Shown in pieces: positions 1 to 64,000 of a DNA stretch of 64,000 nucleotides (position 1 is the first letter of the stretch; each line of letters starts with the position of its first letter). The stretch covers positions 124,001 to 188,000 of the forward strand of contig NZ_CP006587.1 of the NCBI RefSeq assembly GCF_000737515.1, written 5' to 3'. The position numbers were made by a program, and so were the translations under genes. The notes beneath the pieces were generated by a model, which was given only the letters and a program-made list of their open reading frames with translations, did no database searches and was not told the DNA's origin. This DNA comes from Hymenobacter sp. APR13 (GTDB taxonomy: Bacteria; Bacteroidota; Bacteroidia; Cytophagales; Hymenobacteraceae).

Positions 1-52
1 GAGCAGCCGCTCAATTTTGCCCATCTGTTTTGCTCTATTTTCCCCGAAGCTC

Positions 53-532
53 ATGCGGAACACTTTGCTCTTCGCAACTACTATGTTGCTGACTGCCAGC
101 TGCCAGACCACTGCTCCCGCCACCGACGCCGCCATCCCGGCAGCTGGCCAGGCCACTCCCGCAACCCCGGACGCGGCCCTGCGCAACACGCGCTGGGTGC
201 TGCGCCAGCTGAACGGCCAGCCCGTGCCGCCGCCCACCAACGCCGAGCCCTACGTGCTGCTACGCCAGGATGCCCCCAATGCCGAAGGCAACGGCAGCTG
301 CAACCGTTTCCGCGGCACCTACGAGCTGCCGGCCGATGGCCAGCTGCGGTTCGGTGCGCTGCTTTCCACCCGCATGGCCTGCGCCAGCCCGGAAGGCACC
401 ACCACCGAAACCGGCTTCCTGCGCGCCCTCGAAAACGCCCGTACCTACCGCATCAGCGGCGACACGCTCCGCCTGTTCGGTGAAGCAGGTACCACACCGG
501 CAGCCGTGCTGCACGCGGTGTATCTGCGCTAA
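53..532 (+). CDS. META/HslJ-domain lipoprotein
   Basis: Secreted protein of 159 residues. The N-terminus (MRNTLLFATTMLLTASCQ) is a lipoprotein-type signal with Cys17 as the likely lipidated residue; this is why the ATG at 53 is preferred to the in-frame ATG at 17. After an Ala/Pro/Thr-rich linker, residues about 54-159 match the META/HslJ fold: NTRWVLRQLNG at the start, GSCNRFRGTY in the middle and an RMACASPEG block. In other bacteria such proteins are linked to heat or novobiocin tolerance, but the molecular role is unknown. The gene faces the next gene across a strong shared hairpin terminator. The family call is solid; the function is not. Confidence 0.8.
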   Translation: MRNTLLFATTMLLTASCQTTAPATDAAIPAAGQATPATPDAALRNTRWVLRQLNGQPVPPPTNAEPYVLLRQDAPNAEGNGSCNRFRGTYELPADGQLRFGALLSTRMACASPEGTTTETGFLRALENARTYRISGDTLRLFGEAGTTPAAVLHAVYLR

Positions 533-540
533 ACAGAGCC

Positions 541-590
541 TGTAAACACAACGGCCGGCTGGCATACGTCAGCCGGCCGTTGTGTTTACA
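541..590. terminator. Bidirectional terminator hairpin
   Basis: A perfect 21-bp stem (541-561 with 570-590) and an 8-nt loop sit between two convergent genes ending at 532 and 610. The outer part of the stem is AT-rich and the inner part GC-rich, so it can end transcription from both sides. Confidence 0.8.
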
Positions 591-609
591 GAGTGCGGGC
601 AGCTACTGC

Positions 610-1344
610 TTACCGGGCATCCACTGTAGCCAGCACCTGCACCCAGTCGGTCTCGGTGCGGGCTGCCTGCGCGGATGCCGAAGCTTTGAGGGCCGCGGCC
701 AGCTCCGGCGCGGCGGCCTGCATGGCCTTGAGCGTGAGCTTAACGGGTGCCGCCACGCCGCCGGCCCGCGTCAGGTAGAAGGTGTTTTTGTCGGAAATTT
801 CGTCGTAGGAACGAGCAGATGAGCTGTAGCCGCCTTCCAGCTGGGCTTTGCGCAACACCTTGTCGTAGCACTTCAGGAGGGTGTAGCTGCCTTCGTGCAG
901 CACTTCCACGTACTTCTGGCGCTGCTCGGCCTGGGGCGCTTCCGCAAACCGGCGGAACTGCCGCCGACGGGCCGGCTGCCCGGCCGCTGTAGGCTCTTCC
1001 AGCACAAAGCCCGCCACCAGCTGGTCGTTGAGCTGCAGCGAGTCGGTGGGGCGGTCGACGGGCTTCATCAGCAGGCGGGCGTTGAGCACATCGTACTTCA
1101 GCGGCACCGGAGCCAGAAGACGGTTGTTGGTGGTGCGCAACTGCGCCAGCAGCCAGCGCTTATCGGCGTAGGGCGAGCCCACGGTGCCGTCCGCCACGGC
1201 TTTGGGCACCACTGCCATCGAGCCGCTGGTCAGCGCATCGAGGTTGGTTTTGGTGCCCATGCCGTTTTTTTCGGTGGCGCCCTGGGCTACAGCGGCGCCA
1301 GCCCACAGCAGGGCCGGCATAAGAAAGAGAATTCGGGGTTTCAT
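610..1344 (-). CDS. Secreted protein of unknown function
   Basis: A 244-residue protein starting MKPRILFLMPALLWAGAAVAQ, a classical cleavable signal peptide; the start at 1344 is preferred to an ATG seven codons upstream because it puts the signal at the N-terminus. The mature part has no domain I recognise. It contains segments of the type seen in Bacteroidota proteins of unknown function (a KYVEVLHEGSYTLLKCYDK stretch followed by NTFYLTR). It lies downstream of pyc on the same strand, but a long hairpin between them suggests separate transcription. Probably periplasmic or surface exposed. Confidence 0.6.
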   Translation of the reverse strand: MKPRILFLMPALLWAGAAVAQGATEKNGMGTKTNLDALTSGSMAVVPKAVADGTVGSPYADKRWLLAQLRTTNNRLLAPVPLKYDVLNARLLMKPVDRPTDSLQLNDQLVAGFVLEEPTAAGQPARRRQFRRFAEAPQAEQRQKYVEVLHEGSYTLLKCYDKVLRKAQLEGGYSSSARSYDEISDKNTFYLTRAGGVAAPVKLTLKAMQAAAPELAAALKASASAQAARTETDWVQVLATVDAR

Positions 1345-1428
1345 ATCAGATAACGTGTTGATCATTTACGGCCCTAAGCTACCGGTTTATATGATTCCGT
1401 TTCTTAAGTACCTGCTGTTATATAGCAG

Positions 1429-1510
1429 CAGTAGCATGAAGCCTTTACGGCCCGTTTGCTCCGGCCCCAGCGAGCCGCCGCAAACGCGCCATAAAGGCTT
1501 CGCGCTACTG
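1429..1510 (-). terminator. Long hairpin after pyc
   Basis: Arms 1429-1459 and about 1479-1510 pair over some 30 positions with a few mismatches (blocks cagtagc, gaagccttta and cgtttgc and their complements). It lies 26 bases past the pyc stop codon and is the likely terminator of that gene. Confidence 0.6.
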
Positions 1511-1535
1511 CCTGAACAACAACCCGGGAACTGCG

Positions 1536-4500
1536 CTATTTCAGCGTCAGCACGAGGTCGTCGGCGTTTACCAGGCTGCCCTCGGTTAGGTTTACGGCCT
1601 GCACTGTGGTGTCGTCGGGGGCGGTGATGGTGGTTTCCATCTTCATGGCTTCGATGATGAACAGCGGCGCGTTGCGCTTCACCTGCTGGCCGCTTTCCAC
1701 CAACACCCGCGACAGTAAGCCCTGCAGCGGCGCACCAACCTGGCGCGGGTTGCCTTTGTCAGCCTTGGGGTTCTGGATTTTCTTCACTTCCACCGAAGTG
1801 TCCCGGATTTCCAGGTTGCGGGTCTGGCCGTTGAGGTTGAAGAAGATGGTGCGGTTGCCTTCCTCGTTCACTGGCCCGATGCTCTGCAGACCTACGATGA
1901 TGCTCTTGCCGCGGGCAATTTCGATGATGGTTTCGTCGCCGGGCTGCAGGCCGTAGTAGAACACCGGCGTCGGCACCACCGACACGTCGCCGAACTCCTG
2001 CTGATGCGCCCAGTACTGCTCGAACACCTTGGGGTAGAGCAGCCACGACAGCACATCCGTGAACTTGCCGCGCTGCCCGAACTTCTCCTCGAATTTCTGC
2101 CACTCGGCGTCGAAGTCAATGGGGGCCAGGTGCTCGTTGGGGCGGTCCGTGAAGGGCGTTTCGTCTTTCAGAATCACCTGCTGCACGTCGCGGGGCCAGC
2201 CGCCTTCGGGCTGCCCGATGTCGCCGCGGAACAGCTCCCGCACCGACTCGGGGAAGTTGAGCGTGGCGCCTTTTTCCAGCACGTCGCGGGTGGTGAGGTT
2301 GTTGCTGACCAGAAACAGGGCCATGTCGCCGACCACCTTCGAGCTGGGCGTCACCTTCACGATGTCGCCGAACAGCTGGTTGACGTCGGCAAACGTGGTT
2401 TTCACGGTTTCAAACTTATCCAGCAAGCCCAGGGAAGCCGCCTGCGGGCGCAGGTTGGAATACTGCCCACCCGGAATTTCGTGCTGGAACACCTCCGAGG
2501 TGCCGGCCTTCAGGCCCGACTCAAACGGATAGTAATGCTCCCGCACGGTTTCCCAGTAGTTGCTGAACTCGTTGAGGGATTGTTGATTGTACTCGCGGTG
2601 CCGCTCCTGCCCGCGCAGCATTTCCACCACCGAGTTGAAGTTGGGCTGCGAAGTGAGGCCCGAGAGGCTGCCCAGCGCCACGTCAATCACATCCACGCCG
2701 GCTTCCACCGCTTTGAGGTAGGTGGCGGGCTGCAGGCTGCTGGTGTCGTGGGTGTGCAGGTGGATGGGCAGGCTGATGGTGTCGCGCAGGGCCGTAATCA
2801 GCTCGGTGGCGGCGTAGGGCTTCAGCAGCCCGGCCATGTCCTTGATGCAGAGGATGTGCGCCCCGGCGTCCTCAATCTGGCGGGCCAGGCGCAGGTAGTA
2901 GTCGAGGTTGTACTTCTGGTTGCGTTTGGGGTCCAGGATGTCGCCGGTGTAGCAGATGCTGGCTTCGGCCAACCGGTCCGTCTTGTTGCGCACGAAGTTG
3001 ATGCAGGCCTCCATGCCCGGCATCCAGTTCAGCGAGTCGAAGATGCGGAACACGTCGATGCCGGTTTCGGCAGCCTGCTGCACGAACCGCTCCGTGAGGT
3101 TGTCGGGGTAGGCTTTGTAGCCCACGCCGTTGGCCCCGCGGATCAGCATCTGGAGCAGAATATTGGGCACGGCGGCGCGCAGCTTGGCCAGCCGCTCCCA
3201 GGGGTCTTCGTGCAGAAAGCGCAGCGCCACATCAAACGTGGCCCCGCCCCAGCACTCCAGCGAAAACGTCTGCGGGTGCTGTTGGGCGTAGCGACTGGCC
3301 ACTTTCAGCATATCGAAAGTGCGCATGCGGGTGGCCAGCAGGCTCTGGTGGGCGTCGCGCAGGGTGGTGTCGGTGTAGTGGATCTGCTTGTCGGCCCGTA
3401 GCCACTGGGCGAAGCCTTCGGGGCCCAGCTCCGTGAGCTTCTGCTTGGTGCCGGGCGGCGGGGTGGCGGTCAGGTCGGCTTCGGGCAGGCGGGGCTTGCG
3501 CAGCTCGCGGCGCGGGTCCAGCAGGTTGCGCACGTCGGGGTTGCCGTTCACTATCACGTCGCCGAGGAAGCTGAGCACCTTGGTGGCGCGGTCCTGCCGG
3601 GTCTTGAACCTGAACAGCTCGGGGTGGTCCTTGATGAAGTCCACGTTGGCCTCGCCGGCCATGAAGACCGGGTGGGCGATGATGTTCTGCAGAAACTGAA
3701 TGTTGGTGCTCACGCCCCGCACCCGAAACTCGTCGAGGGTGCGGGCCATCTTCTGGGCCGCATCGGCCAGGCTGGGCGCGTGCGTCGACACCTTCACCAA
3801 CAGGGAATCAAAGAACGGCGACACCTTCACGCCGGTGTACACCGAGCCCTGGTCGAGCCGGATGCCGAAGCCGCCCGCCGAGCGGTAGGCCGTGATGGTG
3901 CCGTAGTCGGGCTTGAAGTCGTTGGTAGGGTCTTCGGTGGTTATGCGGCACTGGATGGCCACCCCGATTTTCAGCGGCTTCACGTCGGGCCCCAGGTTGA
4001 TTTCGGGGTCGGTGAGGCGGCGGCCGTCGGCAATGTGGAGCTGGGTTTTGATCAGGTCGATGCCCGTAATCATCTCCGTGACCGTGTGCTCCACCTGAAT
4101 GCGCGGGTTCACCTCGATGAAGTAAATCCGGTCGTGCTCGGGATTCACCAGGAATTCCACGGTGCCCACGTTGTTGTAGTTCACGGCCCGGCCCAGGCGC
4201 AGCGCGTACTCGTAGAGCAGGTGGCGCATGTGGTCAGGCAGGTTCAGCGAGGGCGCCACCTCCACCACCTTCTGGTAGCGGCGCTGCACCGAGCAGTCGC
4301 GCTCATAGAGGTGCGTGAGGCCGCCGTAGTTGTCGGCCACCAGCTGCACCTCGATGTGCTTGGGCTGCTCCACGAACTTCTCCAGAAACACGGTATCGTC
4401 GCCGAAGGCCTTGAGGGCTTCGTTGCGGGCCTCGAAGAAGCCGCGCTCCATCTGCTCGTCGTCGCGGATGATGCGCATGCCGCGGCCGCCGCCGCCGCTG

Positions 4501-4985
4501 GCCGCTTTCAGCATCACGGGGTAGCCGATACGGTGAGCCTCAGCAATGGCCGTTTCGGCATCTACCAGGTCGGCCTCGCTGCTCTCAATGATGGGCACCT
4601 GGCAAGCTACGGCCACTTTTTTGGCCGCTACTTTGTCGCCGAGGGCTTCCATCACCTCGGGGCGCGGGCCCACGAAGATGAGGCCTTCCTCGCCGCAGCG
4701 GCGGGCCAGCGTGGCATTCTCGCTCAGGAAGCCGTAGCCGGGATGGATGGCGTTGGCCCCGTTTTCCTTGGCCGTCCGGATGATGCCTTCGATGTCCAGG
4801 TACGGCTTAAGCGGCTCGTCGTCGCGGCCCACCTGGTAGGCTTCATCGGCCTTGTAGCGGTGCAGCGAGTAGCGGTCTTCGTAGGTGTAGATGGCCACGG
4901 TCTGAATGCCCAGCTCGGTGGCGGCGCGCAGCACGCGAATCGCAATTTCGCCCCGGTTGGCGACCAGCAGTTTGCGGATGTTCAT
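1536..4985 (-). CDS. pyc: Pyruvate carboxylase
   Basis: Single-chain biotin enzyme of 1149 residues, the usual length for the alpha4 type. It carboxylates pyruvate to oxaloacetate with ATP and bicarbonate, replenishing the TCA cycle. The biotin carboxylase domain covers about residues 1-450 (MNIRKLLVANRGEIAIRVLRA, ATP-grasp glycine-rich loop AASGGGGRGMR, ICYTG-type residues lie later). The carboxyltransferase TIM barrel covers about 530-800 (DTTLRDAHQSLLATR, metal-site HTHDT). The biotinyl domain is C-terminal, with the attachment motif EAMKMET and Lys1115. All expected parts are present and intact. It is flanked by hairpins on both sides and is probably transcribed alone. Confidence 0.97.
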   Translation of the reverse strand: MNIRKLLVANRGEIAIRVLRAATELGIQTVAIYTYEDRYSLHRYKADEAYQVGRDDEPLKPYLDIEGIIRTAKENGANAIHPGYGFLSENATLARRCGEEGLIFVGPRPEVMEALGDKVAAKKVAVACQVPIIESSEADLVDAETAIAEAHRIGYPVMLKAASGGGGRGMRIIRDDEQMERGFFEARNEALKAFGDDTVFLEKFVEQPKHIEVQLVADNYGGLTHLYERDCSVQRRYQKVVEVAPSLNLPDHMRHLLYEYALRLGRAVNYNNVGTVEFLVNPEHDRIYFIEVNPRIQVEHTVTEMITGIDLIKTQLHIADGRRLTDPEINLGPDVKPLKIGVAIQCRITTEDPTNDFKPDYGTITAYRSAGGFGIRLDQGSVYTGVKVSPFFDSLLVKVSTHAPSLADAAQKMARTLDEFRVRGVSTNIQFLQNIIAHPVFMAGEANVDFIKDHPELFRFKTRQDRATKVLSFLGDVIVNGNPDVRNLLDPRRELRKPRLPEADLTATPPPGTKQKLTELGPEGFAQWLRADKQIHYTDTTLRDAHQSLLATRMRTFDMLKVASRYAQQHPQTFSLECWGGATFDVALRFLHEDPWERLAKLRAAVPNILLQMLIRGANGVGYKAYPDNLTERFVQQAAETGIDVFRIFDSLNWMPGMEACINFVRNKTDRLAEASICYTGDILDPKRNQKYNLDYYLRLARQIEDAGAHILCIKDMAGLLKPYAATELITALRDTISLPIHLHTHDTSSLQPATYLKAVEAGVDVIDVALGSLSGLTSQPNFNSVVEMLRGQERHREYNQQSLNEFSNYWETVREHYYPFESGLKAGTSEVFQHEIPGGQYSNLRPQAASLGLLDKFETVKTTFADVNQLFGDIVKVTPSSKVVGDMALFLVSNNLTTRDVLEKGATLNFPESVRELFRGDIGQPEGGWPRDVQQVILKDETPFTDRPNEHLAPIDFDAEWQKFEEKFGQRGKFTDVLSWLLYPKVFEQYWAHQQEFGDVSVVPTPVFYYGLQPGDETIIEIARGKSIIVGLQSIGPVNEEGNRTIFFNLNGQTRNLEIRDTSVEVKKIQNPKADKGNPRQVGAPLQGLLSRVLVESGQQVKRNAPLFIIEAMKMETTITAPDDTTVQAVNLTEGSLVNADDLVLTLK

Positions 4986-5038
4986 CTTGGAAAACGGAGT
5001 TTAGAGAGAGAACTGAATGCGGATGGCAAGCTACAGAA

Positions 5039-5084
5039 AGAGCGGGAAAGCGCCAGCGAAAATTCGCTAACACTTTCCCGCTCT
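5039..5084 (-). terminator. Hairpin between the OmpA-like gene and pyc
   Basis: A 12-bp perfect stem (agagcgggaaag with ctttcccgctct) with a 22-nt loop. It follows the OmpA-like gene and precedes pyc on the minus strand, so it probably ends the OmpA-like transcript. Confidence 0.55.
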
Positions 5085-5139
5085 CCTTTTTCACCCTAGC
5101 TACCAGCGCATTTATCCTTCAATAAACCATTCGCGGTGG

Positions 5140-6423
5140 CTACTTATTGATGACCCGTACACTCAGGCGGCGGTTCATGGCACGGCCAGCCGGCGTGGTA
5201 TTGGACGCAACAGGATAGTTGGAGCCGTAGCCGCGGGCCTCCAGGCGCGAGGGACTCACGCCCAGCTCCACCAGCGCGGCCCAGGCGGTGCGGGCCCGTG
5301 CCTCACTTAGTTGCCGGTTCATCTGGTACGAGCCCACGCTGTCTGTGTAGCCGCCCAGCTTGATGCGGGTCTGGGGGTAACTCTGCAGCAGCAGCGCAAT
5401 GTTTTTGAGCTGCTGCATCGATTCTTTGGTGAGGGTGGCTTTCCCGGTATCAAAGTACACCCGGTCGAAGCTCATCCACCCTTTGGTGCGGTCCACGGTG
5501 TCTATCTTCTGTTTCGGATCAGCCAGGAAGTGGTGTAGTTTGGTTTCAATCGAGTTGATGCCCACACCGCTCAGCTTTTTGCCGTCGGCCAGCTGCAGCG
5601 TGGTCGGGGCGCCGGTATCGTAGATATAGTTGCCTGAGCCGGCATCGTAGTGGCCACCTATGGCCGGCGCCTCAATGGCTTTGGCTGAGCGGCTACCCGG
5701 CCGAAATGCCGGCCGCGCCGCCGGAGACGCAGTGGCTGCCACCGCACCGGTTGTTGCTGTGCTAGCAGTTACAGGAGGCACAAGGGCCGTTGCTTTGGCT
5801 GGCGCTGGGGCCGACGACGGGGCGGCCATACGGACTGGCCCGGCAGCAGCTACGGGTCGGTTGCCAACTGGCTGGCCTGACGCCACGGGCTGAGCTGAAG
5901 CCATTGCCGGCCCTGTTCCCGACGGAATAATACGGCACTGCTGGATGTAAGTGAGGTGGTAGCGCGTGGGCACTGTGGCTACGGCCGGCTGGCCGGCGGA
6001 GGCCAGCAGGGCCGGATTGGCGTCGGCACCGGTAGCCAGCTTTTCTTTCCCCGTTTTACGCCGGGCCGGAGCCACGACCTTGTCGGCGGGATGAAGCACG
6101 AACGTGCCGTTGGCAGTTTTGCCAGTCAGCAGAAACACGTCATTCACCACTTCAGGCTGGTAGTTTGGCTGGGTGACCTGCACCGTGTAGGGGCCACCCA
6201 CGGCCAGCTCAGTCACAGCAAAATTGCCGGCAGCGTCCGTTATGGTGGTGTGGCGCTTGCCGGTCGGCACGTAGATAACCAGCACGGATGCCTTAGCCAG
6301 TACTTGGTTATCGACGGAGCGTACTGTTCCCACAATGCCCACCGGAGCTTGCGGGTCGCCGGGTGCTGCGCTAGCCAACAAAGACCAGAAAAGCAGTAGA
6401 ATGGACGTAAACAAAGGCTTCAT
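5140..6423 (-). CDS. OmpA-family protein with carboxypeptidase-regulatory-like domain
   Basis: Envelope protein of 427 residues. It has a signal peptide (MKPLFTSILLLFWSLLASAA), then a carboxypeptidase-regulatory-like beta domain at about residues 27-112 (VGIVGTVRSVDNQVLAKASVLV, GNFAVTEL). A long Ala/Pro-rich low-complexity linker follows, then a C-terminal OmpA peptidoglycan-binding domain at about 310-427 (VYFDTGKATLTKES, GYTDSVGSYQMNRQLSEARA). The OmpA domain normally holds the outer membrane to the cell wall; the N-terminal domain probably mediates protein contacts. A candidate -7 box (TACATTTA on the minus strand, 6459-6466) lies 36 bases before the start. Transcribed alone. Confidence 0.85.
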   Translation of the reverse strand: MKPLFTSILLLFWSLLASAAPGDPQAPVGIVGTVRSVDNQVLAKASVLVIYVPTGKRHTTITDAAGNFAVTELAVGGPYTVQVTQPNYQPEVVNDVFLLTGKTANGTFVLHPADKVVAPARRKTGKEKLATGADANPALLASAGQPAVATVPTRYHLTYIQQCRIIPSGTGPAMASAQPVASGQPVGNRPVAAAGPVRMAAPSSAPAPAKATALVPPVTASTATTGAVAATASPAARPAFRPGSRSAKAIEAPAIGGHYDAGSGNYIYDTGAPTTLQLADGKKLSGVGINSIETKLHHFLADPKQKIDTVDRTKGWMSFDRVYFDTGKATLTKESMQQLKNIALLLQSYPQTRIKLGGYTDSVGSYQMNRQLSEARARTAWAALVELGVSPSRLEARGYGSNYPVASNTTPAGRAMNRRLSVRVINK

Positions 6424-6458
6424 TGGAGTAGAGTAAAAATATCTGCGAAATCGACGTA

Positions 6459-6466
6459 TAAATGTA
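6459..6466 (-). promoter_or_regulatory. Candidate -7 box for the OmpA-like gene
   Basis: TACATTTA on the minus strand matches seven of eight positions of the Bacteroidota TAnnTTTG box and lies in an AT-rich stretch upstream of the start at 6423. No clear -33 box at the usual spacing. Confidence 0.4.
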
Positions 6467-6527
6467 ATACTTATTATAAAAACAATTATATAAAATCAGC
6501 CAATTATTTCTGCTTTAAATTCTACTA

Positions 6528-7382
6528 GGCTGTGTCTGAAAAGGGGTGTTATGTATCTTAGGGTATGGCAGCACGGTATGAGTTAACAGATGCCCAATGG
6601 GCCGCGGTGGAAAGCGAATTGCCCCCACAACGTCTGGGGCGCCCCCGGCGCGATGACCGCCAGCAATGGAATGCCTTACTCTGGATCCTATGCACCGGAG
6701 CGCCCTGGCGGGATTTACCAGCACGCTACGGCCCCTGGCAAACGGCGTACGAACGATTTCGCCGGTGGGCCGCTGATGGCACCTTCGAGCGGGTGTTGCA
6801 CCGCTTACGCCTGCGCCTGGATGCGGCCGGCTTGTTAGACCTGGACACGTGGCTGGTGGATTCGACCACGGTGCGGGCCACCAAAAGTGCGGCGGGCGGC
6901 ACGAAAAAAAAGCCCAGTGCCTCGGGCGCAGCCGCGGCGGGCTGACCAGCAAGCTGCATGTAGTCTGTGATGGCGCGGGTACGCCGCTGGCCCTGCATCT
7001 GTCGGCCGGCCAGCGGCATGATGGGCCCCAGTTTGAACCGCTTTGTGAACAGGTGCGGGTGCGTCGACGCCCACGTCAACTCCTGGCCGACCGCGGCTAC
7101 GACGCGGTCCACATTCGCCACTGGCTCCGTCGTCGTCGCATCCGGGCCGTCATTCCACGTCGGCAACCAGCCGCAGGCCGTCGCTGTCGGCGGCGAGGAC
7201 GGCCACCCCGAATCGAGCCAACTCGCTATGCGCGGCGCAATGTGGTGGAACGCTTCTTTGGCTCGCTCAAAGAACATCGCCGCGTGGCCACGCGCTATGA
7301 GAAACACGACGCCCATTTCCTCAGCATGGCCTCGCTGGCCTGTATCCGCCGTATTTTGCAGCATCACTTTTCAGACACAGCC
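6528..7382 (+). mobile_element. IS5-family insertion sequence (IS427-like group)
   Basis: A complete element of 855 bp. The terminal inverted repeats start GGCTGTGTCTGAAAAG (left end at 6528) and match the complement of the right end at 7382 in 19 of 21 positions. It is flanked by TA on both sides (6526-6527 and 7383-7384), the likely target duplication. It encodes a DDE transposase in two overlapping frames joined by a -1 slippery site. The intact ends and frames suggest it may still be active. It sits between the OmpA-like gene and the dehydrogenase gene and does not visibly break either. Confidence 0.9.
6565..6945 (+). CDS. IS5-family transposase, N-terminal frame (OrfA)
   Basis: 126 residues, starting MAARYELTDAQWAAVESELPP, the N-terminal DUF4096-like domain of IS5/IS427 transposases with its WNALLWILCTGAPWRDLP signature. 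The first catalytic Asp is in the LVDSTTVRATK segment near the end of this frame. A run of eight A at 6904-6911 includes the heptamer A_AAA_AAG (6906-6912) in the right phase for a -1 ribosomal frameshift into OrfB, giving the full-length enzyme. Without slippage this frame ends 33 bases later. Confidence 0.85.
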   Translation: MAARYELTDAQWAAVESELPPQRLGRPRRDDRQQWNALLWILCTGAPWRDLPARYGPWQTAYERFRRWAADGTFERVLHRLRLRLDAAGLLDLDTWLVDSTTVRATKSAAGGTKKKPSASGAAAAG

Positions 7383-7385
7383 TAA
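6849..7385 (+). CDS. IS5-family transposase, C-terminal frame (OrfB)
   Basis: Second transposase frame, -1 relative to OrfA; useful sequence begins at the slippery site near 6906 rather than at 6849. It carries the second catalytic Asp (LLADRGYDA) and the catalytic Glu (NVVERFFGSLKEHRR), which complete the DDE triad. Translation is expected as an OrfA-OrfB fusion of about 273 residues. The stop codon TAA (7383-7385) is not inside the element: its first two bases are the TA target duplication and the third is flanking DNA. Confidence 0.85.
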   Translation: MAGGFDHGAGHQKCGGRHEKKAQCLGRSRGGLTSKLHVVCDGAGTPLALHLSAGQRHDGPQFEPLCEQVRVRRRPRQLLADRGYDAVHIRHWLRRRRIRAVIPRRQPAAGRRCRRRGRPPRIEPTRYARRNVVERFFGSLKEHRRVATRYEKHDAHFLSMASLACIRRILQHHFSDTA

Positions 7386-7511
7386 TGCAGCTAGGCTATA
7401 CATCTGTGGCAAAGGCACCGCCCGTCTTTTATGGTGTCGCGTAGGCAGGCAGCAAACTTTCCCGCAACCGTTCAGTTCTGAACCCACTTCCCTACCTCTG
7501 ACTCTACTCTC

Positions 7512-8224
7512 ATGCAATTCTCCGACAAGAACATCCTTATTGTAGGCGCTTCTTCGGGCATCGGCCTGGCTACGGCCCGGCTGCTGCACGGCCTGGGCGC
7601 CAACCTCTACACCGCGTCCCGCCACCAGTCGGCCGAGCTGGCCGAGCTCAGCACCACCTTCCTGCCTCTCGACGTGACGCAGACTTTCGGCACGGCGCTG
7701 GATGCCTTGCCCGAGGTGCTGCACGGCGTGGTGTACTGCCCCGGCAACATCAAGCTGCGGCCCTTCGAGCGGATTCCGGTGGAGGATTTCCGCGGTGATT
7801 TTGAGCTGAACGTGCTGGGCGCGGTGCAGGTGTTGCAGGCCAGCATGAAGCGGCTGAAGAAGCCGGCGGAGCCTCGGTGGTGCTGTTCAGCACCGTAGCC
7901 GCCGATACGGGCATGGCGTTCCACGCCAGCATTGCCACCTCTAAAGCCGCCGTGGAAGGCCTAACCCGCGCGCTGGCCGCCGAGTACGCCGCCAGTGGCG
8001 TACGGGTAAACGCCGTGGCCCCGTCGCTCACCAACACGCCCTTGGCCGCTGCCCTGCTCAACACCCCCGAGAAAGCCGAAGCCAGCGCCAAGCGCCACCC
8101 GCTGCAGCGTATCGGGGAGCCCGAAGACTTGGCCTACATGGCCTCCTTCCTCCTCTCCGACCACGGCTCCTTCATCACCGGCCAGGTCCTGCCCGTAGAC
8201 GGCGGCATGGGCCGGCTGAAGTAG
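7512..8224 (+). pseudogene. Short-chain dehydrogenase, frameshifted
   Basis: Two frames together make a 237-residue SDR. The first (7512 to about 7860) has the Rossmann motif GASSGIG and the NAG-like CPGNIK. The second (about 7862-8224) has LFSTVA, TSKAAVEGLTRALAAEYA, VRVNAVAPS and the C-terminal GQVLPVDGGMG. The break lies at about 7855-7866, where one missing base (for example a G in aagaag-ccggcgg) would restore KKAGGASVVLFS. The catalytic YxxxK Tyr is replaced by Ile (HASIATSK), so even a repaired protein would be an atypical SDR. It could be a real pseudogene or a single-base assembly error; no slippery site supports programmed shifting. Confidence 0.75.
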
Positions 8225-8232
8225 CGAGTCGT

Positions 8233-8336
8233 CTGTCATCCTGAGCGGAGCGAAGGACCTTATCACGTCAGAACGTTTGTTGCATCAACGACTCGTTCAC
8301 GCGTGATAAGGTCCTTCGCTCCGCTCAGGATGACAG
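8233..8336. repeat. Long inverted repeat, family A (copy 1)
   Basis: Perfect 35-bp arms (8233-8267 and 8302-8336), starting CTGTCATCCTGAGCGGAGCG, around a 34-nt centre. It lies between the dehydrogenase and photolyase genes. Family A arms end in GGACCTTATCACG; other copies are near 15016, 20174, 21078 and 25120. Confidence 0.95.
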
Positions 8337-8366
8337 GGTAGTTTCATTCTCTTCCACTTCTCTATT

Positions 8367-9674
8367 ATGAAAGTATCCCTGTTCTGGCACCGGCGCGACT
8401 TGCGTTTTCAGGATAATGCCGGGCTGGCCGCCGCGCTGCAGGGCGGGCAGCCGGTGGTGCCGCTATTCATCTTCGACTCCGAAATCCTCGATAAGCTGGA
8501 AAACCACCAGGATGCCCGCGTCATGTTCATCTTTGACGAGGTGCAGCGGCTGACGGAAGAAGCCGAGTTGGCCGGCGGCACCATGCTGGTGCGCTACGGC
8601 AAGCCGGAAAAGGTGTTTGCCGAGCTGCTCAAGGAGCTAGACGTAGCCGCCGTGTACACCAACCACGACTACGAGCCCTACGCCGCCACCCGCGACGCGG
8701 CCGTGACCGAGCTTTTAAAAAAGCACGACGTACCGCTGCACACCTATAAGGATCAGGTCATCTTCGAGAAGGACGAGGTCCAGACCAAAACCGGCCAGCC
8801 CTACAAGATTTACGGACCTTACAAACGCGCCTGGCTGGCCCGCCTCACCGAGGCCGATTACCGCCCCCACCCTTCCGCCGACCACCTCGACCGACTGGCC
8901 CGCGTGCCGGCCGGCCCCCGTCCCACCCTGGCCGATATGGGCTTTGAGCGCAGCCCCGAACATATTCCGGGCCGGCGGCTGGCCTCCCGCACCCTGGAGC
9001 AGTACGCCGACACCCGCGACTTGCCCGCCCGCGACTCTACCAGCCGGATGGGTTTGCACCTGCGCTTCGGCACCGTGAGCATCCGACACCTGGTGCAGCG
9101 CGCCCTGGAGGCCAAGGCCGAAATCTGGCTGAGTGAGCTGATCTGGCGCGACTTCTTCATGCAGCTGCTCTGGCACTTCCCGCATACTGCCCACGAAAGC
9201 TACGACCCCAAGCTGCGCGACATCCAATGGCGCAACAACGAGGACGAGTTCCGGGCCTGGTGCGAGGGCCGCACCGGCTACCCGCTCATCGACGCGGGCA
9301 TGCGCCAGCTCAACGCCACCGGCTTCATGCACAACCGCGTGCGGATGGCCACGGCCAGCTTCCTCATCAAAAACCTGCTTATCGACTGGAAATGGGGAGA
9401 GGCGTACTTCGCTGAGAAGCTGCTCGATTACGAAATGGCCTCCAACGTGGGCAACTGGCAGTGGGTGGCCGGCACCGGTGCCGATTCGCAGCCCTGGTTC
9501 CGCATTTTCAGCCCCGATTCGCAGCTGGCCAAGTTCGATAAGCAGCACGCCTACGTGAAGCAGTGGGTACCCGAGTTCGGCACGCCGCGCTACCCCAAAC
9601 CCCTGGTGGAGCACCCCGCCACCCGCGACCGGGCCCTGGCCGCCTACCGCGCCTCCCGCGACCTGCACGCCTAG
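8367..9674 (+). CDS. phr: Deoxyribodipyrimidine photolyase / cryptochrome family
   Basis: 435 residues, close to the family norm of about 430-480. It would repair UV-induced cyclobutane pyrimidine dimers with blue light and FAD. The N-terminal photolyase domain starts VSLFWHRRDLRFQDNAGL. The FAD-binding domain (about residues 210-435) holds WLSELIWRDFFMQL, the FMHNRVRMATASFL block and the strongly conserved DYEMASNVGNWQWVAGTGAD segment with its Trp residues. The C-terminus YPKPLVEHPATRDRALAAY is typical of class I CPD photolyases. A cryptochrome role cannot be excluded from sequence alone. The start follows repeat copy 1 by 30 bases. Confidence 0.93.
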   Translation: MKVSLFWHRRDLRFQDNAGLAAALQGGQPVVPLFIFDSEILDKLENHQDARVMFIFDEVQRLTEEAELAGGTMLVRYGKPEKVFAELLKELDVAAVYTNHDYEPYAATRDAAVTELLKKHDVPLHTYKDQVIFEKDEVQTKTGQPYKIYGPYKRAWLARLTEADYRPHPSADHLDRLARVPAGPRPTLADMGFERSPEHIPGRRLASRTLEQYADTRDLPARDSTSRMGLHLRFGTVSIRHLVQRALEAKAEIWLSELIWRDFFMQLLWHFPHTAHESYDPKLRDIQWRNNEDEFRAWCEGRTGYPLIDAGMRQLNATGFMHNRVRMATASFLIKNLLIDWKWGEAYFAEKLLDYEMASNVGNWQWVAGTGADSQPWFRIFSPDSQLAKFDKQHAYVKQWVPEFGTPRYPKPLVEHPATRDRALAAYRASRDLHA

Positions 9675-9731
9675 CCAAATCCGGCCCGGTTTCTCACAAC
9701 TTTAAGCCGCTGACGCGGTTATCCTGCTACT

Positions 9732-10400
9732 ATGAAACAGCAACCCACGCCAGCTCCCGAAGCGGCTTTCTCGCCCAAAGAACGCATCAAGCAAGCCTAC
9801 CTCGACTACGTGCTGCGCAAAGGCAAGCCGCCGATTTCGGTGTTCAAGCTGACCCAAAAGCTGGGTTTGCCCGAGCAGGAATTCTACGCCAGCTACGCCA
9901 ATTTCGACGCCATCGACCGGGAAATCTGGGCTAACTTTGGCCGTGAGGCCCGCGCCACGGCCGCCCGCGAGCCGGTGTGGGAGCAGTACGGCGCCCGCGA
10001 AAAGCTGCTGGGCTACTACTACACGCTCATCGAGATTCTCAAGCACAACCGCAGCTACGCCCTGCAAAGCCTGCGCCGCTCGCTCTCCAAAATGCCCGGC
10101 ATCACGCCCCGCGTGCTCGACGATTTCCGGCAGGACTTTGAAGCCTTCGTGGAAGACTTGTTGCGCGAGGGCCGCCGCACCGAGGAAGTGGCCAGCCGCC
10201 AGCTGGTGCAGCACGGCTACCCGCGCTTCTTCTGGCAGCAGCAGCTGTTCGTGCTCGGCTTCTTCGCCAAAGACGACACCGTAAACTTCGAGCGCACCGA
10301 CGCCGCTATCGAAAAGGCCGTGACGCTGAGCTTCGACCTGGTCGGCCGCAACACCCTGGATTCCGCCGCCGATTTCGTGCGGTTCCTGGTGCGCCGGTAA
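9732..10400 (+). CDS. TetR-type transcriptional regulator
   Basis: 222 residues. Residues about 14-60 form a TetR-like helix-turn-helix (ERIKQAYLDYVLRKGKPPIS, then KLTQKLGLPEQEFYASYANFDAIDREIW). The C-terminal part is helical, as in the ligand-binding domain of the family. It precedes the ABC1 kinase gene on the same strand with a 125-bp gap holding a long inverted repeat, and the two may be co-transcribed. The pairing of a TetR-like protein with an ABC1 kinase suggests joint control of a lipid or quinone-linked process; that is inference. Confidence 0.75.
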   Translation: MKQQPTPAPEAAFSPKERIKQAYLDYVLRKGKPPISVFKLTQKLGLPEQEFYASYANFDAIDREIWANFGREARATAAREPVWEQYGAREKLLGYYYTLIEILKHNRSYALQSLRRSLSKMPGITPRVLDDFRQDFEAFVEDLLREGRRTEEVASRQLVQHGYPRFFWQQQLFVLGFFAKDDTVNFERTDAAIEKAVTLSFDLVGRNTLDSAADFVRFLVRR

Positions 10401-10418
10401 GAATTTTTGCGTACACCC

Positions 10419-10512
10419 GAACGTCATGCAGAGCGGAGCGAAGCATCTCGCTAGTGTAGTAACTGATGATACCACACTGGCGAGATGCTTCGCTCCGCTC
10501 TGCATGACGTTC
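10419..10512. repeat. Long inverted repeat, A/B hybrid (copy 2)
   Basis: 39-bp arms (10419-10457 and 10474-10512) with one mismatch. The outer part reads GAACGTCATGCAGAGCGGAG and the inner part GAAGCATCTCGC, combining the middle module of family A with the inner module of family B. It fills the gap between the TetR and ABC1 kinase genes. Confidence 0.93.
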
Positions 10513-10525
10513 TTTTTTCATCCTC

Positions 10526-11842
10526 ATGGACGATACCCCCAAGTCGCTTACTTCCCTGCCCACCACCAAAGTGGCCCGGGCGGCTCGTTTCGCCAAAACC
10601 GGCCTCAACGTGGGGGCCAACTACGTGAAGCACTACGCCAAGCGGGCCGTGGGCGCCGACAGCCCCACCGAGGACCTGCACGCCGCCAACGCGGCCGAGC
10701 TGTACGGCACGCTCAGCGAAATGAAAGGCTCGGTGCTGAAAGTGGCCCAGATGCTGGCCATGGAAAAGAACCTGCTGCCCACCGCCTACGCCAACCAGTT
10801 TGCCCAGGCCCAGTACCAGACCCCGCCCCTCTCGGGCCCGTTGGTGGTGAAGACGTTTCGGGAGGCGTTCGGCAAGTCGCCGTTCGAGGTGTTCGACGAG
10901 TTCGATATTGAGGCGCGGCAGGCGGCCAGCATCGGGCAGGTGCATTTCGCCCGCAAAGACGGCCGGGAGCTGGCCGTGAAGGTGCAGTACCCCGGCGTGG
11001 CCGACAGCATCCGCTCCGATATCCGGCTGGTGAAGCCCATTGCCTTGCGCGTGCTGGGCCTCGACGAGGCCACCGTGCGCCCCTACATGCAGGAAGTGGA
11101 AACCCGCCTGCTCGAAGAAACCGACTACGCCCTGGAACTGCGCCGCGGCCAGCAGATTGTCGCTGCCTCGGCCGGTCTGGCGCATTTGCAGTTTGCCCGG
11201 TATTACCCCGAGCTGTCGGCCGCCCGCATTCTGACCATGGACTGGCTGCCCGGCCAGCACATGAAGGAGTTTCTGGCCACCAACCCCAGCCAGGAAGTGC
11301 GCAACCAGCTCGGCCAGGCCCTCTGGGACTTCTATATGTTCCAGCTCAACGAGCTGCGCCAAGTGCATGCCGACCCGCACCCCGGTAACTTCCTGCTCAC
11401 GGATACCAACGGCGGCACTGTGGGCGTGCTGGATTTTGGCTGCGTAAAGGAAATTCCGGCCGATGTCCACCGCCTGTTCACGGCCCTGCTCACCCCCGAA
11501 ACCCTCGCCGACCCCGCCCGCCTAGCGGCCCTGCTGGAAGAAGGCGGCGTGCTCCGCGCCGACGACCCGGCCGCCCGCCGCGCCTTCTACGTGGATACCA
11601 TGCGCGCCTCGCTGGAACTGGTGGGCCGCCCCTTCCGCCAGCCCACCTTCGATTTCGGCGACCCGGCCTACATGCAGAGCCTCTACGCCCTCGGCGACGA
11701 CCTGATGCAGAAGCCCGAGCTGCGCCAGCAGCGCGAGCCCCGCGGCTCTGAGCACTTCATCTACCTCAACCGCACCTACGTGGGCCTCTACGCCCTGCTC
11801 ACGGAACTGCGCGCCTCCATCCGCACCAATCCCGCCGAATAA
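10526..11842 (+). CDS. ABC1/UbiB (AarF)-family atypical kinase
   Basis: 438 residues of the ABC1/ADCK/UbiB fold. Visible motifs in order: the family-specific K-rich segment MKGSVLKVAQMLAM (KxGQ-like, with Ala in place of Gly), the nucleotide loop ASIGQVHFA, the VAIK-type Lys in AVKVQYPG, the catalytic loop HADPHPGNFLL and the metal-binding VLDFGCVKE. Members act in isoprenoid lipid or quinone metabolism as ATPases rather than ordinary kinases. The 3' end is oddly duplicated after the downstream inverted repeat (see findings). Confidence 0.85.
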   Translation: MDDTPKSLTSLPTTKVARAARFAKTGLNVGANYVKHYAKRAVGADSPTEDLHAANAAELYGTLSEMKGSVLKVAQMLAMEKNLLPTAYANQFAQAQYQTPPLSGPLVVKTFREAFGKSPFEVFDEFDIEARQAASIGQVHFARKDGRELAVKVQYPGVADSIRSDIRLVKPIALRVLGLDEATVRPYMQEVETRLLEETDYALELRRGQQIVAASAGLAHLQFARYYPELSAARILTMDWLPGQHMKEFLATNPSQEVRNQLGQALWDFYMFQLNELRQVHADPHPGNFLLTDTNGGTVGVLDFGCVKEIPADVHRLFTALLTPETLADPARLAALLEEGGVLRADDPAARRAFYVDTMRASLELVGRPFRQPTFDFGDPAYMQSLYALGDDLMQKPELRQQREPRGSEHFIYLNRTYVGLYALLTELRASIRTNPAE

Positions 11843-11868
11843 TCAGGGACTAAGAACCTAAAAAGAAC

Positions 11869-11961
11869 GTCATGCTGAGCTTATCGAAGCATCTCGCGTG
11901 CTGACGTTGCAATGGTAATCCAACGTTGGCGAGCGAGATGCTTCGACAAGCTCAGCATGAC
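11869..11961. repeat. Long inverted repeat, family B (copy 3)
   Basis: 29-bp arms (11869-11897 and 11933-11961) with one mismatch, starting GTCATGCTGAGCTT and ending GAAGCATCTCGC. It lies 27 bases past the ABC1 kinase stop and is flanked by two similar copies of that gene's end. Confidence 0.9.
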
Positions 11962-11998
11962 AGTCATATAGCTGCTCATTCATCAGTGTTCAAACATG

Positions 11999-12035
11999 CC
12001 AATTCCGCCGAATAATTGGGCACTTCCAAACTAAA
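11999..12035. repeat. Degenerate direct copy of the ABC1 kinase 3' end
   Basis: This stretch matches 11826-11862 (the last five codons of the ABC1 kinase gene plus its 3' flank) in about 28 of 37 positions, including CCGCCGAATAAT. The two copies bracket repeat copy 3. Confidence 0.6.
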
Positions 12036-12052
12036 CCGGCAGACTACAGTTT

Positions 12053-12107
12053 AAGCATCCCGAAGCAACTCGTGTACTTACACGAATTACTCCGGGATGC
12101 TTTTTTT
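12053..12107 (+). terminator. Intrinsic terminator upstream of the dienelactone hydrolase
   Basis: Stem aagcatcccg (12053-12062) with cgggatgctt (12093-12102), plus an inner tcgtgt/acacga helix, followed by a run of T on the plus strand. It ends 29 bases before the next start codon. It may end ABC1 kinase transcription or act as a leader terminator; no leader peptide supports the second reading. Confidence 0.7.
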
Positions 12108-12135
12108 CTCTCCCCATCTTCACCTCTCCTTTTCC

Positions 12136-12999
12136 ATGAAAAAACTCTGGACCCTTTGCGCCGCGCTGCTGAGCGTGGTATCGGTGGCCTCGGCCCAATC
12201 GACGATGAGCTGCTGCACCAAGCCCGCCGCCGGTCAGGCGGCCACCGAGGTATTCGCCATGCTGGCCTCCAACGAGGACTTCTCCGGCGGCCACGATGCC
12301 CCCCTGCCCTTCACCTACGCCGGCGAAGGCAGCATGATTGAGTTCAAAACCACCGACGGTCAGACCGGCAAAGCCTTTGAAATCAAGAGCAAGACCAAGT
12401 CCGACAAATACCTGTTCGTGATTCACGAGTGGTGGGGCCTGAACGACTACATCAAGCAGGAAGCCGGCCGTTTCGCCGAGGAGCTGCCCGGCGTCAACGT
12501 CATTGCCCTCGACCTCTACGACGGCCAGATTGCCACCGACGCCGACCAGGCCGGTAAGCTGATGCAGGGCGTAAAAACCGAGCGTGCCCAGGCCATCATC
12601 AACGGTGCCCTCGCCTACGCCGGCCCCAACGCCAAAATCGGCAGCATCGGCTGGTGCTTTGGTGGCGGCTGGAGCATCCAGACGGCCCTGCTGGCCGGTC
12701 CCAAAGCCAAAGCCTGCGTGGCCTACTACGGCATGCCCGAGAAGGACGTGGCCAAGCTCAAGACGCTGAACACCGACGTGCTGTTCGTCTTCGCCAAGCA
12801 GGATAAGTGGATCAACCAAGAGGTGGTAGACCAGTTCCGCAAGGATATGGCCGCCGCCAAAAAAGGCCTCACGGTGAAAACCTACGACGCCGACCACGCC
12901 TTCGCCAACCCATCCAACCCCAAGTACAGCAAGGACTTCGCTGCCGACGCCCACGCCGCCTCGGTTGCCTACCTGAAGAAAAACCTGAAGGTGAAATAA
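12136..12999 (+). CDS. Dienelactone hydrolase family protein, secreted
   Basis: 287 residues with signal peptide MKKLWTLCAALLSVVSVASAQ; the start at 12136 places this at the N-terminus. The alpha/beta-hydrolase core carries the dienelactone hydrolase hallmarks: HEWWGLNDYIK, the Cys nucleophile in GWCFGGGWS, and the terminal DADHAF with the catalytic His. Family members hydrolyse ester or lactone bonds; the natural substrate is not predictable. The export signal suggests a periplasmic enzyme, less usual than the cytosolic catechol-pathway type. A clear terminator follows. Confidence 0.87.
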   Translation: MKKLWTLCAALLSVVSVASAQSTMSCCTKPAAGQAATEVFAMLASNEDFSGGHDAPLPFTYAGEGSMIEFKTTDGQTGKAFEIKSKTKSDKYLFVIHEWWGLNDYIKQEAGRFAEELPGVNVIALDLYDGQIATDADQAGKLMQGVKTERAQAIINGALAYAGPNAKIGSIGWCFGGGWSIQTALLAGPKAKACVAYYGMPEKDVAKLKTLNTDVLFVFAKQDKWINQEVVDQFRKDMAAAKKGLTVKTYDADHAFANPSNPKYSKDFAADAHAASVAYLKKNLKVK

Positions 13000-13071
13000 A
13001 TCACGGATTTAGCCGGATTCATCGGATTGCACGGATTCGTTCCGGCAGCCGGTGGTTTTCCCGCAATGCGT

Positions 13072-13104
13072 AAAAAAGGCTGCCCGCTTGGGCAGCCTTT
13101 TTTT
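13072..13104 (+). terminator. Terminator after the dienelactone hydrolase
   Basis: aaaaaaggctgccc-gctt-gggcagcc followed by T7: an 8-bp GC stem flanked by A and T runs, 72 bases past the stop codon. Confidence 0.85.
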
Positions 13105-13122
13105 GTATCAGCCTGCACGGTT

Positions 13123-13280
13123 GTAGAGACGCGACACTTCGCGTCTCCCGCCAGAACAAGCCGGAACCGCGCCACCGGCACAACGCCAGCACGGTTTTGA
13201 TGTGTGTTATCCGGACAATCGGCACCGCACTCCCTGAACAACATCAGCACGCGCCGGGACGCGAAGTGTCGCGTCTCTAC
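13123..13280. repeat. Inverted repeat, family C (copy 1)
   Basis: Perfect 23-bp arms (13123-13145 and 13258-13280) beginning GTAGAGACGCGACACTTCGC, around about 110 bases with no gene. Each arm is itself partly palindromic (gacgcga-cact-tcgcgtc). Other family C copies are near 17276, 18880 and 26286. Confidence 0.9.
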
Positions 13281-13348
13281 AGTCATGTAGGGTTTTCCAG
13301 ACTGCGGGGAATCTGCTACCTTATTGGCTCCCACCAACGTCCTGCGCT

Positions 13349-13834
13349 ATGTCCACCGCCCTTGTTTCTCCGGTTCAGCGGCTGCTGAACGAGTATGCCG
13401 AAAGCCACCAGAACCCTACCAACAAGCTGGTGCACTGGGTGTGCGTGCCGCTGATTATGTTCGCCATTCTGGGGTTACTCTGGTCGGTGCCGGTGCCGGC
13501 GGTTGTGCAGAATATCAGCCCCTGGCTGAACTGGGCTACTGTGGTGATGGTGCTGGCAGTGGCGTATTACGTGCGCCTCTCGGGGCGGCTGGCGGTGGGG
13601 ATGGTGCTGGTGTGGGTGGCTATGGCGCTGGGGCTGCGCGTGGTGGATGCCAGGGCGGCCCTGCCGCTATGGGCTGTATGCCTGATTATTTTCGTGCTGG
13701 CCTGGATTGGGCAGTTCTGGGGCCATAAGGTGGAGGGCAAGAAGCCCAGCTTCTTCAAAGACCTGCAGTTTCTGCTCATCGGCCCGCTGTGGCTGCTTCA
13801 TTTCATCTACCGCCGGCTGGGCTGGCGGTATTGA
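13349..13834 (+). CDS. Mpo1-like (DUF962) membrane protein
   Basis: 161 residues with about four hydrophobic segments. The N-terminal RLLNEYAESHQNPTNKLVHWVCVPLIM and the C-terminal IGQFWGHKVEGKKPSFFKDLQFLLIGPLWLLHFIYRRLG are the two conserved blocks of the DUF962/Mpo1 family, including the His residues that bind iron in yeast Mpo1, a dioxygenase of 2-hydroxy fatty acid alpha-oxidation. Bacteroidota make sphingolipids and odd-chain acids, so a similar role is plausible but unproven. It stands alone between repeats and converges on the hydroxylase genes. Confidence 0.82.
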   Translation: MSTALVSPVQRLLNEYAESHQNPTNKLVHWVCVPLIMFAILGLLWSVPVPAVVQNISPWLNWATVVMVLAVAYYVRLSGRLAVGMVLVWVAMALGLRVVDARAALPLWAVCLIIFVLAWIGQFWGHKVEGKKPSFFKDLQFLLIGPLWLLHFIYRRLGWRY

Positions 13835-13853
13835 TGGTTTGTTGGACAAAATA

Positions 13854-14006
13854 GAACGTCATGCAGAGGCGTAGCCGAAGCATCTCGCGTGCTGACGTTG
13901 TCCAATCGTCGAACGATAACCACTCCGTAGCCCAAGGTTTAAACCCTGGGCTAGTGAAGCAATGTCAGCACGCGAGATGCTTCGGCTGCGCCTCTGCATG
14001 ACGTTC
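13854..14006. repeat. Long inverted repeat, family B with nested palindrome (copy 4)
   Basis: 43-bp arms (13854-13896 and 13964-14006) with one mismatch, starting GAACGTCATGCAGAGGCG. The centre holds a second palindrome, agcccaaggttt/aaaccctgggct (13929-13952). It separates two convergent genes and could end both transcripts. Confidence 0.93.
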
Positions 14007-14028
14007 AGCGTTGTTTACTAACCGCAGC

Positions 14029-14787
14029 TTATTCCAGCAGCCGTGCTTGGAGCTGAGCCAGGCTTTCGGGGAGTTGCTGCATGTCGGTGAGCACGAAGTA
14101 GAGGTCCTGGAATTTGTCCTTCTCGAAGGGGGTGTCCAGCACGCCGTCGAGGGTGAAGGGCAGGCGGGTGGGCGCATCGCTGAGGCTGAACTTCACCTCG
14201 CCGTGCGACGACAACAGCCCGGCCCCGTAGATGCGCAGGCCGTCGGGCTGCTGAATCAGGCCAAACTCGGCCGTGAACCAGTACAGGCGCGTGAACTGCT
14301 CCAGCGTGCCGGGCCAGCGCTGCCCGTGGTGCACGGCGGCCGCGCCCAGTTTCTGCAGGAAATCAGCAAAGCCGGCATCCGTCAGCAGCGGCACGTGGCC
14401 GAATACGTCGTGGAACATGTCGGGCTCCTCGAGGTAGTCGAGCTGCTCGAGGGTGCGCAGCCAGGTGGTGGCGGGGAAATTGCGGTTGGCCAGCAGCTGG
14501 AAAAACACGGCGTCATCCACGATGCCGGGCACAACCACCAGCTCCCAGCCGGTCAGCTCCTGCAGGCGCGGGTTCACCTCCCGGAAATCGGGGATGGCGT
14601 CGCGGGTGAAGCCCACCCGCCGCACGCCTTCCAGAAATGCCTCGGCGGCGCGGCCGGGCAGCAAAGCCATCTGGCGGTCAAAGAGCAGCTGCCACACGTG
14701 CTGGTCGGCGGCGGTGTAATCGGCGTATACCTGGGTGAGCAGCGGCAGGGCAACGGGAGCAACGGGGGCGGCAGAAACAGACTGCAT
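14029..14787 (-). CDS. phhA: Aromatic amino acid hydroxylase (phenylalanine 4-monooxygenase-like)
   Basis: 252 residues, the size of single-domain bacterial phenylalanine hydroxylases. It would convert Phe to Tyr with tetrahydrobiopterin, O2 and non-heme iron. The iron ligands are all present: His126 and His131 in FHDVFGHVPLL and Glu174 in WFTAEFGL. Other family blocks are FPATTWLRTLEQLDYLEEPDMF and YGAGLLSSHGEV. A Tyr-rich leader ORF and intrinsic terminator lie directly upstream, suggesting control by Tyr supply, which fits a Tyr-making enzyme. A second paralogue lies upstream on the same strand. Specificity for Phe rather than Trp or Tyr is inferred. Confidence 0.88.
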   Translation of the reverse strand: MQSVSAAPVAPVALPLLTQVYADYTAADQHVWQLLFDRQMALLPGRAAEAFLEGVRRVGFTRDAIPDFREVNPRLQELTGWELVVVPGIVDDAVFFQLLANRNFPATTWLRTLEQLDYLEEPDMFHDVFGHVPLLTDAGFADFLQKLGAAAVHHGQRWPGTLEQFTRLYWFTAEFGLIQQPDGLRIYGAGLLSSHGEVKFSLSDAPTRLPFTLDGVLDTPFEKDKFQDLYFVLTDMQQLPESLAQLQARLLE

Positions 14788-14816
14788 AACGAAAACGGAA
14801 AAGGTGGAAACAGAAA

Positions 14817-14849
14817 AAGCCTGCCTCCGCAGGGAGCGGAGGCAGGCTT
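14817..14849 (-). terminator. Leader terminator (attenuator) of the phhA-like gene
   Basis: On the minus strand a perfect 14-bp stem, AAGCCTGCCTCCGC with its complement, has a 5-nt loop and is followed by T5. It ends 29 bases before the start codon at 14787, between leader ORF and gene. Part of its 5' arm and loop (14833-14841) is exactly complementary over 9 bases to a segment inside the leader ORF (14908-14916), which would form an antiterminator. Confidence 0.82.
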
Positions 14850-14881
14850 GAAAAGACGTTGGGGAGGATGATGTGCTAGTC

Positions 14882-14971
14882 TCAGGTCCTCGCGTACGCC
14901 GCGGCCGCTCCGCTCCGGAGGGGAACGTAATAGGTAGCAGCGTAATAATAGCGGGACGTGAACAGCAGCAT
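14882..14971 (-). CDS. Tyr-rich leader peptide of the phhA-like gene
   Basis: A 29-codon ORF with six Tyr codons: MLLFTSRYYYAATYYV, then five Ala/Gly-rich codons, a further Tyr at position 26, and TGA at 14882. Its ATG lies six bases after a perfect TAnnTTTG box (14978-14985), so the transcript would be leaderless or nearly so. Codons 18-22 contain the GGAGCGGAG segment complementary to the terminator arm. A ribosome stalled at Tyr8-10 would leave that segment free to form the antiterminator. The codon make-up and layout are seen directly; regulation by Tyr-tRNA is inference. Confidence 0.75.
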   Translation of the reverse strand: MLLFTSRYYYAATYYVPLRSGAAAAYART

Positions 14972-14977
14972 GTGCAG

Positions 14978-14985
14978 CAAATGTA
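14978..14985 (-). promoter_or_regulatory. -7 box of the phhA-like leader
   Basis: TACATTTG on the minus strand matches the TAnnTTTG consensus fully. No good -33 TTG at normal spacing. The leader ATG follows by six bases. Confidence 0.6.
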
Positions 14986-15015
14986 CGAGAGATTTTGAAT
15001 TAAGTAGATTTCACT

Positions 15016-15103
15016 CTGTCATTCTGAGCGGAGCGAAGGACCTTATCATGTCCAACGAGTCGTTCAGACGTGATAAGGTCCTTCGCTCCGCTCAGGATGA
15101 CAG
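15016..15103. repeat. Long inverted repeat, family A (copy 5)
   Basis: 33-bp arms (15016-15048 and 15071-15103) with one mismatch, ending GGACCTTATCA. It begins just past the stop of the upstream hydroxylase and may insulate it from the second leader and gene. Confidence 0.93.
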
Positions 15104-15108
15104 AAGGG

Positions 15109-15843
15109 CTACTCTACCGGCTGCAGCTCCCAGCCTGAGGACAGCAGCGCGGCCAACTCGGCTACGCTTTCGGTGAGCTGCTCCCAGCTGGTGAGCACGA
15201 AGTACTGATCCTGCAGGTGCGCTTCGCTGTAGGGGGTGTGCAGCACGGTGGCCAGGTCGAAGGGGAAACGGCGCGAAACGTCGCCGATGCAGTGGTGGAT
15301 TTCGCCCGACGACGAGAGCAGACCGGCCCCGTACATGCGCGTCTGGCCGTGCTCCTCCACTAGCCCGAACTGCACCGTGAAGCCGTAGAGCCGCTCGAGG
15401 CGGGCCAGGGCCACGGCATCGTCGAGATGCTGGGCGGCTACCTGGCCCAGGAAGTGCAGGAAGTCGGCGAAGGCCTGGTCCATGAGCAGCGGCACGTGGC
15501 CGAATACGCCGTGGAACAAGTCGGGTTCCTCAATGAAGTCGAACTGCTCCATGCTCCGGATCCAGACGGTGGCCGGGAACTTGCGCTGGGCCAGCAACCC
15601 GAAGAACTCGGCATCATTGAGCATGCCCTGCACCGGTTCCAGCTGCCAGCCAGTGGCTTTTTGCAGGCGCTGGCTTACTTCCTGAAAATCGGGAATGGCG
15701 TTGCGGTGGAAGCCCACGGCCTCCAGCCCCCGGCCAAACGCCGAGCAGGCACGCTTGTGCAGCAGGGCCGTCTGGCGGTCGAACAATACCTTCCAAACCA
15801 GCTGATCCTGCGTGGTATACCGGTCGTAGTGTTGCTGTATCAT
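15109..15843 (-). CDS. Aromatic amino acid hydroxylase paralogue with altered iron site
   Basis: 244 residues, clearly homologous to the neighbouring hydroxylase along its length (AIPDFQEVSQRLQKATGWQL, FPATVWIRSMEQFDFIEEPDLF, YGAGLLSSSGEI). The two His ligands are present (His111, His116 in FHGVFGHVPLL). The third ligand, Glu in nearly all members (EFGL), is Gln158 here: the codon is CAG in GFTVQFGL. The enzyme may therefore be weak, bind metal differently, or have another role. It has its own promoter and a leader region with a terminator. Tandem duplication followed by divergence is the simplest history. Confidence 0.85.
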   Translation of the reverse strand: MIQQHYDRYTTQDQLVWKVLFDRQTALLHKRACSAFGRGLEAVGFHRNAIPDFQEVSQRLQKATGWQLEPVQGMLNDAEFFGLLAQRKFPATVWIRSMEQFDFIEEPDLFHGVFGHVPLLMDQAFADFLHFLGQVAAQHLDDAVALARLERLYGFTVQFGLVEEHGQTRMYGAGLLSSSGEIHHCIGDVSRRFPFDLATVLHTPYSEAHLQDQYFVLTSWEQLTESVAELAALLSSGWELQPVE

Positions 15844-15859
15844 AGCGCGTACAGGGCAG

Positions 15860-15893
15860 AAAAAAAGCCCGGCTCCTGGGGAGGAGTCGGGCT
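15860..15893 (-). terminator. Leader terminator of the second hydroxylase
   Basis: On the minus strand AGCCCGACTCCT pairs with AGGAGCCGGGCT (one A-C mismatch, CCCC loop), followed by T7; it ends about 16 bases before the ATG at 15843. The 5' arm GCCCGAC (15886-15892) is also perfectly complementary to GTCGGGC at 15955-15961 in the leader, a possible antiterminator. Confidence 0.75.
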
Positions 15894-15931
15894 CTTAAGT
15901 GGATTTCAGAGAAGGAGAAGCATGCTGTGTT

Positions 15932-16018
15932 CTACCTTTCGTACCCGCAAAAGCGCCCGACCTCGTCCTGGACTGGACGATTAATGGTCATAAAGCATTT
16001 CGCGGATAGGTTCAGCAT
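15932..16018 (-). CDS. Possible leader ORF of the second hydroxylase
   Basis: A 28-codon ORF whose ATG lies seven bases after a TATATTTG box, the same layout as the Tyr-rich leader next door, and likewise starting ATG CTG. It contains two Phe and one Tyr (ending GRFCGYER) but no run of one amino acid, so the control residue is unclear. A second mini-ORF (ATG, four Leu codons, TGA) at 15906-15923 lies between it and the terminator. Translation of either is unproven. Confidence 0.35.
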   Translation of the reverse strand: MLNLSAKCFMTINRPVQDEVGRFCGYER

Positions 16019-16025
16019 GATGATG

Positions 16026-16055
16026 CAAATATAGAAGACTTCCGGAATAAACAAG
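16026..16055 (-). promoter_or_regulatory. Promoter of the second hydroxylase leader
   Basis: Minus strand TATATTTG (16026-16033) matches the -7 consensus, with TTG (16052-16054) 18 bases upstream as the -33 box. The region from here to 16211 is AT-rich and shows no gene. Confidence 0.6.
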
Positions 16056-16211
16056 ATTTCAGGACAGTTTATTTTACAAGGCCTATTACATGAATAGGCG
16101 CATTTATTTCATCTAAACACCCTTGTACGAGGGGCCATCAGCAATGATTTGACACTATTTATGATTAACTGCCCTATAATTGAAGGGCTCTATTTCTCAA
16201 ATAAGCCATTT

Positions 16212-16745
16212 TCATCGTATAAACTCGTACCGGGCTAGGGCGACGAAAGTGGTCGTATTGGCCCGACGTACTTCTTTGCTGATTTCCAGCTTCTGGGAGC
16301 CCAGCGTAAGTACGCGGCGCAGCTCGCACGGCTGGCCCATCTCCCGGCCCGGCCCCTCAAATACTGCCTGAATGCGGCCATCGGGCAGGCGGGTTTTAGA
16401 CCGGAGTTGCAGTTGCGCATCATCCCAACGAATGGAACGACCGTCACGGGCCAGCCAGAGCTTGTCGAACTCCTTCACCATACCACCCTCGGGCTGCTGG
16501 TAGATATAATCGAGGACCACGGCATTAGAGCCGGCGCTCATGCCGTTCAGGCCACTGCGAATGGCGACGGATTGGGCGGAAGCCTCATTGGCATATGTGA
16601 ACTGCCCTTGTTCCCATTGCTGCGTCAGAAGCTGCAGTTCCTGCATGGTCAGGCGGGGAGCATCAGGTTGAGCATTCCCGCGTTCCACCACCAGCGTAAT
16701 CAAGCTGGCCAGGGCCAGCGCAAACTTGAGAATTTGCTTTTTCAT
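16212..16745 (-). CDS. Secreted protein of unknown function
   Basis: 177 residues with signal peptide MKKQILKFALALASLITLVVERGNAQ. The mature part has no domain I recognise; it alternates polar beta-like segments (VLDYIYQQPEGGMVKEFDKLWLARDGRSIRWDD, then LRSKTRLPDGRIQAVFEGPG). It starts 30 bases after the next gene upstream ends on the same strand, so the two probably form a small operon of envelope proteins. Confidence 0.6.
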   Translation of the reverse strand: MKKQILKFALALASLITLVVERGNAQPDAPRLTMQELQLLTQQWEQGQFTYANEASAQSVAIRSGLNGMSAGSNAVVLDYIYQQPEGGMVKEFDKLWLARDGRSIRWDDAQLQLRSKTRLPDGRIQAVFEGPGREMGQPCELRRVLTLGSQKLEISKEVRRANTTTFVALARYEFIR

Positions 16746-16775
16746 GGCAACGCCTTTTGATTGTGATGATGCCGC

Positions 16776-17162
16776 CTACAGCTTACCATTAGGCTCGTAG
16801 GTCATGCTCAGCCGGGTGTCGCCGGTGATTTTGAGGTCTACTTTGGCTTGCTGGGCCGAGGGGTTGAGCAGCAGCGCCGTGGAGCCGGCCATGAACCGCA
16901 ACGTGCCCCGCTCGCCGGGAGCCAGCGTCGTCTTGCCGAAGATGCCGCCGCCCCGGGGCCGCTCCTTGAACTCGACGGGTACTTTGCCCACGTTGTGAGC
17001 CTCTACTTTGAAGCCGCCCAGTTGCCCGCCGCCCAGCGCAAACTGCTTGCCCGGCTCAATGAGCAGACTGGAAGTGATACCCGCCCAGCAGGCCGTAACG
17101 AGCAGTAACAGGGCGGCGAAAGTGGCAACAGTGACCGAACGGGAAGGCAGGAAAGTACGCAT
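16776..17162 (-). CDS. Small lipoprotein of unknown function
   Basis: 128 residues. The N-terminal hydrophobic stretch TVATFAALLLLVTACWAG has a lipobox-like VTAC, so a lipoprotein is likely. The rest looks like a single beta-sandwich (FKVEAHNVGKVPVEFKERPRGGGIFGKTTLAPGERGTLRF), similar in feel to DUF-type extracytoplasmic beta domains, with no catalytic motif. First gene of a two-gene unit with the gene ending at 16212. Confidence 0.6.
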   Translation of the reverse strand: MRTFLPSRSVTVATFAALLLLVTACWAGITSSLLIEPGKQFALGGGQLGGFKVEAHNVGKVPVEFKERPRGGGIFGKTTLAPGERGTLRFMAGSTALLLNPSAQQAKVDLKITGDTRLSMTYEPNGKL

Positions 17163-17275
17163 GTCAATGGGGGGTTGAAGTGAAACGATGTCCCAAAGGA
17201 ACTGCCCCCGTCGCCCCCAAACGACCCAGTTTACAGCCTGGGACGCCTCAACTTATAGTTTGACACTGGGCAGGC

Positions 17276-17374
17276 GTAGAGACGCGACCCTTCGCGTCTC
17301 GCCATTGCTGAAGTTGTTTGATTGACGCGGTTCCGGGTCGTTCAATGCCGAGACGCGAAGGGTCGCGTCTCTAC
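17276..17374. repeat. Inverted repeat, family C (copy 2)
   Basis: Perfect 26-bp arms (17276-17301 and 17349-17374), beginning GTAGAGACGCGACCCTTCGC. A further degenerate half-copy, gaggcgcaagtatgcgtctctac (17411-17433, 23 bp, partly palindromic), runs into the last codon of the AraC gene. Confidence 0.9.
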
Positions 17375-17429
17375 AACGTGCTGTTGGTACATGGCCGGCC
17401 GTTCAACGATGAGGCGCAAGTATGCGTCT

Positions 17430-18794
17430 CTACAGCTGCCGGGCTGCTTCGCTGGGCGTCTGGCCGCGGAGCTTTTTGAAGACGCGGTTGAAGGTGGACT
17501 TGGAGTTGAAGCCGGCTTCTAGGGCTACGGCCAGTAACGTGTAGTGCCGGAACTGTGGGTCGCGGAGACGGCGCTCGGCCTCGCGCACCCGGTACTCGTT
17601 CACGAAGTCGTTGAAGTTCTGACCGCAGCCGGAGTTAATGACCCGGGAAAGCCAGGACGTGTTGGTGCGCAGTTGGGTGGCCAGCTCGCCCAGCGTCAGC
17701 TCGGGCTCCAGGTAGGGCCGGGCCGTTTGCATGTGGGCCAGCAGCCGGGTGGTCCAGCGGGTGAGCTCCGCGTCGGGCTCGGCGGCCGTTTCAGTTGGCT
17801 CTTCAACGGTGGCATCAGCTACCGACTGTACGCTGGCAACCGTAACGACGGGCGAAACAGATGTTTCAGGCAGACCAAGTACCGCAGGGGCAACTATCTT
17901 TTCGCTTGTCTCCAGTGCAACAATGTTGGACGCTCCGGCGGCAGCTTCCACCGGCGGCAACAGGGGTGCTGGCGAAGCGGCTATGTCAGCCGACAGTTGG
18001 AAGCGCAGGGCGGCCAGGCGGTAACCCGTCAGCAGGCCCGAGATGCTGAGGTAGTAGATCAGCAGGCCGGTGAACAGGTAGTCGTACCAGCTCTGCACGT
18101 AGTTGAGGGGCGTGATGAATAGGTTGACCGCGCCGAACACCAGCGTGACGCCGGTGCCCACCACCACGGCCACCAGCACGTTGCGCAGCCACCGAAACCG
18201 GAGCTGCTCGGTGTCGGAGAAGTTGTCGTTGAGGTAACGGGCGTAGGCGCGGTAGGCGCGCAGGGTGTGCACCGCGTAGGCCAGCACCGAGAGGTAGCCG
18301 AGCGTATCGGCCAGCAGCCCGATGGGCTGGTAGTCGGCCCAACTGGCCAGGGGGCCTTTGGTGCCGAAGTGGGCGGGCAGCGGCCGGCCCTGTAGCCCGT
18401 GCCACCAGCCCAAATCGTACCCAAACACCACCAGCAGCCACGCGAGTACCACCAGAGCGGGCGCGAAATGCCACCAGTGTTGCCGCTGCAGCCGGAACTC
18501 CTGGTTGGTGAGGCTGCGGAAGTAGAAGTACAGCGCCGGCCCCACCGCCAGCCAGTTGCTGAATGGCCAGTAGAACATGAACGTCGTGCGGGAGTCGTGC
18601 GAGTCGTACCAGCCGGCAAAGCCCAGCATCCATTGGGCCAGCCGCACGGCAAACAGCAGCAGCAGCAGGGCCAGCCAGCCGTCGGCCGCCGTATCCTCGC
18701 GCCGCCGCCGCGCCCACAGCACCGCCGCCACAATTACGCCTTGCAGGAAAAACGGCAGCAGCAAGCCGCTGTAGATGTTGAATCCGAAGAACAT
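17430..18794 (-). CDS. AraC-family regulator with membrane-spanning N-terminus
   Basis: 454 residues. The N-terminal half has seven or eight hydrophobic helices (GLLLPFFLQGVIVAAVLWA, WLALLLLLFAVRLAQWML, FAPALVVLAWLLVVFGYDL and others). A variable linker follows, and the last 95 residues are an AraC DNA-binding domain (NFNDFVNEYRVREAERRL, LLAVALEAGFNSKSTFNRVFKKLRGQTPSEAAR). Such regulators sense a signal at the membrane. I take the ATG at 18794, since an upstream in-frame start would translate through the trp operon terminator. It lies between the trp operon end and the hydroxylase region; a link to aromatic amino acids is only positional. Confidence 0.85.
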   Translation of the reverse strand: MFFGFNIYSGLLLPFFLQGVIVAAVLWARRRREDTAADGWLALLLLLFAVRLAQWMLGFAGWYDSHDSRTTFMFYWPFSNWLAVGPALYFYFRSLTNQEFRLQRQHWWHFAPALVVLAWLLVVFGYDLGWWHGLQGRPLPAHFGTKGPLASWADYQPIGLLADTLGYLSVLAYAVHTLRAYRAYARYLNDNFSDTEQLRFRWLRNVLVAVVVGTGVTLVFGAVNLFITPLNYVQSWYDYLFTGLLIYYLSISGLLTGYRLAALRFQLSADIAASPAPLLPPVEAAAGASNIVALETSEKIVAPAVLGLPETSVSPVVTVASVQSVADATVEEPTETAAEPDAELTRWTTRLLAHMQTARPYLEPELTLGELATQLRTNTSWLSRVINSGCGQNFNDFVNEYRVREAERRLRDPQFRHYTLLAVALEAGFNSKSTFNRVFKKLRGQTPSEAARQL

Positions 18795-18834
18795 ACCGGC
18801 AAGGTAGCAGTAGATCGGGTTTCGACTATATAAA

Positions 18835-18868
18835 AACCGCCCCGGCTTATTAAAGCCGAGGCGGTTTA
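18835..18868 (-). terminator. Terminator of the trp operon
   Basis: On the minus strand AAACCGCCTCGGCTTT pairs with the following AGCCGGGGCGGTTT (one mismatch), with T5 after it. It is the first classical intrinsic terminator after the last operon gene and lies about 40 bases upstream of the AraC start. Confidence 0.75.
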
Positions 18869-18879
18869 TGCGCTGTTGA

Positions 18880-18989
18880 ACGATGTAGAGACGCGACACT
18901 TCGCGTCTCGTCGTTGCTGATGTTGTTTTGAGTGGCGCGGTTCCGGGTCGTTCAATGACGAGACGCGAAGTGTCGCGTCTCTACATCGT
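18880..18989. repeat. Inverted repeat, family C (copy 3)
   Basis: Perfect 33-bp arms (18880-18912 and 18957-18989), beginning ACGATGTAGAGACGCGACAC. It shares a central stretch (gcgcggttccgggtcgttcaatg) with copy 2, so these two came from one source. Confidence 0.93.
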
Positions 18990-19015
18990 GCTAGTCCGTA
19001 TCTGAAGCCAATTAA

Positions 19016-19114
19016 AACGTCATGCTGAGCTTGTCGAAGCATCTCGCGTGCTGACGTTGGGGTAATAATCCGGTGTCAGCACGCGAGATGCTTCGACAAG
19101 CTCAGCATGACGTT
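19016..19114. repeat. Long inverted repeat, family B (copy 6)
   Basis: Perfect 40-bp arms (19016-19055 and 19075-19114), beginning AACGTCATGCTGAGCTTGTC, with a 19-nt centre. It starts 23 bases past the DAHP synthase stop. Confidence 0.95.
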
Positions 19115-19137
19115 CCTTTTCTGCCAACCTAACGCCC

Positions 19138-20151
19138 CTACTCCAGCTCCTGGCGCAGGGCGTACACTTTGCGCAGGTTGCGGATCAGGCGCTCCGACTC
19201 GGCGAAATTCAGGGTCTGGGCGCCGTCGGAGGCGGCTTCTTCGGGCTTCTCGTGGGCTTCGTAGATGATGCCGTCGGCTCCGGCCATGACGCCGGCCAGG
19301 GCCATGGTGGGCACGTACTCGCGGATGCCGATGCCGTGCGAGGGGTCCACGATGACGGGCAGGTGAGTTTTCTCCTTCAGGATGGGCACCGCGTTCAAAT
19401 CCAAAGTGTTGCGCGAGGCTGTTTCGAAGGTACGGATACCCCGCTCGCAGAGAATTAGCTTCTCGTTACCGCCCGAAAACACGTACTCGGCCGACGAGAG
19501 CAGCTCCTCGATGGTGCCCGAGATGCCGCGCTTGATCATCACGGGCTTATCCACGCCGCCCAGGGCATCGAGCAGGTTGAAGTTCTGGGTGTTGCGGGCG
19601 CCCACCTGGAACACGTCCACGTAGTCGTGCATCTCCTCCACCTGCGACACCTGCATGACCTCCGTCACGATTTTGATGCCCCGCTCCCGGGCCATGCGGT
19701 GGAAATCCTTCAGGCCTTCCATGCCCAGCCCGCGGAACGCGTACGGCGACGAGCGGGGCTTGAATACGCCCCCGCGCATGATGCGCACGTCGTTGTCCAC
19801 GAGGTGCTGCATGATCAGCTCCATCTGCTTTTCGCTCTCGATGCTACACGGGCCGGCCGCCAGCGTCAGCGAGCCTTCCCCGATGCGCACCCCGTCGCCG
19901 AGGTCGAGCACCGTGGGGCGCACGCGCCACTTGCGGCTCACCAGCTTGTAGTCGTCCGAGACGCGGTGGATGTCGAGGATGCCGGGCAGCTGGCCGATGG
20001 CGCGCAGATCCACATCGGCCTTGCCGATGGCCACCAGATAGTGGGCGCGCTGGGTTTTCACCTCCGTAGCCTTGTATTTCAGCTCCTGAATGCGGGCTTC
20101 AATGGCGGCTTTGTTGGCGGCGGTGATATGGGGGTCGAGTTGGATGATCAT
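19138..20151 (-). CDS. 3-deoxy-7-phosphoheptulonate (DAHP) synthase
   Basis: 337 residues, class I-beta type. It joins phosphoenolpyruvate and erythrose 4-phosphate, the first step of the shikimate pathway. Residues about 1-75 look like the ferredoxin-like domain of the Thermotoga-type enzyme, often a feedback site. The TIM barrel has AAGPCSIESEKQME, KPRSSPYAFRGLG, VMIKRGISGTIEE, ILCERGIRTFE and VIVDPSHGIG. It is the last gene of the trp operon, so the operon controls both entry to the pathway and the Trp branch. A long inverted repeat separates it from trpA. Confidence 0.93.
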   Translation of the reverse strand: MIIQLDPHITAANKAAIEARIQELKYKATEVKTQRAHYLVAIGKADVDLRAIGQLPGILDIHRVSDDYKLVSRKWRVRPTVLDLGDGVRIGEGSLTLAAGPCSIESEKQMELIMQHLVDNDVRIMRGGVFKPRSSPYAFRGLGMEGLKDFHRMARERGIKIVTEVMQVSQVEEMHDYVDVFQVGARNTQNFNLLDALGGVDKPVMIKRGISGTIEELLSSAEYVFSGGNEKLILCERGIRTFETASRNTLDLNAVPILKEKTHLPVIVDPSHGIGIREYVPTMALAGVMAGADGIIYEAHEKPEEAASDGAQTLNFAESERLIRNLRKVYALRQELE

Positions 20152-20173
20152 GTTCTGGTGGGGGGAGAATCCT

Positions 20174-20274
20174 CTGTCATCCTGAGCGGAGCGAAGGACC
20201 TTATCACGTTTGGCTTTCTACCGAACGATGTCGTTCACGCGTGATAAGGTCCTTCGCTCCGCTCAGGATGACAG
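20174..20274. repeat. Long inverted repeat, family A (copy 7)
   Basis: Perfect 35-bp arms (20174-20208 and 20240-20274), same sequence as copy 1. It fills the gap between trpA and the DAHP synthase gene. Confidence 0.95.
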
Positions 20275-20287
20275 TTTGGGGGGCTAC

Positions 20288-21067
20288 TTAGTTGAGTACA
20301 GAAGAAACAAACCGCTTAGCCGCGGCCGGAGCGTCGTCCACACCATCCAGGGCGCGGATAAGGGCGGAGCCGATGATAGCACCCTCGGCGTACTGGCAGG
20401 CGTTCTGGAAGGAGGCTTTGTCGCCGATACCGAAGCCGATGAGACGCGGATTGCGCAGATTCATGGCCTCGATGCGCTGGAAATAGGCTTCCTGCACGCC
20501 CTCGGCCTGGGTGTTGGCCCCGCCCGTAGTGCCGGGGCCCGACACGAGGTAGAGGAACGAATCCGTCAGCTCATCGATGCGGCGGATGCGCTCCGGGGCG
20601 GTTTGCGGGGTGATGAGGAACACCGGCCGCAGGTTGTGGCGGCGGAAGATGTCCTGGTATTCGGCCACGTAATCGTCGAGGGGCAGGTCAGGCAGGATGA
20701 TGCCGTCGGCGCCGGCGGCGGCGGCTTCGCGGCAGAAGTTGTCTACCCCGAACTGCATCACCGGATTGAGGTAGCCCATCAGCAGAATCGGCGTTTCGGG
20801 CACGCTCTCCCGGATGCCTTGCAGCTGCTCGAACAGCACCCGCAGGTTCATGCCATTGGCCAGGGCCACGGTGCTGCTGGCCTGAATCACCGGCCCATCG
20901 GCCAGCGGGTCCGAAAACGGCATCCCGATTTCGATGAGGTCGGCGCCGGCTTCGCTCAAGGCTTTGATCAGCGGTACGGTGTCGTGCAGGCGCGGGTAGC
21001 CGGCGGTGAAGTAGATGTTGAGCAGGTTCTTCTGCTTTTTGTCGAAGGCGTCTTTGATTCGGTTCAT
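20288..21067 (-). CDS. trpA: Tryptophan synthase alpha subunit
   Basis: 259 residues, normal for TrpA. It cleaves indole-3-glycerol phosphate to indole, which passes to TrpB through the subunit tunnel. The catalytic Glu lies in GADLIEIGMPFSDPLADGPVIQ and the catalytic Asp in DGIILPDLPLDDY; the phosphate-binding GFGIGDKASF is near the C-terminus. It follows trpB with a 121-bp gap that holds a family A repeat. Confidence 0.96.
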   Translation of the reverse strand: MNRIKDAFDKKQKNLLNIYFTAGYPRLHDTVPLIKALSEAGADLIEIGMPFSDPLADGPVIQASSTVALANGMNLRVLFEQLQGIRESVPETPILLMGYLNPVMQFGVDNFCREAAAAGADGIILPDLPLDDYVAEYQDIFRRHNLRPVFLITPQTAPERIRRIDELTDSFLYLVSGPGTTGGANTQAEGVQEAYFQRIEAMNLRNPRLIGFGIGDKASFQNACQYAEGAIIGSALIRALDGVDDAPAAAKRFVSSVLN

Positions 21068-21077
21068 ATCAGCGGCT

Positions 21078-21177
21078 CTGTCATCCTGAGCGGAGCGAAG
21101 GACCTTATCACGTCTGGCTTACTAGTGAACGACTTGTTCACGCGTGATAAGGTCCTTCGCTCTGCTCAGGATGACAG
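21078..21177. repeat. Long inverted repeat, family A (copy 8)
   Basis: 35-bp arms (21078-21112 and 21143-21177) with one mismatch, between trpB and trpA. Confidence 0.93.
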
Positions 21178-21188
21178 GTGGTTTGGCA

Positions 21189-22385
21189 TTACATAATAGC
21201 GTCAGCGTACTTGATGTAGGTTTCCAGGTCCTTGTCGCCGCGGCCGGAGAGGTTAATGACCACCACGTCGTCGGGGCCGGCGCCGAGCTGGTCGAGGGCG
21301 GCCAGGGCGTGGGCGGTTTCCAGGGCCGGAATGATGCCTTCGAGGCGGCTGCATTCGGCCACAGCCTTCAGGGCCGCTTCGTCTTCAATGCTGATGAAGC
21401 GGGCGCGCTTGGAATCAGCCAGGAAGGCGTGCAGCGGGCCGATACCGGGGTAGTCGAGGCCAGCGGAAATGGAGTAAGGCTCGGTAATCTGGCCGTCCTC
21501 GTCCTGCATCAGCAAGGTGCGGCTGCCGTGAATCACGCCCGGCGTACCCAGCACCGAGGTAGCAGCCGAGTGGCCCGAGTGCACGCCGTGGCCGGCGGCT
21601 TCCACGGCCACCAGCTGCACCGAGGGTTCTTCCAGGAAATGGTAGAACGCGCCGGCCGCGTTGGAGCCACCGCCCACGCAGGCCACCACGTACTGCGGCA
21701 GCTCGGAGCCGGTTTTCTCCAGCAGCTGCTTGCGCATTTCCTCGCTGATAACGGCCTGCAGGCGCGCCACCAGATCGGGGTACGGGTGCGGACCCACCAC
21801 CGAGCCGATGATGTAGTGCGTATCCACGGGGTTGCTGATCCAGTCGCGGATGGCCTCGTTGGTGGCGTCCTTGAGGGTGCGGCTGCCGCTCATGGCCGCC
21901 CTCACCTCAGCCCCCAGCAGGCGCATGCGGTACACATTGGGCTTCTGCCGCTCCATATCCACTTCGCCCATGTACACGATGCACTCCATGCCCATCAGGG
22001 CGCACACCGTGGCAGTGGCCACGCCGTGCTGGCCGGCGCCGGTTTCGGCAATGATGCGCGTTTTGCCCAGGCGCTTGGCCAGCAGAATCTGCCCCACGGT
22101 GTTGTTCACCTTGTGTGCGCCGGTGTGGCAGAGGTCCTCGCGCTTGAGGTAGATGCGGGTGTTGTACTTGGCCGACAGCCGCTTTGCCTCGAACAGCGGC
22201 GTGGGCCGGCCCACGTAGTCGCGCAGCAGCTGCTGGTATTCCTGCTGGAACTCCGGCTCGGCCATGATGCTCAGGTATTGCTGGCGCAGCTCCTCCACGT
22301 TGGGGTAGAGCATTTCGGGAATGAACGCGCCCCCGAACTGGCCGTAGTAGCCGCGCTCCGTGGGTTGTTGGTAGGTTGGTTTCAT
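21189..22385 (-). CDS. trpB: Tryptophan synthase beta subunit
   Basis: 398 residues. It makes Trp from indole and serine with pyridoxal phosphate. The start is [13 protein letters not shown]. The PLP Lys is in [15 protein letters not shown], the phosphate-binding glycine loop is [10 protein letters not shown], and [12 protein letters not shown] forms the substrate region. Sequence and length fit the standard TrpB1 type that pairs with TrpA. It follows the THI5-like gene with an 83-bp gap containing a 12-bp direct repeat (cgcagggtctcg twice) and no long hairpin. Confidence 0.97.
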
Positions 22386-22468
22386 GATGGTTTTTCGCAG
22401 GGTCTCGGGGTGGTTGGCGCAGGGTCTCGCAGTGGATTACCCCGCGAAATCAGACGCAAAAAAGGTTC

Positions 22469-23377
22469 TTATAACAGGTCGTTGGTCATGACTTCCGACA
22501 ACGGCAGCTTCCGGGTTTCCAGGCCATGCTCGGCCAACCAGTCTAGGTAGCGCTGCACCTTGGCGGGGCTCATGTGGCCCCAGCCGGGGCCGCTGCCGTA
22601 GTATTCGGCCGTGTGCTGTTGGCTTTCGAGCAGGAAACCGGGGGTGCGGTCGGCGGCCGGAACCAGCTTCTGCAACAGCGCCACCGCCTCCTCCGGGTGG
22701 TCTTTGGCGTGCAGGAAGCCCTGCCCGGACACCTGCAGAAACTTCCGGTAGGCCTCCCCGTTTTCCAGCACCCGTTTTTCCGACGCCATGATGACGGGCG
22801 AATAGCCGTACGGAATGCCGTAATCGGCCAGGCGGAAGCTGGTCAGCTCCACGCCCTGCTGCCGGGCCTGCACGCCTTCCCAGTTATCGAAAATCCAGGT
22901 GGCGTCGGCCTGCTGTTGCAGCAGCGTGTTCCAGATGCCCAGCTTCGCCGGGTATGTAATGGTCAGCGGGCCGATAGCACCGTCGTTTTCCAGCATTTTC
23001 GCCACTATCTGGTCCTCGTAGCGGGCCTGGTACGAGGCGTAGATTTTGCCCTCCAAATCTTTGGGCGACTGAATATCCGGGCGCTTAAGCGTTACGATGC
23101 TGCTCAGGTCTTCCGTCAGCAGGGCGGCCACGGCTATGGCATCGAACGGCCGGGCCTTGGTGCGGTAGCTGATGATGCTTTCCAGCGGGCAAAGCGCAAA
23201 ATCGGCCTGGCCCAGCTCTACCTTTTTCGCCGGAGTCAGGGCGTAGTTGTCGGCTTCCGGGGTCAGCAGCTCCACCTCCAGTCCGTGCTGCGCGTACCAG
23301 CCCAGCTCTTGAGCTACCACAAAGCCCGTGTGGTTGGTGTTCACCGTCCAGTCCAGCGCAATCTTTATTTCGCTCAT
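22469..23377 (-). CDS. THI5/NMT1-like substrate-binding-fold protein without signal peptide
   Basis: 302 residues of the NMT1/THI5-like periplasmic-binding-protein type II fold. It starts IKIALDWTVNTNHTGFVVAQELGWYAQHGLEVEL and has ADFALCPLESI and ATWIFDNWEGVQA. No signal peptide or lipobox is visible, so it is likely cytosolic, unlike ABC-transporter binding proteins, and no permease lies nearby. Eukaryotic THI5 makes the thiamine pyrimidine from PLP and His; the Cys-rich THI5 motif is not seen here. It sits inside the trp operon between trpF and trpB, with short gaps and no repeats on either side. The function is unknown. Confidence 0.75.
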   Translation of the reverse strand: MSEIKIALDWTVNTNHTGFVVAQELGWYAQHGLEVELLTPEADNYALTPAKKVELGQADFALCPLESIISYRTKARPFDAIAVAALLTEDLSSIVTLKRPDIQSPKDLEGKIYASYQARYEDQIVAKMLENDGAIGPLTITYPAKLGIWNTLLQQQADATWIFDNWEGVQARQQGVELTSFRLADYGIPYGYSPVIMASEKRVLENGEAYRKFLQVSGQGFLHAKDHPEEAVALLQKLVPAADRTPGFLLESQQHTAEYYGSGPGWGHMSPAKVQRYLDWLAEHGLETRKLPLSEVMTNDLL

Positions 23378-23431
23378 AGCTTTTGTGTATCCGTCTTTAG
23401 CGCAATCTGCCTGTGTTATGATGCTGGCTTG

Positions 23432-24058
23432 TTATGCTTTCAGCTCCTGAAAAAAAGCCTCCAGCCGGCCGGCGTCCTTGGTGCCCGGGGCGGTTTCGAA
23501 GCGGCTATTCAGGTCCAGGGCAAACAGGCCGGGCAGCCGAAGGTTGCGCAGCGCCGCCGCGTGCTCCGGCCCGATGCCACCGGCCAGAAAGTACGGCACC
23601 GGCAGGTTGTAGTCCTGCAGCAGCGTCCAGTCGAAGGCGGTACCGTTGCCTCCGGGCTGGGGGCCGGCCGTGTCGAAGAGGAAGTAGTCCACGCAGCCCA
23701 CGTAGGGTTGAAGCTGGGCGAAGTCAAACCCCTCGCCTACCGCAAACGCCTTCACTACCGGCACGCCGCCGGCCCGCACCGCGGCGCAGGTTTCGGGCGT
23801 TTCGTGGCCGTGAAGCTGGGCCAGTTGCAAATCAAACTCCCGCACCCGCGCCAGCACCGTGGCCGCGTCGTCGTCCACGAACACGCCCACCTTGCGGATA
23901 GCGGCCGGCAACGCCCGTACCACCGCCGCCGGCAGCCGCTCCCCCACGTGCCGCTTCGACGCGGGGTAGAAGATGAACCCCAAAAAATCGGGCTGCAGCG
24001 CCGCCACCGCCCGCAGGCTGTCGGCATCAGCCATCCCGCAGACTTTGAGGTGAGGCAT
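23432..24058 (-). CDS. trpF: Phosphoribosylanthranilate isomerase
   Basis: 208 residues. It performs the Amadori rearrangement of phosphoribosylanthranilate. The catalytic Cys is in HLKVCGMADADSL near the start, and the catalytic Asp in FALDLNSRFETAPGTKD near the end; YFLAGGIGPEHA binds phosphate. The ATG at 24058 puts the Cys at the usual place, but the ATG at 24079 cannot be excluded. Single-function TrpF, not fused to TrpC. It follows trpC across a gap that holds a repeat. Confidence 0.93.
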   Translation of the reverse strand: MPHLKVCGMADADSLRAVAALQPDFLGFIFYPASKRHVGERLPAAVVRALPAAIRKVGVFVDDDAATVLARVREFDLQLAQLHGHETPETCAAVRAGGVPVVKAFAVGEGFDFAQLQPYVGCVDYFLFDTAGPQPGGNGTAFDWTLLQDYNLPVPYFLAGGIGPEHAAALRNLRLPGLFALDLNSRFETAPGTKDAGRLEAFFQELKA

Positions 24059-24108
24059 GTGGTGGGAGTTGGTGGGCATGTGGGTGTGTATTCGTTACGC
24101 TGAAATAT

Positions 24109-24232
24109 AACGTCATGCTGAGCGAAGGCGCAGCCGCAGTCGAAGCATCTCGCGTGCTGATGTTGTAGTGCTATTGATTAGCCTCTGGCGAGATTCCTCG
24201 GCTTCGGCTGCGCCTTCGCTCGGAATGACGTT
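24109..24232. repeat. Imperfect inverted repeat with unlike arms (copy 9)
   Basis: Arms of about 45 bases (24109-24153 and 24188-24232). Both share aacgtcat and gcgaaggcgcagccg, but the left inner part is family B (GAAGCATCTCGC) and the right is the GAGGAATCTCGC type. It lies between trpC and trpF. Confidence 0.85.
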
Positions 24233-24252
24233 CTGTTTCTTCGTTCTGGCTC

Positions 24253-25065
24253 TTACAGCAACGTCACCGCCTCCGTAGCGCGGAGCTGCTGCACCAGGGC
24301 GGCGCAGGCTTTTTCGGGGCGGGAGTGGCGCATGAAGGTTTCGCCCATCAGAAAGCCGCGGTAGCCCACGGCGCGCAGGGCTTCGATGTCGGCGGCGGTG
24401 CTCAGGCCGCTTTCGGTCACCTTCACGTACTCGTCGGGAATGCGCTGGGCCAGCTCGCCGGACGTATCGAGGCTGACCGAGAAGTCGTGCAGGTTGCGGT
24501 TGTTCACGCCCACCAGGCTCACGGCGTCGGGGTGCAGGGTTTTATCGAGTTCCTCGGCGTTGTGGATTTCCAGCAGCACTTCCATCCCCAGACTTTTGGC
24601 CAGGCGGCCCAGGCGCAGCACTTCCTCGCCGCTGAGCACGGCCGCAATCAGCAGTACGGCGTCGGCCCCGAGGCTCTTGGCTTCGATGATCTGGTACTCG
24701 TCCACCACGAAATCCTTGCGCAGGATGGGGCAGAAATTAAAGCGCCGGGCCGTGGTCAGGTCCTCGTTCTTGCCGCCGAAAAACTCCGTATCCGTCAGCA
24801 CCGACAGCGCCGAAGCGCCAGCCTGCATATAGCCCAGCGTGGTGCGCTCCACCGGCGCGTGGGCGTTGATGATGCCCTTGCTGGGTGACTTGCGCTTGAA
24901 CTCGGCGATGATGCCGCTCAAATCGTCGCGCAGCAGGTAGCGGCGCAGGCTTAGCGGCTGGGCCGGCATGTAGAAGCTTTGCTCCAGCAATTTCACCGGC
25001 ACCAGGCTCTGGCGGGTGGCTACTTCCTGGCGCTTGTGGGCAATGATGGTATCGAGAATGGTCAT
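24253..25065 (-). CDS. trpC: Indole-3-glycerol phosphate synthase
   Basis: 270 residues, monofunctional. It closes the indole ring from carboxyphenylaminodeoxyribulose phosphate. The start TILDTIIAHKRQEVA is typical; catalytic residues lie in IIAEFKRKSPSKG, VLTDTEFFGG, PILRKDFVVDEYQI and LVGVNNRNLHDFSVSLDTS. The phosphate site ESGLSTAADI and GFLMGETFMR are present. Complete and unremarkable. Confidence 0.96.
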   Translation of the reverse strand: MTILDTIIAHKRQEVATRQSLVPVKLLEQSFYMPAQPLSLRRYLLRDDLSGIIAEFKRKSPSKGIINAHAPVERTTLGYMQAGASALSVLTDTEFFGGKNEDLTTARRFNFCPILRKDFVVDEYQIIEAKSLGADAVLLIAAVLSGEEVLRLGRLAKSLGMEVLLEIHNAEELDKTLHPDAVSLVGVNNRNLHDFSVSLDTSGELAQRIPDEYVKVTESGLSTAADIEALRAVGYRGFLMGETFMRHSRPEKACAALVQQLRATEAVTLL

Positions 25066-25119
25066 TTTTTTGAGCTGTTAGCTATTAGTTGTTGACTGAT
25101 AGCTGTTTCGAAAATCGTG

Positions 25120-25221
25120 TGTCATCCTGAGCGGAGCGAAGGACCTTATGCAGTCAGCACGAAGCATAACAACAAGGGTCGTTCTGATTTGATAAGGTCC
25201 TTCGCTCCGCTCAGGATGACA
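25120..25221. repeat. Long inverted repeat, family A (copy 10)
   Basis: Perfect 30-bp arms (25120-25149 and 25192-25221), between trpD and trpC. The inner ends lack the CACG part of the other family A copies. Confidence 0.93.
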
Positions 25222-25238
25222 GGACCTGTTTATTGGGG

Positions 25239-26231
25239 TCAGATAGCCGCCACCAACTCCCGTAGCGCCTGGCGGGCGCGGCCGGAGTCGAGCGACTCGC
25301 GGGCGGCGGCCAGGCTGTCGGCGAAGCTGAAGGTGGGTTCCAGGCAGCCGATGGCCAGGGCCGCGTTGGCCGTTACCACGTCGCGCTGGGCACGGGTGGC
25401 GCGGCCTTCCAGCACATCCACAAAGATGGCGGCCGATTCGGCGGCGGTGCGGCCGCCGGCCAGCTCCTCGGGCTGGTTCAGGGTCAGGCCCAGGTCGGCG
25501 GCCGATACCACCCGCTCGCCCTCAGGTGTGGCCAGCTTGGCGGCGGCCGTCAGCGAGAGTTCATCATAGCCATCCAGGGCGTGCACCACGGCGTAGCGGG
25601 TGTCGGTTTGCTGGAGCAGGTAGTGGTAGAGGCGCAGCAGCTCCAGGCTGAAGGTGCCCGCCACCTGAAACTTCGGCCGCGCGGGGTTCACCAGCGGGCC
25701 CAGAATGTTGAAGAACGTGCGCACGCCCAGCTCCCGGCGCACCGGCCCGGCGTGGCGCATGGCTGGGTGGAAGGCCGGCGCGTGCAGAAAGCAGATGCCG
25801 GCCCGCTCCAGCTGCCGCTGCAGCACGTCGTTGCCCACCCCAAACTCCACGCCCAGCTGCTGCAGCACATCCGAAGACCCGCACACCGACGACACCCCAA
25901 TGTTGCCATGCTTAGTGACCTTGTAGCCGGCCCCAGCCACCACAAAACAGGCCAGCGTGCTGATATTGAGCGTGTCCTTGCCGTCGCCGCCGGTGCCCAC
26001 AATGTCCACCGTGTCGCGGGTGCCCAGCTCCGGGTCGCGACTGAGGCTCAGCAGGGCCTCGCGGAAGCCCGCCAGCTCCGGTACCGAAATAGGCCGCATC
26101 CGGTAGACGCTCATGAAGGCCGCCATTTCCGCCGCGTTGGCCTCGCCCTGTCCAATGCGCAACATGGCTTCCAGCGCCTCAGGGTGAGTCAGCAGCTGCT
26201 GGTCGAATAGTTTATTCAGAATCTGTTTCAC
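25239..26231 (-). CDS. trpD: Anthranilate phosphoribosyltransferase
   Basis: 330 residues from a GTG start at 26231 (VKQILNKLFDQQLLTHPEA). It transfers the phosphoribosyl group to anthranilate. Motifs: DIVGTGGDGKDTLNIST for PRPP, KHGNIGVSSVCGSSDVLQQLG, and HPAMRHAGPVRRELGVRTFFNILGPL(V)NP. An ATG further upstream at 26297 would place residues coded by the family C repeat at the N-terminus and is unlikely. Separate from trpG, as in many Bacteroidota. Confidence 0.94.
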   Translation of the reverse strand: MKQILNKLFDQQLLTHPEALEAMLRIGQGEANAAEMAAFMSVYRMRPISVPELAGFREALLSLSRDPELGTRDTVDIVGTGGDGKDTLNISTLACFVVAGAGYKVTKHGNIGVSSVCGSSDVLQQLGVEFGVGNDVLQRQLERAGICFLHAPAFHPAMRHAGPVRRELGVRTFFNILGPLVNPARPKFQVAGTFSLELLRLYHYLLQQTDTRYAVVHALDGYDELSLTAAAKLATPEGERVVSAADLGLTLNQPEELAGGRTAAESAAIFVDVLEGRATRAQRDVVTANAALAIGCLEPTFSFADSLAAARESLDSGRARQALRELVAAI

Positions 26232-26285
26232 AATCAGACCGCCACGAAGGCGGGTTTGGGGGAATTGGGTGGGTAATTGTCGGAG

Positions 26286-26384
26286 GTAGAGACGCAATAT
26301 TTTGCGTCTCCCTGCGTGCTGATGTTGTTAGCTCCGCGCTACTATTGTCGTTCAACGACGAGACGCAAAATATTGCGTCTCTAC
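26286..26384. repeat. Inverted repeat, family C (copy 4)
   Basis: Perfect 25-bp arms (26286-26310 and 26360-26384), beginning GTAGAGACGCAATATTTTGC. The core aatatttt differs from other family C copies in both arms together. It lies between trpG and trpD. Confidence 0.93.
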
Positions 26385-26395
26385 ATTCAGCCTGT

Positions 26396-26962
26396 TCAGC
26401 TCAGCCAGTTGCGCAGCATCTGGTGGCCGTGCTCGGTGAGGATAGATTCGGGGTGGAACTGCACGCCACGCACATCATACTCCCGGTGGCGGAAGGCCAG
26501 TACCTGACCGTCGGCATCGAGGGCGGTGACTTCCAGCTCGGCGGGCACGCTCTCGGGGCGCACGCTCCAGCTGTGGTAGCGGCCTACTTTAAAGGTGTCG
26601 GGCAGGCCCCCGAACAGCTTGTCGGCGGCGGTGAGGTGGGCGTCGGTGGCTAGGCCGTGGAGCACCTGGGGCAGGTTGTACAGCTCCCCGCCGAAGCTCT
26701 CGGCTAGGCCCTGGTGGCCTAGGCACACGCCCAGAATCCGTTTGGTAGGCGCGTAGCGGCGGATGATTTCGGGCATCAGGCCTGCTTCCGAAGGCACGCC
26801 GGGGCCGGGCGACAGCAGCACCGCGTCGTAGGCGGCCACGTCGTCCACGGCCAGCTTGTCGTTACGAATCACGGTTACGTTGCTGGTATGCCCCAGCTCC
26901 CGCAGCACCTGCACGAGGTTGTAGGTAAAGGAGTCGTAGTTGTCGAGAACGAGGATGTTCAT
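26396..26962 (-). CDS. trpG: Anthranilate synthase, glutamine amidotransferase subunit
   Basis: 188 residues of a class I glutamine amidotransferase. It supplies ammonia to TrpE. Start ILVLDNYDSFTYNLVQ, oxyanion region LSPGPGVPSEAG, Cys nucleophile in ILGVCLGHQGLAE, and the His-Glu pair in VQFHPESILTEHG. Complete. In some bacteria the same subunit serves PabB as well; no pabB lies in this window. Confidence 0.95.
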   Translation of the reverse strand: MNILVLDNYDSFTYNLVQVLRELGHTSNVTVIRNDKLAVDDVAAYDAVLLSPGPGVPSEAGLMPEIIRRYAPTKRILGVCLGHQGLAESFGGELYNLPQVLHGLATDAHLTAADKLFGGLPDTFKVGRYHSWSVRPESVPAELEVTALDADGQVLAFRHREYDVRGVQFHPESILTEHGHQMLRNWLS

Positions 26963-26991
26963 TGGGGTGGTCCTGAGTATCTATTATAAAC

Positions 26992-27097
26992 GTCATGCTG
27001 AGCGAAGGCGCAGCCGTAGCCGAAGCATCTCTACCTCTGACTAATCAACTACTGTTGCAACGAAGCGGTAGAGATGCTTCGACAAGCTCAGCATGAC
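26992..27097. repeat. Imperfect inverted repeat, family B (copy 11)
   Basis: The left arm (26992-27035) carries the gaaggcgcagccgtagc module, while the right arm (27067-27097) has the short ttgtc form; the outer GTCATGCTGAGC and inner GAAGCATCTCTACC still pair. It lies between trpE and trpG. Confidence 0.85.
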
Positions 27098-27109
27098 CGT
27101 CATCACTAC

Positions 27110-28525
27110 TTAAATAGCTTCTGCGGCCTGCAGCGCCTTGCGCAGGGCGGCCAGCTTGTGGTGCACTTCGTTGAGTTCGGAATTGATGTCGGAGGCGGCT
27201 ACCACGCCGGCGCCAGCCTGGAAGTAGAGTTGATTGGTGGTGCTCAGGAAGGAGCGGATCATGATGGCGTGGTTGAAGTCGCCGTTGAAGCCGAGGTGGC
27301 CGATGGCGCCGCCGTAGTAGCCGCGGGCAGTCGGTTCCAGGCTATCAATAAGCTGCATGGCGCGGTGCTTGGGCGCGCCCGAGAGCGTGCCGGCCGGGAA
27401 TGTATCGGCCACCACCTGCAGGGAGTTGGTGCCGGCAGCCAGGGTGGCATTCACCTCGCTCACCAGGTGAATCACGTGCGAGTAGAACTGGATTTCGCGG
27501 AAGGTTTTCACCCGCACGTTGTCGCCGTGGCGGGCCAGGTCGTTGCGGGCCAGGTCCACCAGCATCACGTGCTCGGCGTTTTCCTTGGGGTCGTCGGCCA
27601 GCTTCTGGGCCAGGGCGGCGTCCTCGGCGTCGTGGCCAGTGCGGCGGAAGGTACCCGCAATCGGGAACAGGCTGGCCTCGCGGCCCTGAATGCGCACCTG
27701 CGCCTCCGGCGACGACCCGAAAATCTTGAAGGAGCCGTAATCGAAATAGAACAGGTAGGGCGAGGGGTTGATGGAGCGCAGCGCCCGGTACACATTGAAC
27801 TCATCGCCCGAAAAGCCTTGCTGAAAGCGGCGCGACAGCACAATCTGAAACACATCGCCCCGCAGGCAGTGCTGCTGGCCCTGCGCCAGCACCTTGAGGA
27901 ACTCCTCGTCGGTCTGGTTGGTCTGCTCCTCCCCTTCCGTCCGGAACTTGAAATCCGGCAGCGAGGGGTTGCGGATCAGGTTCACCAGCTTCGTCAGCCC
28001 GTCCTCGTCCACCTCCTGGCCCTGCAGCGTGTGCTCGAACACGTACAGCTCATTGCGGAAGTGGTTGATGGCAATGACGTAGCGGTAAGTGCCGTACAGG
28101 ATATCCGGAATCTGGCCGGCGGGTTGCTTGTCGGGGTTGAGCGTGAGGTCCTCAAAGGCCTGCACCGCCTCGTAGCCCAGATACCCGAACAGCCCGCCCG
28201 TAATGAAATCGTGGCCGGTATCTTCGGTCTGGAAGCTGGCCGCAAAGGCCTGCAGGCGGGCCAGAGCCGCGCGGGGCGAGTCCAGCGTCTCGGTTTCGGT
28301 GGTATCGTCGGGCAGCGTGAGGGTCAGCTCCCGGCCGCGCAGCTCAAAGCGGGCCAGCGGGTCGAAGGCGAGGTAGCTGAATGCATTCTGTTGGCCGTGG
28401 TAGTCAGAGCTTTCCAGCAGCAGGCAGTTGTCGTACCGGTCGCGCAGGCGCAGGTAGAGGCTCACGGGCGTTACGGTGTCGGCCAGAACGCGCAGGTGGC
28501 GGGTGGTGAGCTGGTAGGTTTGCAT
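27110..28525 (-). CDS. trpE: Anthranilate synthase component I
   Basis: 471 residues. It turns chorismate into anthranilate with ammonia from TrpG. The start at 28525 (MQTYQLTTRHLRVLADTVTPVSLYLRLRD) is preferred to an ATG 48 bases upstream. The Trp feedback motif LLLESS is present near residue 35. The catalytic part has GDVFQIVLSRRF, NPSPYLFYFDYG, AGTFRRTG, LVDLARNDLAR, GTLSGAPKHRAMQLI and GAGVVAASDINSE. First gene of the trp operon, preceded by a Trp-rich leader and terminator, so it should respond to both feedback inhibition and attenuation. Confidence 0.96.
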   Translation of the reverse strand: MQTYQLTTRHLRVLADTVTPVSLYLRLRDRYDNCLLLESSDYHGQQNAFSYLAFDPLARFELRGRELTLTLPDDTTETETLDSPRAALARLQAFAASFQTEDTGHDFITGGLFGYLGYEAVQAFEDLTLNPDKQPAGQIPDILYGTYRYVIAINHFRNELYVFEHTLQGQEVDEDGLTKLVNLIRNPSLPDFKFRTEGEEQTNQTDEEFLKVLAQGQQHCLRGDVFQIVLSRRFQQGFSGDEFNVYRALRSINPSPYLFYFDYGSFKIFGSSPEAQVRIQGREASLFPIAGTFRRTGHDAEDAALAQKLADDPKENAEHVMLVDLARNDLARHGDNVRVKTFREIQFYSHVIHLVSEVNATLAAGTNSLQVVADTFPAGTLSGAPKHRAMQLIDSLEPTARGYYGGAIGHLGFNGDFNHAIMIRSFLSTTNQLYFQAGAGVVAASDINSELNEVHHKLAALRKALQAAEAI

Positions 28526-28571
28526 GAGCGGGGCTGGTTGTGGTGGTAGAGGTGAGCCAGCACCGGGCAAC

Positions 28572-28600
28572 AAAAAAAGCCCGGCGGGCGGCCGGGCTTT
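28572..28600 (-). terminator. trp attenuator terminator
   Basis: Minus strand AAAGCCCGGC and GCCGGGCTTT form a perfect 10-bp stem with a 5-nt loop and T7. It ends 46 bases before trpE. The segment CCCGGCCG in its 5' arm (28589-28596) can instead pair at seven of eight positions with CGGACGGG in the leader (28653-28660). Confidence 0.85.
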
Positions 28601-28633
28601 CTGTAGAGTCGTTGCGAAGAAAAGAATTCGATT

Positions 28634-28711
28634 CTAACGCACGCACAGGTTGTCCCGTCCGGAATTTCCGTAGGGCCACCACCAGGCTTGCTGCGTCGTC
28701 GAAAAAATCAT
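28634..28711 (-). CDS. trpL: trp leader peptide
   Basis: A 25-codon ORF (start MIFSTTQQAWWWPYGN, stop TAG at 28634) with three consecutive Trp codons at positions 10-12. It starts about 33 bases after a well-formed promoter and ends 34 bases before the terminator. The possible antiterminator segment lies at codons 18-20, downstream of the Trp codons, where a ribosome stalled for Trp-tRNA would leave it free. This is the classical layout of a trp attenuator. Translation is inferred from the layout. Confidence 0.88.
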   Translation of the reverse strand: MIFSTTQQAWWWPYGNSGRDNLCVR

Positions 28712-28743
28712 GGTTCAGAGAGTAATCAGGGGCTTGAACGCCA

Positions 28744-28779
28744 CAAAGGTACTTGAGGTTCGTTAGCGCGCAAGCAAAA
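28744..28779 (-). promoter_or_regulatory. trp operon promoter
   Basis: Minus strand TACCTTTG (28744-28751) is a perfect TAnnTTTG -7 box. TTG (28771-28773, in TTTTGCTTG) lies 19 bases upstream as the -33 box. The spacing to the leader ATG at 28711 fits a short 5' UTR. Confidence 0.75.
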
Positions 28780-28882
28780 TATTCGGCAGGCCATTGAAAT
28801 CTTTCCACCAGCAGCGGCCAACTGCCCCCAATCTGTTAACCCGCTGCCAGCCGTTTGGGCCCGGCACCGGCCAATACCGCGT

Positions 28883-30304
28883 CTACTCCTTCACAAGAGC
28901 CTGTGTGCCCGATTTGTGGCCGCCCGACACGCGCAGGAAGTACGTGCCGCGGGCCAGGCCGCTCACGTTCACCGAGTCGCCGGAGCGCACTTTGTCTTTC
29001 AGCACCACCCGGCCGGTGGCGTCGAGCACCTCCAGCCGCGCCTCCCGCAAACCCGTGGGCAGCTCCACGCGCAGCTGGTTTTTGGCGGGCATCGGGTAGG
29101 CGCTGAAGGCCAGATGCGCTGTGTTGCCTTTCGTGCTCAGTGGCGCTGCCGGCGCGTTTAGCCACTGATACGCCGCCGAAAACTCCCGCTTCCAGAACCA
29201 CTCGGCATGCTGCCCGTCAGCTTTGGGGTTGAAGCTGAGGTTGGCGGCCGGCACGCCGCCGCGGGCCAGCGAATCGCGCATGGCCTGCATCAGCGGCACC
29301 ATCGTCTGGCTTTCCTGGGTGCCGCTCACGAAGTAGAACCGCGTGGCCGGGTTGGCCGGGTGCTGGCGCAGGTACTGAAACAAGGGTGCCTGCGCAAACC
29401 AGAAGGCCGGCGAAAACACGCCCACCTTGCTGTACACCTGCGGATACTTCAGGGCCGCGTAGGTGGAAATCAGCCCGCCCATGCTGCTGCCCGCAATGCC
29501 CGTGTACTCGCGGCCGGTGAGGGTGCGGTAGTTCTGGTCGATGTAGGGCTTGAGCGTCTGGGCCATGAAATCCACGTACTGGTCGCCCTGGCCGCCGCCG
29601 TACTGCGGGTTGTTCCACGGCGACATTTCATTGAGCCGGTCGTTGCCACCGTTGTCCACGGCCACCACGATAGAGCCGGTGGCATCCAGGCCCTGCTGCT
29701 GCAGCTGGCTCAGGGTTTCGTCTACGCCCCACTCGCCCGAGAAACTGGTGCAGGCGTCGAACACGTTCTGGCCGTCGTGCATATACAGGACAGGGTAGCG
29801 CTTGGCCGGGGCCGTGGCGTAGTCGTTGGGCAAATACACCCACACCCGGCGCGTGCGGCCCAGCTGCGGCATCTGGAATGTGGTGCTGATAACCCGCACG
29901 TTGGGCTGCAGGGCCGTGCTCTGGCAGCTGCCGCCCCCGCTGCCCTGGTCTTTCCAGGCGGCCACCTGCAGGTCGACGGTAGCCGGGCCGCTGCCAATGG
30001 TGTAGCGCCGGTTACCGATGTCGTTGAACTGCACGTCGGCTTCCACCGTAGCCCAGGAACCACGCGTGAACTTGAACTCGATGGTACCCGTGACGGTAGC
30101 CGGCAGCGTCAGCTGGTAGGTGCCGTCGGGGTTGCGGCTAAAGGTATGAGCCGCACTGCTTGGGCTCCAGTTATTGACGGTGCCAGCCAGATATAGCGTG
30201 GCCGCTGCGGGCGTGGCAGTAGGTACGCTGGTCAGGCGCAGGGTAGTCTGGGCCTGCGCCCCTCCGCAGAGGCACAGCAGGGCAGCCAGTAAAGCATGTT
30301 TCAT
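28883..30304 (-). CDS. Secreted esterase (CE1-like) with T9SS sorting domain
   Basis: 473 residues. Signal peptide MKHALLAALLCLCGGAQAQ; the start at 30304 sets it at the N-terminus. Residues about 25-115 form a starch-binding-like or E-set domain (YLAGTVNNWSPSS, TYQLTLPATVTGTIEFKFTRGSW). The alpha/beta-hydrolase part has VYLPNDY, LYMHDGQNVFDA, the Ser nucleophile in GIAGSSMGGLIS and a late His in GQHAEW, as in Fes/CE1 esterases. The C-terminus (AYPMPAKNQLRVELP ... GTYFLRVSGG) is a type A sorting domain, so the enzyme is exported by T9SS. The substrate is not clear; an ester on a polysaccharide is plausible. Confidence 0.85.
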   Translation of the reverse strand: MKHALLAALLCLCGGAQAQTTLRLTSVPTATPAAATLYLAGTVNNWSPSSAAHTFSRNPDGTYQLTLPATVTGTIEFKFTRGSWATVEADVQFNDIGNRRYTIGSGPATVDLQVAAWKDQGSGGGSCQSTALQPNVRVISTTFQMPQLGRTRRVWVYLPNDYATAPAKRYPVLYMHDGQNVFDACTSFSGEWGVDETLSQLQQQGLDATGSIVVAVDNGGNDRLNEMSPWNNPQYGGGQGDQYVDFMAQTLKPYIDQNYRTLTGREYTGIAGSSMGGLISTYAALKYPQVYSKVGVFSPAFWFAQAPLFQYLRQHPANPATRFYFVSGTQESQTMVPLMQAMRDSLARGGVPAANLSFNPKADGQHAEWFWKREFSAAYQWLNAPAAPLSTKGNTAHLAFSAYPMPAKNQLRVELPTGLREARLEVLDATGRVVLKDKVRSGDSVNVSGLARGTYFLRVSGGHKSGTQALVKE

Positions 30305-31254
30305 ATAGGTAAACGGCAATGAGTGTTAGCTCACCAGGCAAGCCCGACGAAGAAAAGACAATAATACGACTTAGCAGTTTTGATCAGCCAGACACTCTAC
30401 CTGCACCCTGTCTTGCGCATTTTTTAGCTGTATTTTTCCGGGAAACAGCCAACGCATGTCATCCACCAAAGTCGATTGCCAGCAAGTAACTGCCAAACCC
30501 AGAACCGGGAAAATGACCGGCGTGTCAAACTGAACTGGCTACTATCTAACTCGACATAAGGCCCCTAGGATATATACAAAAAAATGGACCGGTCAATACA
30601 AAATTTGAGACGTTAGGATTGATTCTTTATTGACTTCCGAGACTGACGACACAAATAACCAATCCACCCATATTAGCGCGCTCTTTTGGAAGTACCCTTA
30701 TTTGCAGCTACCCTTTCACTATAAAACCACAGTACAATAAGCAGTACCCCCCACAGCCAAGGGGCCAAAAGCTTCATAACTACGAATATACTTTGCTCTG
30801 ACAACTCGTAAAGGCAATTAAATATAAAGTCAATACAGCATCACAACACAGCAACCGAGCGTTAGCTGCATCGCCTGATTATTATAGCACTGCGGAGTGC
30901 CTAGGCTACCAAATCAGCACTTTAGCATGTGCTTACTCACCTGATATTAGGCGCAGCAAAAGCATCTTGTCTCAACAGTCTTTTTGCTGCTTGGTTTGCC
31001 AGCAACCGCTTTCAACCATAGTCCAATTATCATTATACCTCTTTGCTTTGGCCGGCACGTTGTAAATGTGGGATTTCCGCCTTTAACTTGCGAAGTTTTT
31101 TAACAGTAATGAGGCGGCTAATCCTCTCTGAAAGTGCATCGGAAGGCAGTACTTACTCACTGCACAACTAGCACGGCGGATGTTGCGGCTACCTTGTCAA
31201 TTCCCACTCCGGAGACATCCGGAAAAACCCATTCCAACCCCTAATACTTTTCCC
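30305..31254. other. 950-bp non-coding stretch before susC
   Basis: More AT-rich than the flanks, with no convincing ORF, RNA or long hairpin. It must hold promoters for the divergent esterase and SusC genes; I could not fix them. TACCTTGT at 31190-31197 is a weak -7 candidate (six of eight) for susC. Confidence 0.5.
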
Positions 31255-34200
31255 ATGAAACAACCCTACCTGGCGAAACTCTTGTTTCTGCTACTGTTCG
31301 TCTGTGCCGGGTTTACTGGTGCTTTCGCGCAGACTGGTTCCGTGAGTGGCCGTGTCGTAGATGAAAAGAGCGCCGGCTTGCCTGGCGTTACGGTTATCAT
31401 CGAGGGCACTACGCTCGGCAACTCTACCAACTCGGATGGTACCTACTCCATTCAGAATGTACCAGCTGGCCCCCGCACGCTGGTTATTTCGTTTGTAGGC
31501 TACACCACCGGCCGCATTCCGGTTACTGTGACTGCCGGCCAGAACACGGCGGTACCAAGCACCACACTCAACGAAAACACCACCCTGCTCAACGAAGCTG
31601 TGGTAGTAGGCTACGGCACGGTGCGCAAGCAGGATGTAACGGGTTCCGTTACCTCGGTTAGCTCCCGGGACTTCGTCAAGGGTCAGGTGACCTCGCCTGA
31701 GCAGCTTATCAACGGTAAGGTTGCCGGCGTGCAGATTTCGACCAGCGGTGGTGCCCCAGGTGCTGCCAGCGTTATCCGCATCCGTGGTGGCTCCTCGCTG
31801 AACGCTTCCAACGACCCGCTCATCGTAATCGACGGTGTGCCGATTGACAACTCCGAACTGCGCGGTTCCTCGAACGCCCTGAGCCTGATCAACCCCAACG
31901 ACATCGAGACCTTCACGGTCCTGAAAGACGCTTCGGCTACCGCCATTTACGGTTCGCGTGCTTCCAACGGTGTAATCCTGATTACCACCAAGAAAGGTAT
32001 CTCCGGCGAAAAAGTCGGCGTAAATGTTAGCTCGCTGTTCTCGCTTTCCACCTCGCCTCGCCGCGTAGAAGTACTGAACGGCGACGAGTTCCGCGCCCTG
32101 ATCAACCGTGTTGGCACGGAAGACCAGAAGTCGCGCCTGGGCTCGGCTAACACCGACTGGCTGGATGTGATTCTGCGCGACGCGTACACGCAGGACTACA
32201 ACGCCGCCGTAACGGGCAGCCTGGGTTCCGTACCGCTACGTGTTTCGTTGGGCCACCTCAATTCGGATGGTATCATCAAAACCAACAATCTGAAGCGTAA
32301 TACGCTGTCGGTAGGTGTAAACCCCGTACTGCTGGGTGGTAATCTGAAGGTTGATGCTAACGTAAAAGGCTCGTGGATTGATAACCGCTTCGTAGAAGAC
32401 GGCATCATCGGCAGCGCCGTATCGTTCGACCCTACCCAGCCCGTAACCCTGAATGGTTCGCCATTCGGTGGCTTCAATGAGTACTACACTCAGGACCCTA
32501 CCACTGGCGCTATTGGAGTAGTAGGCCTCGCTCCTACCAACCCGCTGGCCCGCCTTTCGCAGCGCCGCGACCGTAGCACCGTGAAACGCGCCATCGGTAA
32601 CATTCAGTTGGACTACAAGCTGTTCTTCCTGCCCGATCTGCGCGCCAACCTGAACCTGGGCTACGACCTGACCCGCAGCAACGGCACCACGTTCGTGCCC
32701 GCTGGCATTGCTGCCTCCGAGTTCAACCGGGGTGGCGTAGGCAACTTCTACTCGCAGGAGCGCGACAACAAGCTGCTCGAGTTTTACCTGAACTATTCCA
32801 AAGACCTCGGCAACGCCGGCCGTCTGGAACTGCTCGGTGGCTACTCTTACCAGGACTTCCTGCGTAAGTCGCCGCCTGTGCCTGATCTGCGCGCCGATGG
32901 CACCCCTGCCAGCCCCAACATTGTGCTGCCTGTTCGCTCGCAGAACACGCTCATCTCGTACTACGGCCGTTTGAACTACAACTTCAAAGACCGCTACCTG
33001 TTCACCGCCACCCTGCGTAACGACAACTCGTCGCGCTTTGCCAAAGAATTCCGTGACGGTTTCTTCCCGGCTGCCGCTGTGGCCTGGCGCGTGAAGGGTG
33101 AGAACTTCCTGGCCAATTCCACCTTCCTGTCGGAGCTGAAGTTCCGCGCCGGTTACGGTGTAACGGGTCAGCAGGAAGTATTCGGTAACGACTACCCTTC
33201 GCTGGCGTTCTACAACCCCGGCGAAAACACGGTGCAGTATCCGGTGGCTGGTGTGTTTGTGAACACGCTCCGCCCGGTTGCTTACGACCGTTCTATTAAG
33301 TGGGAAGAAACCACTACCTACAACGCTGGCCTCGACTACGGCTTCGTGGATGGCCGCCTGACGGGTACTGTTGACGTATACCTGCGTAAAACAAAAGACC
33401 TGCTCAACGAAACCGACGCTTCGGCCGGCACCAACCTTTCCAACCGCTTCCTGACCAACGTAGGTTCGCTGGAAAACCGCGGTCTGGAACTGGGCCTGAT
33501 TGGGGTAGTTGCTCAGACGACGGACTTCAACTGGAGCCTGAACGCCAACGCTACCTTCAACCGCAACAAAATCACGGACGTGCCGAACCCAACCGGTCTT
33601 CGTGTAAGCGGCATCGATGGCGGTACCGGCAACCGTATTTCTATCAACACGGTGGGTTTCCCAGTGAACACCTACTATGTGTACCAGCAGAAATACGCTA
33701 ACGACAAGCCGATTGTACCAACCAACCCGAATGGTGGCATCAATGCTTTTGTTGACCAGAACAACGACGGTCAGATCAACGAGCAGGATCTGGTGCGCTA
33801 CAAGTCGCCTAACCCAAAAGCCATCCTGGGCCTGGGTTCCAACGCCACGTTCAAGCGTGCTAGCCTGGCCTTCACCATGCGCGCTTACCTGGGCAACTAC
33901 GCCTACAACAACATCGAATCTAGCCGCGGCAACCTCAACGCTTTCCTGCCAACCAACCCCTTCCTGCGCAACACGACGCCAGGCTACCTCGAAACCGGTT
34001 TCACGGGCGAAGGCACCAGCTTCCTGCTGTCCGACTACTTCATTCAGGACGCTTCGTTCCTGCGCATGGACAACATCACGCTCGGTTACGATTTAGGCGA
34101 AACGTCGAACATTCGCGTCACGGCTGCTGTTCAGAATGCGTTCATAGTTACCAAGTTTGATACGGCCGATCCGGAGAAATTCGACGGTGGTTCGCCTGGT

Positions 34201-34263
34201 GTCATCAACAACGTATACCCACGTCCTCGCACGTTCACGCTGGGTGTCAACGTCAACTTTTAA
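31255..34263 (+). CDS. SusC/RagA-family TonB-dependent outer membrane transporter
   Basis: 1002 residues, the usual size. Signal peptide MKQPYLAKLLFLLLFVCAGF..., then a carboxypeptidase-regulatory-like domain (about 29-110; GSVSGRVVDEKSAGLPGVTV), a plug domain with the SusC signature (DVTGSVTSVSSRDF, IRIRGGSSLNASNDPLIVIDGVPI, YGSRASNGVILITTKKG) and the 22-strand barrel to the C-terminus. It imports large glycans or other nutrients with SusD as lid, powered by TonB. susD follows by 12 bases. Codons often end in T or A (GGT, CGT, GTA), unlike neighbouring genes. The substrate is unknown. Confidence 0.93.
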   Translation: MKQPYLAKLLFLLLFVCAGFTGAFAQTGSVSGRVVDEKSAGLPGVTVIIEGTTLGNSTNSDGTYSIQNVPAGPRTLVISFVGYTTGRIPVTVTAGQNTAVPSTTLNENTTLLNEAVVVGYGTVRKQDVTGSVTSVSSRDFVKGQVTSPEQLINGKVAGVQISTSGGAPGAASVIRIRGGSSLNASNDPLIVIDGVPIDNSELRGSSNALSLINPNDIETFTVLKDASATAIYGSRASNGVILITTKKGISGEKVGVNVSSLFSLSTSPRRVEVLNGDEFRALINRVGTEDQKSRLGSANTDWLDVILRDAYTQDYNAAVTGSLGSVPLRVSLGHLNSDGIIKTNNLKRNTLSVGVNPVLLGGNLKVDANVKGSWIDNRFVEDGIIGSAVSFDPTQPVTLNGSPFGGFNEYYTQDPTTGAIGVVGLAPTNPLARLSQRRDRSTVKRAIGNIQLDYKLFFLPDLRANLNLGYDLTRSNGTTFVPAGIAASEFNRGGVGNFYSQERDNKLLEFYLNYSKDLGNAGRLELLGGYSYQDFLRKSPPVPDLRADGTPASPNIVLPVRSQNTLISYYGRLNYNFKDRYLFTATLRNDNSSRFAKEFRDGFFPAAAVAWRVKGENFLANSTFLSELKFRAGYGVTGQQEVFGNDYPSLAFYNPGENTVQYPVAGVFVNTLRPVAYDRSIKWEETTTYNAGLDYGFVDGRLTGTVDVYLRKTKDLLNETDASAGTNLSNRFLTNVGSLENRGLELGLIGVVAQTTDFNWSLNANATFNRNKITDVPNPTGLRVSGIDGGTGNRISINTVGFPVNTYYVYQQKYANDKPIVPTNPNGGINAFVDQNNDGQINEQDLVRYKSPNPKAILGLGSNATFKRASLAFTMRAYLGNYAYNNIESSRGNLNAFLPTNPFLRNTTPGYLETGFTGEGTSFLLSDYFIQDASFLRMDNITLGYDLGETSNIRVTAAVQNAFIVTKFDTADPEKFDGGSPGVINNVYPRPRTFTLGVNVNF

Positions 34264-34275
34264 CCTGCCTGTAGC

Positions 34276-35904
34276 ATGAAAAGATTTTCTCCCCGCGGCT
34301 TGTCAGCGTTGACGTTGGCCGCTATGCTTACCCTGGGTTCCACGTCCTGCATGAAGGATCTGGACCGGGAACCGTTCTACGGCCTCGACACAGAAACCGT
34401 ATATACCAATCCTGCCGCTCAGCGTCAGGTATTGGCCAAAATTTATGGTGGCTTGGTTCTCACTGGCCAGAAGACCACCGGCGACAGTGATACTAGAGGC
34501 GACGACGAAGGGGCTACCTCTTACTCCCGCCTGTTGTTCAAGATGCAGGAGCTTACCACCGATGAGGCCGCTATTGCCTGGACGGACGGTGCTATCCAGA
34601 ACCTGAACGACAACACCTGGACCTCGAACAACAACTATGTGCTCGGGATGTACAACCGCATTTATTTCCAGATTGCACTCGCCAATGAGTTCATTCGGGA
34701 AATGAGCGACGATAAGCTCAGCGGCCGTGGCATCACCGGTAACGACCTGACCAACGCCAAGCTATACCGCAACGAAGCTCGCTTCCTGCGCGCTCTTGGC
34801 TACTACCACGCCCTCGATATGTTCGGCAACGTGCCGTTCGTAACGGAGGCCGACGCTCCTGGCAAGTTTCAGCCCCGCCAGATCTCGCGCGCCGACCTGT
34901 TCGCGTATGTGGAATCTGAGTTGAAGGCTATCGAATTGGAGCTGCTGCCCCGTGCTCAGGCTGAGTACGGCCGGGCCAGCCAGGCTGCCGCACAGACGTT
35001 GCTGGCTCACCTTTACCTGAACGCTCAGGTATACACGGGTACGGCTCGCAATGCCGATGTCATCACGTATTGCAACAAAGTAATTGGTTCGGGCTACACG
35101 CTGGCTGGCCGTTACAGCGACCTGTTTGGCGCTGACAACGACCGGGTGGCTAACTCGGAAATCATTTTCCCAATCATCTGCGACGGTCTGCGGACGCGCA
35201 GCTATGGCGGCACCACTTTCTTGGTACACGCTTCGTCGGGTGGCTCGTTGCAGCCTGCCGCGCTGGGTGTAAACTCGGGTTGGGGCGGCTTGCGGGCCCG
35301 CAAAAACCTGCCATTGGCGTTTGGCCTGACCACGCCTGCGCAGGCTACTGCTCCGGCTGATAAGCGCGCGATGTTCTTCACCACGCGTCAGAACCTAGAG
35401 ATGGCCAGCCTCACCACCTTCCGCGACGGTTGGGCTGTGACCAAATGGACCAACAAGACCTCCACCGGTGCTGATGGCACTGATGCCACCAAGGAGTTTG
35501 TGGACACCGACATTCCGCTGTTCCGCTTGGCTGATGTGTACCTGATGTACGCCGAAGCCGTTCTGCGTGGTGGTGGTGGTAGCCAGGCTACGGCCCTCAG
35601 CTATGTGAACCAACTGCGTCGTCGCGGCTACGGCTTCCCAATCACTACGGCCAACCCGACTTCAGACGTTGCCAGCATCGACCTGGACTTCATCTTGGCC
35701 GAACGTATGCGCGAACTGTACTGGGAGTCGCACCGCCGCACTGACCTGATCCGTTTCGGTAAATACACCGGCACGGCTTACACCTGGCCCTTTAAGGGAG
35801 GTCCTCAGGCTGGTGGCGACGTAGCTGCCTTCCGCACGTTGTTCCCTATCCCAGTAGCCGACCTGACGGCAAACCCAACACTGCGTCAGAATCCAGGGTA
35901 CTAA
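34276..35904 (+). CDS. SusD/RagB-family surface lipoprotein
   Basis: 542 residues. Lipoprotein signal ending GSTSC with Cys25, then typical SusD features: LDREPFYGLDTETVYTNPAAQRQVLAKIYGGL, LYRNEARFLRALGYYHALDMFGNVPFV (TPR helices) and the C-terminal ILAERMRELYWESHRRTDLIRFGKYTG. It captures substrate at the cell surface and closes over the SusC barrel. The gene overlaps the SusC unit closely (12-bp gap) and is followed by a strong terminator, so the pair is a two-gene operon without its own glycosidase. Confidence 0.93.
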   Translation: MKRFSPRGLSALTLAAMLTLGSTSCMKDLDREPFYGLDTETVYTNPAAQRQVLAKIYGGLVLTGQKTTGDSDTRGDDEGATSYSRLLFKMQELTTDEAAIAWTDGAIQNLNDNTWTSNNNYVLGMYNRIYFQIALANEFIREMSDDKLSGRGITGNDLTNAKLYRNEARFLRALGYYHALDMFGNVPFVTEADAPGKFQPRQISRADLFAYVESELKAIELELLPRAQAEYGRASQAAAQTLLAHLYLNAQVYTGTARNADVITYCNKVIGSGYTLAGRYSDLFGADNDRVANSEIIFPIICDGLRTRSYGGTTFLVHASSGGSLQPAALGVNSGWGGLRARKNLPLAFGLTTPAQATAPADKRAMFFTTRQNLEMASLTTFRDGWAVTKWTNKTSTGADGTDATKEFVDTDIPLFRLADVYLMYAEAVLRGGGGSQATALSYVNQLRRRGYGFPITTANPTSDVASIDLDFILAERMRELYWESHRRTDLIRFGKYTGTAYTWPFKGGPQAGGDVAAFRTLFPIPVADLTANPTLRQNPGY

Positions 35905-35922
35905 CCGATCCGCTCTGAACTT

Positions 35923-35952
35923 AAAAAAGCCTTCCAATTGGAAGGCTTTTTT
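35923..35952 (+). terminator. Terminator of the susCD operon
   Basis: AAAAAAGCCTTCC-aatt-GGAAGGCTTTTTT: a fully symmetric hairpin 18 bases past the susD stop, with A and T runs on both sides. Confidence 0.9.
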
Positions 35953-36311
35953 TATGCCTGTTTATGGCTCACCTGTCCCTCTTCAGTGATGCTTGGCAGG
36001 CGGAAAGTAAGCGCCTGTTCCTGGCCACTTACTGCCAAAAAACCACTTCAGCCAACTGAGCATCAGCGAGATACAAAAACATACGCTAAGAAATACTTTC
36101 GCAAAGGGCTGATTACCTCATGGGCTACTACAGGTCAGAGGTCGGAGCCACCTGCTGTGGTGAACTGCAACCAGGCACAAATCAGCAAAGTCTTGGGTGC
36201 CCTGCTCCTGCTATGCAATTGGCTGCCAAGGCTAATCTCACCAAAGCCTTTGACGTACCACCCAGCATGCCCACTCTATATCTGAGTGGCCTGAGCTAAT
36301 CTATACTGCAC
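35953..36311. other. Non-coding spacer
   Basis: About 360 bases between convergent genes. A 115-codon open frame here has no recognisable domain and a composition unlike the neighbouring genes; I do not call it. Nothing else seen. Confidence 0.5.
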
Positions 36312-36343
36312 AAAAAAAGCCCGCTGCTTGGCAGCGGGCTTTT
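36312..36343 (-). terminator. Terminator of the T9SS surface protein gene
   Basis: aaaagcccgctgc-ttg-gcagcgggctttt: 13-bp stem, 3-nt loop and A/T runs, 22 bases past the stop at 36366. Confidence 0.9.
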
Positions 36344-36365
36344 GCAAACAAAGAAAGCAATAAGC

Positions 36366-37520
36366 TTAGAGCAGAACCACTTTGCGGGTAGCGGTCAGGT
36401 CGCCAACTTTCACGTTCACCATGTAGGTGCCGGCAGCTACGTCCTGCGTGCTCAGGTTGATCGACTGGAAACCAGCAGCCTGTACGCCGCTTTTCAGCAC
36501 ACGTACGGTACGGCCGGTCAGGTCGGTCAGGGTTACGTTTACGTTTTGAGCGCGGTTCAGCACCTGGTAGGTAACGGTTGCCTTGCTCGACGATGGGTTC
36601 GGGAACACGCTCATGGCCACAGCAGCTTCGGCAGCGTTGCGGTTGCTCAGCACTACCACGTTCAGGGTAGCAGCCTGGGTGCCGGTTTCCTGCGTGAAGT
36701 CAGGCGAGTTTTCCAGGTTAACAGCGTTGCCAGCAATTTCTGGAATAACGTCCGACGACCAGTAGCCGGTGTTGCTTACGTAGCCAGCAAACAGGCGCAC
36801 AATGCTGGCGCCCGATGGCAGGCCCAGAGCGGCACGGTCCATCTCGATTTCCCAGCCATAAGAACCAGCTCCACCACCGTTGGCATTGCCGGGGTTGGTG
36901 GTGATTTTGCCATCCGAAGTACCACGGTACGCCATGCGCGAACCGTTGAACATAGCGAAGTTACCGGTAGCACCGGCAATAGTGATTGGAGCACCGGTAG
37001 CAGCCATGGTCGTAGCCAGTACAGCAGCCGTGCCGGCCGTGTTGGAGGTGTACACGGCGGCCTGAGGGATGAACGAAGTCAGCGACTCGCCTTTCAGAGC
37101 CAGAGCGGCGTCCACTTCCATGTCCATTTTGGTGCCCGTGATACCAGCACCTTCAAACATGGTGGTAGCCGTACCAGCTACCGGCCCCGTTACGGCTGGC
37201 AGCGCCGTGCCGGACGTTACGCCCGTTTTGTTCGGGAAGTCCATGTAGATCTGCAGACCGTTGCCATTGGCTTCGGGCGTGCCGGCCAGAGCTACATATA
37301 GTTTGGTAGCCGAGTTAGCGCCGTACATACGGAGCAGACCCCAGTCGCCGAAACCAGCAGGGTGAGGCGTGGTGAAAGCACCCAGCGAAACGTAGCGGCC
37401 CGAGTTAGCAGCACCGATTTCAGCGGTGTTCATTACGCCGTCAAGCGTGATTTGTGCCTGCGCGTTGAGAGCAGTGGCAGCCAGTGCTCCAGCAGCTGCG
37501 AGGGTAAAGATTTTTTTCAT
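36366..37520 (-). CDS. T9SS-exported surface protein of unknown function
   Basis: 384 residues. Signal peptide MKKIFTLAAAGALAATALNAQAQ. The body is rich in Gly, Ala and Thr, starts ITLDGVMNTAEIG and looks like a beta-sandwich of the DOMON/CBM9-like kind (LYVALAGTPEANGNGLQIYMDF, YGWEIEMDRAALGL). The last 90 residues are a type A sorting domain (MSVFPNPSSSKATVTYQVL, TGRTVRVLKSG, GTYMVNVKVGDLTATRKVVL). Codon choice resembles the SusC/SusD genes and differs from other neighbours, suggesting high expression. No catalytic motif seen. Confidence 0.82.
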   Translation of the reverse strand: MKKIFTLAAAGALAATALNAQAQITLDGVMNTAEIGAANSGRYVSLGAFTTPHPAGFGDWGLLRMYGANSATKLYVALAGTPEANGNGLQIYMDFPNKTGVTSGTALPAVTGPVAGTATTMFEGAGITGTKMDMEVDAALALKGESLTSFIPQAAVYTSNTAGTAAVLATTMAATGAPITIAGATGNFAMFNGSRMAYRGTSDGKITTNPGNANGGGAGSYGWEIEMDRAALGLPSGASIVRLFAGYVSNTGYWSSDVIPEIAGNAVNLENSPDFTQETGTQAATLNVVVLSNRNAAEAAVAMSVFPNPSSSKATVTYQVLNRAQNVNVTLTDLTGRTVRVLKSGVQAAGFQSINLSTQDVAAGTYMVNVKVGDLTATRKVVLL

Positions 37521-37869
37521 GAGATGGGGTTGAAAAAAAATGGGGAAAAGAGTGAGAATTAGAACGATGCAGAAACCCTTATCGGCTGTTTCCGTGATGC
37601 AGTAAAAATACCAAATGCACGGGTAAAAAAAGATTTAGCGGCACTTTTCTGTTAAAAAAACGCTAAAAAATATGGGTTTCGAAAAGCGAAATTTCGCTTG
37701 CCCAGACCACCCGTTTTTGGGGTACTGCAACGGCTCTACGTCGGGCCGGGAAGTGTGGTTTTGAAAACGCATAATATCTGCGGTCGGAGCCGTACATTCG
37801 TATCTGTTGTGGCACGGTAAAACGTGCGTCAGCCAGCCTTTTTTTCAGTCCTGTTTCTCTTTTTAGCCT
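37521..37869. other. 349-bp divergent promoter region
   Basis: AT-rich, with several runs of T or A. It separates two divergent genes and must contain both promoters. TACATTCG at 37793-37800 (seven of eight) is a possible -7 box for the downstream gene; no repeat or RNA seen. Confidence 0.45.
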
Positions 37870-38715
37870 ATGATTCTCATTGCCGATGGCGGCTCTACCA
37901 AGAGCAGCTGGTGCCAGCTCGACGAAGCCGGCAACCGGGTACACTTCAACACCGAAGGATACAACCCCGACTTTATCAACACGGCCGGCGTAATTGCTTC
38001 GCTGGATAAGAACCTGCCCGAAACCCTTCATCGAGAAGAAGTTACGGAAGTTTTTTATTATGGAGCCGGTGTTTCTTCGGCGAAGAAGGCTGAGGTGCTG
38101 GCCCAGGCCATGCGCCAGGTGTTTCCGCAGGCCAAAGTTACCGTCGACCACGACCTGCTGGCTTCGGCGCGGGCCCTGCTCGGCAACAAGCCCGGCTTCG
38201 CGGCCATCCTCGGCACGGGCACCAACTCCTGCCTCTACGACGGCACCCGCATCACCCACAACGTCGACTCGCTCGGCTACTTCCTCGGGGATGAGGGCTC
38301 GGGCTCGTTTATTGGCAAGCGGCTGCTGCGTGACTATCTGCGCGGCCTGCTGCCCGATGGCCTGCAGGAGATTTTTCAGGAGGAGTTCAAGCTCACCCGC
38401 GAAGACATTCTGGACCGGCTCTACAACCAGCCGCTGCCCAACCGGTTTCTGGCCAGCTTCGCCAAGTTCACCTACGACCACAACAACATCAGCTACTGCC
38501 GCGAGATTGTGCTGCAGGGTTTCGAAACTTTCTTCGAAAACATCGTCCGGCACTACCCCAACTACCAGGACTACACCTTCAACTGCATCGGCTCGGTGGG
38601 CTACAACTTCCGCGACGCGCTGGTGCAGGTAGCCAAAAGCCACCAGATGGAAGTGGGCAAAATCATCCGCTCCCCCATCGACGACCTCGTGACTTTCCAC
38701 GAAGGCAAGGCGTAG
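37870..38715 (+). CDS. N-acetylglucosamine kinase-like (BadF/BadG/BcrA/BcrD ATPase family)
   Basis: 281 residues of the ASKHA sugar-kinase fold. Phosphate-1 motif LIADGGSTKSSWCQLD at the start; ATP and substrate sites in VDHDLLASARALLG, AILGTGTNSCLYDG and LGYFLGDEGSGSFIGKRLLRDYLRG; adenosine motif near CIGSVGYNFRDALV. Similar proteins phosphorylate amino sugars such as GlcNAc or MurNAc in wall recycling. The exact sugar is inferred from the family. It converges on the GH13 gene across a shared terminator. Confidence 0.82.
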   Translation: MILIADGGSTKSSWCQLDEAGNRVHFNTEGYNPDFINTAGVIASLDKNLPETLHREEVTEVFYYGAGVSSAKKAEVLAQAMRQVFPQAKVTVDHDLLASARALLGNKPGFAAILGTGTNSCLYDGTRITHNVDSLGYFLGDEGSGSFIGKRLLRDYLRGLLPDGLQEIFQEEFKLTREDILDRLYNQPLPNRFLASFAKFTYDHNNISYCREIVLQGFETFFENIVRHYPNYQDYTFNCIGSVGYNFRDALVQVAKSHQMEVGKIIRSPIDDLVTFHEGKA

Positions 38716-38746
38716 GCCACGGCCGAAACCCGTTACCCGGAAACGC

Positions 38747-38786
38747 AAAAAAATCCCCGCTGGCAGCTGCCAGCGGGGATTTTTTG
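38747..38786. terminator. Bidirectional terminator
   Basis: AAAAAAATCCCCGCTGGCAG is followed at once by CTGCCAGCGGGGATTTTTT: a near-perfect palindrome between convergent genes ending at 38715 and 38813. Confidence 0.9.
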
Positions 38787-38812
38787 TACGTTGATAGTAC
38801 CCGTTCTGGTGC

Positions 38813-41638
38813 TTAGTGCTGCACCAGCAACCGGATGGTCTGCTGCTGCTCGCCGGCCTGCAGGCGCACGAGGTACACCCCGTTGGCGAGGCCACTTACG
38901 GGCAGTTGCAGCTCGTGCGGGCCGCTGCTCTGGCGGGCCAGCACTACCGGCTTCTGCGCGCTGGCGCCCAGCAGGTTGGTAACCGTAACGGTAACGGGCG
39001 CTGCCGAAGTGAGCGTGTACTGCACCGTGGCGGTGGTAGCCACCGGGTTGGGAGCAGCAGTCAGGCGCAGGTCGGCGGTGGTGACGCGGCCTGGCTTGTT
39101 GCTCAGGACTACGGCTGCTGGCAGCTTCACACGGCGCGAGGTGTATACGCCGTATTCGCCGGGGCCGAGGGGCATGCGCATGTCCACATTGGTTACCGTA
39201 ATACTGTCGCCGCGCAGGTAGTTGTACCACTTGCCCGTGTTCGGGAACGACGGCGTGATGCTGTCAGCCTGCACCCCAAAGTTGCCTACCACTACCACAT
39301 TCATGCTTGGGTCGGTGATGCGGATGGTTTTCAGATTCACGCGGCCCGAGATAGTGAAGGTGCGCGACTCAAAAGCCGGCTCATTTATGCGCAGGGCGTT
39401 GAGGGCGGCGTACACGTTGTAGAGGCGGCGGCGGGCCGGCTCAGTCTGGTAGTTCCAGCGAATCGGTTTCTGGCCGGTGCGGCCGTTGAAGTTGATGCCT
39501 ACATCGTAGCCCAGTTCTCCAAACTGCCAAATCATCTTGGGGCCGGGAATGGTGAGGAAGAAGGCGGCAGCGGCCTCGGCCCGGGCCAGGGCCACAGGTA
39601 GTTCGCGCACGTTGTGGGCCGGGTTGGTAGCGTTGCCGGTGGTGAGGGCCTGCACAATCTGGCGCTCCTCGTCATGGCTTTCCATGTAGCTCACCAAGTT
39701 AGGCTGCTGGAACTGGCGGTTCTGGTAGCTGGTACCAATCAGGTTGGAGCTGGCACCATTGCCTTTGATGGCTTCGCCGTAGGCCCCGTGCATGTTGCCC
39801 CACAGCATCATGCCAGCATCTGCCAGCACTTTTTCCTCCGAGTTATCGGCGAAGTGCTCCAGGATGGAGTAATGCGTCGGGTCGATGGCCGTCATGTAGC
39901 TGTAGTAGTCGCGCCAGATGTCGATGCGTGACTGGTCGTAGGCGCCCCAGGCACCCACATCGTTTCCGGAGTTGCGCTGCGTGAAGCCTTTGCTCAGGTC
40001 GAAGCGGTAGCCGTCGATGCGGTACTCCTGCAGCCAGAAGCCCATCACCTGCTTGGAGAAATACTTGGTGAATGGCGACTCGTGGTTGAAATCGTAGCAC
40101 ACGTTGAAAGGGTGCGTAGCCGTGCGGTTAAACCACGGCGAGTCGGCTGAAGGATTGCCGCCATCGAAGTACATCTGTACCATGGGGCTCTGGCCACAGC
40201 TGTGGTTGAGTACCATGTCGAGCACTACCGCGAAACCACGGCGGTGGGCTTCGTCGATAAAGGACTTGAGGGCGTTCTTGGTGCCATAGTATTTGTCGGG
40301 AGCGAAGTAGAACGACGGGTTGTAGCCCCAGGAGTCGTTGCCTTCAAACTCGTTCACCGGCATCAACTCGATGCAGTTAACGCCCAAGCGCTTGAGGTAG
40401 CTGAGCGTATCCTGGAGGGTCTGGTAGTCGTGGCGCGCAATGAAGTCGCGCAGGTGCAGCTCATATACCACCAAGTCGGTACGCTTGGGGCGCTGGAAGT
40501 TGTTAACCTGCCACTGGTAGGGCGCCTGGTTGCTTTGCAGCACCGATACGATGCCCGTGGTCTGGCCCGTAGGGTAAGCCTTCAGGCTCGGATACGTCAC
40601 GGCCGGAATGAACCGGTCGTTGCTGGGGTCCAGTACTTTTTCAGCGTAAGGGTCAGCCACGCGCAGAATGCCATTTACCTCATACTGATAGGCATATTCC
40701 TGGCCTGGAGTCAAGTTGTCGATCTGTACCCACCAGCGGGCGTTGGCCGCGTCGGTGTCGGGCGTCTTCTTCATGAAGCCGGCCGTGGTCTGCTGCCAGT
40801 TGTTGAACTCGCCGAGCACATACACGAAGCTCTTGCCGGGCGCCGTGAGGCTCAGAATGGCCGACGTGCCACCATTGATGTAGGTGATGCCGTCTTTATT
40901 GGCACCGGCCGGCAGGGCGGCTACCGTCACCTGCGGACTCACTACCACCAGAACCGAGTCGGAGGCGGTTAGGGAGCCATTAGTGGCCGTGAAGCGTATT
41001 ACGTTGCGGCCTACCTGGCTTACCGTAACATTGGTGCTGAGCGAGGTACCCGTCTGCTGGGCCACCTGCGTGCCGTTTAGGCGGAAAGTGAGCTGAGCGC
41101 TGGCCGAGGCAATGCCCGTGACGGGCACCTGCGTGCCGGCCGGCACGAACTGCGCCGTGGTGGGCGAAGTGATGCGCGCGTCGAGGGCACTCTGCGAGAT
41201 GTTTACCAGAATGTCGCCGGCATCGCCGCGGCCCACCACCGAGCCATCGGCATTCTTGAAGATCATGGCCAGCTTCAGCATCTGCTCAGTGGCAGGAACG
41301 CCGTAGAACGTGCGCGGCGTGAAGCTGATGGTGTAGAGGTTGGGGTTGGTAGTGCTGCGCGTCATCTGCGCCGCCGGATCTGCCTGCCCGAACGAGGGGC
41401 TTTTGACGTACTTCCAGTCGGTGTTGCTGGTGCTGCGGTTGGTGATGACGCCGGTCCAGATGTAGACCGGGCCGGTGAATCCTGCTAATGCTCCATTGCC
41501 TTTAGTGGCATCGAAGGTCAGGGTGATAGGCGTGGTATCCTGAAAGAATACGGGCTCGGTGGTAACCACTTGGGCCCGCAAAACCGGCATTCCAGCCAGC
41601 ATTGCCACAAGACTGAGCAACAGTCGAAGTGTTTTCAT
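38813..41638 (-). CDS. T9SS-exported GH13 alpha-amylase-family enzyme
   Basis: 941 residues. Signal peptide MKTLRLLLSLVAMLAGMPVLRAQ; then Ig-like beta domains, an E-set/CBM48-like part (KSFVYVLGEFNNWQQT), and a GH13 barrel. The four conserved GH13 regions are visible: DMVLNHS, GYRFDLSKGF with the nucleophile Asp, SILEHF with the acid/base Glu, and ESHDEERQ. The C-terminus (LTAAPNPVATTATVQYTL ... GVYLVRLQAGEQQQTIRLLV) is a type A sorting domain. It should cleave alpha-glucans outside the cell; whether amylase, pullulanase or branching type is not decided. The gene is single, not in an operon with susCD. Confidence 0.9.
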   Translation of the reverse strand: MKTLRLLLSLVAMLAGMPVLRAQVVTTEPVFFQDTTPITLTFDATKGNGALAGFTGPVYIWTGVITNRSTSNTDWKYVKSPSFGQADPAAQMTRSTTNPNLYTISFTPRTFYGVPATEQMLKLAMIFKNADGSVVGRGDAGDILVNISQSALDARITSPTTAQFVPAGTQVPVTGIASASAQLTFRLNGTQVAQQTGTSLSTNVTVSQVGRNVIRFTATNGSLTASDSVLVVVSPQVTVAALPAGANKDGITYINGGTSAILSLTAPGKSFVYVLGEFNNWQQTTAGFMKKTPDTDAANARWWVQIDNLTPGQEYAYQYEVNGILRVADPYAEKVLDPSNDRFIPAVTYPSLKAYPTGQTTGIVSVLQSNQAPYQWQVNNFQRPKRTDLVVYELHLRDFIARHDYQTLQDTLSYLKRLGVNCIELMPVNEFEGNDSWGYNPSFYFAPDKYYGTKNALKSFIDEAHRRGFAVVLDMVLNHSCGQSPMVQMYFDGGNPSADSPWFNRTATHPFNVCYDFNHESPFTKYFSKQVMGFWLQEYRIDGYRFDLSKGFTQRNSGNDVGAWGAYDQSRIDIWRDYYSYMTAIDPTHYSILEHFADNSEEKVLADAGMMLWGNMHGAYGEAIKGNGASSNLIGTSYQNRQFQQPNLVSYMESHDEERQIVQALTTGNATNPAHNVRELPVALARAEAAAAFFLTIPGPKMIWQFGELGYDVGINFNGRTGQKPIRWNYQTEPARRRLYNVYAALNALRINEPAFESRTFTISGRVNLKTIRITDPSMNVVVVGNFGVQADSITPSFPNTGKWYNYLRGDSITVTNVDMRMPLGPGEYGVYTSRRVKLPAAVVLSNKPGRVTTADLRLTAAPNPVATTATVQYTLTSAAPVTVTVTNLLGASAQKPVVLARQSSGPHELQLPVSGLANGVYLVRLQAGEQQQTIRLLVQH

Positions 41639-41792
41639 GAAAAAGAAACTTGGGAATTTTTGGAAAGCGTCGGGGAGGCTACTAATGCCACATTGACCTG
41701 TTAGACAGCCTTAGAGCCGCTTTTCAGTGCAAGGTGGCATTAAAGATAATGCGCAGGTGAGCACTCACACAAACTGCAAACGCCTTTTCTCG

Positions 41793-41800
41793 TAGCTTTA
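41793..41800 (+). promoter_or_regulatory. Candidate -7 box for the DUF2279 gene
   Basis: TAGCTTTA matches seven of eight positions of TAnnTTTG, 24 bases before the TTG start at 41825. Confidence 0.4.
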
Positions 41801-41824
41801 AGCCCTTTTTAACCTGCCGCGGCC

Positions 41825-42820
41825 TTGCTCCCCTCTACTCCAATCTTTTCTGTACTGCTGGAGGCAGCCCCCCGGCCGCTTGGCAAGTGGGTGGCTGCCG
41901 CGCTGCTGGCCCTTCCTCTTGGAGCCACAGCGCAGGAAGCACCATTGGCTCCGCCGCCAGTGGCGGCTCCCCCGCTCGCCGCGGAGCCGCCGCTGGTCCG
42001 GCCCGACAGCAGCAGACTGAGCCGCCGCCTGCCGGTGCTGGCCGGGGGGCTGGCCGTCACGTACACAGGCCTGCTCTATGGCCTGAGCAAGGGCTGGTAC
42101 ACTGGTGAGCGAAGCTCGTTTCACTGGTTCAACGACCTGCCCGAGTGGAAGCAGATGGACAAGGTGGGCCACTTCTGGGGCGCCTTCCACGAAAGCCGCG
42201 GCGCAGTGGATATGCTGCGCTGGGCCGGGGTGCCCGAGCGCCGCGCCCTCTGGTATGGTGGCTTCGTGGGGTTTCTGCTGCAAAGCCCCATCGAGCTGCT
42301 CGACGGCCGCGACCCGGCTTACGGCGCCTCTGCTAGTGATCTGGCTGCTAACTTCCTGGGCTCGGCCGGCCTGATCGGGCAGCAGCTGGCCTGGGGCGAG
42401 GTACGCTTGATGCCTAAGTATTCGTTTCATACCACATCCTACGCTGCCCGCCGGCCCAACGTGCTGGGGCGTAGCCTGGCCGAGCAACACCTGAAAGACT
42501 ACAACGGCCAGACTTACTGGCTGTGCGCCGACGTGGGCGCCTGGCTGCCGGCCTCCTCGCGCTGGCCCCGCTGGCTGCAGCCGGCCGTGGGCTATGGCGC
42601 CCAGCAGATGCTGTTCAACGACCCCGACGCCAACGCCGCCGCGGGCCTGAACGCCTACCGTCAATACTACCTGTCGTTCGATATTGACCTGCGCCACATC
42701 CCAACCCGCAGCAAGCTCCTGCGCCGGGTGTTCTACGTGGCCAGCATCTTCCACCTGCCGGCCCCGGCCCTGGAGTGGAACCAGCGCCGCGGCTTCGTGA
42801 TGCGCGGCCTTTATTACTAA
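41825..42820 (+). CDS. DUF2279 family protein
   Basis: 331 residues from a TTG start; there is no in-frame ATG near the N-terminus, and the hydrophobic segment WVAAALLALPLGATAQ reads as a signal peptide, so the start is uncertain by a few codons. The body matches the DUF2279 type of Bacteroidota envelope proteins: WFNDLPEWKQMDKVGHFWGAFHESRGAVDML, then FQSPIELLDG-like LLQSPIELLDG, DLAANFLGS and YWLCADVGAWLP. Predicted membrane-associated; biochemical role unknown. Confidence 0.75.
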   Translation: MLPSTPIFSVLLEAAPRPLGKWVAAALLALPLGATAQEAPLAPPPVAAPPLAAEPPLVRPDSSRLSRRLPVLAGGLAVTYTGLLYGLSKGWYTGERSSFHWFNDLPEWKQMDKVGHFWGAFHESRGAVDMLRWAGVPERRALWYGGFVGFLLQSPIELLDGRDPAYGASASDLAANFLGSAGLIGQQLAWGEVRLMPKYSFHTTSYAARRPNVLGRSLAEQHLKDYNGQTYWLCADVGAWLPASSRWPRWLQPAVGYGAQQMLFNDPDANAAAGLNAYRQYYLSFDIDLRHIPTRSKLLRRVFYVASIFHLPAPALEWNQRRGFVMRGLYY

Positions 42821-42824
42821 ACCG

Positions 42825-43110
42825 AATCGCTAATTTTCGCTGATTGAGGTGATTCCGTTGATTTTTTTTGACTTTGGGGCTTGACGGCTGGCTGTAGTTG
42901 CAGGCAGCGGTGAGCGGTAGTTAGCTGTTGTATTGAGTGTATTGAGGTGCCGCAAGCAGGCATTGCAGTCAGCTGACAGTAGAAGCCGGCTGACAAAACC
43001 GGGGGCTTGTGCAGTTTCCGTGTCCGATTGGCGACCTTTGTCGTATTCATTGCCGGATGAGGCCGCAGAAAAATCAGCGAAATCACCTCAATCAGCGAAA
43101 ATCAGCGATT
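42825..43110. repeat. Widely spaced inverted repeat
   Basis: 30-bp arms (42825-42854 and 43081-43110) with one mismatch, made of AATCGCT and TTCGCTGATTGAGGTGATT. They bracket 226 bases with no gene and touch the flanking genes on both sides; the right arm ends two bases before the next ATG. Confidence 0.88.
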
Positions 43111-43111
43111 T

Positions 43112-44224
43112 ATGAACATTGGAGATAGAGTGCGCCTGCTGACCGGGCGCGAGCAAGGCATCGTCACCCGCATCCTCAGCGACGAGCTGGTGGAAGTAGC
43201 CATCGACAACGACTTCACGATTCCGGTGCTGCGCCGCGAGGTGGTGGTAGTGGCTGCCGATGAGGACAAGGCATTCGGCCGCCAGGGCCCGCCACCCGTG
43301 ACGCCCCACCGGGCCAAGGCGGGCAAGCACAAGCCCGCCAAACCGGCCCCAGCCTCGGCAGCTGCTTCGGCAGCCACTCCCGCATCCGGCAGTGCCCCTG
43401 CCAAAGCCGAGCAGCCGGCGCCGCCCAAAGCCACTGTGCCCCAGCCGGCCGCCAAAGGCCTGTACCTGGCCCTCAGCCACCAGTCGCCGGAGCTGCTGTC
43501 GGTTCACGTCATCAACAACACCGACCGGGAGGTGCTCTACACTTACGGCGAGGAAAACAAGGGCCGCTACCGCGCCCTGCGCGCCGACAAGCTCGGCGCC
43601 AAAGCCGTGAGCGGCGCCCTTGGCCACCTGCACCTCAAGGACTTCGACCAGTGGCCGGCGGCCGTGGTGCAGCTGCTGCCGCACCAGATCAACTCCGATA
43701 CGGCCTACGAGCTGCTCACCAAGCGCACTCAGTTCAAGGCCACCAGCTTCTACAGCAGCCGCCGCGAAGCGCCGGTGCTGGGCCGCGAAGCCTACCTGTT
43801 TCAGCTGGATGAGAAGCCGGCCGCGCCCGTAGCCCCTGAGAAGCTGGCCGAAACGCTGCAGGCCCAACTCAGCGGCAACGCCCCCGCCAAGCCGGCCGCC
43901 GTAGCGCCTGCCCCGGAGCCGGCCAAGGCCATCAAGGCCCCGCCACACGAAGTAGACCTGCACTTGGAAGCCCTACGCCCCGAAGGCGGCGAAGACCTCA
44001 GCAACACGGCTATTCTGAAGCTGCAGCTGGAGGTGTTCGAGGATACGCTGAGCCGGGCGCTGGCCACCAACATGCACGAAATCGTATTCATCCACGGCTC
44101 CGGCAGCGGCACGCTCCGCAAGGAAATCCACAAGCTGCTCAGCCGCAACAAGGACATCAAGTTCTTCGAGGACTCGAAGAAGGAGAAGTTCGGCTACGGC
44201 GCCACGCTGGTGCGACTGAAGTAA
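43112..44224 (+). CDS. DUF2027 and Smr-domain protein
   Basis: 370 residues. Residues 1-48 are a KOW-like beta domain (MNIGDRVRLLTGREQGIVTRI). An Ala/Pro/Lys-rich linker follows, then a DUF2027 domain at about 115-235 (LYLALSHQSPELLSVHVINNTDREVLYTYG). The C-terminal 85 residues are an Smr domain (HEVDLHLEALRP, EIVFIHGSGSGTLRKEIHKLL), a nuclease or nucleic-acid-binding fold also found in MutS2. The domain set is common in Bacteroidota, but the substrate (branched DNA or stalled-ribosome mRNA) is unknown. Confidence 0.85.
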   Translation: MNIGDRVRLLTGREQGIVTRILSDELVEVAIDNDFTIPVLRREVVVVAADEDKAFGRQGPPPVTPHRAKAGKHKPAKPAPASAAASAATPASGSAPAKAEQPAPPKATVPQPAAKGLYLALSHQSPELLSVHVINNTDREVLYTYGEENKGRYRALRADKLGAKAVSGALGHLHLKDFDQWPAAVVQLLPHQINSDTAYELLTKRTQFKATSFYSSRREAPVLGREAYLFQLDEKPAAPVAPEKLAETLQAQLSGNAPAKPAAVAPAPEPAKAIKAPPHEVDLHLEALRPEGGEDLSNTAILKLQLEVFEDTLSRALATNMHEIVFIHGSGSGTLRKEIHKLLSRNKDIKFFEDSKKEKFGYGATLVRLK

Positions 44225-44232
44225 CGGCGGGA

Positions 44233-44469
44233 CACCTCACCCCCTAGCCCCCTCTCCAAAAGAGAGGGGGAACTAGCTTTTAGTTTTTTAGAGCAAGCAA
44301 ACCGTTGAAATAGCAAAGCCCGCCAGAGCATCTAGCGGGCTTTGCTATTTCTAGAAATCTAGCAGCTAGTTCCTCCTCTCCTTTTTGGAGAGGGGGCTAG
44401 GGGGTGATGCCTATGCAAGTCAGCTAGAGCTAGAGCCCCTCTCTTTTGGAGAGGGGTTGGGGTGAGGTC
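44233..44469. repeat. Three copies of a CCCCTAGCCCCCTCT-type repeat
   Basis: Copies at about 44233-44279, 44364-44409 (inverted) and 44429-44469. Each centres on a short hairpin, cccctctcc-aaaa-gagagggg or its complement. The first two bracket the terminator at 44308-44350. Confidence 0.85.
44308..44350 (+). terminator. Terminator after the Smr-domain gene
   Basis: AAATAGCAAAGCCCGC with a perfect 16-bp complement and an 11-nt loop. It is nested inside the repeat above. Confidence 0.8.
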
Positions 44470-44476
44470 CGGGTGC

Positions 44477-44484
44477 TACATTTA
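44477..44484 (+). promoter_or_regulatory. Candidate -7 box of the M1 peptidase gene
   Basis: TACATTTA (seven of eight) lies only four bases before the ATG at 44489, so the mRNA would be leaderless if this box is used. Confidence 0.45.
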
Positions 44485-44488
44485 CCGC

Positions 44489-46351
44489 ATGAAACTCCCG
44501 CTACTCTTAGCCGCCTCCCTCCTGCCGCTCACCCTGGCTGCCCAGCAACTCCCCGTACCCGTCAATCTGCAGGCCACCTACGCCAAGGGCACCCGCTCCG
44601 AAACTGGCGCGCCCGGCCCGAAATACTGGCAGAACTCCGCCGAGTACGATATCAACGTCAGCTTCGACCCGGCTACGCGGCGCGTGGCGGGCACCGTGGA
44701 CATTGCTTACCAGAACGCCAGCCCCGATTCGCTGCGGCAGCTGCTGTTCAAGCTCTACCCCAACCTCTACCAGCAGGGCGCGCCCCGCGCCGGCCGCATT
44801 GCGCCCGAAGACGTGAGCGAGGGCATGAAAATCGAGGCCCTGAGCTTAGACGGGCAGACGCAGGATGTGAGCAAGCTGCGCGTGCAGGCCACCAACATGC
44901 CGGTGCGGCTGCCGAAGGCGCTGGGGCCGGGCCGGGCCGTGAAGGTGCGCGTGGCGTACTCGTACGTGCTCAACAAAGGCTCTCACATGCGTACCGGCGA
45001 AGTGGAAGCCAATTCCGCTTTCGTGGCCTACTTCTTCCCGCGGGTGGCCGTCTACGATGATATCGACGGCTGGAACCAGTTCGAGTACAACGGCTCACAG
45101 GAGTTCTACAACGACTTCTGCACGTTCCGGGCGGCCATTACGGTGCCGCGCAACTTCGTGGTGTGGGCCACCGGCGACCTGCTCAACCCCGATCAGACGC
45201 TCACCAAAAAATACGCCCAGCGCCTGCGCGATGCCGAGCGCAAAGACGCCCTCACCACCATCATCAGCGAGGCCGACCTCAAACGCCAGGACATCACCCA
45301 GCCCAACGCCCAGAACACTTGGCGCTTTGAGGCCAAGGACGTAGTCGACTTCGTGTTTGCCACCACCGACCACTACGTGTGGCAGGCCAGCAGCCTCGTG
45401 GTCGACCCGGCCACCCAGCGCCGCACCCGCGTCGATGCCGTGTACAATCCCAAACACAAGGACTTCGAGGAAGTGGCGCAGTTCAACCGCCGCACGGTGG
45501 AGGCCATGAGCTACACCTTCCCAAAGTGGCCCTTCCCCTACGCCCACGAAACCGTGTTCGACGGCCTCGACCAGATGGAGTACCCGATGATGGTGAACGA
45601 CAACCCCGTGGAAACCCGCGACGACGCCATCACCCTCACCGACCACGAGGTGTTCCACACCATGTTTCCGTTCTACATGGGCACCAACGAAACCAAGTAC
45701 GGCTGGATGGACGAGGGCTGGGCCACCATCGGCGAGTGGCTGATTTCGCCGCTCATTCAGCCGGGCTTTGTGGATGAGTACGGCATCGAACCCTACGCCA
45801 AGGGTTCGGCGCAGGAGTTCGACGTGCCCATCACCACGCTCAGCACCCAGCAGACCGGCACGGCGTTTTTCCTCAACTCCTACCCCAAGCCTGCGCTGGG
45901 CTACCTCTACGTGAAGGATTTGCTCGGCGACGAGCTGTTCACGAAGGCCCTGCACACCTACATCCGCAATTGGCACGGCAAGCACCCCATGCCCTACGAC
46001 TTCTTCAACTCCATGAACACCGGCGCGGGCCAGAACCTGAACTGGTTCTGGCAACGCTGGTTTTTCGACGGCGGCTACCCCGACCTGGCTATTGCTAACG
46101 TCACGAAAACCGCCACCGGCCACGACATCGTGGTGCAGGCCAAGGGCACCAAGCCCGTCCCCGTAGATCTGACCGTGACTTATACCGACGGCAAAACCGA
46201 GAAACTGCACCGCACCGTAGCTGCCTGGCAAGCCGGCAACACGAGCGTCACGGTGCCTGTGGCCACTACCAAAGCCGTGAAGCGCGTGGAGCTAGGCGGC
46301 ATATACGTGCCGGACAAGAACAAGGCGGATAACGTGTGGGAGGGGAAGTAA
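44489..46351 (+). CDS. M1-family metallopeptidase
   Basis: 620 residues. Signal peptide MKLPLLLAASLLPLTLAAQ; start chosen to place it first. The aminopeptidase N-like N-domain (YDINVSFDPATRRVAGTVDIAYQN) is followed by the gluzincin site: HEVFHTMFPF with both zinc His and the general base Glu, and the third ligand Glu 18 residues later in MDEGWA. The exopeptidase GxMEN motif is altered to DQMEYP, so endo- or atypical specificity is possible. Exported, likely periplasmic or surface bound. No T9SS domain at the C-terminus. Confidence 0.88.
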   Translation: MKLPLLLAASLLPLTLAAQQLPVPVNLQATYAKGTRSETGAPGPKYWQNSAEYDINVSFDPATRRVAGTVDIAYQNASPDSLRQLLFKLYPNLYQQGAPRAGRIAPEDVSEGMKIEALSLDGQTQDVSKLRVQATNMPVRLPKALGPGRAVKVRVAYSYVLNKGSHMRTGEVEANSAFVAYFFPRVAVYDDIDGWNQFEYNGSQEFYNDFCTFRAAITVPRNFVVWATGDLLNPDQTLTKKYAQRLRDAERKDALTTIISEADLKRQDITQPNAQNTWRFEAKDVVDFVFATTDHYVWQASSLVVDPATQRRTRVDAVYNPKHKDFEEVAQFNRRTVEAMSYTFPKWPFPYAHETVFDGLDQMEYPMMVNDNPVETRDDAITLTDHEVFHTMFPFYMGTNETKYGWMDEGWATIGEWLISPLIQPGFVDEYGIEPYAKGSAQEFDVPITTLSTQQTGTAFFLNSYPKPALGYLYVKDLLGDELFTKALHTYIRNWHGKHPMPYDFFNSMNTGAGQNLNWFWQRWFFDGGYPDLAIANVTKTATGHDIVVQAKGTKPVPVDLTVTYTDGKTEKLHRTVAAWQAGNTSVTVPVATTKAVKRVELGGIYVPDKNKADNVWEGK

Positions 46352-46457
46352 TATGGAATCTGCCAGTAAACAGCATCTAGGCTGAACAACGCTGGCACTG
46401 CTTTATTGGTAAGGCGGTTACATTCAGCGAGCGTTATCACTCACGTATTCTGTAGCT

Positions 46458-46805
46458 ATGGCCAACTTCCGTCTTTCCTTTGCAGCGGGCACTATTTTGC
46501 TGTTTGCATCAGCGGCTCACGCGCAAACGCAGCAACCGCAGGCCACCCAGCAGGCCGATGCTGCCCAGCAGCCGCAATCCGGCACTATTATCAAGATGCA
46601 ATGTCGCCCTAACCGCCTGTTACCTCACCAACAGCCACTTTATGTAGTTAATGGCAAACCCTTGAGAGAAGATTCTCTTCAGAGTATCAATCCCAATGAC
46701 ATAGAGAAGATTGACATTCTGAAGGACAAAAAGGCCGTGGAACGCTTCGGCCCAGCGGCCATAAATGGCGCCGTACTCATCACTACCAAGACAGGCAAGC
46801 GGTAA
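46458..46805 (+). CDS. Small orphan TonB-receptor plug-like protein
   Basis: 115 residues. Signal peptide MANFRLSFAAGTILLFASAAHAQ, a Gln/Ala-rich segment, then only a plug-like domain (PLYVVNGKPLREDSLQSINPNDIEKIDILKDKKAVERFGPAAINGAVLITTKTGKR). There is no beta-barrel, and the frame ends cleanly, so it is a stand-alone plug rather than a broken receptor. Such proteins occur in Bacteroidota with unknown function; interaction with TonB or with receptors is possible. Confidence 0.75.
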   Translation: MANFRLSFAAGTILLFASAAHAQTQQPQATQQADAAQQPQSGTIIKMQCRPNRLLPHQQPLYVVNGKPLREDSLQSINPNDIEKIDILKDKKAVERFGPAAINGAVLITTKTGKR

Positions 46806-46878
46806 ACACGCTTCTCACAGATCATGAAACGCTACCTCTCCACTTGCCACGACTTGTAGGTACCAACCTACAAGTCAG

Positions 46879-47115
46879 ATGAAACAACCTAAAAAGCGCT
46901 GGGCCTGGACGGCACGCCAGCGCGGCCGATTCCGCCTATACAGCAGCTTTAGCTACCAGTTCTATCATCCCAGCGCAAAATTTAATCGTCAGCTCTGGAA
47001 GCATAATCGAAGCCAAACCCGACAAGCGCTTATCCAGCTTCGGCAAGGAACAGACGAAGCGGAAATTCACTTTCCGTACCATCACAAGCACAGTGGCCAT
47101 TGGCTGTGGACTTAA
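46879..47115 (+). CDS. Small basic protein, hypothetical
   Basis: 78 residues, rich in Arg, Lys, Gln and aromatic residues (MKQPKKRWAWTARQRGRFRLYSSFSYQFYHPSAKF), with no membrane segment or known domain. It ends exactly where a strong terminator begins, which supports a real gene, but I have no homology evidence. The frame could also be chance. Confidence 0.45.
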   Translation: MKQPKKRWAWTARQRGRFRLYSSFSYQFYHPSAKFNRQLWKHNRSQTRQALIQLRQGTDEAEIHFPYHHKHSGHWLWT

Positions 47116-47157
47116 CAAAAAGAAAAGGGCGCCCGTTTGGGCGCCCTTTTCTTTTTG
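47116..47157. terminator. Bidirectional terminator
   Basis: CAAAAAGAAAAGGGCGCCC-GTTT-GGGCGCCCTTTTCTTTTTG: a perfect 19-bp stem between convergent genes, with A and T runs. Confidence 0.93.
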
Positions 47158-47171
47158 ATCAATATTACCCC

Positions 47172-48740
47172 CTACCCTTTCGCCGTGAGTGTGATGTACG
47201 GGATGATACATTCCTCCAGCGAGATGCCGCCGTGCTGGAACGTATCCTTGTAGTAGTTCACGTAGTAGTTGTAGTTGTTGGGGTAGGCGAAGAAGTAGTC
47301 GCCGACGGTGAAGACGTAGGCGGTGCTCACGTTTTCGCGGGGCAAGAAGATGCGCTCCGGCTTACGCACGGTGTACACGTCCTTGGTGTCGTCGAAACCC
47401 AGGTTTTTGCCGTGCTTGTAGCGCAGGTTGGTGTTGGTGTTCCGGTCACCCACAATCTTGTAGGGGCGCTTCACTCGGATGGTGCCGTGGTCCGTCGTGA
47501 TGATGAGCTTGCCCTTGCGCTCGGCAATCTGCTGCAGCATCTCATAGAGCGGCGAGTGCAGAAACCACGACTTAGTGATGCTGCGGTACGCCGACTCGTC
47601 GGCGGCCAGCTCCCGGATCATGGCCATGTCGGTGCGGGCGTGCGAGAGCATGTCCACGAAGTTGTAGACGATGGCGTTCAGCTTGTAGTTGTTGTGCAGG
47701 TTGGCCATTTTGCCCAGCAGGTCCTTGCCAGCCTGCAGGTTGGTCACCTTATGGTAGCTGAACTTGTGCTTCTGGTTGGCCTTCTGGAACATGATTTCCA
47801 TGAACTCGGCCTCGTGCATGTTCTTGCCCTCGTCGTCGTCGTCCCACACCCACAGGTTGGGGTACTTTTTCTGGATTTCGCCGGGCATCATGCCCGAGAA
47901 GATGGCGTTGCGCGCATACGCCGTGGTGGTGGGCAGAATGCTGTAGTAGGTTTCCTCCGAATCGACGGTGAACATCTCGGCAATGATGGGCTCGAGCACC
48001 TTCCACTGGTCGTAACGCAGGTTGTCGATGAGCAGGAAGTACACGGGCGTGTCGCCGGTTTCCTTGAGCAGCGGGAACACGCGCTTCGCAAACAGCTCGT
48101 GCGACATAAGCGGAGCGTCCTTGTCATCGCCGTTCACCCAGTCCTCGTAGTTCTCCTGGATGAAGCGGCCGAAGTAGGTGTTGGCCTCGTCCTTCTGCAT
48201 GTTGAATACTTCGGCCATGCTCTTGCCTTCCGTCTCGTTGATTTCCAGCTCCCAATACACCAGCTTCTTGTACACGTCGGCCCACTCGGCCGGGCTGAGC
48301 CGGTCGCCGAGCTGCATACCCAGCTGGCGGAAGTCGCGCTGGTAGCCAGAGTTGGTTTTTTCGCTTACGAGGCGCTTGTTGTCGAGCACCTTTTTCACGG
48401 CCAGCAGAATCTGGCTGGGGTTCACGGGCTTGATGAGGTAGTCGGCAATCTTGGAGCCGATGGCGTCCTCCATGATGTGCTCTTCCTCGCTCTTGGTAAT
48501 CATGATGACAGGAAGCGTGGGCTTCACGGCCTTGATTTCGGTGAGGGTTTCGAGGCCTGACAGGCCCGGCATGTTCTCGTCGAGAAACACGATGTCGTAG
48601 TTCTGCTCCTGCACCTGCTCGATGGCGTCGGCGCCGGAGTTGACACCGGTTACGTCGTAGCCTTTTTCCTTGAGGAAGAGAATGTGCGGCTTGAGCAGAT
48701 CGATTTCGTCGTCGGCCCAGAGGATGGAGTATTGTTGCAT
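47172..48740 (-). CDS. porX: T9SS regulator PorX (response regulator with PglZ domain)
   Basis: 522 residues. The receiver domain (1-120) has the acidic pair in WADDEIDLL, phosphoacceptor Asp54 in VFLDENMPG and Lys in MITKSEEE. A helical linker follows, then a PglZ/alkaline-phosphatase-fold domain (LLIDNLRYDQWKVLEPI, TTTAYARNAIFSGMMPGEI, ITTDHGTIRV). This arrangement defines PorX, which with PorY controls type IX secretion and has nucleotide phosphodiesterase activity. Three T9SS cargo genes lie elsewhere in the window, in line with an active system. Confidence 0.93.
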   Translation of the reverse strand: MQQYSILWADDEIDLLKPHILFLKEKGYDVTGVNSGADAIEQVQEQNYDIVFLDENMPGLSGLETLTEIKAVKPTLPVIMITKSEEEHIMEDAIGSKIADYLIKPVNPSQILLAVKKVLDNKRLVSEKTNSGYQRDFRQLGMQLGDRLSPAEWADVYKKLVYWELEINETEGKSMAEVFNMQKDEANTYFGRFIQENYEDWVNGDDKDAPLMSHELFAKRVFPLLKETGDTPVYFLLIDNLRYDQWKVLEPIIAEMFTVDSEETYYSILPTTTAYARNAIFSGMMPGEIQKKYPNLWVWDDDDEGKNMHEAEFMEIMFQKANQKHKFSYHKVTNLQAGKDLLGKMANLHNNYKLNAIVYNFVDMLSHARTDMAMIRELAADESAYRSITKSWFLHSPLYEMLQQIAERKGKLIITTDHGTIRVKRPYKIVGDRNTNTNLRYKHGKNLGFDDTKDVYTVRKPERIFLPRENVSTAYVFTVGDYFFAYPNNYNYYVNYYKDTFQHGGISLEECIIPYITLTAKG

Positions 48741-49089
48741 AGGGGGTCTTGGGGTGTACCGCCCGGCAAGGGGCCGGGCGCGTCGTTACACGAGCTTCTG
48801 TGGGGGCTTCCCGCGCTGGTTTTTGCTCCCATAGGAAGCAAAAAACCCGGCGTAGGTTGCAACTGAAGTTTCGTAAGTAGCTTTACTCCCAATCCCTGCT
48901 TTTTGGTTTTAAAAAAATTGCGCCCGGCAGATATTCTGCGGCTTTGGCGTCGTAAAGAAGCCGAAAATTGTTGAGTTAGGTTCCCGAGTGGCTGGCCGCC
49001 AACCCGCCGGCCGGCAGCAGCCCGCAGCCCGGCAAACTGCCGTAGCAACCACCGTTCCACGATTCTCCGGGCTGGCCCGGTGCCTTTGC
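48741..49089. other. 349-bp divergent region between porX and the HD-domain gene
   Basis: Holds a GC hairpin (gcccggcaaggggccgggc, 48763-48781) just upstream of porX and two short complementary stretches around gctcccataggaagc. No gene, long repeat or clear promoter was found. Confidence 0.5.
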
Positions 49090-50319
49090 ATGAACAAAAA
49101 GAAAATCTTCAACGACCCGGTTTACGGCTTCGTTACCATCCCTACTGAGCTACTTTTCGACCTGATCGAGCACTCCTATTTCCAGCGGCTGCGGCGCATT
49201 CAGCAGCTGGGCCTCACGATGTTTGTGTACCCGGGAGCCCTGCACACGCGCTTCCACCACGCGCTGGGCGCCATGCACCTGATGTCGCTGGCGCTGCGCA
49301 CGCTCAAGGACAAGGGCGTGGCCATTACGGCCCGCGAGGGCGAGGCCGCACAGGCGGCCATTCTGCTGCACGATATCGGCCACGGGCCCCTCTCCCACGC
49401 CCTGGAGCGCAGTATTTTCCACGATGTGCACCACGAGGAAATCAGCTTGCACCTGATGCAGAAGCTGAACGCCGAGTTTGGCGGGGCGCTGGATCTGGCC
49501 ATCGACATTTTCCAGGGCACCTACCACCGGCCGTTTTTCCACCAGCTCGTGAGCAGCCAGCTGGATATGGACCGGCTGGACTACCTCAACCGCGACTCGT
49601 TCTATACCGGCGTGCAGGAAGGCCGCCCCGGCGCCGACCGCCTCATCAAGATGCTGACCGTGGTGGACGAGCGGCTTGTGCTGGAGGAAAAGGCCGTGTA
49701 CAGCATCGAGAACTTCCTGGTGAGCCGCCGCCTGATGTACTGGCAGGTGTATCTGCACAAAACCGTCACGTCGGCCGAGCAGATGGTGATTCGCATCATG
49801 CAGCGCGCCCGCGACCTGGTGCGCAGCGGCGTGGAGGTGCCGGCCACCCCCAACCTGCACTACTTCCTGTCGCGCAACGTCACGCAGGCCGAGTTCCAGG
49901 CCGACGACCAGATTCTGCGCCGCTTCACCCGCCTCGACGACACCGACGTGTGGAGTGCCGTGAAGCTCTGGGCCGACCACCCTGACAAGGTGCTCAACTT
50001 TCTGGCCCAAAGCCTGCTCGACCGGCGCCTGTTCAAAATCACGCTCCAGACTGCGCCCTTCGAAGCCGAGTTCCAGCTGGGCATCGTGGAGCTGATTGCC
50101 GAGCGGTTCAACCTGCTGCCCGACGAGGCCGCCCAGCTGATGATTGCGGGCCGCATCAGCAACAACGCCTACGACGCCGAAGGCCAGGACACCATCGACG
50201 TGCTGACCAAGCGCGGCCGCGTGGTAAACGTGGCCGAAGCCTCCGACCTACCCAACATCAAAGCTCTGGGCCAGCGCGTGGAAAAGCACTACATCTGCTA
50301 CCCCAAGGAGATTCTGTAA
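49090..50319 (+). CDS. HD-domain phosphohydrolase (YdhJ/SAMHD1-like)
   Basis: 409 residues; the start MNKKKIFNDPVYGFVTIP is preferred to a longer upstream frame that has no family features. The HD metal site is RFHHALGAMHL ... AILLHDIGHGPLSHALE, and the later Asp lies in SSQLDMDRLDYLNRDSFYTGV, the arrangement of SAMHD1-like dNTP triphosphohydrolases and their relatives. Likely cytosolic nucleotide hydrolase; the exact substrate is not predictable. Confidence 0.88.
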   Translation: MNKKKIFNDPVYGFVTIPTELLFDLIEHSYFQRLRRIQQLGLTMFVYPGALHTRFHHALGAMHLMSLALRTLKDKGVAITAREGEAAQAAILLHDIGHGPLSHALERSIFHDVHHEEISLHLMQKLNAEFGGALDLAIDIFQGTYHRPFFHQLVSSQLDMDRLDYLNRDSFYTGVQEGRPGADRLIKMLTVVDERLVLEEKAVYSIENFLVSRRLMYWQVYLHKTVTSAEQMVIRIMQRARDLVRSGVEVPATPNLHYFLSRNVTQAEFQADDQILRRFTRLDDTDVWSAVKLWADHPDKVLNFLAQSLLDRRLFKITLQTAPFEAEFQLGIVELIAERFNLLPDEAAQLMIAGRISNNAYDAEGQDTIDVLTKRGRVVNVAEASDLPNIKALGQRVEKHYICYPKEIL

Positions 50320-50325
50320 ATCAGG

Positions 50326-50420
50326 GCTTAGGGATTGGGGCTTAGGGCTTAGGCTGTTCTGCTGCATACAAGCAGGTGCCTCAAGTCCCAGGCCCCAGGC
50401 CCTACTTCCTAAGCACTAAG
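50326..50420. repeat. Imperfect repeats upstream of lpxD
   Basis: Direct copies of ggcttaggg, and a degraded inverted match (cctaag, ccaggcccc) further right. One of several species-specific spacer patterns; weak pairing. Confidence 0.45.
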
Positions 50421-50433
50421 CGCAACTTTTATC

Positions 50434-50441
50434 TACTTTTG
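50434..50441 (+). promoter_or_regulatory. -7 box of the lpx operon
   Basis: TACTTTTG is a perfect TAnnTTTG match, seven bases before the lpxD ATG at 50449; no good -33 box seen. The transcript would be almost leaderless. Confidence 0.55.
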
Positions 50442-50448
50442 CCCCCCT

Positions 50449-51489
50449 ATGGAATTCACGGTAGGCCAGATAGCAGAAGTGTTGCGCGGCGCGGTAGAGG
50501 GCGACGCAAGCCAGCGGATAGACCGCCTGGCCAAGATTGAAGAGGCGCGCGCCGGTTCGCTGGCCTTCCTCTCCAACCTTAAATACGAGCACCACCTCTA
50601 CACCACGGGCGCCTCGGCCGTGATTGTGAGCCGCACGCTGGAGCTGCGGCACCCCGTTTCCACGGCCCTCATCCGCGTCGACGACCCCTACACCAGCTTC
50701 ACCACCCTACTGGAATTCTACCAGCAGGCCACCCGCACCGGCAAGCGCGGCGTGGAGGAACCCGCCTACATGGCCGCCTCTTCCACCATCGGCGACAACC
50801 ACTACCGGGCCGCGTTTTCCTACATCGGCGAGAACTGCACCATCGGCAACGACGTGGTGATTTTCCCGCACGTGTTCATCGGCGACCGGTGCAAAATCGG
50901 GGATGGCACAATTTTGTACGCCGGCGCTAAAGTCTACGCCGAAACCGTTATCGGGGCGCGCTGCACCATCCATGCCGGGGCTGTGGTGGGCTCCGATGGG
51001 TTTGGGTTTGCCCCGCAGCCCGATGGCTCCTACCGCACCATCCCGCAGATCGGCAACGTGGTGCTGGAAGACAACGTGAGCATCGGCGCCAACGCCACCA
51101 TCGACTGCGCCACCATGGGCGCCACCCTCATCCGGGAAGGCGCCAAAATTGATAACCTCGTTCAGATTGCCCACAACGTGGAAATCGGGCGCCACACGGT
51201 AGTAGCGGCCCAGTCGGGCATTTCGGGCTCTACTAAAATCGGGGACTTTTGCGTGCTGGCTGGGCAGACCGGTCTGGCCGGGCACCTCACGCTGGCCAAC
51301 CGCACCACCGTGACGGCGCAGTCGGGCGTGGGCAAGTCCATCAAGGAAGAAGGCGTGCTGCTGCAAGGCTCGCCGGCCTTCGCGCTGCGCGACAGTCTGC
51401 GGGCCAACGCCGTTTTCCGGCACCTGCCCGACCTGGAACGCCGCATCAGCCAGCTGGAACGCGGCGCAAACCCGCCGGAAAAGTCCTAG
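50449..51489 (+). CDS. lpxD: UDP-3-O-acylglucosamine N-acyltransferase
   Basis: 346 residues. It adds the second hydroxyacyl chain to UDP-glucosamine in lipid A synthesis. The N-terminal uridine-binding domain (FTVGQIAEVLRGAVEGD, GSLAFLSNLKYEHHLYTT) is followed by the left-handed beta helix with hexapeptide repeats. The catalytic His lies in LVQIAHNVEIGRHTVVAAQSGISGSTKIG. First gene of lpxD-lpxC/fabZ-lpxA, the normal order in Bacteroidota. Confidence 0.96.
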   Translation: MEFTVGQIAEVLRGAVEGDASQRIDRLAKIEEARAGSLAFLSNLKYEHHLYTTGASAVIVSRTLELRHPVSTALIRVDDPYTSFTTLLEFYQQATRTGKRGVEEPAYMAASSTIGDNHYRAAFSYIGENCTIGNDVVIFPHVFIGDRCKIGDGTILYAGAKVYAETVIGARCTIHAGAVVGSDGFGFAPQPDGSYRTIPQIGNVVLEDNVSIGANATIDCATMGATLIREGAKIDNLVQIAHNVEIGRHTVVAAQSGISGSTKIGDFCVLAGQTGLAGHLTLANRTTVTAQSGVGKSIKEEGVLLQGSPAFALRDSLRANAVFRHLPDLERRISQLERGANPPEKS

Positions 51490-51494
51490 CTTTG
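51487..51494 (+). promoter_or_regulatory. Candidate internal promoter for lpxC/fabZ
   Basis: TAGCTTTG is a perfect -7 box match that begins with the TAG stop codon of lpxD; a new transcript could start here, about 100 bases before lpxC. No -33 box is obvious. Confidence 0.4.
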
Positions 51495-51519
51495 CAGCCC
51501 TAATAGTTGTCAGTTCCCA

Positions 51520-51588
51520 GTTGTCAGTTGTCAGATGGTTGTCTTATCAGCCCGCTCCACTGACAGCCAGCCGCTGACAACTGACAAC
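51520..51588. repeat. Inverted repeat of TTGTCAG units
   Basis: Perfect 15-bp arms (51520-51534 and 51574-51588), each two tandem units (GTTGTCAGTTGTCAG). A partial extra unit lies to the left. Confidence 0.85.
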
Positions 51589-51594
51589 GACCTG

Positions 51595-52989
51595 ATGAAC
51601 GACAAGCAACATACTATTAAGGCGCCCGTGACGGTGAGCGGCATCGGCCTGCACACCGGCGTACAGGCCACCATGACGTTTTGCCCGGCGCCCGTTGGCC
51701 ACGGTTACAAGTTTCAGCGGGTAGATCTGCCCGGCCAGCCCACCGTCGATGCCGACGTGGACAACGTGGTAGACCTCTCGCGCGGCACCACCATCGAGCA
51801 GAACGGCGCCCGCGTCAACACCGTAGAGCACACGCTGGCCGCCCTCGTCGGCCTGCAGATCGACAACGTGCTCATTCAGCTCGACGGCCCCGAGCCGCCC
51901 ATCATGGACGGCAGCAGCCACGAGTTTATTGAAGCCCTGGAGCAGGCCGGCCTGGAAGAGCAGAACGCGCTGCGCAACTACTTCGAGATTCCCGAGGAAA
52001 TCCGCTTCCTCGACAACGCCCGCGGCGTGGAAATTGCCGCCCTGCCCCTCAACGACTACCGCCTCACGGTGATGGTCGACTACAACTCGCCGGTTCTGGG
52101 CTCGCAGCACGCCTCGCTCACCGATATCAGCCACTTCAAGGCCGATATTGCCAGCTCCCGCACGTTCTGCTTTCTGCACGAGTTGGAGGCGCTCTACAAG
52201 CAAAACCTGATCCGCGGCGGCGACCTGAGCAACGCCATTGTGGTGGTCGACCGGGTGGTGAGCGAAGACGAGCTCAGCGAGCTGGCCACCATGCTCGGCA
52301 AGCCCAAAGTGGCCGTAAAGAAGGAAGGCATCCTCAACAACGTGGATCTGCGCCACAAAAACGAGCCCGCCCGCCACAAGCTCCTCGACATGGTCGGCGA
52401 CCTGGCTTTGGTAGGCCGGCCGCTTAAAGGCCAGATTCTGGCGGCCCGCCCCGGCCACGCGGCCAACGTGGCTTTCGCCAAGAAGATCAAGAAAAAGATG
52501 CTGGAGGCCGATTCGTCGCCGATTCCCAGCTACGACCCTAGCCGCCCGCCGGTAATGGACGTCAACCAGATTGCCGCCACGCTACCCCACCGCTACCCCT
52601 TCTTGTTGCTCGACAAGATCATTCATCTCGACGCCACCACCGTGACCGGCGTGAAGAATGTGACGATGAACGAGCCGTTTTTCCAGGGCCACTTCCCAGG
52701 TAATCCGGTGATGCCCGGCGTGCTGCAGATTGAGGCTATGGCCCAGACGGGCGGCATTCTGGTGCTCAACACGGTGCCCGACCCGGAAAACTACTGGACC
52801 TACTTCATGGGCATCGAAAACTGCCGGTTCCGCCGCAAAGTAGTGCCCGGCGACACCCTTATTTTCCGCTGCCAGCTGCTGGCCCCCATCAAGCGGGGCA
52901 TCGCCAAAATGAAAGGCCAGGCCTTCGTGAATGGCAAAGTGGTGATGGAAGCCGAAATGTCGGCCAGCATTGTCCGCAAGGAAGCGTAA
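51595..52989 (+). CDS. lpxC/fabZ: Bifunctional LpxC deacetylase / FabZ dehydratase
   Basis: 464 residues from the ATG at 51595 (MNDKQHTIKAPVTVSGIGLHTG). The LpxC part (about 1-315) removes acetate from UDP-acyl-GlcNAc, the committed step of lipid A synthesis; zinc-site His lies in VEHTLAAL and in ARHKLLDMVGDL. The FabZ part (about 325-464) dehydrates 3-hydroxyacyl-ACP; HRYPFLLLDKI and FFQGHFPGNPVMPGVLQIEAMAQ carry the catalytic His and Glu. This fusion is typical of Bacteroidota and links lipid A and fatty acid supply. Confidence 0.96.
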   Translation: MNDKQHTIKAPVTVSGIGLHTGVQATMTFCPAPVGHGYKFQRVDLPGQPTVDADVDNVVDLSRGTTIEQNGARVNTVEHTLAALVGLQIDNVLIQLDGPEPPIMDGSSHEFIEALEQAGLEEQNALRNYFEIPEEIRFLDNARGVEIAALPLNDYRLTVMVDYNSPVLGSQHASLTDISHFKADIASSRTFCFLHELEALYKQNLIRGGDLSNAIVVVDRVVSEDELSELATMLGKPKVAVKKEGILNNVDLRHKNEPARHKLLDMVGDLALVGRPLKGQILAARPGHAANVAFAKKIKKKMLEADSSPIPSYDPSRPPVMDVNQIAATLPHRYPFLLLDKIIHLDATTVTGVKNVTMNEPFFQGHFPGNPVMPGVLQIEAMAQTGGILVLNTVPDPENYWTYFMGIENCRFRRKVVPGDTLIFRCQLLAPIKRGIAKMKGQAFVNGKVVMEAEMSASIVRKEA

Positions 52990-52996
52990 TCTTGAA

Positions 52997-53093
52997 TTAG
53001 TAATTAGTAGTTAAGAATGAACAATTCTCATACGACATGCGCATTCTGCAGCGTTGAGGCATTCTTGATTATTAATTCTTAATTACTAATTAA
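52997..53093. repeat. AT-rich inverted repeat between lpxC/fabZ and lpxA
   Basis: Left TTAGTAATTAGTAGTTAAGAAT (22 bases, 52997-53018) pairs with attcttaattactaattaa (53075-53093) with one mismatch. Fills the 111-bp gap. Confidence 0.75.
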
Positions 53094-53100
53094 CCAACGA

Positions 53101-53898
53101 ATGAACCAGCCGCTCGCCTATATCCACCCGGAGGCCAAAATCGCACAGAATGTGGTAGTGGAACCTTTCACGACCATTGACAAGGACGTGGAAATCGGGG
53201 AAGGCACCTGGATTGGGCCCAACGTCACGATTATGGCGGGGGCCCGTATTGGCCGCAACTGTAAGATTTTCCCGGGCGCGGTGATTGCCGCCATGCCCCA
53301 GGACCTGAAGTTTGCGGGCGAGAAAACCACGGTCCACATCGGCGACAACACCGTTATCCGGGAGTGCGTGACCGTGAACCGTGGCACCGTGGACCGGCTC
53401 CGGACGGTGGTGGGCAGCAACTGCCTGCTGATGGCCTACGTGCACGTGGCCCACGACTGCCTGATCGGCGACAACTGCGTGCTGGCCAACGGCGTGCAGC
53501 TGGCCGGCCACGTCGAAATCGGCGACCACGCCATTGTGGGCGGCACCTCGGCCGTGCATCAGTTCGTGAAAATCGGGCAGCACGCCATGGTATCGGGTGG
53601 CTCTTTGGTGCGCAAGGACGTGCCGCCGTTCGTGAAGGCCGGCCGCGAGCCGCTGACGTACGCCGGCATCAACAGCATCGGGCTGCGCCGCCGCGGCTAC
53701 TCCGACCAGAAGATTTCCGAGATTCAGCAGCTTTACCGCCTGCTATTCTTGGGCGGCATGAACAACAACGACGCCCTCGACAAGATTGAGCTGGAGCTGG
53801 CCCCTTCGCCGGAGCGCGACGAGGTGGTGAACTTCGTGCGCAACTCGGGCCGCGGCATTATCAAGGGCTACTCGCGCGGCGGCAACGGCGCCGACTAA
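53101..53898 (+). CDS. lpxA: UDP-N-acetylglucosamine acyltransferase
   Basis: 265 residues. It catalyses the first acylation of UDP-GlcNAc in lipid A synthesis. Left-handed beta helix with hexapeptides (AYIHPEAKIAQNVVVEPFTTI ...), catalytic His in LMAYVHVAHDCLIGDN, and the helical C-terminal domain (LYRLLFLGGMNNNDALDKIE). Third gene of the lpx group. Confidence 0.96.
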   Translation: MNQPLAYIHPEAKIAQNVVVEPFTTIDKDVEIGEGTWIGPNVTIMAGARIGRNCKIFPGAVIAAMPQDLKFAGEKTTVHIGDNTVIRECVTVNRGTVDRLRTVVGSNCLLMAYVHVAHDCLIGDNCVLANGVQLAGHVEIGDHAIVGGTSAVHQFVKIGQHAMVSGGSLVRKDVPPFVKAGREPLTYAGINSIGLRRRGYSDQKISEIQQLYRLLFLGGMNNNDALDKIELELAPSPERDEVVNFVRNSGRGIIKGYSRGGNGAD

Positions 53899-53907
53899 TA
53901 CCAGACC

Positions 53908-54000
53908 TGAAACAATGAGAGGTGAGACATGAGACTTTCGTTCAACGGGCCACAAGGAGCCCTTGAACGAAGGTGCCATGTCTCACTTTTCATTGTTTCA
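53908..54000. repeat. Imperfect inverted repeat after lpxA
   Basis: A 93-bp near-palindrome: tgaaacaatga ... gtgagacatg ... cgttcaa with matching complements on the right. It joins lpxA to the ABC ATPase gene. Confidence 0.8.
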
Positions 54001-54007
54001 CTTCTCT

Positions 54008-54643
54008 ATGATACAGATTGAAGCAACCGCACTCAGCAAGCGCTACGCCCGCGAATGGATTTTCCGGAACCTGACGCACACCTTCCGGCCGGGCACGGCC
54101 ACGGCGGTGCTGGGTCCCAACGGCGCGGGCAAGAGCACGCTGCTGAATACGCTGTCGGGGCAGCTGCTGCCCACGGCCGGCACGCTTAGCTACAGCCAAC
54201 AGGGCCGCCCGGTGCCGGTGGAGGAGCTGCCGCCGCTGCTGGCCTACGCCGCGCCCTATCTGGAGCTGATTGAGGAGCTGACGCTGCTGGAGCTCCTGCA
54301 GTTTCACACCCGCTTCAAGCCGCTGCGGCCGGGCCTCACGCCAAAGCAGCTCATCGAGTTGATGTACCTGGAAAAGAGCAGCCACAAGCTGGTGCGCGAC
54401 TTTTCCTCGGGCATGAAGCAGCGCCTCAAGCTGGCCCTGGCCCTCTACGCCGACACGCCCCTGCTCCTACTCGACGAGCCCACCACCAACCTCGACCGCG
54501 CCGGCGTGGCTTGGTATCTGGAGCACGTGCAGGCCACCCTAGCGGGCCGCACGGTGCTGGTATCATCAAACGTGCCCGAGGAGTACAGCTTCTGCACCGA
54601 GCAGCTGCTGATTACGGATTTCGGGGCGCAGGCGGCCCGGTAA
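54008..54643 (+). CDS. ABC transporter ATP-binding protein
   Basis: 211 residues from the ATG at 54008; an ATG at 53963 lies within the repeat and is unlikely. Walker A GPNGAGKST, Q-loop region, signature DFSSGMKQRLKLA and Walker B LLLLDEPTTNL are all present, so it should hydrolyse ATP. It has no membrane domain and no permease gene is next to it; a partner must lie elsewhere. The C-terminal VSSNVPEEYSFC resembles the H-loop region, with Asn in place of the usual His. Confidence 0.87.
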   Translation: MIQIEATALSKRYAREWIFRNLTHTFRPGTATAVLGPNGAGKSTLLNTLSGQLLPTAGTLSYSQQGRPVPVEELPPLLAYAAPYLELIEELTLLELLQFHTRFKPLRPGLTPKQLIELMYLEKSSHKLVRDFSSGMKQRLKLALALYADTPLLLLDEPTTNLDRAGVAWYLEHVQATLAGRTVLVSSNVPEEYSFCTEQLLITDFGAQAAR

Positions 54644-54665
54644 GCCGGTTTCACGGCGGGTTGCG

Positions 54666-54673
54666 TATTTTTG
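54666..54673 (+). promoter_or_regulatory. -7 box of the Uma2-family gene
   Basis: TATTTTTG is a full TAnnTTTG match, 16 bases before the ATG at 54690. Confidence 0.5.
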
Positions 54674-54689
54674 GGTAAACCCCTGTCCT

Positions 54690-55283
54690 ATGGCCGCGCA
54701 ACCACAAGTCGTTCCTTCGTCCAAGCCGTTTGTCACGCCCGAAGAATACCTGGCAGCCGAGCGGGAAGCCGAGTTCAAGCACGAGTACTACCAGGGCGAA
54801 GTCACCGCCATGTCGGGCGCCAGCCGGGCGCACAATCTATTGGTTTCTAACCTGATTCGCGGGCTGGGCAACTTACTGGGCGACAGGTGCAACGTGTTTC
54901 CCAGCGACATGCGGGTGCACGTACCAGCCAACGGCCTCTACACCTACCCCGACGTGTCGGTGGTGTGCGGCGAAGAGCAGTACCTCGACGGCGCCCACTT
55001 GGATACTTTGCTCAACCCGGTGGTGCTGCTGGAGGTGCTGTCCGTGTCGACGGCCCGCAACGACCGGGGCAACAAGTTTCTGCTGTACAAGAGCATCCCC
55101 AGTTTGCAGCACTACGTGGTGGTAGACAGCCAGCGCGTGAAGGTGTACGACTACTCGCGGGGACCGGGCGAAGACTGGACCATCCGGGAGTACCAGGGGC
55201 TGGGGGCGGTGCTGCTGTTGCCGGCCCTGGCGCTGGAACTGCCGCTGCAAACCATCTACCGGCAGCTCAACCTGCCCGAATAA
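54690..55283 (+). CDS. Uma2 (DUF820) family putative endonuclease
   Basis: 197 residues. The PD-(D/E)xK-like core is visible: EHEYYQGEV-type HEYYQGEVTAMSGASRAHNLL, YPDVSVVCGEEQYLD, then VVLLEVLSVSTARNDRGNKFLLYKSIPSLQHYVVVD with the conserved Glu, Ser, Thr and Lys. The family is scattered in many genomes, often near mobile elements, and its DNA role is predicted rather than shown. It appears to be a lone gene. Confidence 0.87.
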   Translation: MAAQPQVVPSSKPFVTPEEYLAAEREAEFKHEYYQGEVTAMSGASRAHNLLVSNLIRGLGNLLGDRCNVFPSDMRVHVPANGLYTYPDVSVVCGEEQYLDGAHLDTLLNPVVLLEVLSVSTARNDRGNKFLLYKSIPSLQHYVVVDSQRVKVYDYSRGPGEDWTIREYQGLGAVLLLPALALELPLQTIYRQLNLPE

Positions 55284-55422
55284 GGGCCATGCGGCAGCCT
55301 CTGCCGCATAAAAAGCCGCGACCGATTCATCCCTCAAACCGCCGGCGTCGTATCTTCGCCCCGGAAACCACCGTGTTAGCCTCGTTTACTTTTCCATTTT
55401 CTTCCCTCTCCTGACCAAGGCC

Positions 55423-55785
55423 ATGAGACAATACGACGACTTCGACGATGACGACCTGCTCGGCGATGATGACGAGCTGGATAATTTTGCCAAAACCGGC
55501 GGCAGCAAAACCCGCGGGACTTCCGAAGACCAACTGTCGGCCAAATACGCCGACTACCTAATGTGGCGCGACACCGGCTCCTCGCACGACGAGGCCCTGG
55601 ATTTGGCCAACATGAGCGAAGACGAGTTTGAGCTGGCCGACACCTCCGAGGACACGGACGGCGACACCAAATTCACCAGCCTCGACGATATCGACGAGGA
55701 CGACTACTCCGACGGTGGCGACGAGTACGGTAGCTCCGGCAGCTCCCGCAACAGCGGCCGCAACTCCGACTACGACGACTATTAA
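55423..55785 (+). CDS. Highly acidic small protein
   Basis: 120 residues with stretches such as MRQYDDFDDDDLLGDDDELD and IDEDDYSDGGDEYGSS, about a third Asp plus Glu. The middle (DQLSAKYADYLMWRDTGSSHDEALDLANMSEDEF) looks like a short helical module, perhaps a binding domain. No signal peptide or known family. A candidate -7 box (TATCTTCG, 55351-55358) lies upstream. A nested repeat and terminator follow. Confidence 0.65.
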   Translation: MRQYDDFDDDDLLGDDDELDNFAKTGGSKTRGTSEDQLSAKYADYLMWRDTGSSHDEALDLANMSEDEFELADTSEDTDGDTKFTSLDDIDEDDYSDGGDEYGSSGSSRNSGRNSDYDDY

Positions 55786-55788
55786 GGC

Positions 55789-55896
55789 AGTATAGGCTTC
55801 AGCCTGTGCCCACATGCAAAAGGAGCCCGTACGCTACGTACGGGCTCCTTTTGTTTGCACTCGTAATCGGGCCTGGCACAGGCTGAAGCCTATGCT
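55789..55896. repeat. Inverted repeat with nested terminator
   Basis: Arms 55789-55810 and 55875-55896 match in 21 of 22 positions (ATAGGCTTCAGCCTGTGCC and complement) and bracket the terminator at 55817-55853. Confidence 0.9.
55817..55853. terminator. Bidirectional terminator
   Basis: CAAAAGGAGCCCGTACG-cta-CGTACGGGCTCCTTTTG: perfect 17-bp stem with a 3-nt loop between convergent genes. Confidence 0.92.
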
Positions 55897-55901
55897 ACAG
55901 A

Positions 55902-56672
55902 TCAGCCTTTGCGGCCGAACACACGGCGCAGCAGCTCAGTGGTGCGGGCCACCGGGTTTTCGCGGATGTTGGCTTCTTCCTGCGCTACCAGCGTGAACAG
56001 ACCGCCAATGGCGCGGTCGGTGGCGTACTGGTTGAGGTCGGTCTGCACGGGCTTCACCAGCGGAATCTGGTTGTAGCGGGTGGTGAGGTCGGTGTAGTAG
56101 CGGGTAGCGCCCACTTTACTGAGGCTCTGCTGAATGATGGGTTTGAAGGCGTTGCTGAGCTGCGCGCTGGTAGTGCGCTGCAGGTACTGCGTGGCCGCGT
56201 TTTTCTCGCCGGTCAGGATGTTCCAGACATCCGAAAACGTGAGGCTTTTGATGGCCGCCAGGAAGATGGGCTTGGCACTTTTGGCCGCATCCTCGGCCCC
56301 GCGGTTCAACGACAGCTCAAACTTATCCACCTGACTGCCCAGCCCGATGGTGCGTAGCGTGTTGGCCACGCGCTGGGCGTCGGGCGGAAACGGAATCCGA
56401 ATCAGCCGGTTGAGGTAGAAGCCGTCGGTTTGGGAGGCCTGGTCGGTGCCTTTGCTGATGCCCTGCACCAAAGCTTCCTTTAGGCCGTTGGCGGCTTCGG
56501 TGCTGGTGAGGCCGCCGGTGCTGCGCGTGGTGGTGGTGGTGGTGCCCGCGCCTCTGGTGGGCAGCGGCAGCTTGATGTTCCCGATTTTCGGGAGCGTGAA
56601 CACCTGGGCGGAGGCACTCAGCTGCAGGCCGGCTAGCAGCAGCGGCAACACAAGAAAACGGCGGTAGTTCAT
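55902..56672 (-). CDS. DUF4197 family secreted protein
   Basis: 256 residues with signal peptide MNYRRFLVLPLLLAGLQLSASAQ. The DUF4197 body is clear: GLKEALVQGISKGTDQASQTDGFYLN, IRIPFPPDAQRVANTLRTIGLG, RGAEDAAKSAKPIFLAAIKSL and the C-terminal RAIGGLFTLVAQEEANIRENP. Function unknown. It is paralogous to the next gene upstream; they lie in tandem with a terminator-like hairpin at the start codon. Confidence 0.85.
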   Translation of the reverse strand: MNYRRFLVLPLLLAGLQLSASAQVFTLPKIGNIKLPLPTRGAGTTTTTTRSTGGLTSTEAANGLKEALVQGISKGTDQASQTDGFYLNRLIRIPFPPDAQRVANTLRTIGLGSQVDKFELSLNRGAEDAAKSAKPIFLAAIKSLTFSDVWNILTGEKNAATQYLQRTTSAQLSNAFKPIIQQSLSKVGATRYYTDLTTRYNQIPLVKPVQTDLNQYATDRAIGGLFTLVAQEEANIRENPVARTTELLRRVFGRKG

Positions 56673-56673
56673 G

Positions 56674-56712
56674 GCAAAAAGGCGTAAAACGAATACGTTC
56701 TACGCCTTTTGC
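56674..56712 (-). terminator. Hairpin between the two DUF4197 genes
   Basis: AAAAGGCGTA and TACGCCTTTTT (minus strand) with a 14-nt loop; its T run touches the ATG of the downstream paralogue. Confidence 0.65.
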
Positions 56713-56739
56713 ACAAACCGGACCAAATACCGTTGCCGC

Positions 56740-57564
56740 TTACTTCCCAAACACACGCTTAAGCAGCGCGCTGCCCTGGGCGGCGGGGTTGGCCCGGATG
56801 CGGCCTTCCTCGGCGGCCATCAGCGCAAACAGGCCATCCACGGTTTTCTCGGTGGCGTAGGGCACCAGCTGCGGGTTGAGGGGCGTCACGAGCGGGATTT
56901 TGTTGTAGCGGGCCACCATTTCGGCGTAGAGCTTGATGGCGCCGGTTTTCTCCAACGACTGCTGCACGGTAGGCTGGAAGGCCGTGCGCAGATCAGTAGC
57001 CGTTTTTTCGTAGAGCAGCGTGGTGGCGGCGTCGGTTTCGCGGCTGGTGGCCAGCGAGAGGGCATCCTGCAGACTCAGGTTCTGCACGGCATTCAGGAAG
57101 ATGGGCTTGGCCTGGGTGGCAGCCGTTTCGGCGGCGCGGTTCAGGGCCACCTCGAAGTTGTCGACTAGCGCGCCGGCCCGCAGCTTGCGCAGCGTGGCGG
57201 CTACCAGCTCGGCTTCGGGCGGAAACGGAATCCGGATGTCGGCGTTGGCGTTGAAGCCGTCGGTTTCGCCGGCCTGAGCCACAGCTTTGCCCACGGCCTG
57301 CGTGAGGGCCTCGCGGAGGCCGCCGGTGGCCTCGTCGGCCGTCAGGGGCACCACCACGGGCGCTACTACTTTCGTCACGGCCGCTTTGGCGGTGGTTGTG
57401 GTGGTGGTGGTTTTCTTGGCGGGGGTCGTTTTCTTGACCGGGGTGGTCTTTTTGGTGGTCGTGGTTTTCTTGGCGGTGGTGGTCTTGGTGGTTTGGGCCT
57501 GCGCGGCGGCAGGCGCCAACAGCGCCAACGTGCAAGCCACGGCGAGCGTACGGAAAACGGTCAT
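56740..57564 (-). CDS. DUF4197 family protein with Lys/Thr repeat linker
   Basis: 274 residues; start MTVFRTLAVACTLALLAPAAAQAQ, a clean signal peptide, preferred to an upstream ATG. Residues about 25-70 are a Lys/Thr/Pro low-complexity stretch (TTKKTTPVKKTTPAKKTTTT), which may anchor or interact with the cell wall. The DUF4197 domain follows (GLREALTQAVGKAVAQAGETDGF, IRIPFPPEAELVAATLRKL). About half the domain residues match the downstream paralogue; a tandem duplication. Confidence 0.85.
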   Translation of the reverse strand: MTVFRTLAVACTLALLAPAAAQAQTTKTTTAKKTTTTKKTTPVKKTTPAKKTTTTTTTAKAAVTKVVAPVVVPLTADEATGGLREALTQAVGKAVAQAGETDGFNANADIRIPFPPEAELVAATLRKLRAGALVDNFEVALNRAAETAATQAKPIFLNAVQNLSLQDALSLATSRETDAATTLLYEKTATDLRTAFQPTVQQSLEKTGAIKLYAEMVARYNKIPLVTPLNPQLVPYATEKTVDGLFALMAAEEGRIRANPAAQGSALLKRVFGK

Positions 57565-57664
57565 ATACCTGAATCGACGAAAACCAGACGGCCGGTGTGG
57601 CGGTCTTACGCGTCGGGAACGCCAAATTGCGTGAAATCCCCCGTTCATCCTAACTACGCCCCCT

Positions 57665-58921
57665 ATGCCCCAGCTTCCCGACGTTGAAATCATGACCATT
57701 GGCGACGAACTGCTCTACGGACAGGTTATCGACACCAATTCGGCCTTTATGGGCCAGGAGCTCGCCAAAATCGGGCTGCGGGTGCGGCAGATTTCCAGCG
57801 TCTCCGACCGCGCCGACGAAATCGTGGCCGCGCTCGACCAGGCCCGGCAGCGCGCGCAAGTGGTGCTCATCACCGGCGGCCTCGGTCCCACCAAAGACGA
57901 CCTCACCAAACACGTGCTGGCCCGCTACTTCGGCAGCGAGCTGGTGCTGCACGAGCCTACCCTGGCTCACGTGGAGGATATTTTCCGGCGCTTCAAGCGG
58001 CCGATGCTGGACGTGAACCGGCAGCAGGCCCTGGTGCCGGCCAACTGCGAAGTGGTGTTCAATGCCGTGGGCACCGCGCCCGGTATGTGGTTCGAGGACC
58101 AGGGCACCGTGTTTGTGAGTATGCCCGGCGTGCCCCACGAAATGAAGTACCTGATGACCGAAGGCGTGCTGCCGCGCCTGCAGGAGCGCTTCCAGGTGAA
58201 GCCCATCGAGCACATTGTGGTGCAGACCGTGGGTTTGGGCGAGTCATTTCTGGCCGAGCAGATTGTTGACTGGGAAGCCGCGCTGCCCGCCAACTTCAAG
58301 CTGGCCTACCTGCCCTACCTGGGCGGCGTGCGCCTGCGCCTCACCGGCTCCGACGACGGCCAGCCCCACCTGCGCCAGCGCATGGAGGCCCTGCTACCCG
58401 AGCTGCGCACCCGCCTCGGTGAACACCTGTTTGCCGAAGGCGAAATCAAGCTGGAGGAAGCCGTGGGGCAGCTGCTGCTGGCGCGGGGCCTCACACTGGG
58501 TACCGCCGAAAGCTGCACGGGCGGTTTGCTGGCCCACAAAATCACGAGCATTCCCGGCAGCTCGGCCTATTTCCGGGGCAGCATCGTGGCCTACCACAAC
58601 GACATCAAGACGCGGGAGCTGGGCGTGCTGCCCGCCACGCTGGCCGCTTTCGGGGCCGTGAGCGAGGAAACCGTGCGCGAGATGGCAGAAGGCGCCCGCG
58701 CCCGGCTCGGCGTGGACGTGGCCCTAGCCACCAGCGGCATTGCCGGCCCCGACGGCGGCAGGCCCGACAAGCCGGTGGGCACCATCTGCATTGCGTATGC
58801 CGATGCGCGCGGCACGGTCAGCCGCAAGTTCACCTTCAACCGGGGGCGGCAGCTGAATGTGGAGTATACCGTGACCATGGCCCTGAACCTGCTGCGCCAA
58901 AACCTGCCCGCCGCCGAATAA
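57665..58921 (+). CDS. cinA: CinA-family protein (NMN amidohydrolase type)
   Basis: 418 residues. The N-terminal MoCF-like domain (about 1-170; VEIMTIGDELLYGQVIDTNSAFMGQ, VLITGGLGPTKDD) and the C-terminal deamidase domain (about 255-418; LTLGTAESCTGGLLAHKITSIPGSS, ALATSGIAGPDGGRPDKPVGT) match full-length CinA. It recycles pyridine nucleotides by deamidating NMN; the N-domain may act on ADP-ribose. Despite the name, no link to competence is visible here. Divergent from the DUF4197 gene. Confidence 0.94.
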   Translation: MPQLPDVEIMTIGDELLYGQVIDTNSAFMGQELAKIGLRVRQISSVSDRADEIVAALDQARQRAQVVLITGGLGPTKDDLTKHVLARYFGSELVLHEPTLAHVEDIFRRFKRPMLDVNRQQALVPANCEVVFNAVGTAPGMWFEDQGTVFVSMPGVPHEMKYLMTEGVLPRLQERFQVKPIEHIVVQTVGLGESFLAEQIVDWEAALPANFKLAYLPYLGGVRLRLTGSDDGQPHLRQRMEALLPELRTRLGEHLFAEGEIKLEEAVGQLLLARGLTLGTAESCTGGLLAHKITSIPGSSAYFRGSIVAYHNDIKTRELGVLPATLAAFGAVSEETVREMAEGARARLGVDVALATSGIAGPDGGRPDKPVGTICIAYADARGTVSRKFTFNRGRQLNVEYTVTMALNLLRQNLPAAE

Positions 58922-58979
58922 GTCGGAGGAAGTATAGAATGGCTGGCCCGGCGGCGTGCGGGGCTTGCCGGTTTTCGGC

Positions 58980-58987
58980 TACCTTTG
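58980..58987 (+). promoter_or_regulatory. -7 box of the E2 gene
   Basis: TACCTTTG matches TAnnTTTG fully, 46 bases before the ATG at 59034. Confidence 0.5.
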
Positions 58988-59033
58988 GGGCCTAAACCTC
59001 CCCACCCAATACCTCAACCCCTACCCCAAGCGC

Positions 59034-60446
59034 ATGGCACGAGTGGAAATGACGATGCCCAAGATGGGCGAATCCATCATGGAAGGCACCGTCCTGAAGT
59101 GGCTCAAACAAGTCGGCGACACTATTGAGCAGGACGAATCGGTGCTCGAAGTGGCCACCGATAAAGTAGATACCGAAGTACCGGCCATCCACGCCGGGGT
59201 GCTGCAGGAAATTCTGGTGCAGGAAGGCCAGGTGGTAGCCGTGGGCGCGCCCATTGCCATTGTCGAAACCGATGCCGCCAGCGCCGGCGCTTCCGCCGCC
59301 CCAACTGCCACACCCGCCGCTGCTCCATCCGACAACGGTGCTGCCGAAAAGCCCGCCGTACCGTACCTGCCCGAAGCCGGCGACCCGCAGGCCAACCCGG
59401 CCCAGGCCGTAGCTGCCGCCCAGCCCCAGACCGGCCGCTTCTACTCGCCGCTGGTGCTGAGCATCGCCCGCGAAGAAGGCATTTCGATGGCTGACCTGGA
59501 GTACCTGCCCGGCACCGGCAGCGAAGGCCGCGTCACCAAAAAAGACATTCTCGACTACGTAGCCGGCGGCAAGAAGCCGCTCGGCCAGGCTGCTGCTGCT
59601 CCGGCTCCTGCTGCCGCGCCAGTGGCCGCTGCTCCGGCACCTGCACCAGTTGCTGCCCCAGCTCCGGCTGCCGAAGTGAAACCCACCACTCCACCAGCCC
59701 CACAATCCACCGCCAAGGCCGTTCCGTCCATCAGCGGCGGTCAGGAATTGCTGGAAATGGACCGTATGCGCAAGATGATTGCCCAGCGCATGGTGGACAG
59801 CAAGCGGATTTCTCCCCACGTTACTTCCTTCGTGGAAGCCGACGTGACCGACATCGTGAACTGGCGCAACAAGAACAAGGACGCCTACAAGAAGCGCGAA
59901 GGCGAAAACCTCACCTTCACGCCCATCTTCATCCAGGCCATTGCCCGCGCCATCCAGGATTTCCCGATGATTAACGTCTCCATCGACGGCGACTACATCA
60001 TCAAGAAGCGCGACATCAACGTGGGTGTGGCCGTGGCCCTGCCGTCCGGCAACCTCATCGTGCCCGTGATTCACAACGCCGACCAGTTGAACCTGAACGG
60101 CCTGAGCAAGAAGGTAAACGACCTGGCCAACCGGGCCCGGGCCAACAAGCTCAAGCCCGAAGACCTGGAAGGCGGCACCTACACCGTGAGCAACGTGGGT
60201 TCGTTCGGCAACGTGATGGGCACGCCCATCATCATGCAGCCGCAGGTGGCCATCATGGCCGTGGGCGCCATCAAGAAGAAGCCCGCCGTTATCGAAACGC
60301 CGCAGGGTGATTTGATTGGCGTACGCCACTTCATGTTCTTGAGCCACAGCTACGACCACCGCGTAGTAGACGGCTCGCTCGGCGGCATGTTCGTGCGTAA
60401 AGTGGCCGACTACCTCGAGCAGTTCGACCCGAACACGGCTATTTAA
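59034..60446 (+). CDS. 2-oxo acid dehydrogenase E2 (dihydrolipoamide acyltransferase)
   Basis: 470 residues from MARVEMTMPKMGESIMEGTVLKW. One lipoyl domain (1-80) with the lipoylated Lys in EVATDKVDTEVPA; an Ala/Pro linker; the E3-binding domain at about 140-180 (YSPLVLSIAREEGISMADLEYLPGTGSEGRVTKKDIL); a second Ala/Pro linker; and the catalytic domain with SYDHRVVDGSLGG (His and Asp). The lipoyl motif resembles branched-chain or 2-oxoglutarate E2 rather than pyruvate E2. E1 and E3 genes are not in the window. Confidence 0.92.
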   Translation: MARVEMTMPKMGESIMEGTVLKWLKQVGDTIEQDESVLEVATDKVDTEVPAIHAGVLQEILVQEGQVVAVGAPIAIVETDAASAGASAAPTATPAAAPSDNGAAEKPAVPYLPEAGDPQANPAQAVAAAQPQTGRFYSPLVLSIAREEGISMADLEYLPGTGSEGRVTKKDILDYVAGGKKPLGQAAAAPAPAAAPVAAAPAPAPVAAPAPAAEVKPTTPPAPQSTAKAVPSISGGQELLEMDRMRKMIAQRMVDSKRISPHVTSFVEADVTDIVNWRNKNKDAYKKREGENLTFTPIFIQAIARAIQDFPMINVSIDGDYIIKKRDINVGVAVALPSGNLIVPVIHNADQLNLNGLSKKVNDLANRARANKLKPEDLEGGTYTVSNVGSFGNVMGTPIIMQPQVAIMAVGAIKKKPAVIETPQGDLIGVRHFMFLSHSYDHRVVDGSLGGMFVRKVADYLEQFDPNTAI

Positions 60447-60452
60447 TTTGTT

Positions 60453-60537
60453 GAATGGTTGCATTGCTGAATGGCTGGTTGTTCTACCATGTGGGTGGAA
60501 CGACCAGCCATTTAACAATGCAGCCATCTAGCCATTC
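60453..60537. repeat. Inverted repeat after the E2 gene
   Basis: GAATGG, GCATTG and GAATGGCTGGT blocks on the left (60453-60484) pair with their complements on the right (60498-60537) with small gaps. Confidence 0.8.
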
Positions 60538-60543
60538 TCTTTC

Positions 60544-60750
60544 ATGAACAAAGTATTGACCATTGCCGCGCTGGTTATTGCGCTGGCTACCATTGGTTTT
60601 CTCTACCAGACGCTGAGCAAGACCGAGGAAGCCCTCAAGCGCGCCGAGCAGCGCTTCACCGACTGCGAGCAGGTGAACTTCCAGCTTCAGAACCAGCTCA
60701 CGGCCGCCACCCGCGGCGCCACCGTGCCTGACAGCCTGAAAGTGCGCTAA
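60544..60750 (+). CDS. Small membrane-anchored protein
   Basis: 68 residues: MNKVLTIAALVIALATIGFLYQTL is a single membrane segment or uncleaved signal, followed by a charged helix (SKTEEALKRAEQRFTDCEQVNFQLQNQL) likely to form a coiled coil. No family is recognised. A terminator follows the stop by 19 bases, which supports a real gene. Confidence 0.65.
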   Translation: MNKVLTIAALVIALATIGFLYQTLSKTEEALKRAEQRFTDCEQVNFQLQNQLTAATRGATVPDSLKVR

Positions 60751-60768
60751 GCCCTCTGGATTCCACTG

Positions 60769-60805
60769 AAAAGCCCCGCCGTGCAGCTGCACAGCGGGGC
60801 TTTTT
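60769..60805 (+). terminator. Terminator after the small membrane protein
   Basis: AAAAGCCCCGC, an inner tgcagctgca palindrome, then GCGGGGCTTTTT. Confidence 0.88.
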
Positions 60806-60815
60806 GTATGGGCGA

Positions 60816-60898
60816 CTGTCATTCCGACCGAAGGGAGGAATCTGGGTTTATCTGTTCAATGATTTCACCCAGATTCCTCCCTTTGGTCGGAATGACAG
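60816..60898. repeat. Long inverted repeat, family D (copy 12)
   Basis: 31-bp arms (60816-60846 and 60868-60898) with one mismatch, beginning CTGTCATTCCGACCGAAGGG. It shares the outer GTCAT module with families A and B but has GAGGAATCTGGG inside. It ends three bases before the S9 peptidase stop. Confidence 0.93.
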
Positions 60899-60901
60899 CT
60901 A

Positions 60902-63022
60902 TTATGCCTTCACGCCTAGCAGTAGCAGCATGAAGGCGAATTGCCGGGCTGTGTCGTGGATGGATTTGAAGCGGCCCGAGGCCCCGCCGTGGCCGGCGGC
61001 CATGTCGGTGTGCAGCAGCAGCAGGTTCTGGTCGGTTTTCACGGTGCGCAGCTTGGCTACCCACTTGGCGGGCTCGAAGTACTGCACCTGCGAGTCGTGA
61101 AGGCCGGTGGTCACGAGCATGTTCGGGTAGGCCTGGGCCTTCACCTGGTCGTAGGGCGAGTAGGAGAGCATGTAGTCATAGAACTCCTTCTGGTTGGGGT
61201 TGCCCCACTCGTCGTACTCGCCGGTGGTCAGCGGAATGCTTTCGTCGAGCATGGTGGTCACCACGTCTACGAAAGGCACGGCGGCCACTACGCCCTTGTA
61301 GTACTCGGGGTGGTTGTTCACCACCGCGCCCATCAGCAGGCCGCCGGCCGAGCCGCCCATGGCAAACAGCTTATCAGCGGAGGTGAATTTCTGGTCGATG
61401 AGGAATTTGGAGCAGTCGGTGAAGTCGGTGAAGGTATTTTTCTTCTTGAGCTTCTTGCCGTTCTCGTACCACTGCCGACCCATTTCCTGCCCGCCCCGAA
61501 TGTGGCAGATGACGTAGGCAAAGCCTCGATCCAGCAAACTCAGGCGGGCGGCGCTGAAGGTGGCGTCCATGGAGTAGCCGTAGGAGCCGTAGGCGTACTG
61601 CAGCAGCGGGGCCGAACCATCCTTTTTGAAGCCCTTCTTGTACACGATGGACATCGGGATTTCGGTGCCGTCGGTGGCGGTGGCGTACACCCGCTCGGTC
61701 ACGTAGTCCTCCTTCTTGAAGCTTCCGAGCACGGTTTGCTCTTTCAGCAGCTTCTTGCTGCGGGCGTTCATGTCGTAGTCGAAGGTGGAGTTGGGCGTGG
61801 TGAGCGAGGAGTAGCCGTAGCGCAGCACGGGCGTATCAAACTCGGGGTTGATGCTGATGGCGGCCGTGTAGGTGGGCTCCCCGAAGTTGAGGTAGTGCTC
61901 CTGCTTGTCCTTCCACCGAATCACGCGCAGCTGCAGCAGGCCTTCCTTCCGCTCGCCCAGCACTAGGTAGTCCTTGAACAACTCCATGTTTTCCAGGAAC
62001 ACGTCGGGGCGGTGGGCAATAACCTCCTGCCAGGCCGATTTGGCGGTGTTCTTCACCGGCGTTTTCAGCAGCCGGAAGTTGGGCGCCCCGGCGTTGGACA
62101 GCACATAGAAGTCGTTACCGAAGTGCTCCACCTCGTACAGGTGGTCGGCCTCGCGCGGCAGAAACACCTGCAGCGCCGCCGTGGGCTTGCCAGCCTCCAC
62201 GTACCGCACCTCCGACGACATGGTGCTGCCAATGGTCAGGAACACGTACTGCCGCGACTTGGAGCGGTGCACTCCGATGCGGAAAGTGTTGTCCTTCTCC
62301 TCGTACACCAGCTGGTCCTTGCTGGGGTCGGTGCCCAGGGTGTGGCGGTAGAGTTGGTAGTCCAGCAGCGTGGTGGGGGCCTTGCGGGTGTAGAAAACGG
62401 TTTTGTTGTCGGCGGCCCACACGGCGTTGCCGCTGGTGTTCGGAATCTGCTCGGGGTAGAGCTGGCCGGTTTGCAGGTTGCGGAAGCGCAGCGTGTAGAG
62501 GCGGCGGCTCACCACGTCCTCGGAGTAGGCCAGCACCTGGTTGTCGTCGCTCACCTCGAAGCCGCCAATCTGGTAGTAGGCCTTGCCCTTGCCCAGTTCG
62601 TTGGCGTTGAGCAGAATTTCCTCCTTGGCGCTCAGGCTGCCCTTTTTGCGGCAGTAAATCGGGTACTCGGCCCCGGCCTCGAAGCGGGTGTAGTAGTAGT
62701 ACCCATTGTCGCGGTACGGCACCGACTCGTCCTGCTCCTTGATGCGGCCCTTGATTTCCTGAAACAGCTTTTCCTCCAGCCCTTTCACCGGGGCCATCTG
62801 CTGCTCGGTATAGGCATTTTCGGCGTTCAGGTAGCTGATTACCTCGGGGTTCTCGCGCTCATTGAGCCAGTAGTAATTGTCGAGGCGGGTGCCGAAGGGC
62901 GACTTGAGTTCTTTGGGCTTGAGAGCCGCAACGGGAGGTTTGGGCATGGATGGCGAAGTTTGGGCGTATGCCGCCGTAGTGAGGGCCAGGGCGCCGGCCA
63001 CGGCGAGTAACAGGTGTTTCAT
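60902..63022 (-). CDS. S9-family prolyl oligopeptidase
   Basis: 706 residues; signal peptide MKHLLLAVAGALALTTAAYAQ, so it is exported. N-terminal beta-propeller (about 30-420; starts PPVAALKPKELKSPFGTRLDNYYWLNERENPEVISYLNAEN), then the alpha/beta-hydrolase domain with the nucleophile Ser in AMGGSAGGLLMGAV, Asp in GLHDSQVQYFEP and His in DMAAGHGGASGR. The DDYYWL-type start and length fit oligopeptidase B/S9A. It cuts short peptides, probably in the periplasm. A candidate -7 box (TACTTTAG, minus strand, 63034-63041) lies just upstream. Confidence 0.93.
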   Translation of the reverse strand: MKHLLLAVAGALALTTAAYAQTSPSMPKPPVAALKPKELKSPFGTRLDNYYWLNERENPEVISYLNAENAYTEQQMAPVKGLEEKLFQEIKGRIKEQDESVPYRDNGYYYYTRFEAGAEYPIYCRKKGSLSAKEEILLNANELGKGKAYYQIGGFEVSDDNQVLAYSEDVVSRRLYTLRFRNLQTGQLYPEQIPNTSGNAVWAADNKTVFYTRKAPTTLLDYQLYRHTLGTDPSKDQLVYEEKDNTFRIGVHRSKSRQYVFLTIGSTMSSEVRYVEAGKPTAALQVFLPREADHLYEVEHFGNDFYVLSNAGAPNFRLLKTPVKNTAKSAWQEVIAHRPDVFLENMELFKDYLVLGERKEGLLQLRVIRWKDKQEHYLNFGEPTYTAAISINPEFDTPVLRYGYSSLTTPNSTFDYDMNARSKKLLKEQTVLGSFKKEDYVTERVYATATDGTEIPMSIVYKKGFKKDGSAPLLQYAYGSYGYSMDATFSAARLSLLDRGFAYVICHIRGGQEMGRQWYENGKKLKKKNTFTDFTDCSKFLIDQKFTSADKLFAMGGSAGGLLMGAVVNNHPEYYKGVVAAVPFVDVVTTMLDESIPLTTGEYDEWGNPNQKEFYDYMLSYSPYDQVKAQAYPNMLVTTGLHDSQVQYFEPAKWVAKLRTVKTDQNLLLLHTDMAAGHGGASGRFKSIHDTARQFAFMLLLLGVKA

Positions 63023-63085
63023 ACGGGAGCAGGCTAAAGTAAGCAGACCAATATACAACCGCCGGCCACAGGCGGTAAAAACGGT

Positions 63086-63210
63086 GTGGTCCTACGAATT
63101 GCCCAAAGGGCTTCGTAGGACCACTAAATCCGTTGAACGAAGACGCCTGCAACGGATGGCGCAACAAGTTAGTGGTCCTACGAAGCCCTTCGGGCGATTC
63201 GTAGGACCAC
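63086..63210. repeat. Inverted pair of 39-bp palindromes
   Basis: Two palindromes, 63086-63124 and 63172-63210, both begin GTGGTCCTACGAA and end TTCGTAGGACCAC. The second is the reverse complement of the first in 37 of 39 positions. Together they fill the gap between the two flanking genes. Confidence 0.93.
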
Positions 63211-63217
63211 GTCGTTC

Positions 63218-64000
63218 TTAAGGGCGGCCGCCGCTGGGGCCCTGGGTGGGCGTGGCGCCGGCGCCGTTGCCCCCGTCGCCGCCGTCTTTCAGGTCGTCGT
63301 TGTTGACGGAGCGCTTGCGCCTGGGCTGGGCCATGCTCAGCTTGCCGATGCGGTAGCTCAGGTTCATACGGAAGCCCAGGCGGCGCAGGTCGTTGACGCT
63401 GTTTTGCTCCAGCGTGTAGGAGCTGAGCTCGTTGCGAATCTTGATTCGGGGGTTGAAGAAGTTGTCGGCGCCGAAGCCAATGCTGCCCTTCTTCTCAGCA
63501 AAGTCCTTCTTCACCCCGAGGCTGTACACCCCGAAACCGCCCTGGAAACCCTGGAGCTGCACCTGCCGGCCGCGGTAGAAGCTGAAAGCCTGTAGCCCCC
63601 ACCCTTTCGTGAAGTTGTAGGTACCACCCAGGCGGCCGCTGATTACGAAGCCTTCGTTGCTGGCCGCAAAGAACTTGTTGCTTTGGTTGTTGTCGAGCAC
63701 GGTGTAGTAAAAGTCGGTGCCGCCGTTCAGCGTCAGCTTGTTGTTGAGGTTGACGTTGGCGAAGATGCTGCCGCCGTAGGCGTTTTCCTGCCCGATGTTC
63801 TGGTAGTTGGTGATGATGGTGTCGCCGCGCACGTCCCGCACCGGCTGGATGGAGCCGGTGGTGTTGCGCACAAAGGCCGAGAACGTGAGCGAAGTCTGCT
63901 TGATGAAGGTGCTGTAGCCCAGCTCGTAGTTGTTGGTTTTCTCGGGGTCCAGCAGCGGGTTGCCCTGGCTCACGTTGAGTGGGTTGGCAGCCTGCCGGTT
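63218..64000 (-). CDS. Outer membrane beta-barrel receptor, C-terminal part
   Basis: 260 residues up to the window edge; the 5' part is beyond position 64000. The sequence shows alternating amphipathic strands typical of an outer membrane barrel (NNYELGYSTFIKQTSLTFSAFVRNTTGSIQPV, GGSIFANVNLNNKLTLNGGTDFYY), with an LDPEKTNNYELGY segment like those of TonB-dependent outer membrane proteins of the OMP_b-brl_3 type. It ends in a polar Gly/Asp/Asn-rich tail (DDLKDGGDGGNGAGATPTQGPSGGRP) after the last strand, unusual because barrels normally end in an aromatic residue. Confidence 0.8.
   Translation of the reverse strand, partial: NRQAANPLNVSQGNPLLDPEKTNNYELGYSTFIKQTSLTFSAFVRNTTGSIQPVRDVRGDTIITNYQNIGQENAYGGSIFANVNLNNKLTLNGGTDFYYTVLDNNQSNKFFAASNEGFVISGRLGGTYNFTKGWGLQAFSFYRGRQVQLQGFQGGFGVYSLGVKKDFAEKKGSIGFGADNFFNPRIKIRNELSSYTLEQNSVNDLRRLGFRMNLSYRIGKLSMAQPRRKRSVNNDDLKDGGDGGNGAGATPTQGPSGGRP

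Follow-up and report, generated by a model that had tools for sequence, protein, structure and literature searches.

A putative tyrosine-codon leader attenuator upstream of a phenylalanine hydroxylase gene in Hymenobacter

A 64,000-nucleotide stretch of Hymenobacter sp. APR13 DNA (contig NZ_CP006587.1, positions 124,001-188,000; hereafter the window) carries two phenylalanine hydroxylase genes on its minus strand. The downstream gene (copy 1; 14029-14787), which is the putative controlled gene, encodes a phenylalanine 4-monooxygenase of 252 amino acids, and its named relatives at 94-97% identity belong to Hymenobacter. The product matches PF00351 (E 7.8e-47) and scores 275.1 bits against the NCBIfam equivalog TIGR01267 (phenylalanine 4-monooxygenase), over the cut-off of 264.75. 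When aligned to the solved bacterial enzyme 4etl, it retains His, His and Glu within the motifs HDVFGH and WFTAEFG, at positions that we take to be those of the iron ligands. The second copy (15109-15843, minus strand), 54% identical to copy 1, lies upstream. Together with its orthologues, it has a Gly after the first His and a Gln at the position of the presumably iron-binding Glu (FTVQFG or FAVQFG at 23 of 25 loci, the other two not being read), whereas Glu is kept there in all 60 other hydroxylase genes read. The second copy is possibly an altered enzyme. It is preceded by a box-ORF-terminator leader of another kind (MLNLSAKCFMTINRPVQDEVGRFCGYER; 15866-16033, minus strand), in which neither a repeated codon nor an Rfam family at gathering score was found. 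In relatives, a segment resembling GGAGUCGGGCU is retained that can pair with the arm of the terminator, and similar layouts occur in clades C and D of the identity-based grouping used here. Long palindromic repeats, seen by eye, flank the copy 1 gene at 15015-15104 and 13859-14001 and perhaps represent a mobile palindromic element; the former gives Rfam microRNA matches below gathering score.

The leader of copy 1 consists of a promoter box, a short ORF and an intrinsic terminator, all on the minus strand. The box TACATTTG, of the Bacteroidetes -7 type (TAnnTTTG), occupies 14978-14985 and lies 6 nt 5' of the ATG of the leader ORF. This ORF of 29 codons (MLLFTSRYYYAATYYVPLRSGAAAAYART*; 14882-14971, ATG at 14971) contains six Tyr codons, namely codons 8-10 (14942-14950), codons 14-15 (14927-14932) and codon 26. 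Codons 14-15 adjoin, with a one-base overlap, a protector hairpin recognised in the sequence and in alignment A1 of 36 genus leaders; this hairpin is an addition to the preliminary description of the locus. Its 5' arm, segment 1 (CGUUCC; 14922-14927), resembles CGCUCC of segment 3. Segment 2 (GGAGCGGAG; 14908-14916) lies inside codons 19-22, which encode RSGA. Its first six bases can pair with segment 1 to form the protector, and all nine can pair with segment 3 (CUCCGCUCC; 14833-14841), a part of the terminator 5' arm and loop, to form a 9-bp antiterminator. The terminator hairpin (14817-14849) has a 14-bp stem, a 5-base loop and a stability of about -30 kcal/mol, and is followed by T5 at 14818-14814. 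The box, the ORF with its three and then two adjacent Tyr codons, and the terminator just before the gene had all been claimed in the preliminary description and are present at these positions. The nine-base "match" that it reported also stands in its coordinates and its perfection; the wording does not, because reversing and complementing GGAGCGGAG (14916-14908) gives exactly CTCCGCTCC (14841-14833), so that the relation is one of complementarity. The 198-nt leader folds with a z score of -5.53 (0 of 200 shuffles equally stable), and its leader:arm duplex is equalled by 0 of 200 leader shuffles.

The Tyr-rich ORF is conserved with copy 1. In 120 genus genomes searched, 30 genes are 74-100% identical to copy 1 (this count includes the window's own gene), and all 30 have the Tyr-rich ORF and the terminator. 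In the group at 57-62% identity, the Tyr ORF precedes 6 of 10 fetched genes and is absent from L034, L039, L040 and L041, so that, of the 40 genus genes of this type that were inspected, 36 have the ORF and terminator. The common form of the peptide is MLLTSRYYAYAYYAP-RSGAATAC. A scored version of the search, in which a short ORF with at least four Tyr in eight residues had to lie within the 420 nt 5' of the gene, finds 30/30 in the close group and 5/10 in the 57-62% group (L038 has three Tyr). These counts refer to the genes fetched among the matches listed, i.e., the 30 close loci and 60 further genus regions (10 of the 57-62% group, 30 of clade B, 15 of clade C and 5 of clade D). The fetched paralogues score 1/30, 0/15 and 0/5 in clades B, C and D, respectively. 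Thus, the leader is specific to the copy 1 paralogue (36/40 against 1/50 fetched paralogues). Over all gene groups, dinucleotide shuffles reach the score in 0 to 0.6% of cases, and the reverse strand gives 0. The preliminary description had proposed aligning orthologous upstream regions and looking for the Tyr codons; they recur in the close group, at 57-62% identity and in other genera.

Elsewhere in the family, where upstream DNA was covered for part of the hydroxylase genes (20 regions and 7 loci), the score is reached in genus g5 by 5/7 (the remaining two have YYY), in g6 by 3/3 and in g3 by 15/17; at the order level outside the family it is reached by 3/29. Among named loci, 41 of 80 have the Tyr ORF (20 of the 23 that carry the name Hymenobacter, 21 of the remaining 57), a count that is not independent of the 30/30 because many of the Hymenobacter genomes in the named set had already entered the earlier count. 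The genera beyond Hymenobacter are Solirubrum, Pontibacter, Nafulsella, Fulvivirga, Marivirga, Cesiribacter, Roseivirga and other Cytophagales. Of the 39 named loci that fail, five score three Tyr, and three of these (L174, L187 and L230) have ATG-started Tyr ORFs. Both searches for the Tyr ORF cover a stretch of set length ahead of the match start, so that leaders of operon genes are missed. At eight leader-less hydroxylase loci, the gene upstream encodes prephenate dehydrogenase (2), DAHP synthase (3), an HPPD-like protein in Larkinella (1), a flavin reductase (1) or DNA polymerase III delta (1). In the other genera the peptides vary except for their Tyr runs (YYYYY, YYYYYYY, YSYYSYYYRYY), which fits selection acting on the runs; RSGAA, conserved in the close group, is not kept there. 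In Roseivirga (L177, L186, L194, L212, L217 and L228), and also at L151 and L193, Tyr is mixed with His (e.g., YHYHYYY). At 26 loci outside the close group that were picked for having the Tyr ORF, 23 of them not named Hymenobacter, a terminator always lies between ORF and gene, with a stability of -10 kcal/mol or lower in 26/26 against 1/260 shuffles; the antiterminator pairing is above 95% of shuffles in 13 of these 26 leaders.

Alignment A1 shows three helices, the terminator, the protector and the antiterminator; the shuffle controls against which they were compared ignore the relatedness of the leaders. The intrinsic terminator is present in 36/36 leaders. Its cells are paired in 98.0% of cases, and two-sided changes occur in 5 of 14 pairs (3/500 shuffles reach 5) and in 20 cells (0/500). 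The protector, CGYUCC:GGAGCG, lies directly 3' of the last Tyr pair and has 96.3% of its cells paired (0/500 shuffles), with two-sided changes in 3 of 6 pairs (11/500 shuffles reach 3) and in nine cells (0/500); its pair types are not unusual (126/500). The antiterminator has 91.6% of its cells paired (0/500), and its covariation is not above chance among the 36 leaders (56/500 shuffles reach its score), because the helix is too invariant to covary beyond the shuffles. Hence, the covarying terminator/antiterminator pairs that the preliminary description had proposed to look for are found in the terminator and not in the antiterminator. The alternative pairing itself is retained in the orthologues, as a leader:arm duplex covers segment 2 in all 36 leaders; it is above 95% of shuffles in 32 and not stronger than these in the other four.

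Ribosome position is predicted by the folding model to decide between the two structures. At equilibrium, the full-length leader favours the terminator in 36/36 cases when the last Tyr codon or the stop codon is occupied by the ribosome, and in 35/36 when the first Tyr codon is occupied, the exception being L027. This speaks against a purely thermodynamic switch, and because the terminator wins at equilibrium, the switch must be co-transcriptional. In the co-transcriptional model, the transcript was cut before arm 4 and the ribosome was taken to mask 12 nt, counted from the A site; the readout was the share of the 5' terminator arm plus loop that pairs with the leader. The median share is 0.66 for a ribosome on the first Tyr codon, 0.69 at the last Tyr codon, 0.25 at codon 20, 0.07 at the stop codon and 0.23 without a ribosome; the numbers of leaders at 0.4 or above are 36, 36, 14, 0 and 15 of 36, respectively. 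Being on at the last Tyr codon and off at the stop codon, as judged by cut-offs of 0.4 and 0.35 chosen after the model result had been seen, is a property of 36/36 leaders and of 164/540 shuffled leaders. In the window, the share is 0.68 on the Tyr codons and 0.01 at the stop codon. Followed codon by codon, it lies at 0.58-0.68 over codons 1-15, drops after codon 15, is below 0.4 from codon 19 and at most 0.04 from codon 25; without a ribosome it is 0.01. Because 15 of the 36 leaders, the window's not among them, antiterminate in the model without a ribosome, the protector does not suffice by itself in every leader. A stall at any of codons 1-7 would antiterminate in the window's leader as well, so that Tyr specificity would come from the codons and not from the geometry.

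These features suggest the following mechanism. Transcription would start just 3' of TACATTTG. When Tyr is plentiful, the ribosome would pass the Tyr codons and reach the stop codon, leaving segment 2 covered or held in the protector (1:2); the terminator (3:4) would form, and transcription would end before the gene. When Tyr is short, the ribosome would stall at the Tyr codons and cover segment 1, so that segment 2 could pair with segment 3 while arm 4 is still to be transcribed. With the terminator blocked, the hydroxylase gene would be transcribed and Phe converted to Tyr. Hence the leader very probably works by ribosome-mediated attenuation of transcription, with charged Tyr-tRNA as the signal and the Tyr-making phenylalanine hydroxylase as the target, a reading that draws on sequence comparison and modelling. 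The chain proposed earlier, from low Tyr-tRNA through stalling and antitermination to enzyme expression, gains support from the conserved Tyr ORF and pairing, the covarying terminator and the modelled switch. As far as sequence can tell, the leader has the features that define attenuators such as those of trp, phe and his, in whose leaders the control codons also stand in runs.

Other explanations fit parts of these data. The leader could act through translational control, or its product could be a TnaC-like arrest peptide that binds free Tyr, so that a shortage of charged tRNA would not be what is sensed. The location of segment 2 within the codons for RSGAA, conserved in the close group, would suit such a peptide, and Bacteroidetes are not known to have strong ribosome-binding sites, which we count in the same direction. 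This explanation nevertheless seems very unlikely, because a terminator with a T-run was found in all of the 36 genus and 26 other leaders tested, because the other genera keep the Tyr runs but not RSGAA, and because the Tyr codons stand in runs with no single fixed arrest residue.

Alternatively, the terminator may be constitutive, serving a small RNA or ending upstream transcription, next to an ORF that is Tyr-rich by chance, and Tyr would then regulate nothing. The equilibrium model, in which the terminator prevails in almost every state, agrees with this; yet a chance ORF would hardly be found at 30/30 close orthologues when at most 0.6% of shuffles have one, both the protector and the terminator covary, and Tyr runs recur in other genera within otherwise different peptides. 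We rate this account slightly lower still. The least probable explanation, to which we attach next to no weight, is control of the gene by a known riboswitch or T-box, with the ORF being incidental. A leader that is structured and ends in a terminator would agree with this, but no Rfam family reaches the gathering score in the window or at six related loci; at E values up to 1, the sole match inside the leader, far below threshold, is to the terminator stem.

The leaders of the pheA-tyrA operon provide a comparison of codons for the attenuator reading. A covariance model of alignment A1, run on the 120 genus genomes, recovers the 36 training sites and four weak ones, of which two lie before prephenate dehydratase genes and two are L245 and L246. 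In the genome of the window (L242), the gene order is pheA, aminotransferase and tyrA (prephenate dehydrogenase), and two leaders, MLQPTARFYFSYCFYYATA and MNTLRYFFTYAYFFYWKKPAPCCLS, precede pheA. Within 2983-3300 of L242, outside the window, both leaders have a terminator downstream of them when read by eye. Phe/Tyr-rich leaders precede pheA in all 26 regions examined (20 + 6; L242, L243, L244 and L247-L269), against 3/520 shuffles, and two such leaders stand in series in 22 of the 26, against 0/520. Pooled codons amount to 185 Tyr and 19 Phe in the hydroxylase leaders and to 190 Tyr and 207 Phe in the pheA leaders. The operon that makes both products thus reads both codons, and the gene that makes Tyr reads Tyr, which points to codon-specific sensing. 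We regard this contrast, drawn between sequences, as the strongest indirect evidence for such sensing.

The distribution of the alternative Tyr route suggests what the hydroxylase is for. A prephenate dehydrogenase (PF02153) match is lacking in 7 of the 120 genus genomes, six of which are near complete (G001, G003, G022, G060, G087 and G117). The putatively Tyr-controlled hydroxylase is present in 6/6 of these near-complete genomes against 24/108 other near-complete ones (Fisher p 2e-4, a value that, like the other Fisher p-values given here, overstates independence because the genomes are related). G006 has a partial PF02153 match (28.9 bits, cut-off 26.5) and a hydroxylase from another clade; when it is scored as lacking the dehydrogenase, the proportion becomes 6/7 and p 0.0013. 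Outside the genus, 82 near-complete genomes were compared. A strong hydroxylase match is found in 29 of 31 genomes without a full dehydrogenase, the remaining two (G120 and G125) having neither enzyme, and in 23 of 51 with one, the other 28 having an absent or weak hydroxylase match (p 5e-6). In this comparison, six genomes with dehydrogenase matches only below cut-off were scored as lacking the enzyme and 12 without a match were assigned by elimination; it is weaker than the genus-level one.

A pheA gene with a Phe-only leader had been expected in the dehydrogenase-less Hymenobacter genomes; instead, no prephenate dehydratase match was found in the six near-complete ones, nor in G006. Chorismate synthase is present in all 150 family genomes searched. 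These organisms are perhaps Phe-requiring and obtain Tyr by hydroxylation; we infer from the two missing matches that they take Phe from outside and convert it to Tyr. The dehydratase is also unmatched in five dehydrogenase-bearing genomes (G021, G043, G057, G067 and G114), so that its absence alone does not prove a Phe requirement. The homogentisate dioxygenase (HgmA) domain is found in 2 of the 120 genus genomes, both times marginally. A biosynthetic hydroxylase is already known in Bacteroidetes from fitness data on Echinicola, as given in the excerpt available of PMC7311316. The paralogue marked by the Tyr leader is likely to be the biosynthetic one.

The promoter region of the leader implies an unusual message. 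The motif TAnnTTTG is the Bacteroidetes -7 consensus in the portion of PMC7366714 available. It occurs exactly in 27 of the 36 leaders and as TAnnTTTR in 32, ending 4-7 nt before the ATG; no recognisable box is found in the other four (L011, L015, L016 and L031). With the start site placed at the usual distance after the box, the message would have almost no 5' untranslated region. Such a near-leaderless start would be unusual, because only about 3.7% of 5' UTRs in Bacteroides thetaiotaomicron are shorter than 10 nt (PMC7366714, same portion). With the ATG 4-7 nt after the box, the kinetic switch would need leaderless ribosome loading.

Several known systems resemble this leader in part; the cited papers were available as excerpts, to which the comparisons apply. 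In E. coli, leader ORFs with codons for the product likewise precede a regulated terminator at pheA (pheL) and trp (trpL) (PMC11802643), but their codons are for Phe or Trp and their targets are genes of de novo pathways, whereas here they are Tyr and a hydroxylase. In Corynebacterium glutamicum, aroR upstream of aroF also contains a Tyr codon (Phe-Tyr-Phe) and precedes a gene of the aromatic pathway; however, it is reported to be enhanced under Phe limitation and unaffected by Tyr availability (PMC11802643). The uORFC-13-1 motif of Acholeplasma is similarly an upstream ORF beside a terminator before an aromatic gene, aroF, but has Phe codons, another gene and another phylum (PMC8632094). The attenuators of tyrA operons, including pheA > hisHb > aroA-aroQ > tyrA of Bacteroides thetaiotaomicron, belong to the same phylum and pathway but are database predictions for another operon, with no hydroxylase (PMC1173090). 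The biosynthetic phenylalanine hydroxylases of Echinicola vietnamensis, Dyella and Legionella represent the same Tyr route and are supported by fitness data, but, unlike in the attenuator proposed here, no regulation is described in the excerpt (PMC7311316). According to the accessible part of a 2010 survey, leader peptides were known in Proteobacteria and Actinobacteria, and Firmicutes were added (PMC2965389). In the parts of open-licence PMC full texts retrieved, neither a leader with Tyr as its sole control codon nor attenuation of a phenylalanine hydroxylase gene could be recognised.

The order of hairpins in E. coli pheL and trpL is the same as in the present leader. Unlike the near-leaderless layout seen here, pheL and trpL have an ordinary 5' untranslated region with a ribosome-binding site.

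The wider interest of the leader comes from what it would sense and control, from how broadly it occurs in Cytophagales and from the near-leaderless layout. It would be a Tyr-specific leader-peptide attenuator that acts on a hydroxylase and not on a de novo gene, in a phylum for which few such systems were found described. The Tyr leader is also a genomic mark of one hydroxylase paralogue that the neighbouring paralogues lack. Furthermore, regulation appears to be tied to gene loss, in that Hymenobacter genomes without a prephenate dehydrogenase match keep the Tyr-controlled hydroxylase. These elements may belong to a Cytophagales-wide layer of aromatic control, in which near-leaderless leaders read Tyr only at the hydroxylase gene and Phe plus Tyr, often through two attenuators in series, at pheA-tyrA, and in which the pheA-tyrA branch could be dispensed with because of the Tyr-controlled hydroxylase; we hold the case for and against this broader view to be evenly balanced. 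If it is true, several lineages would now obtain Tyr solely from Phe that they take up, as animals do.
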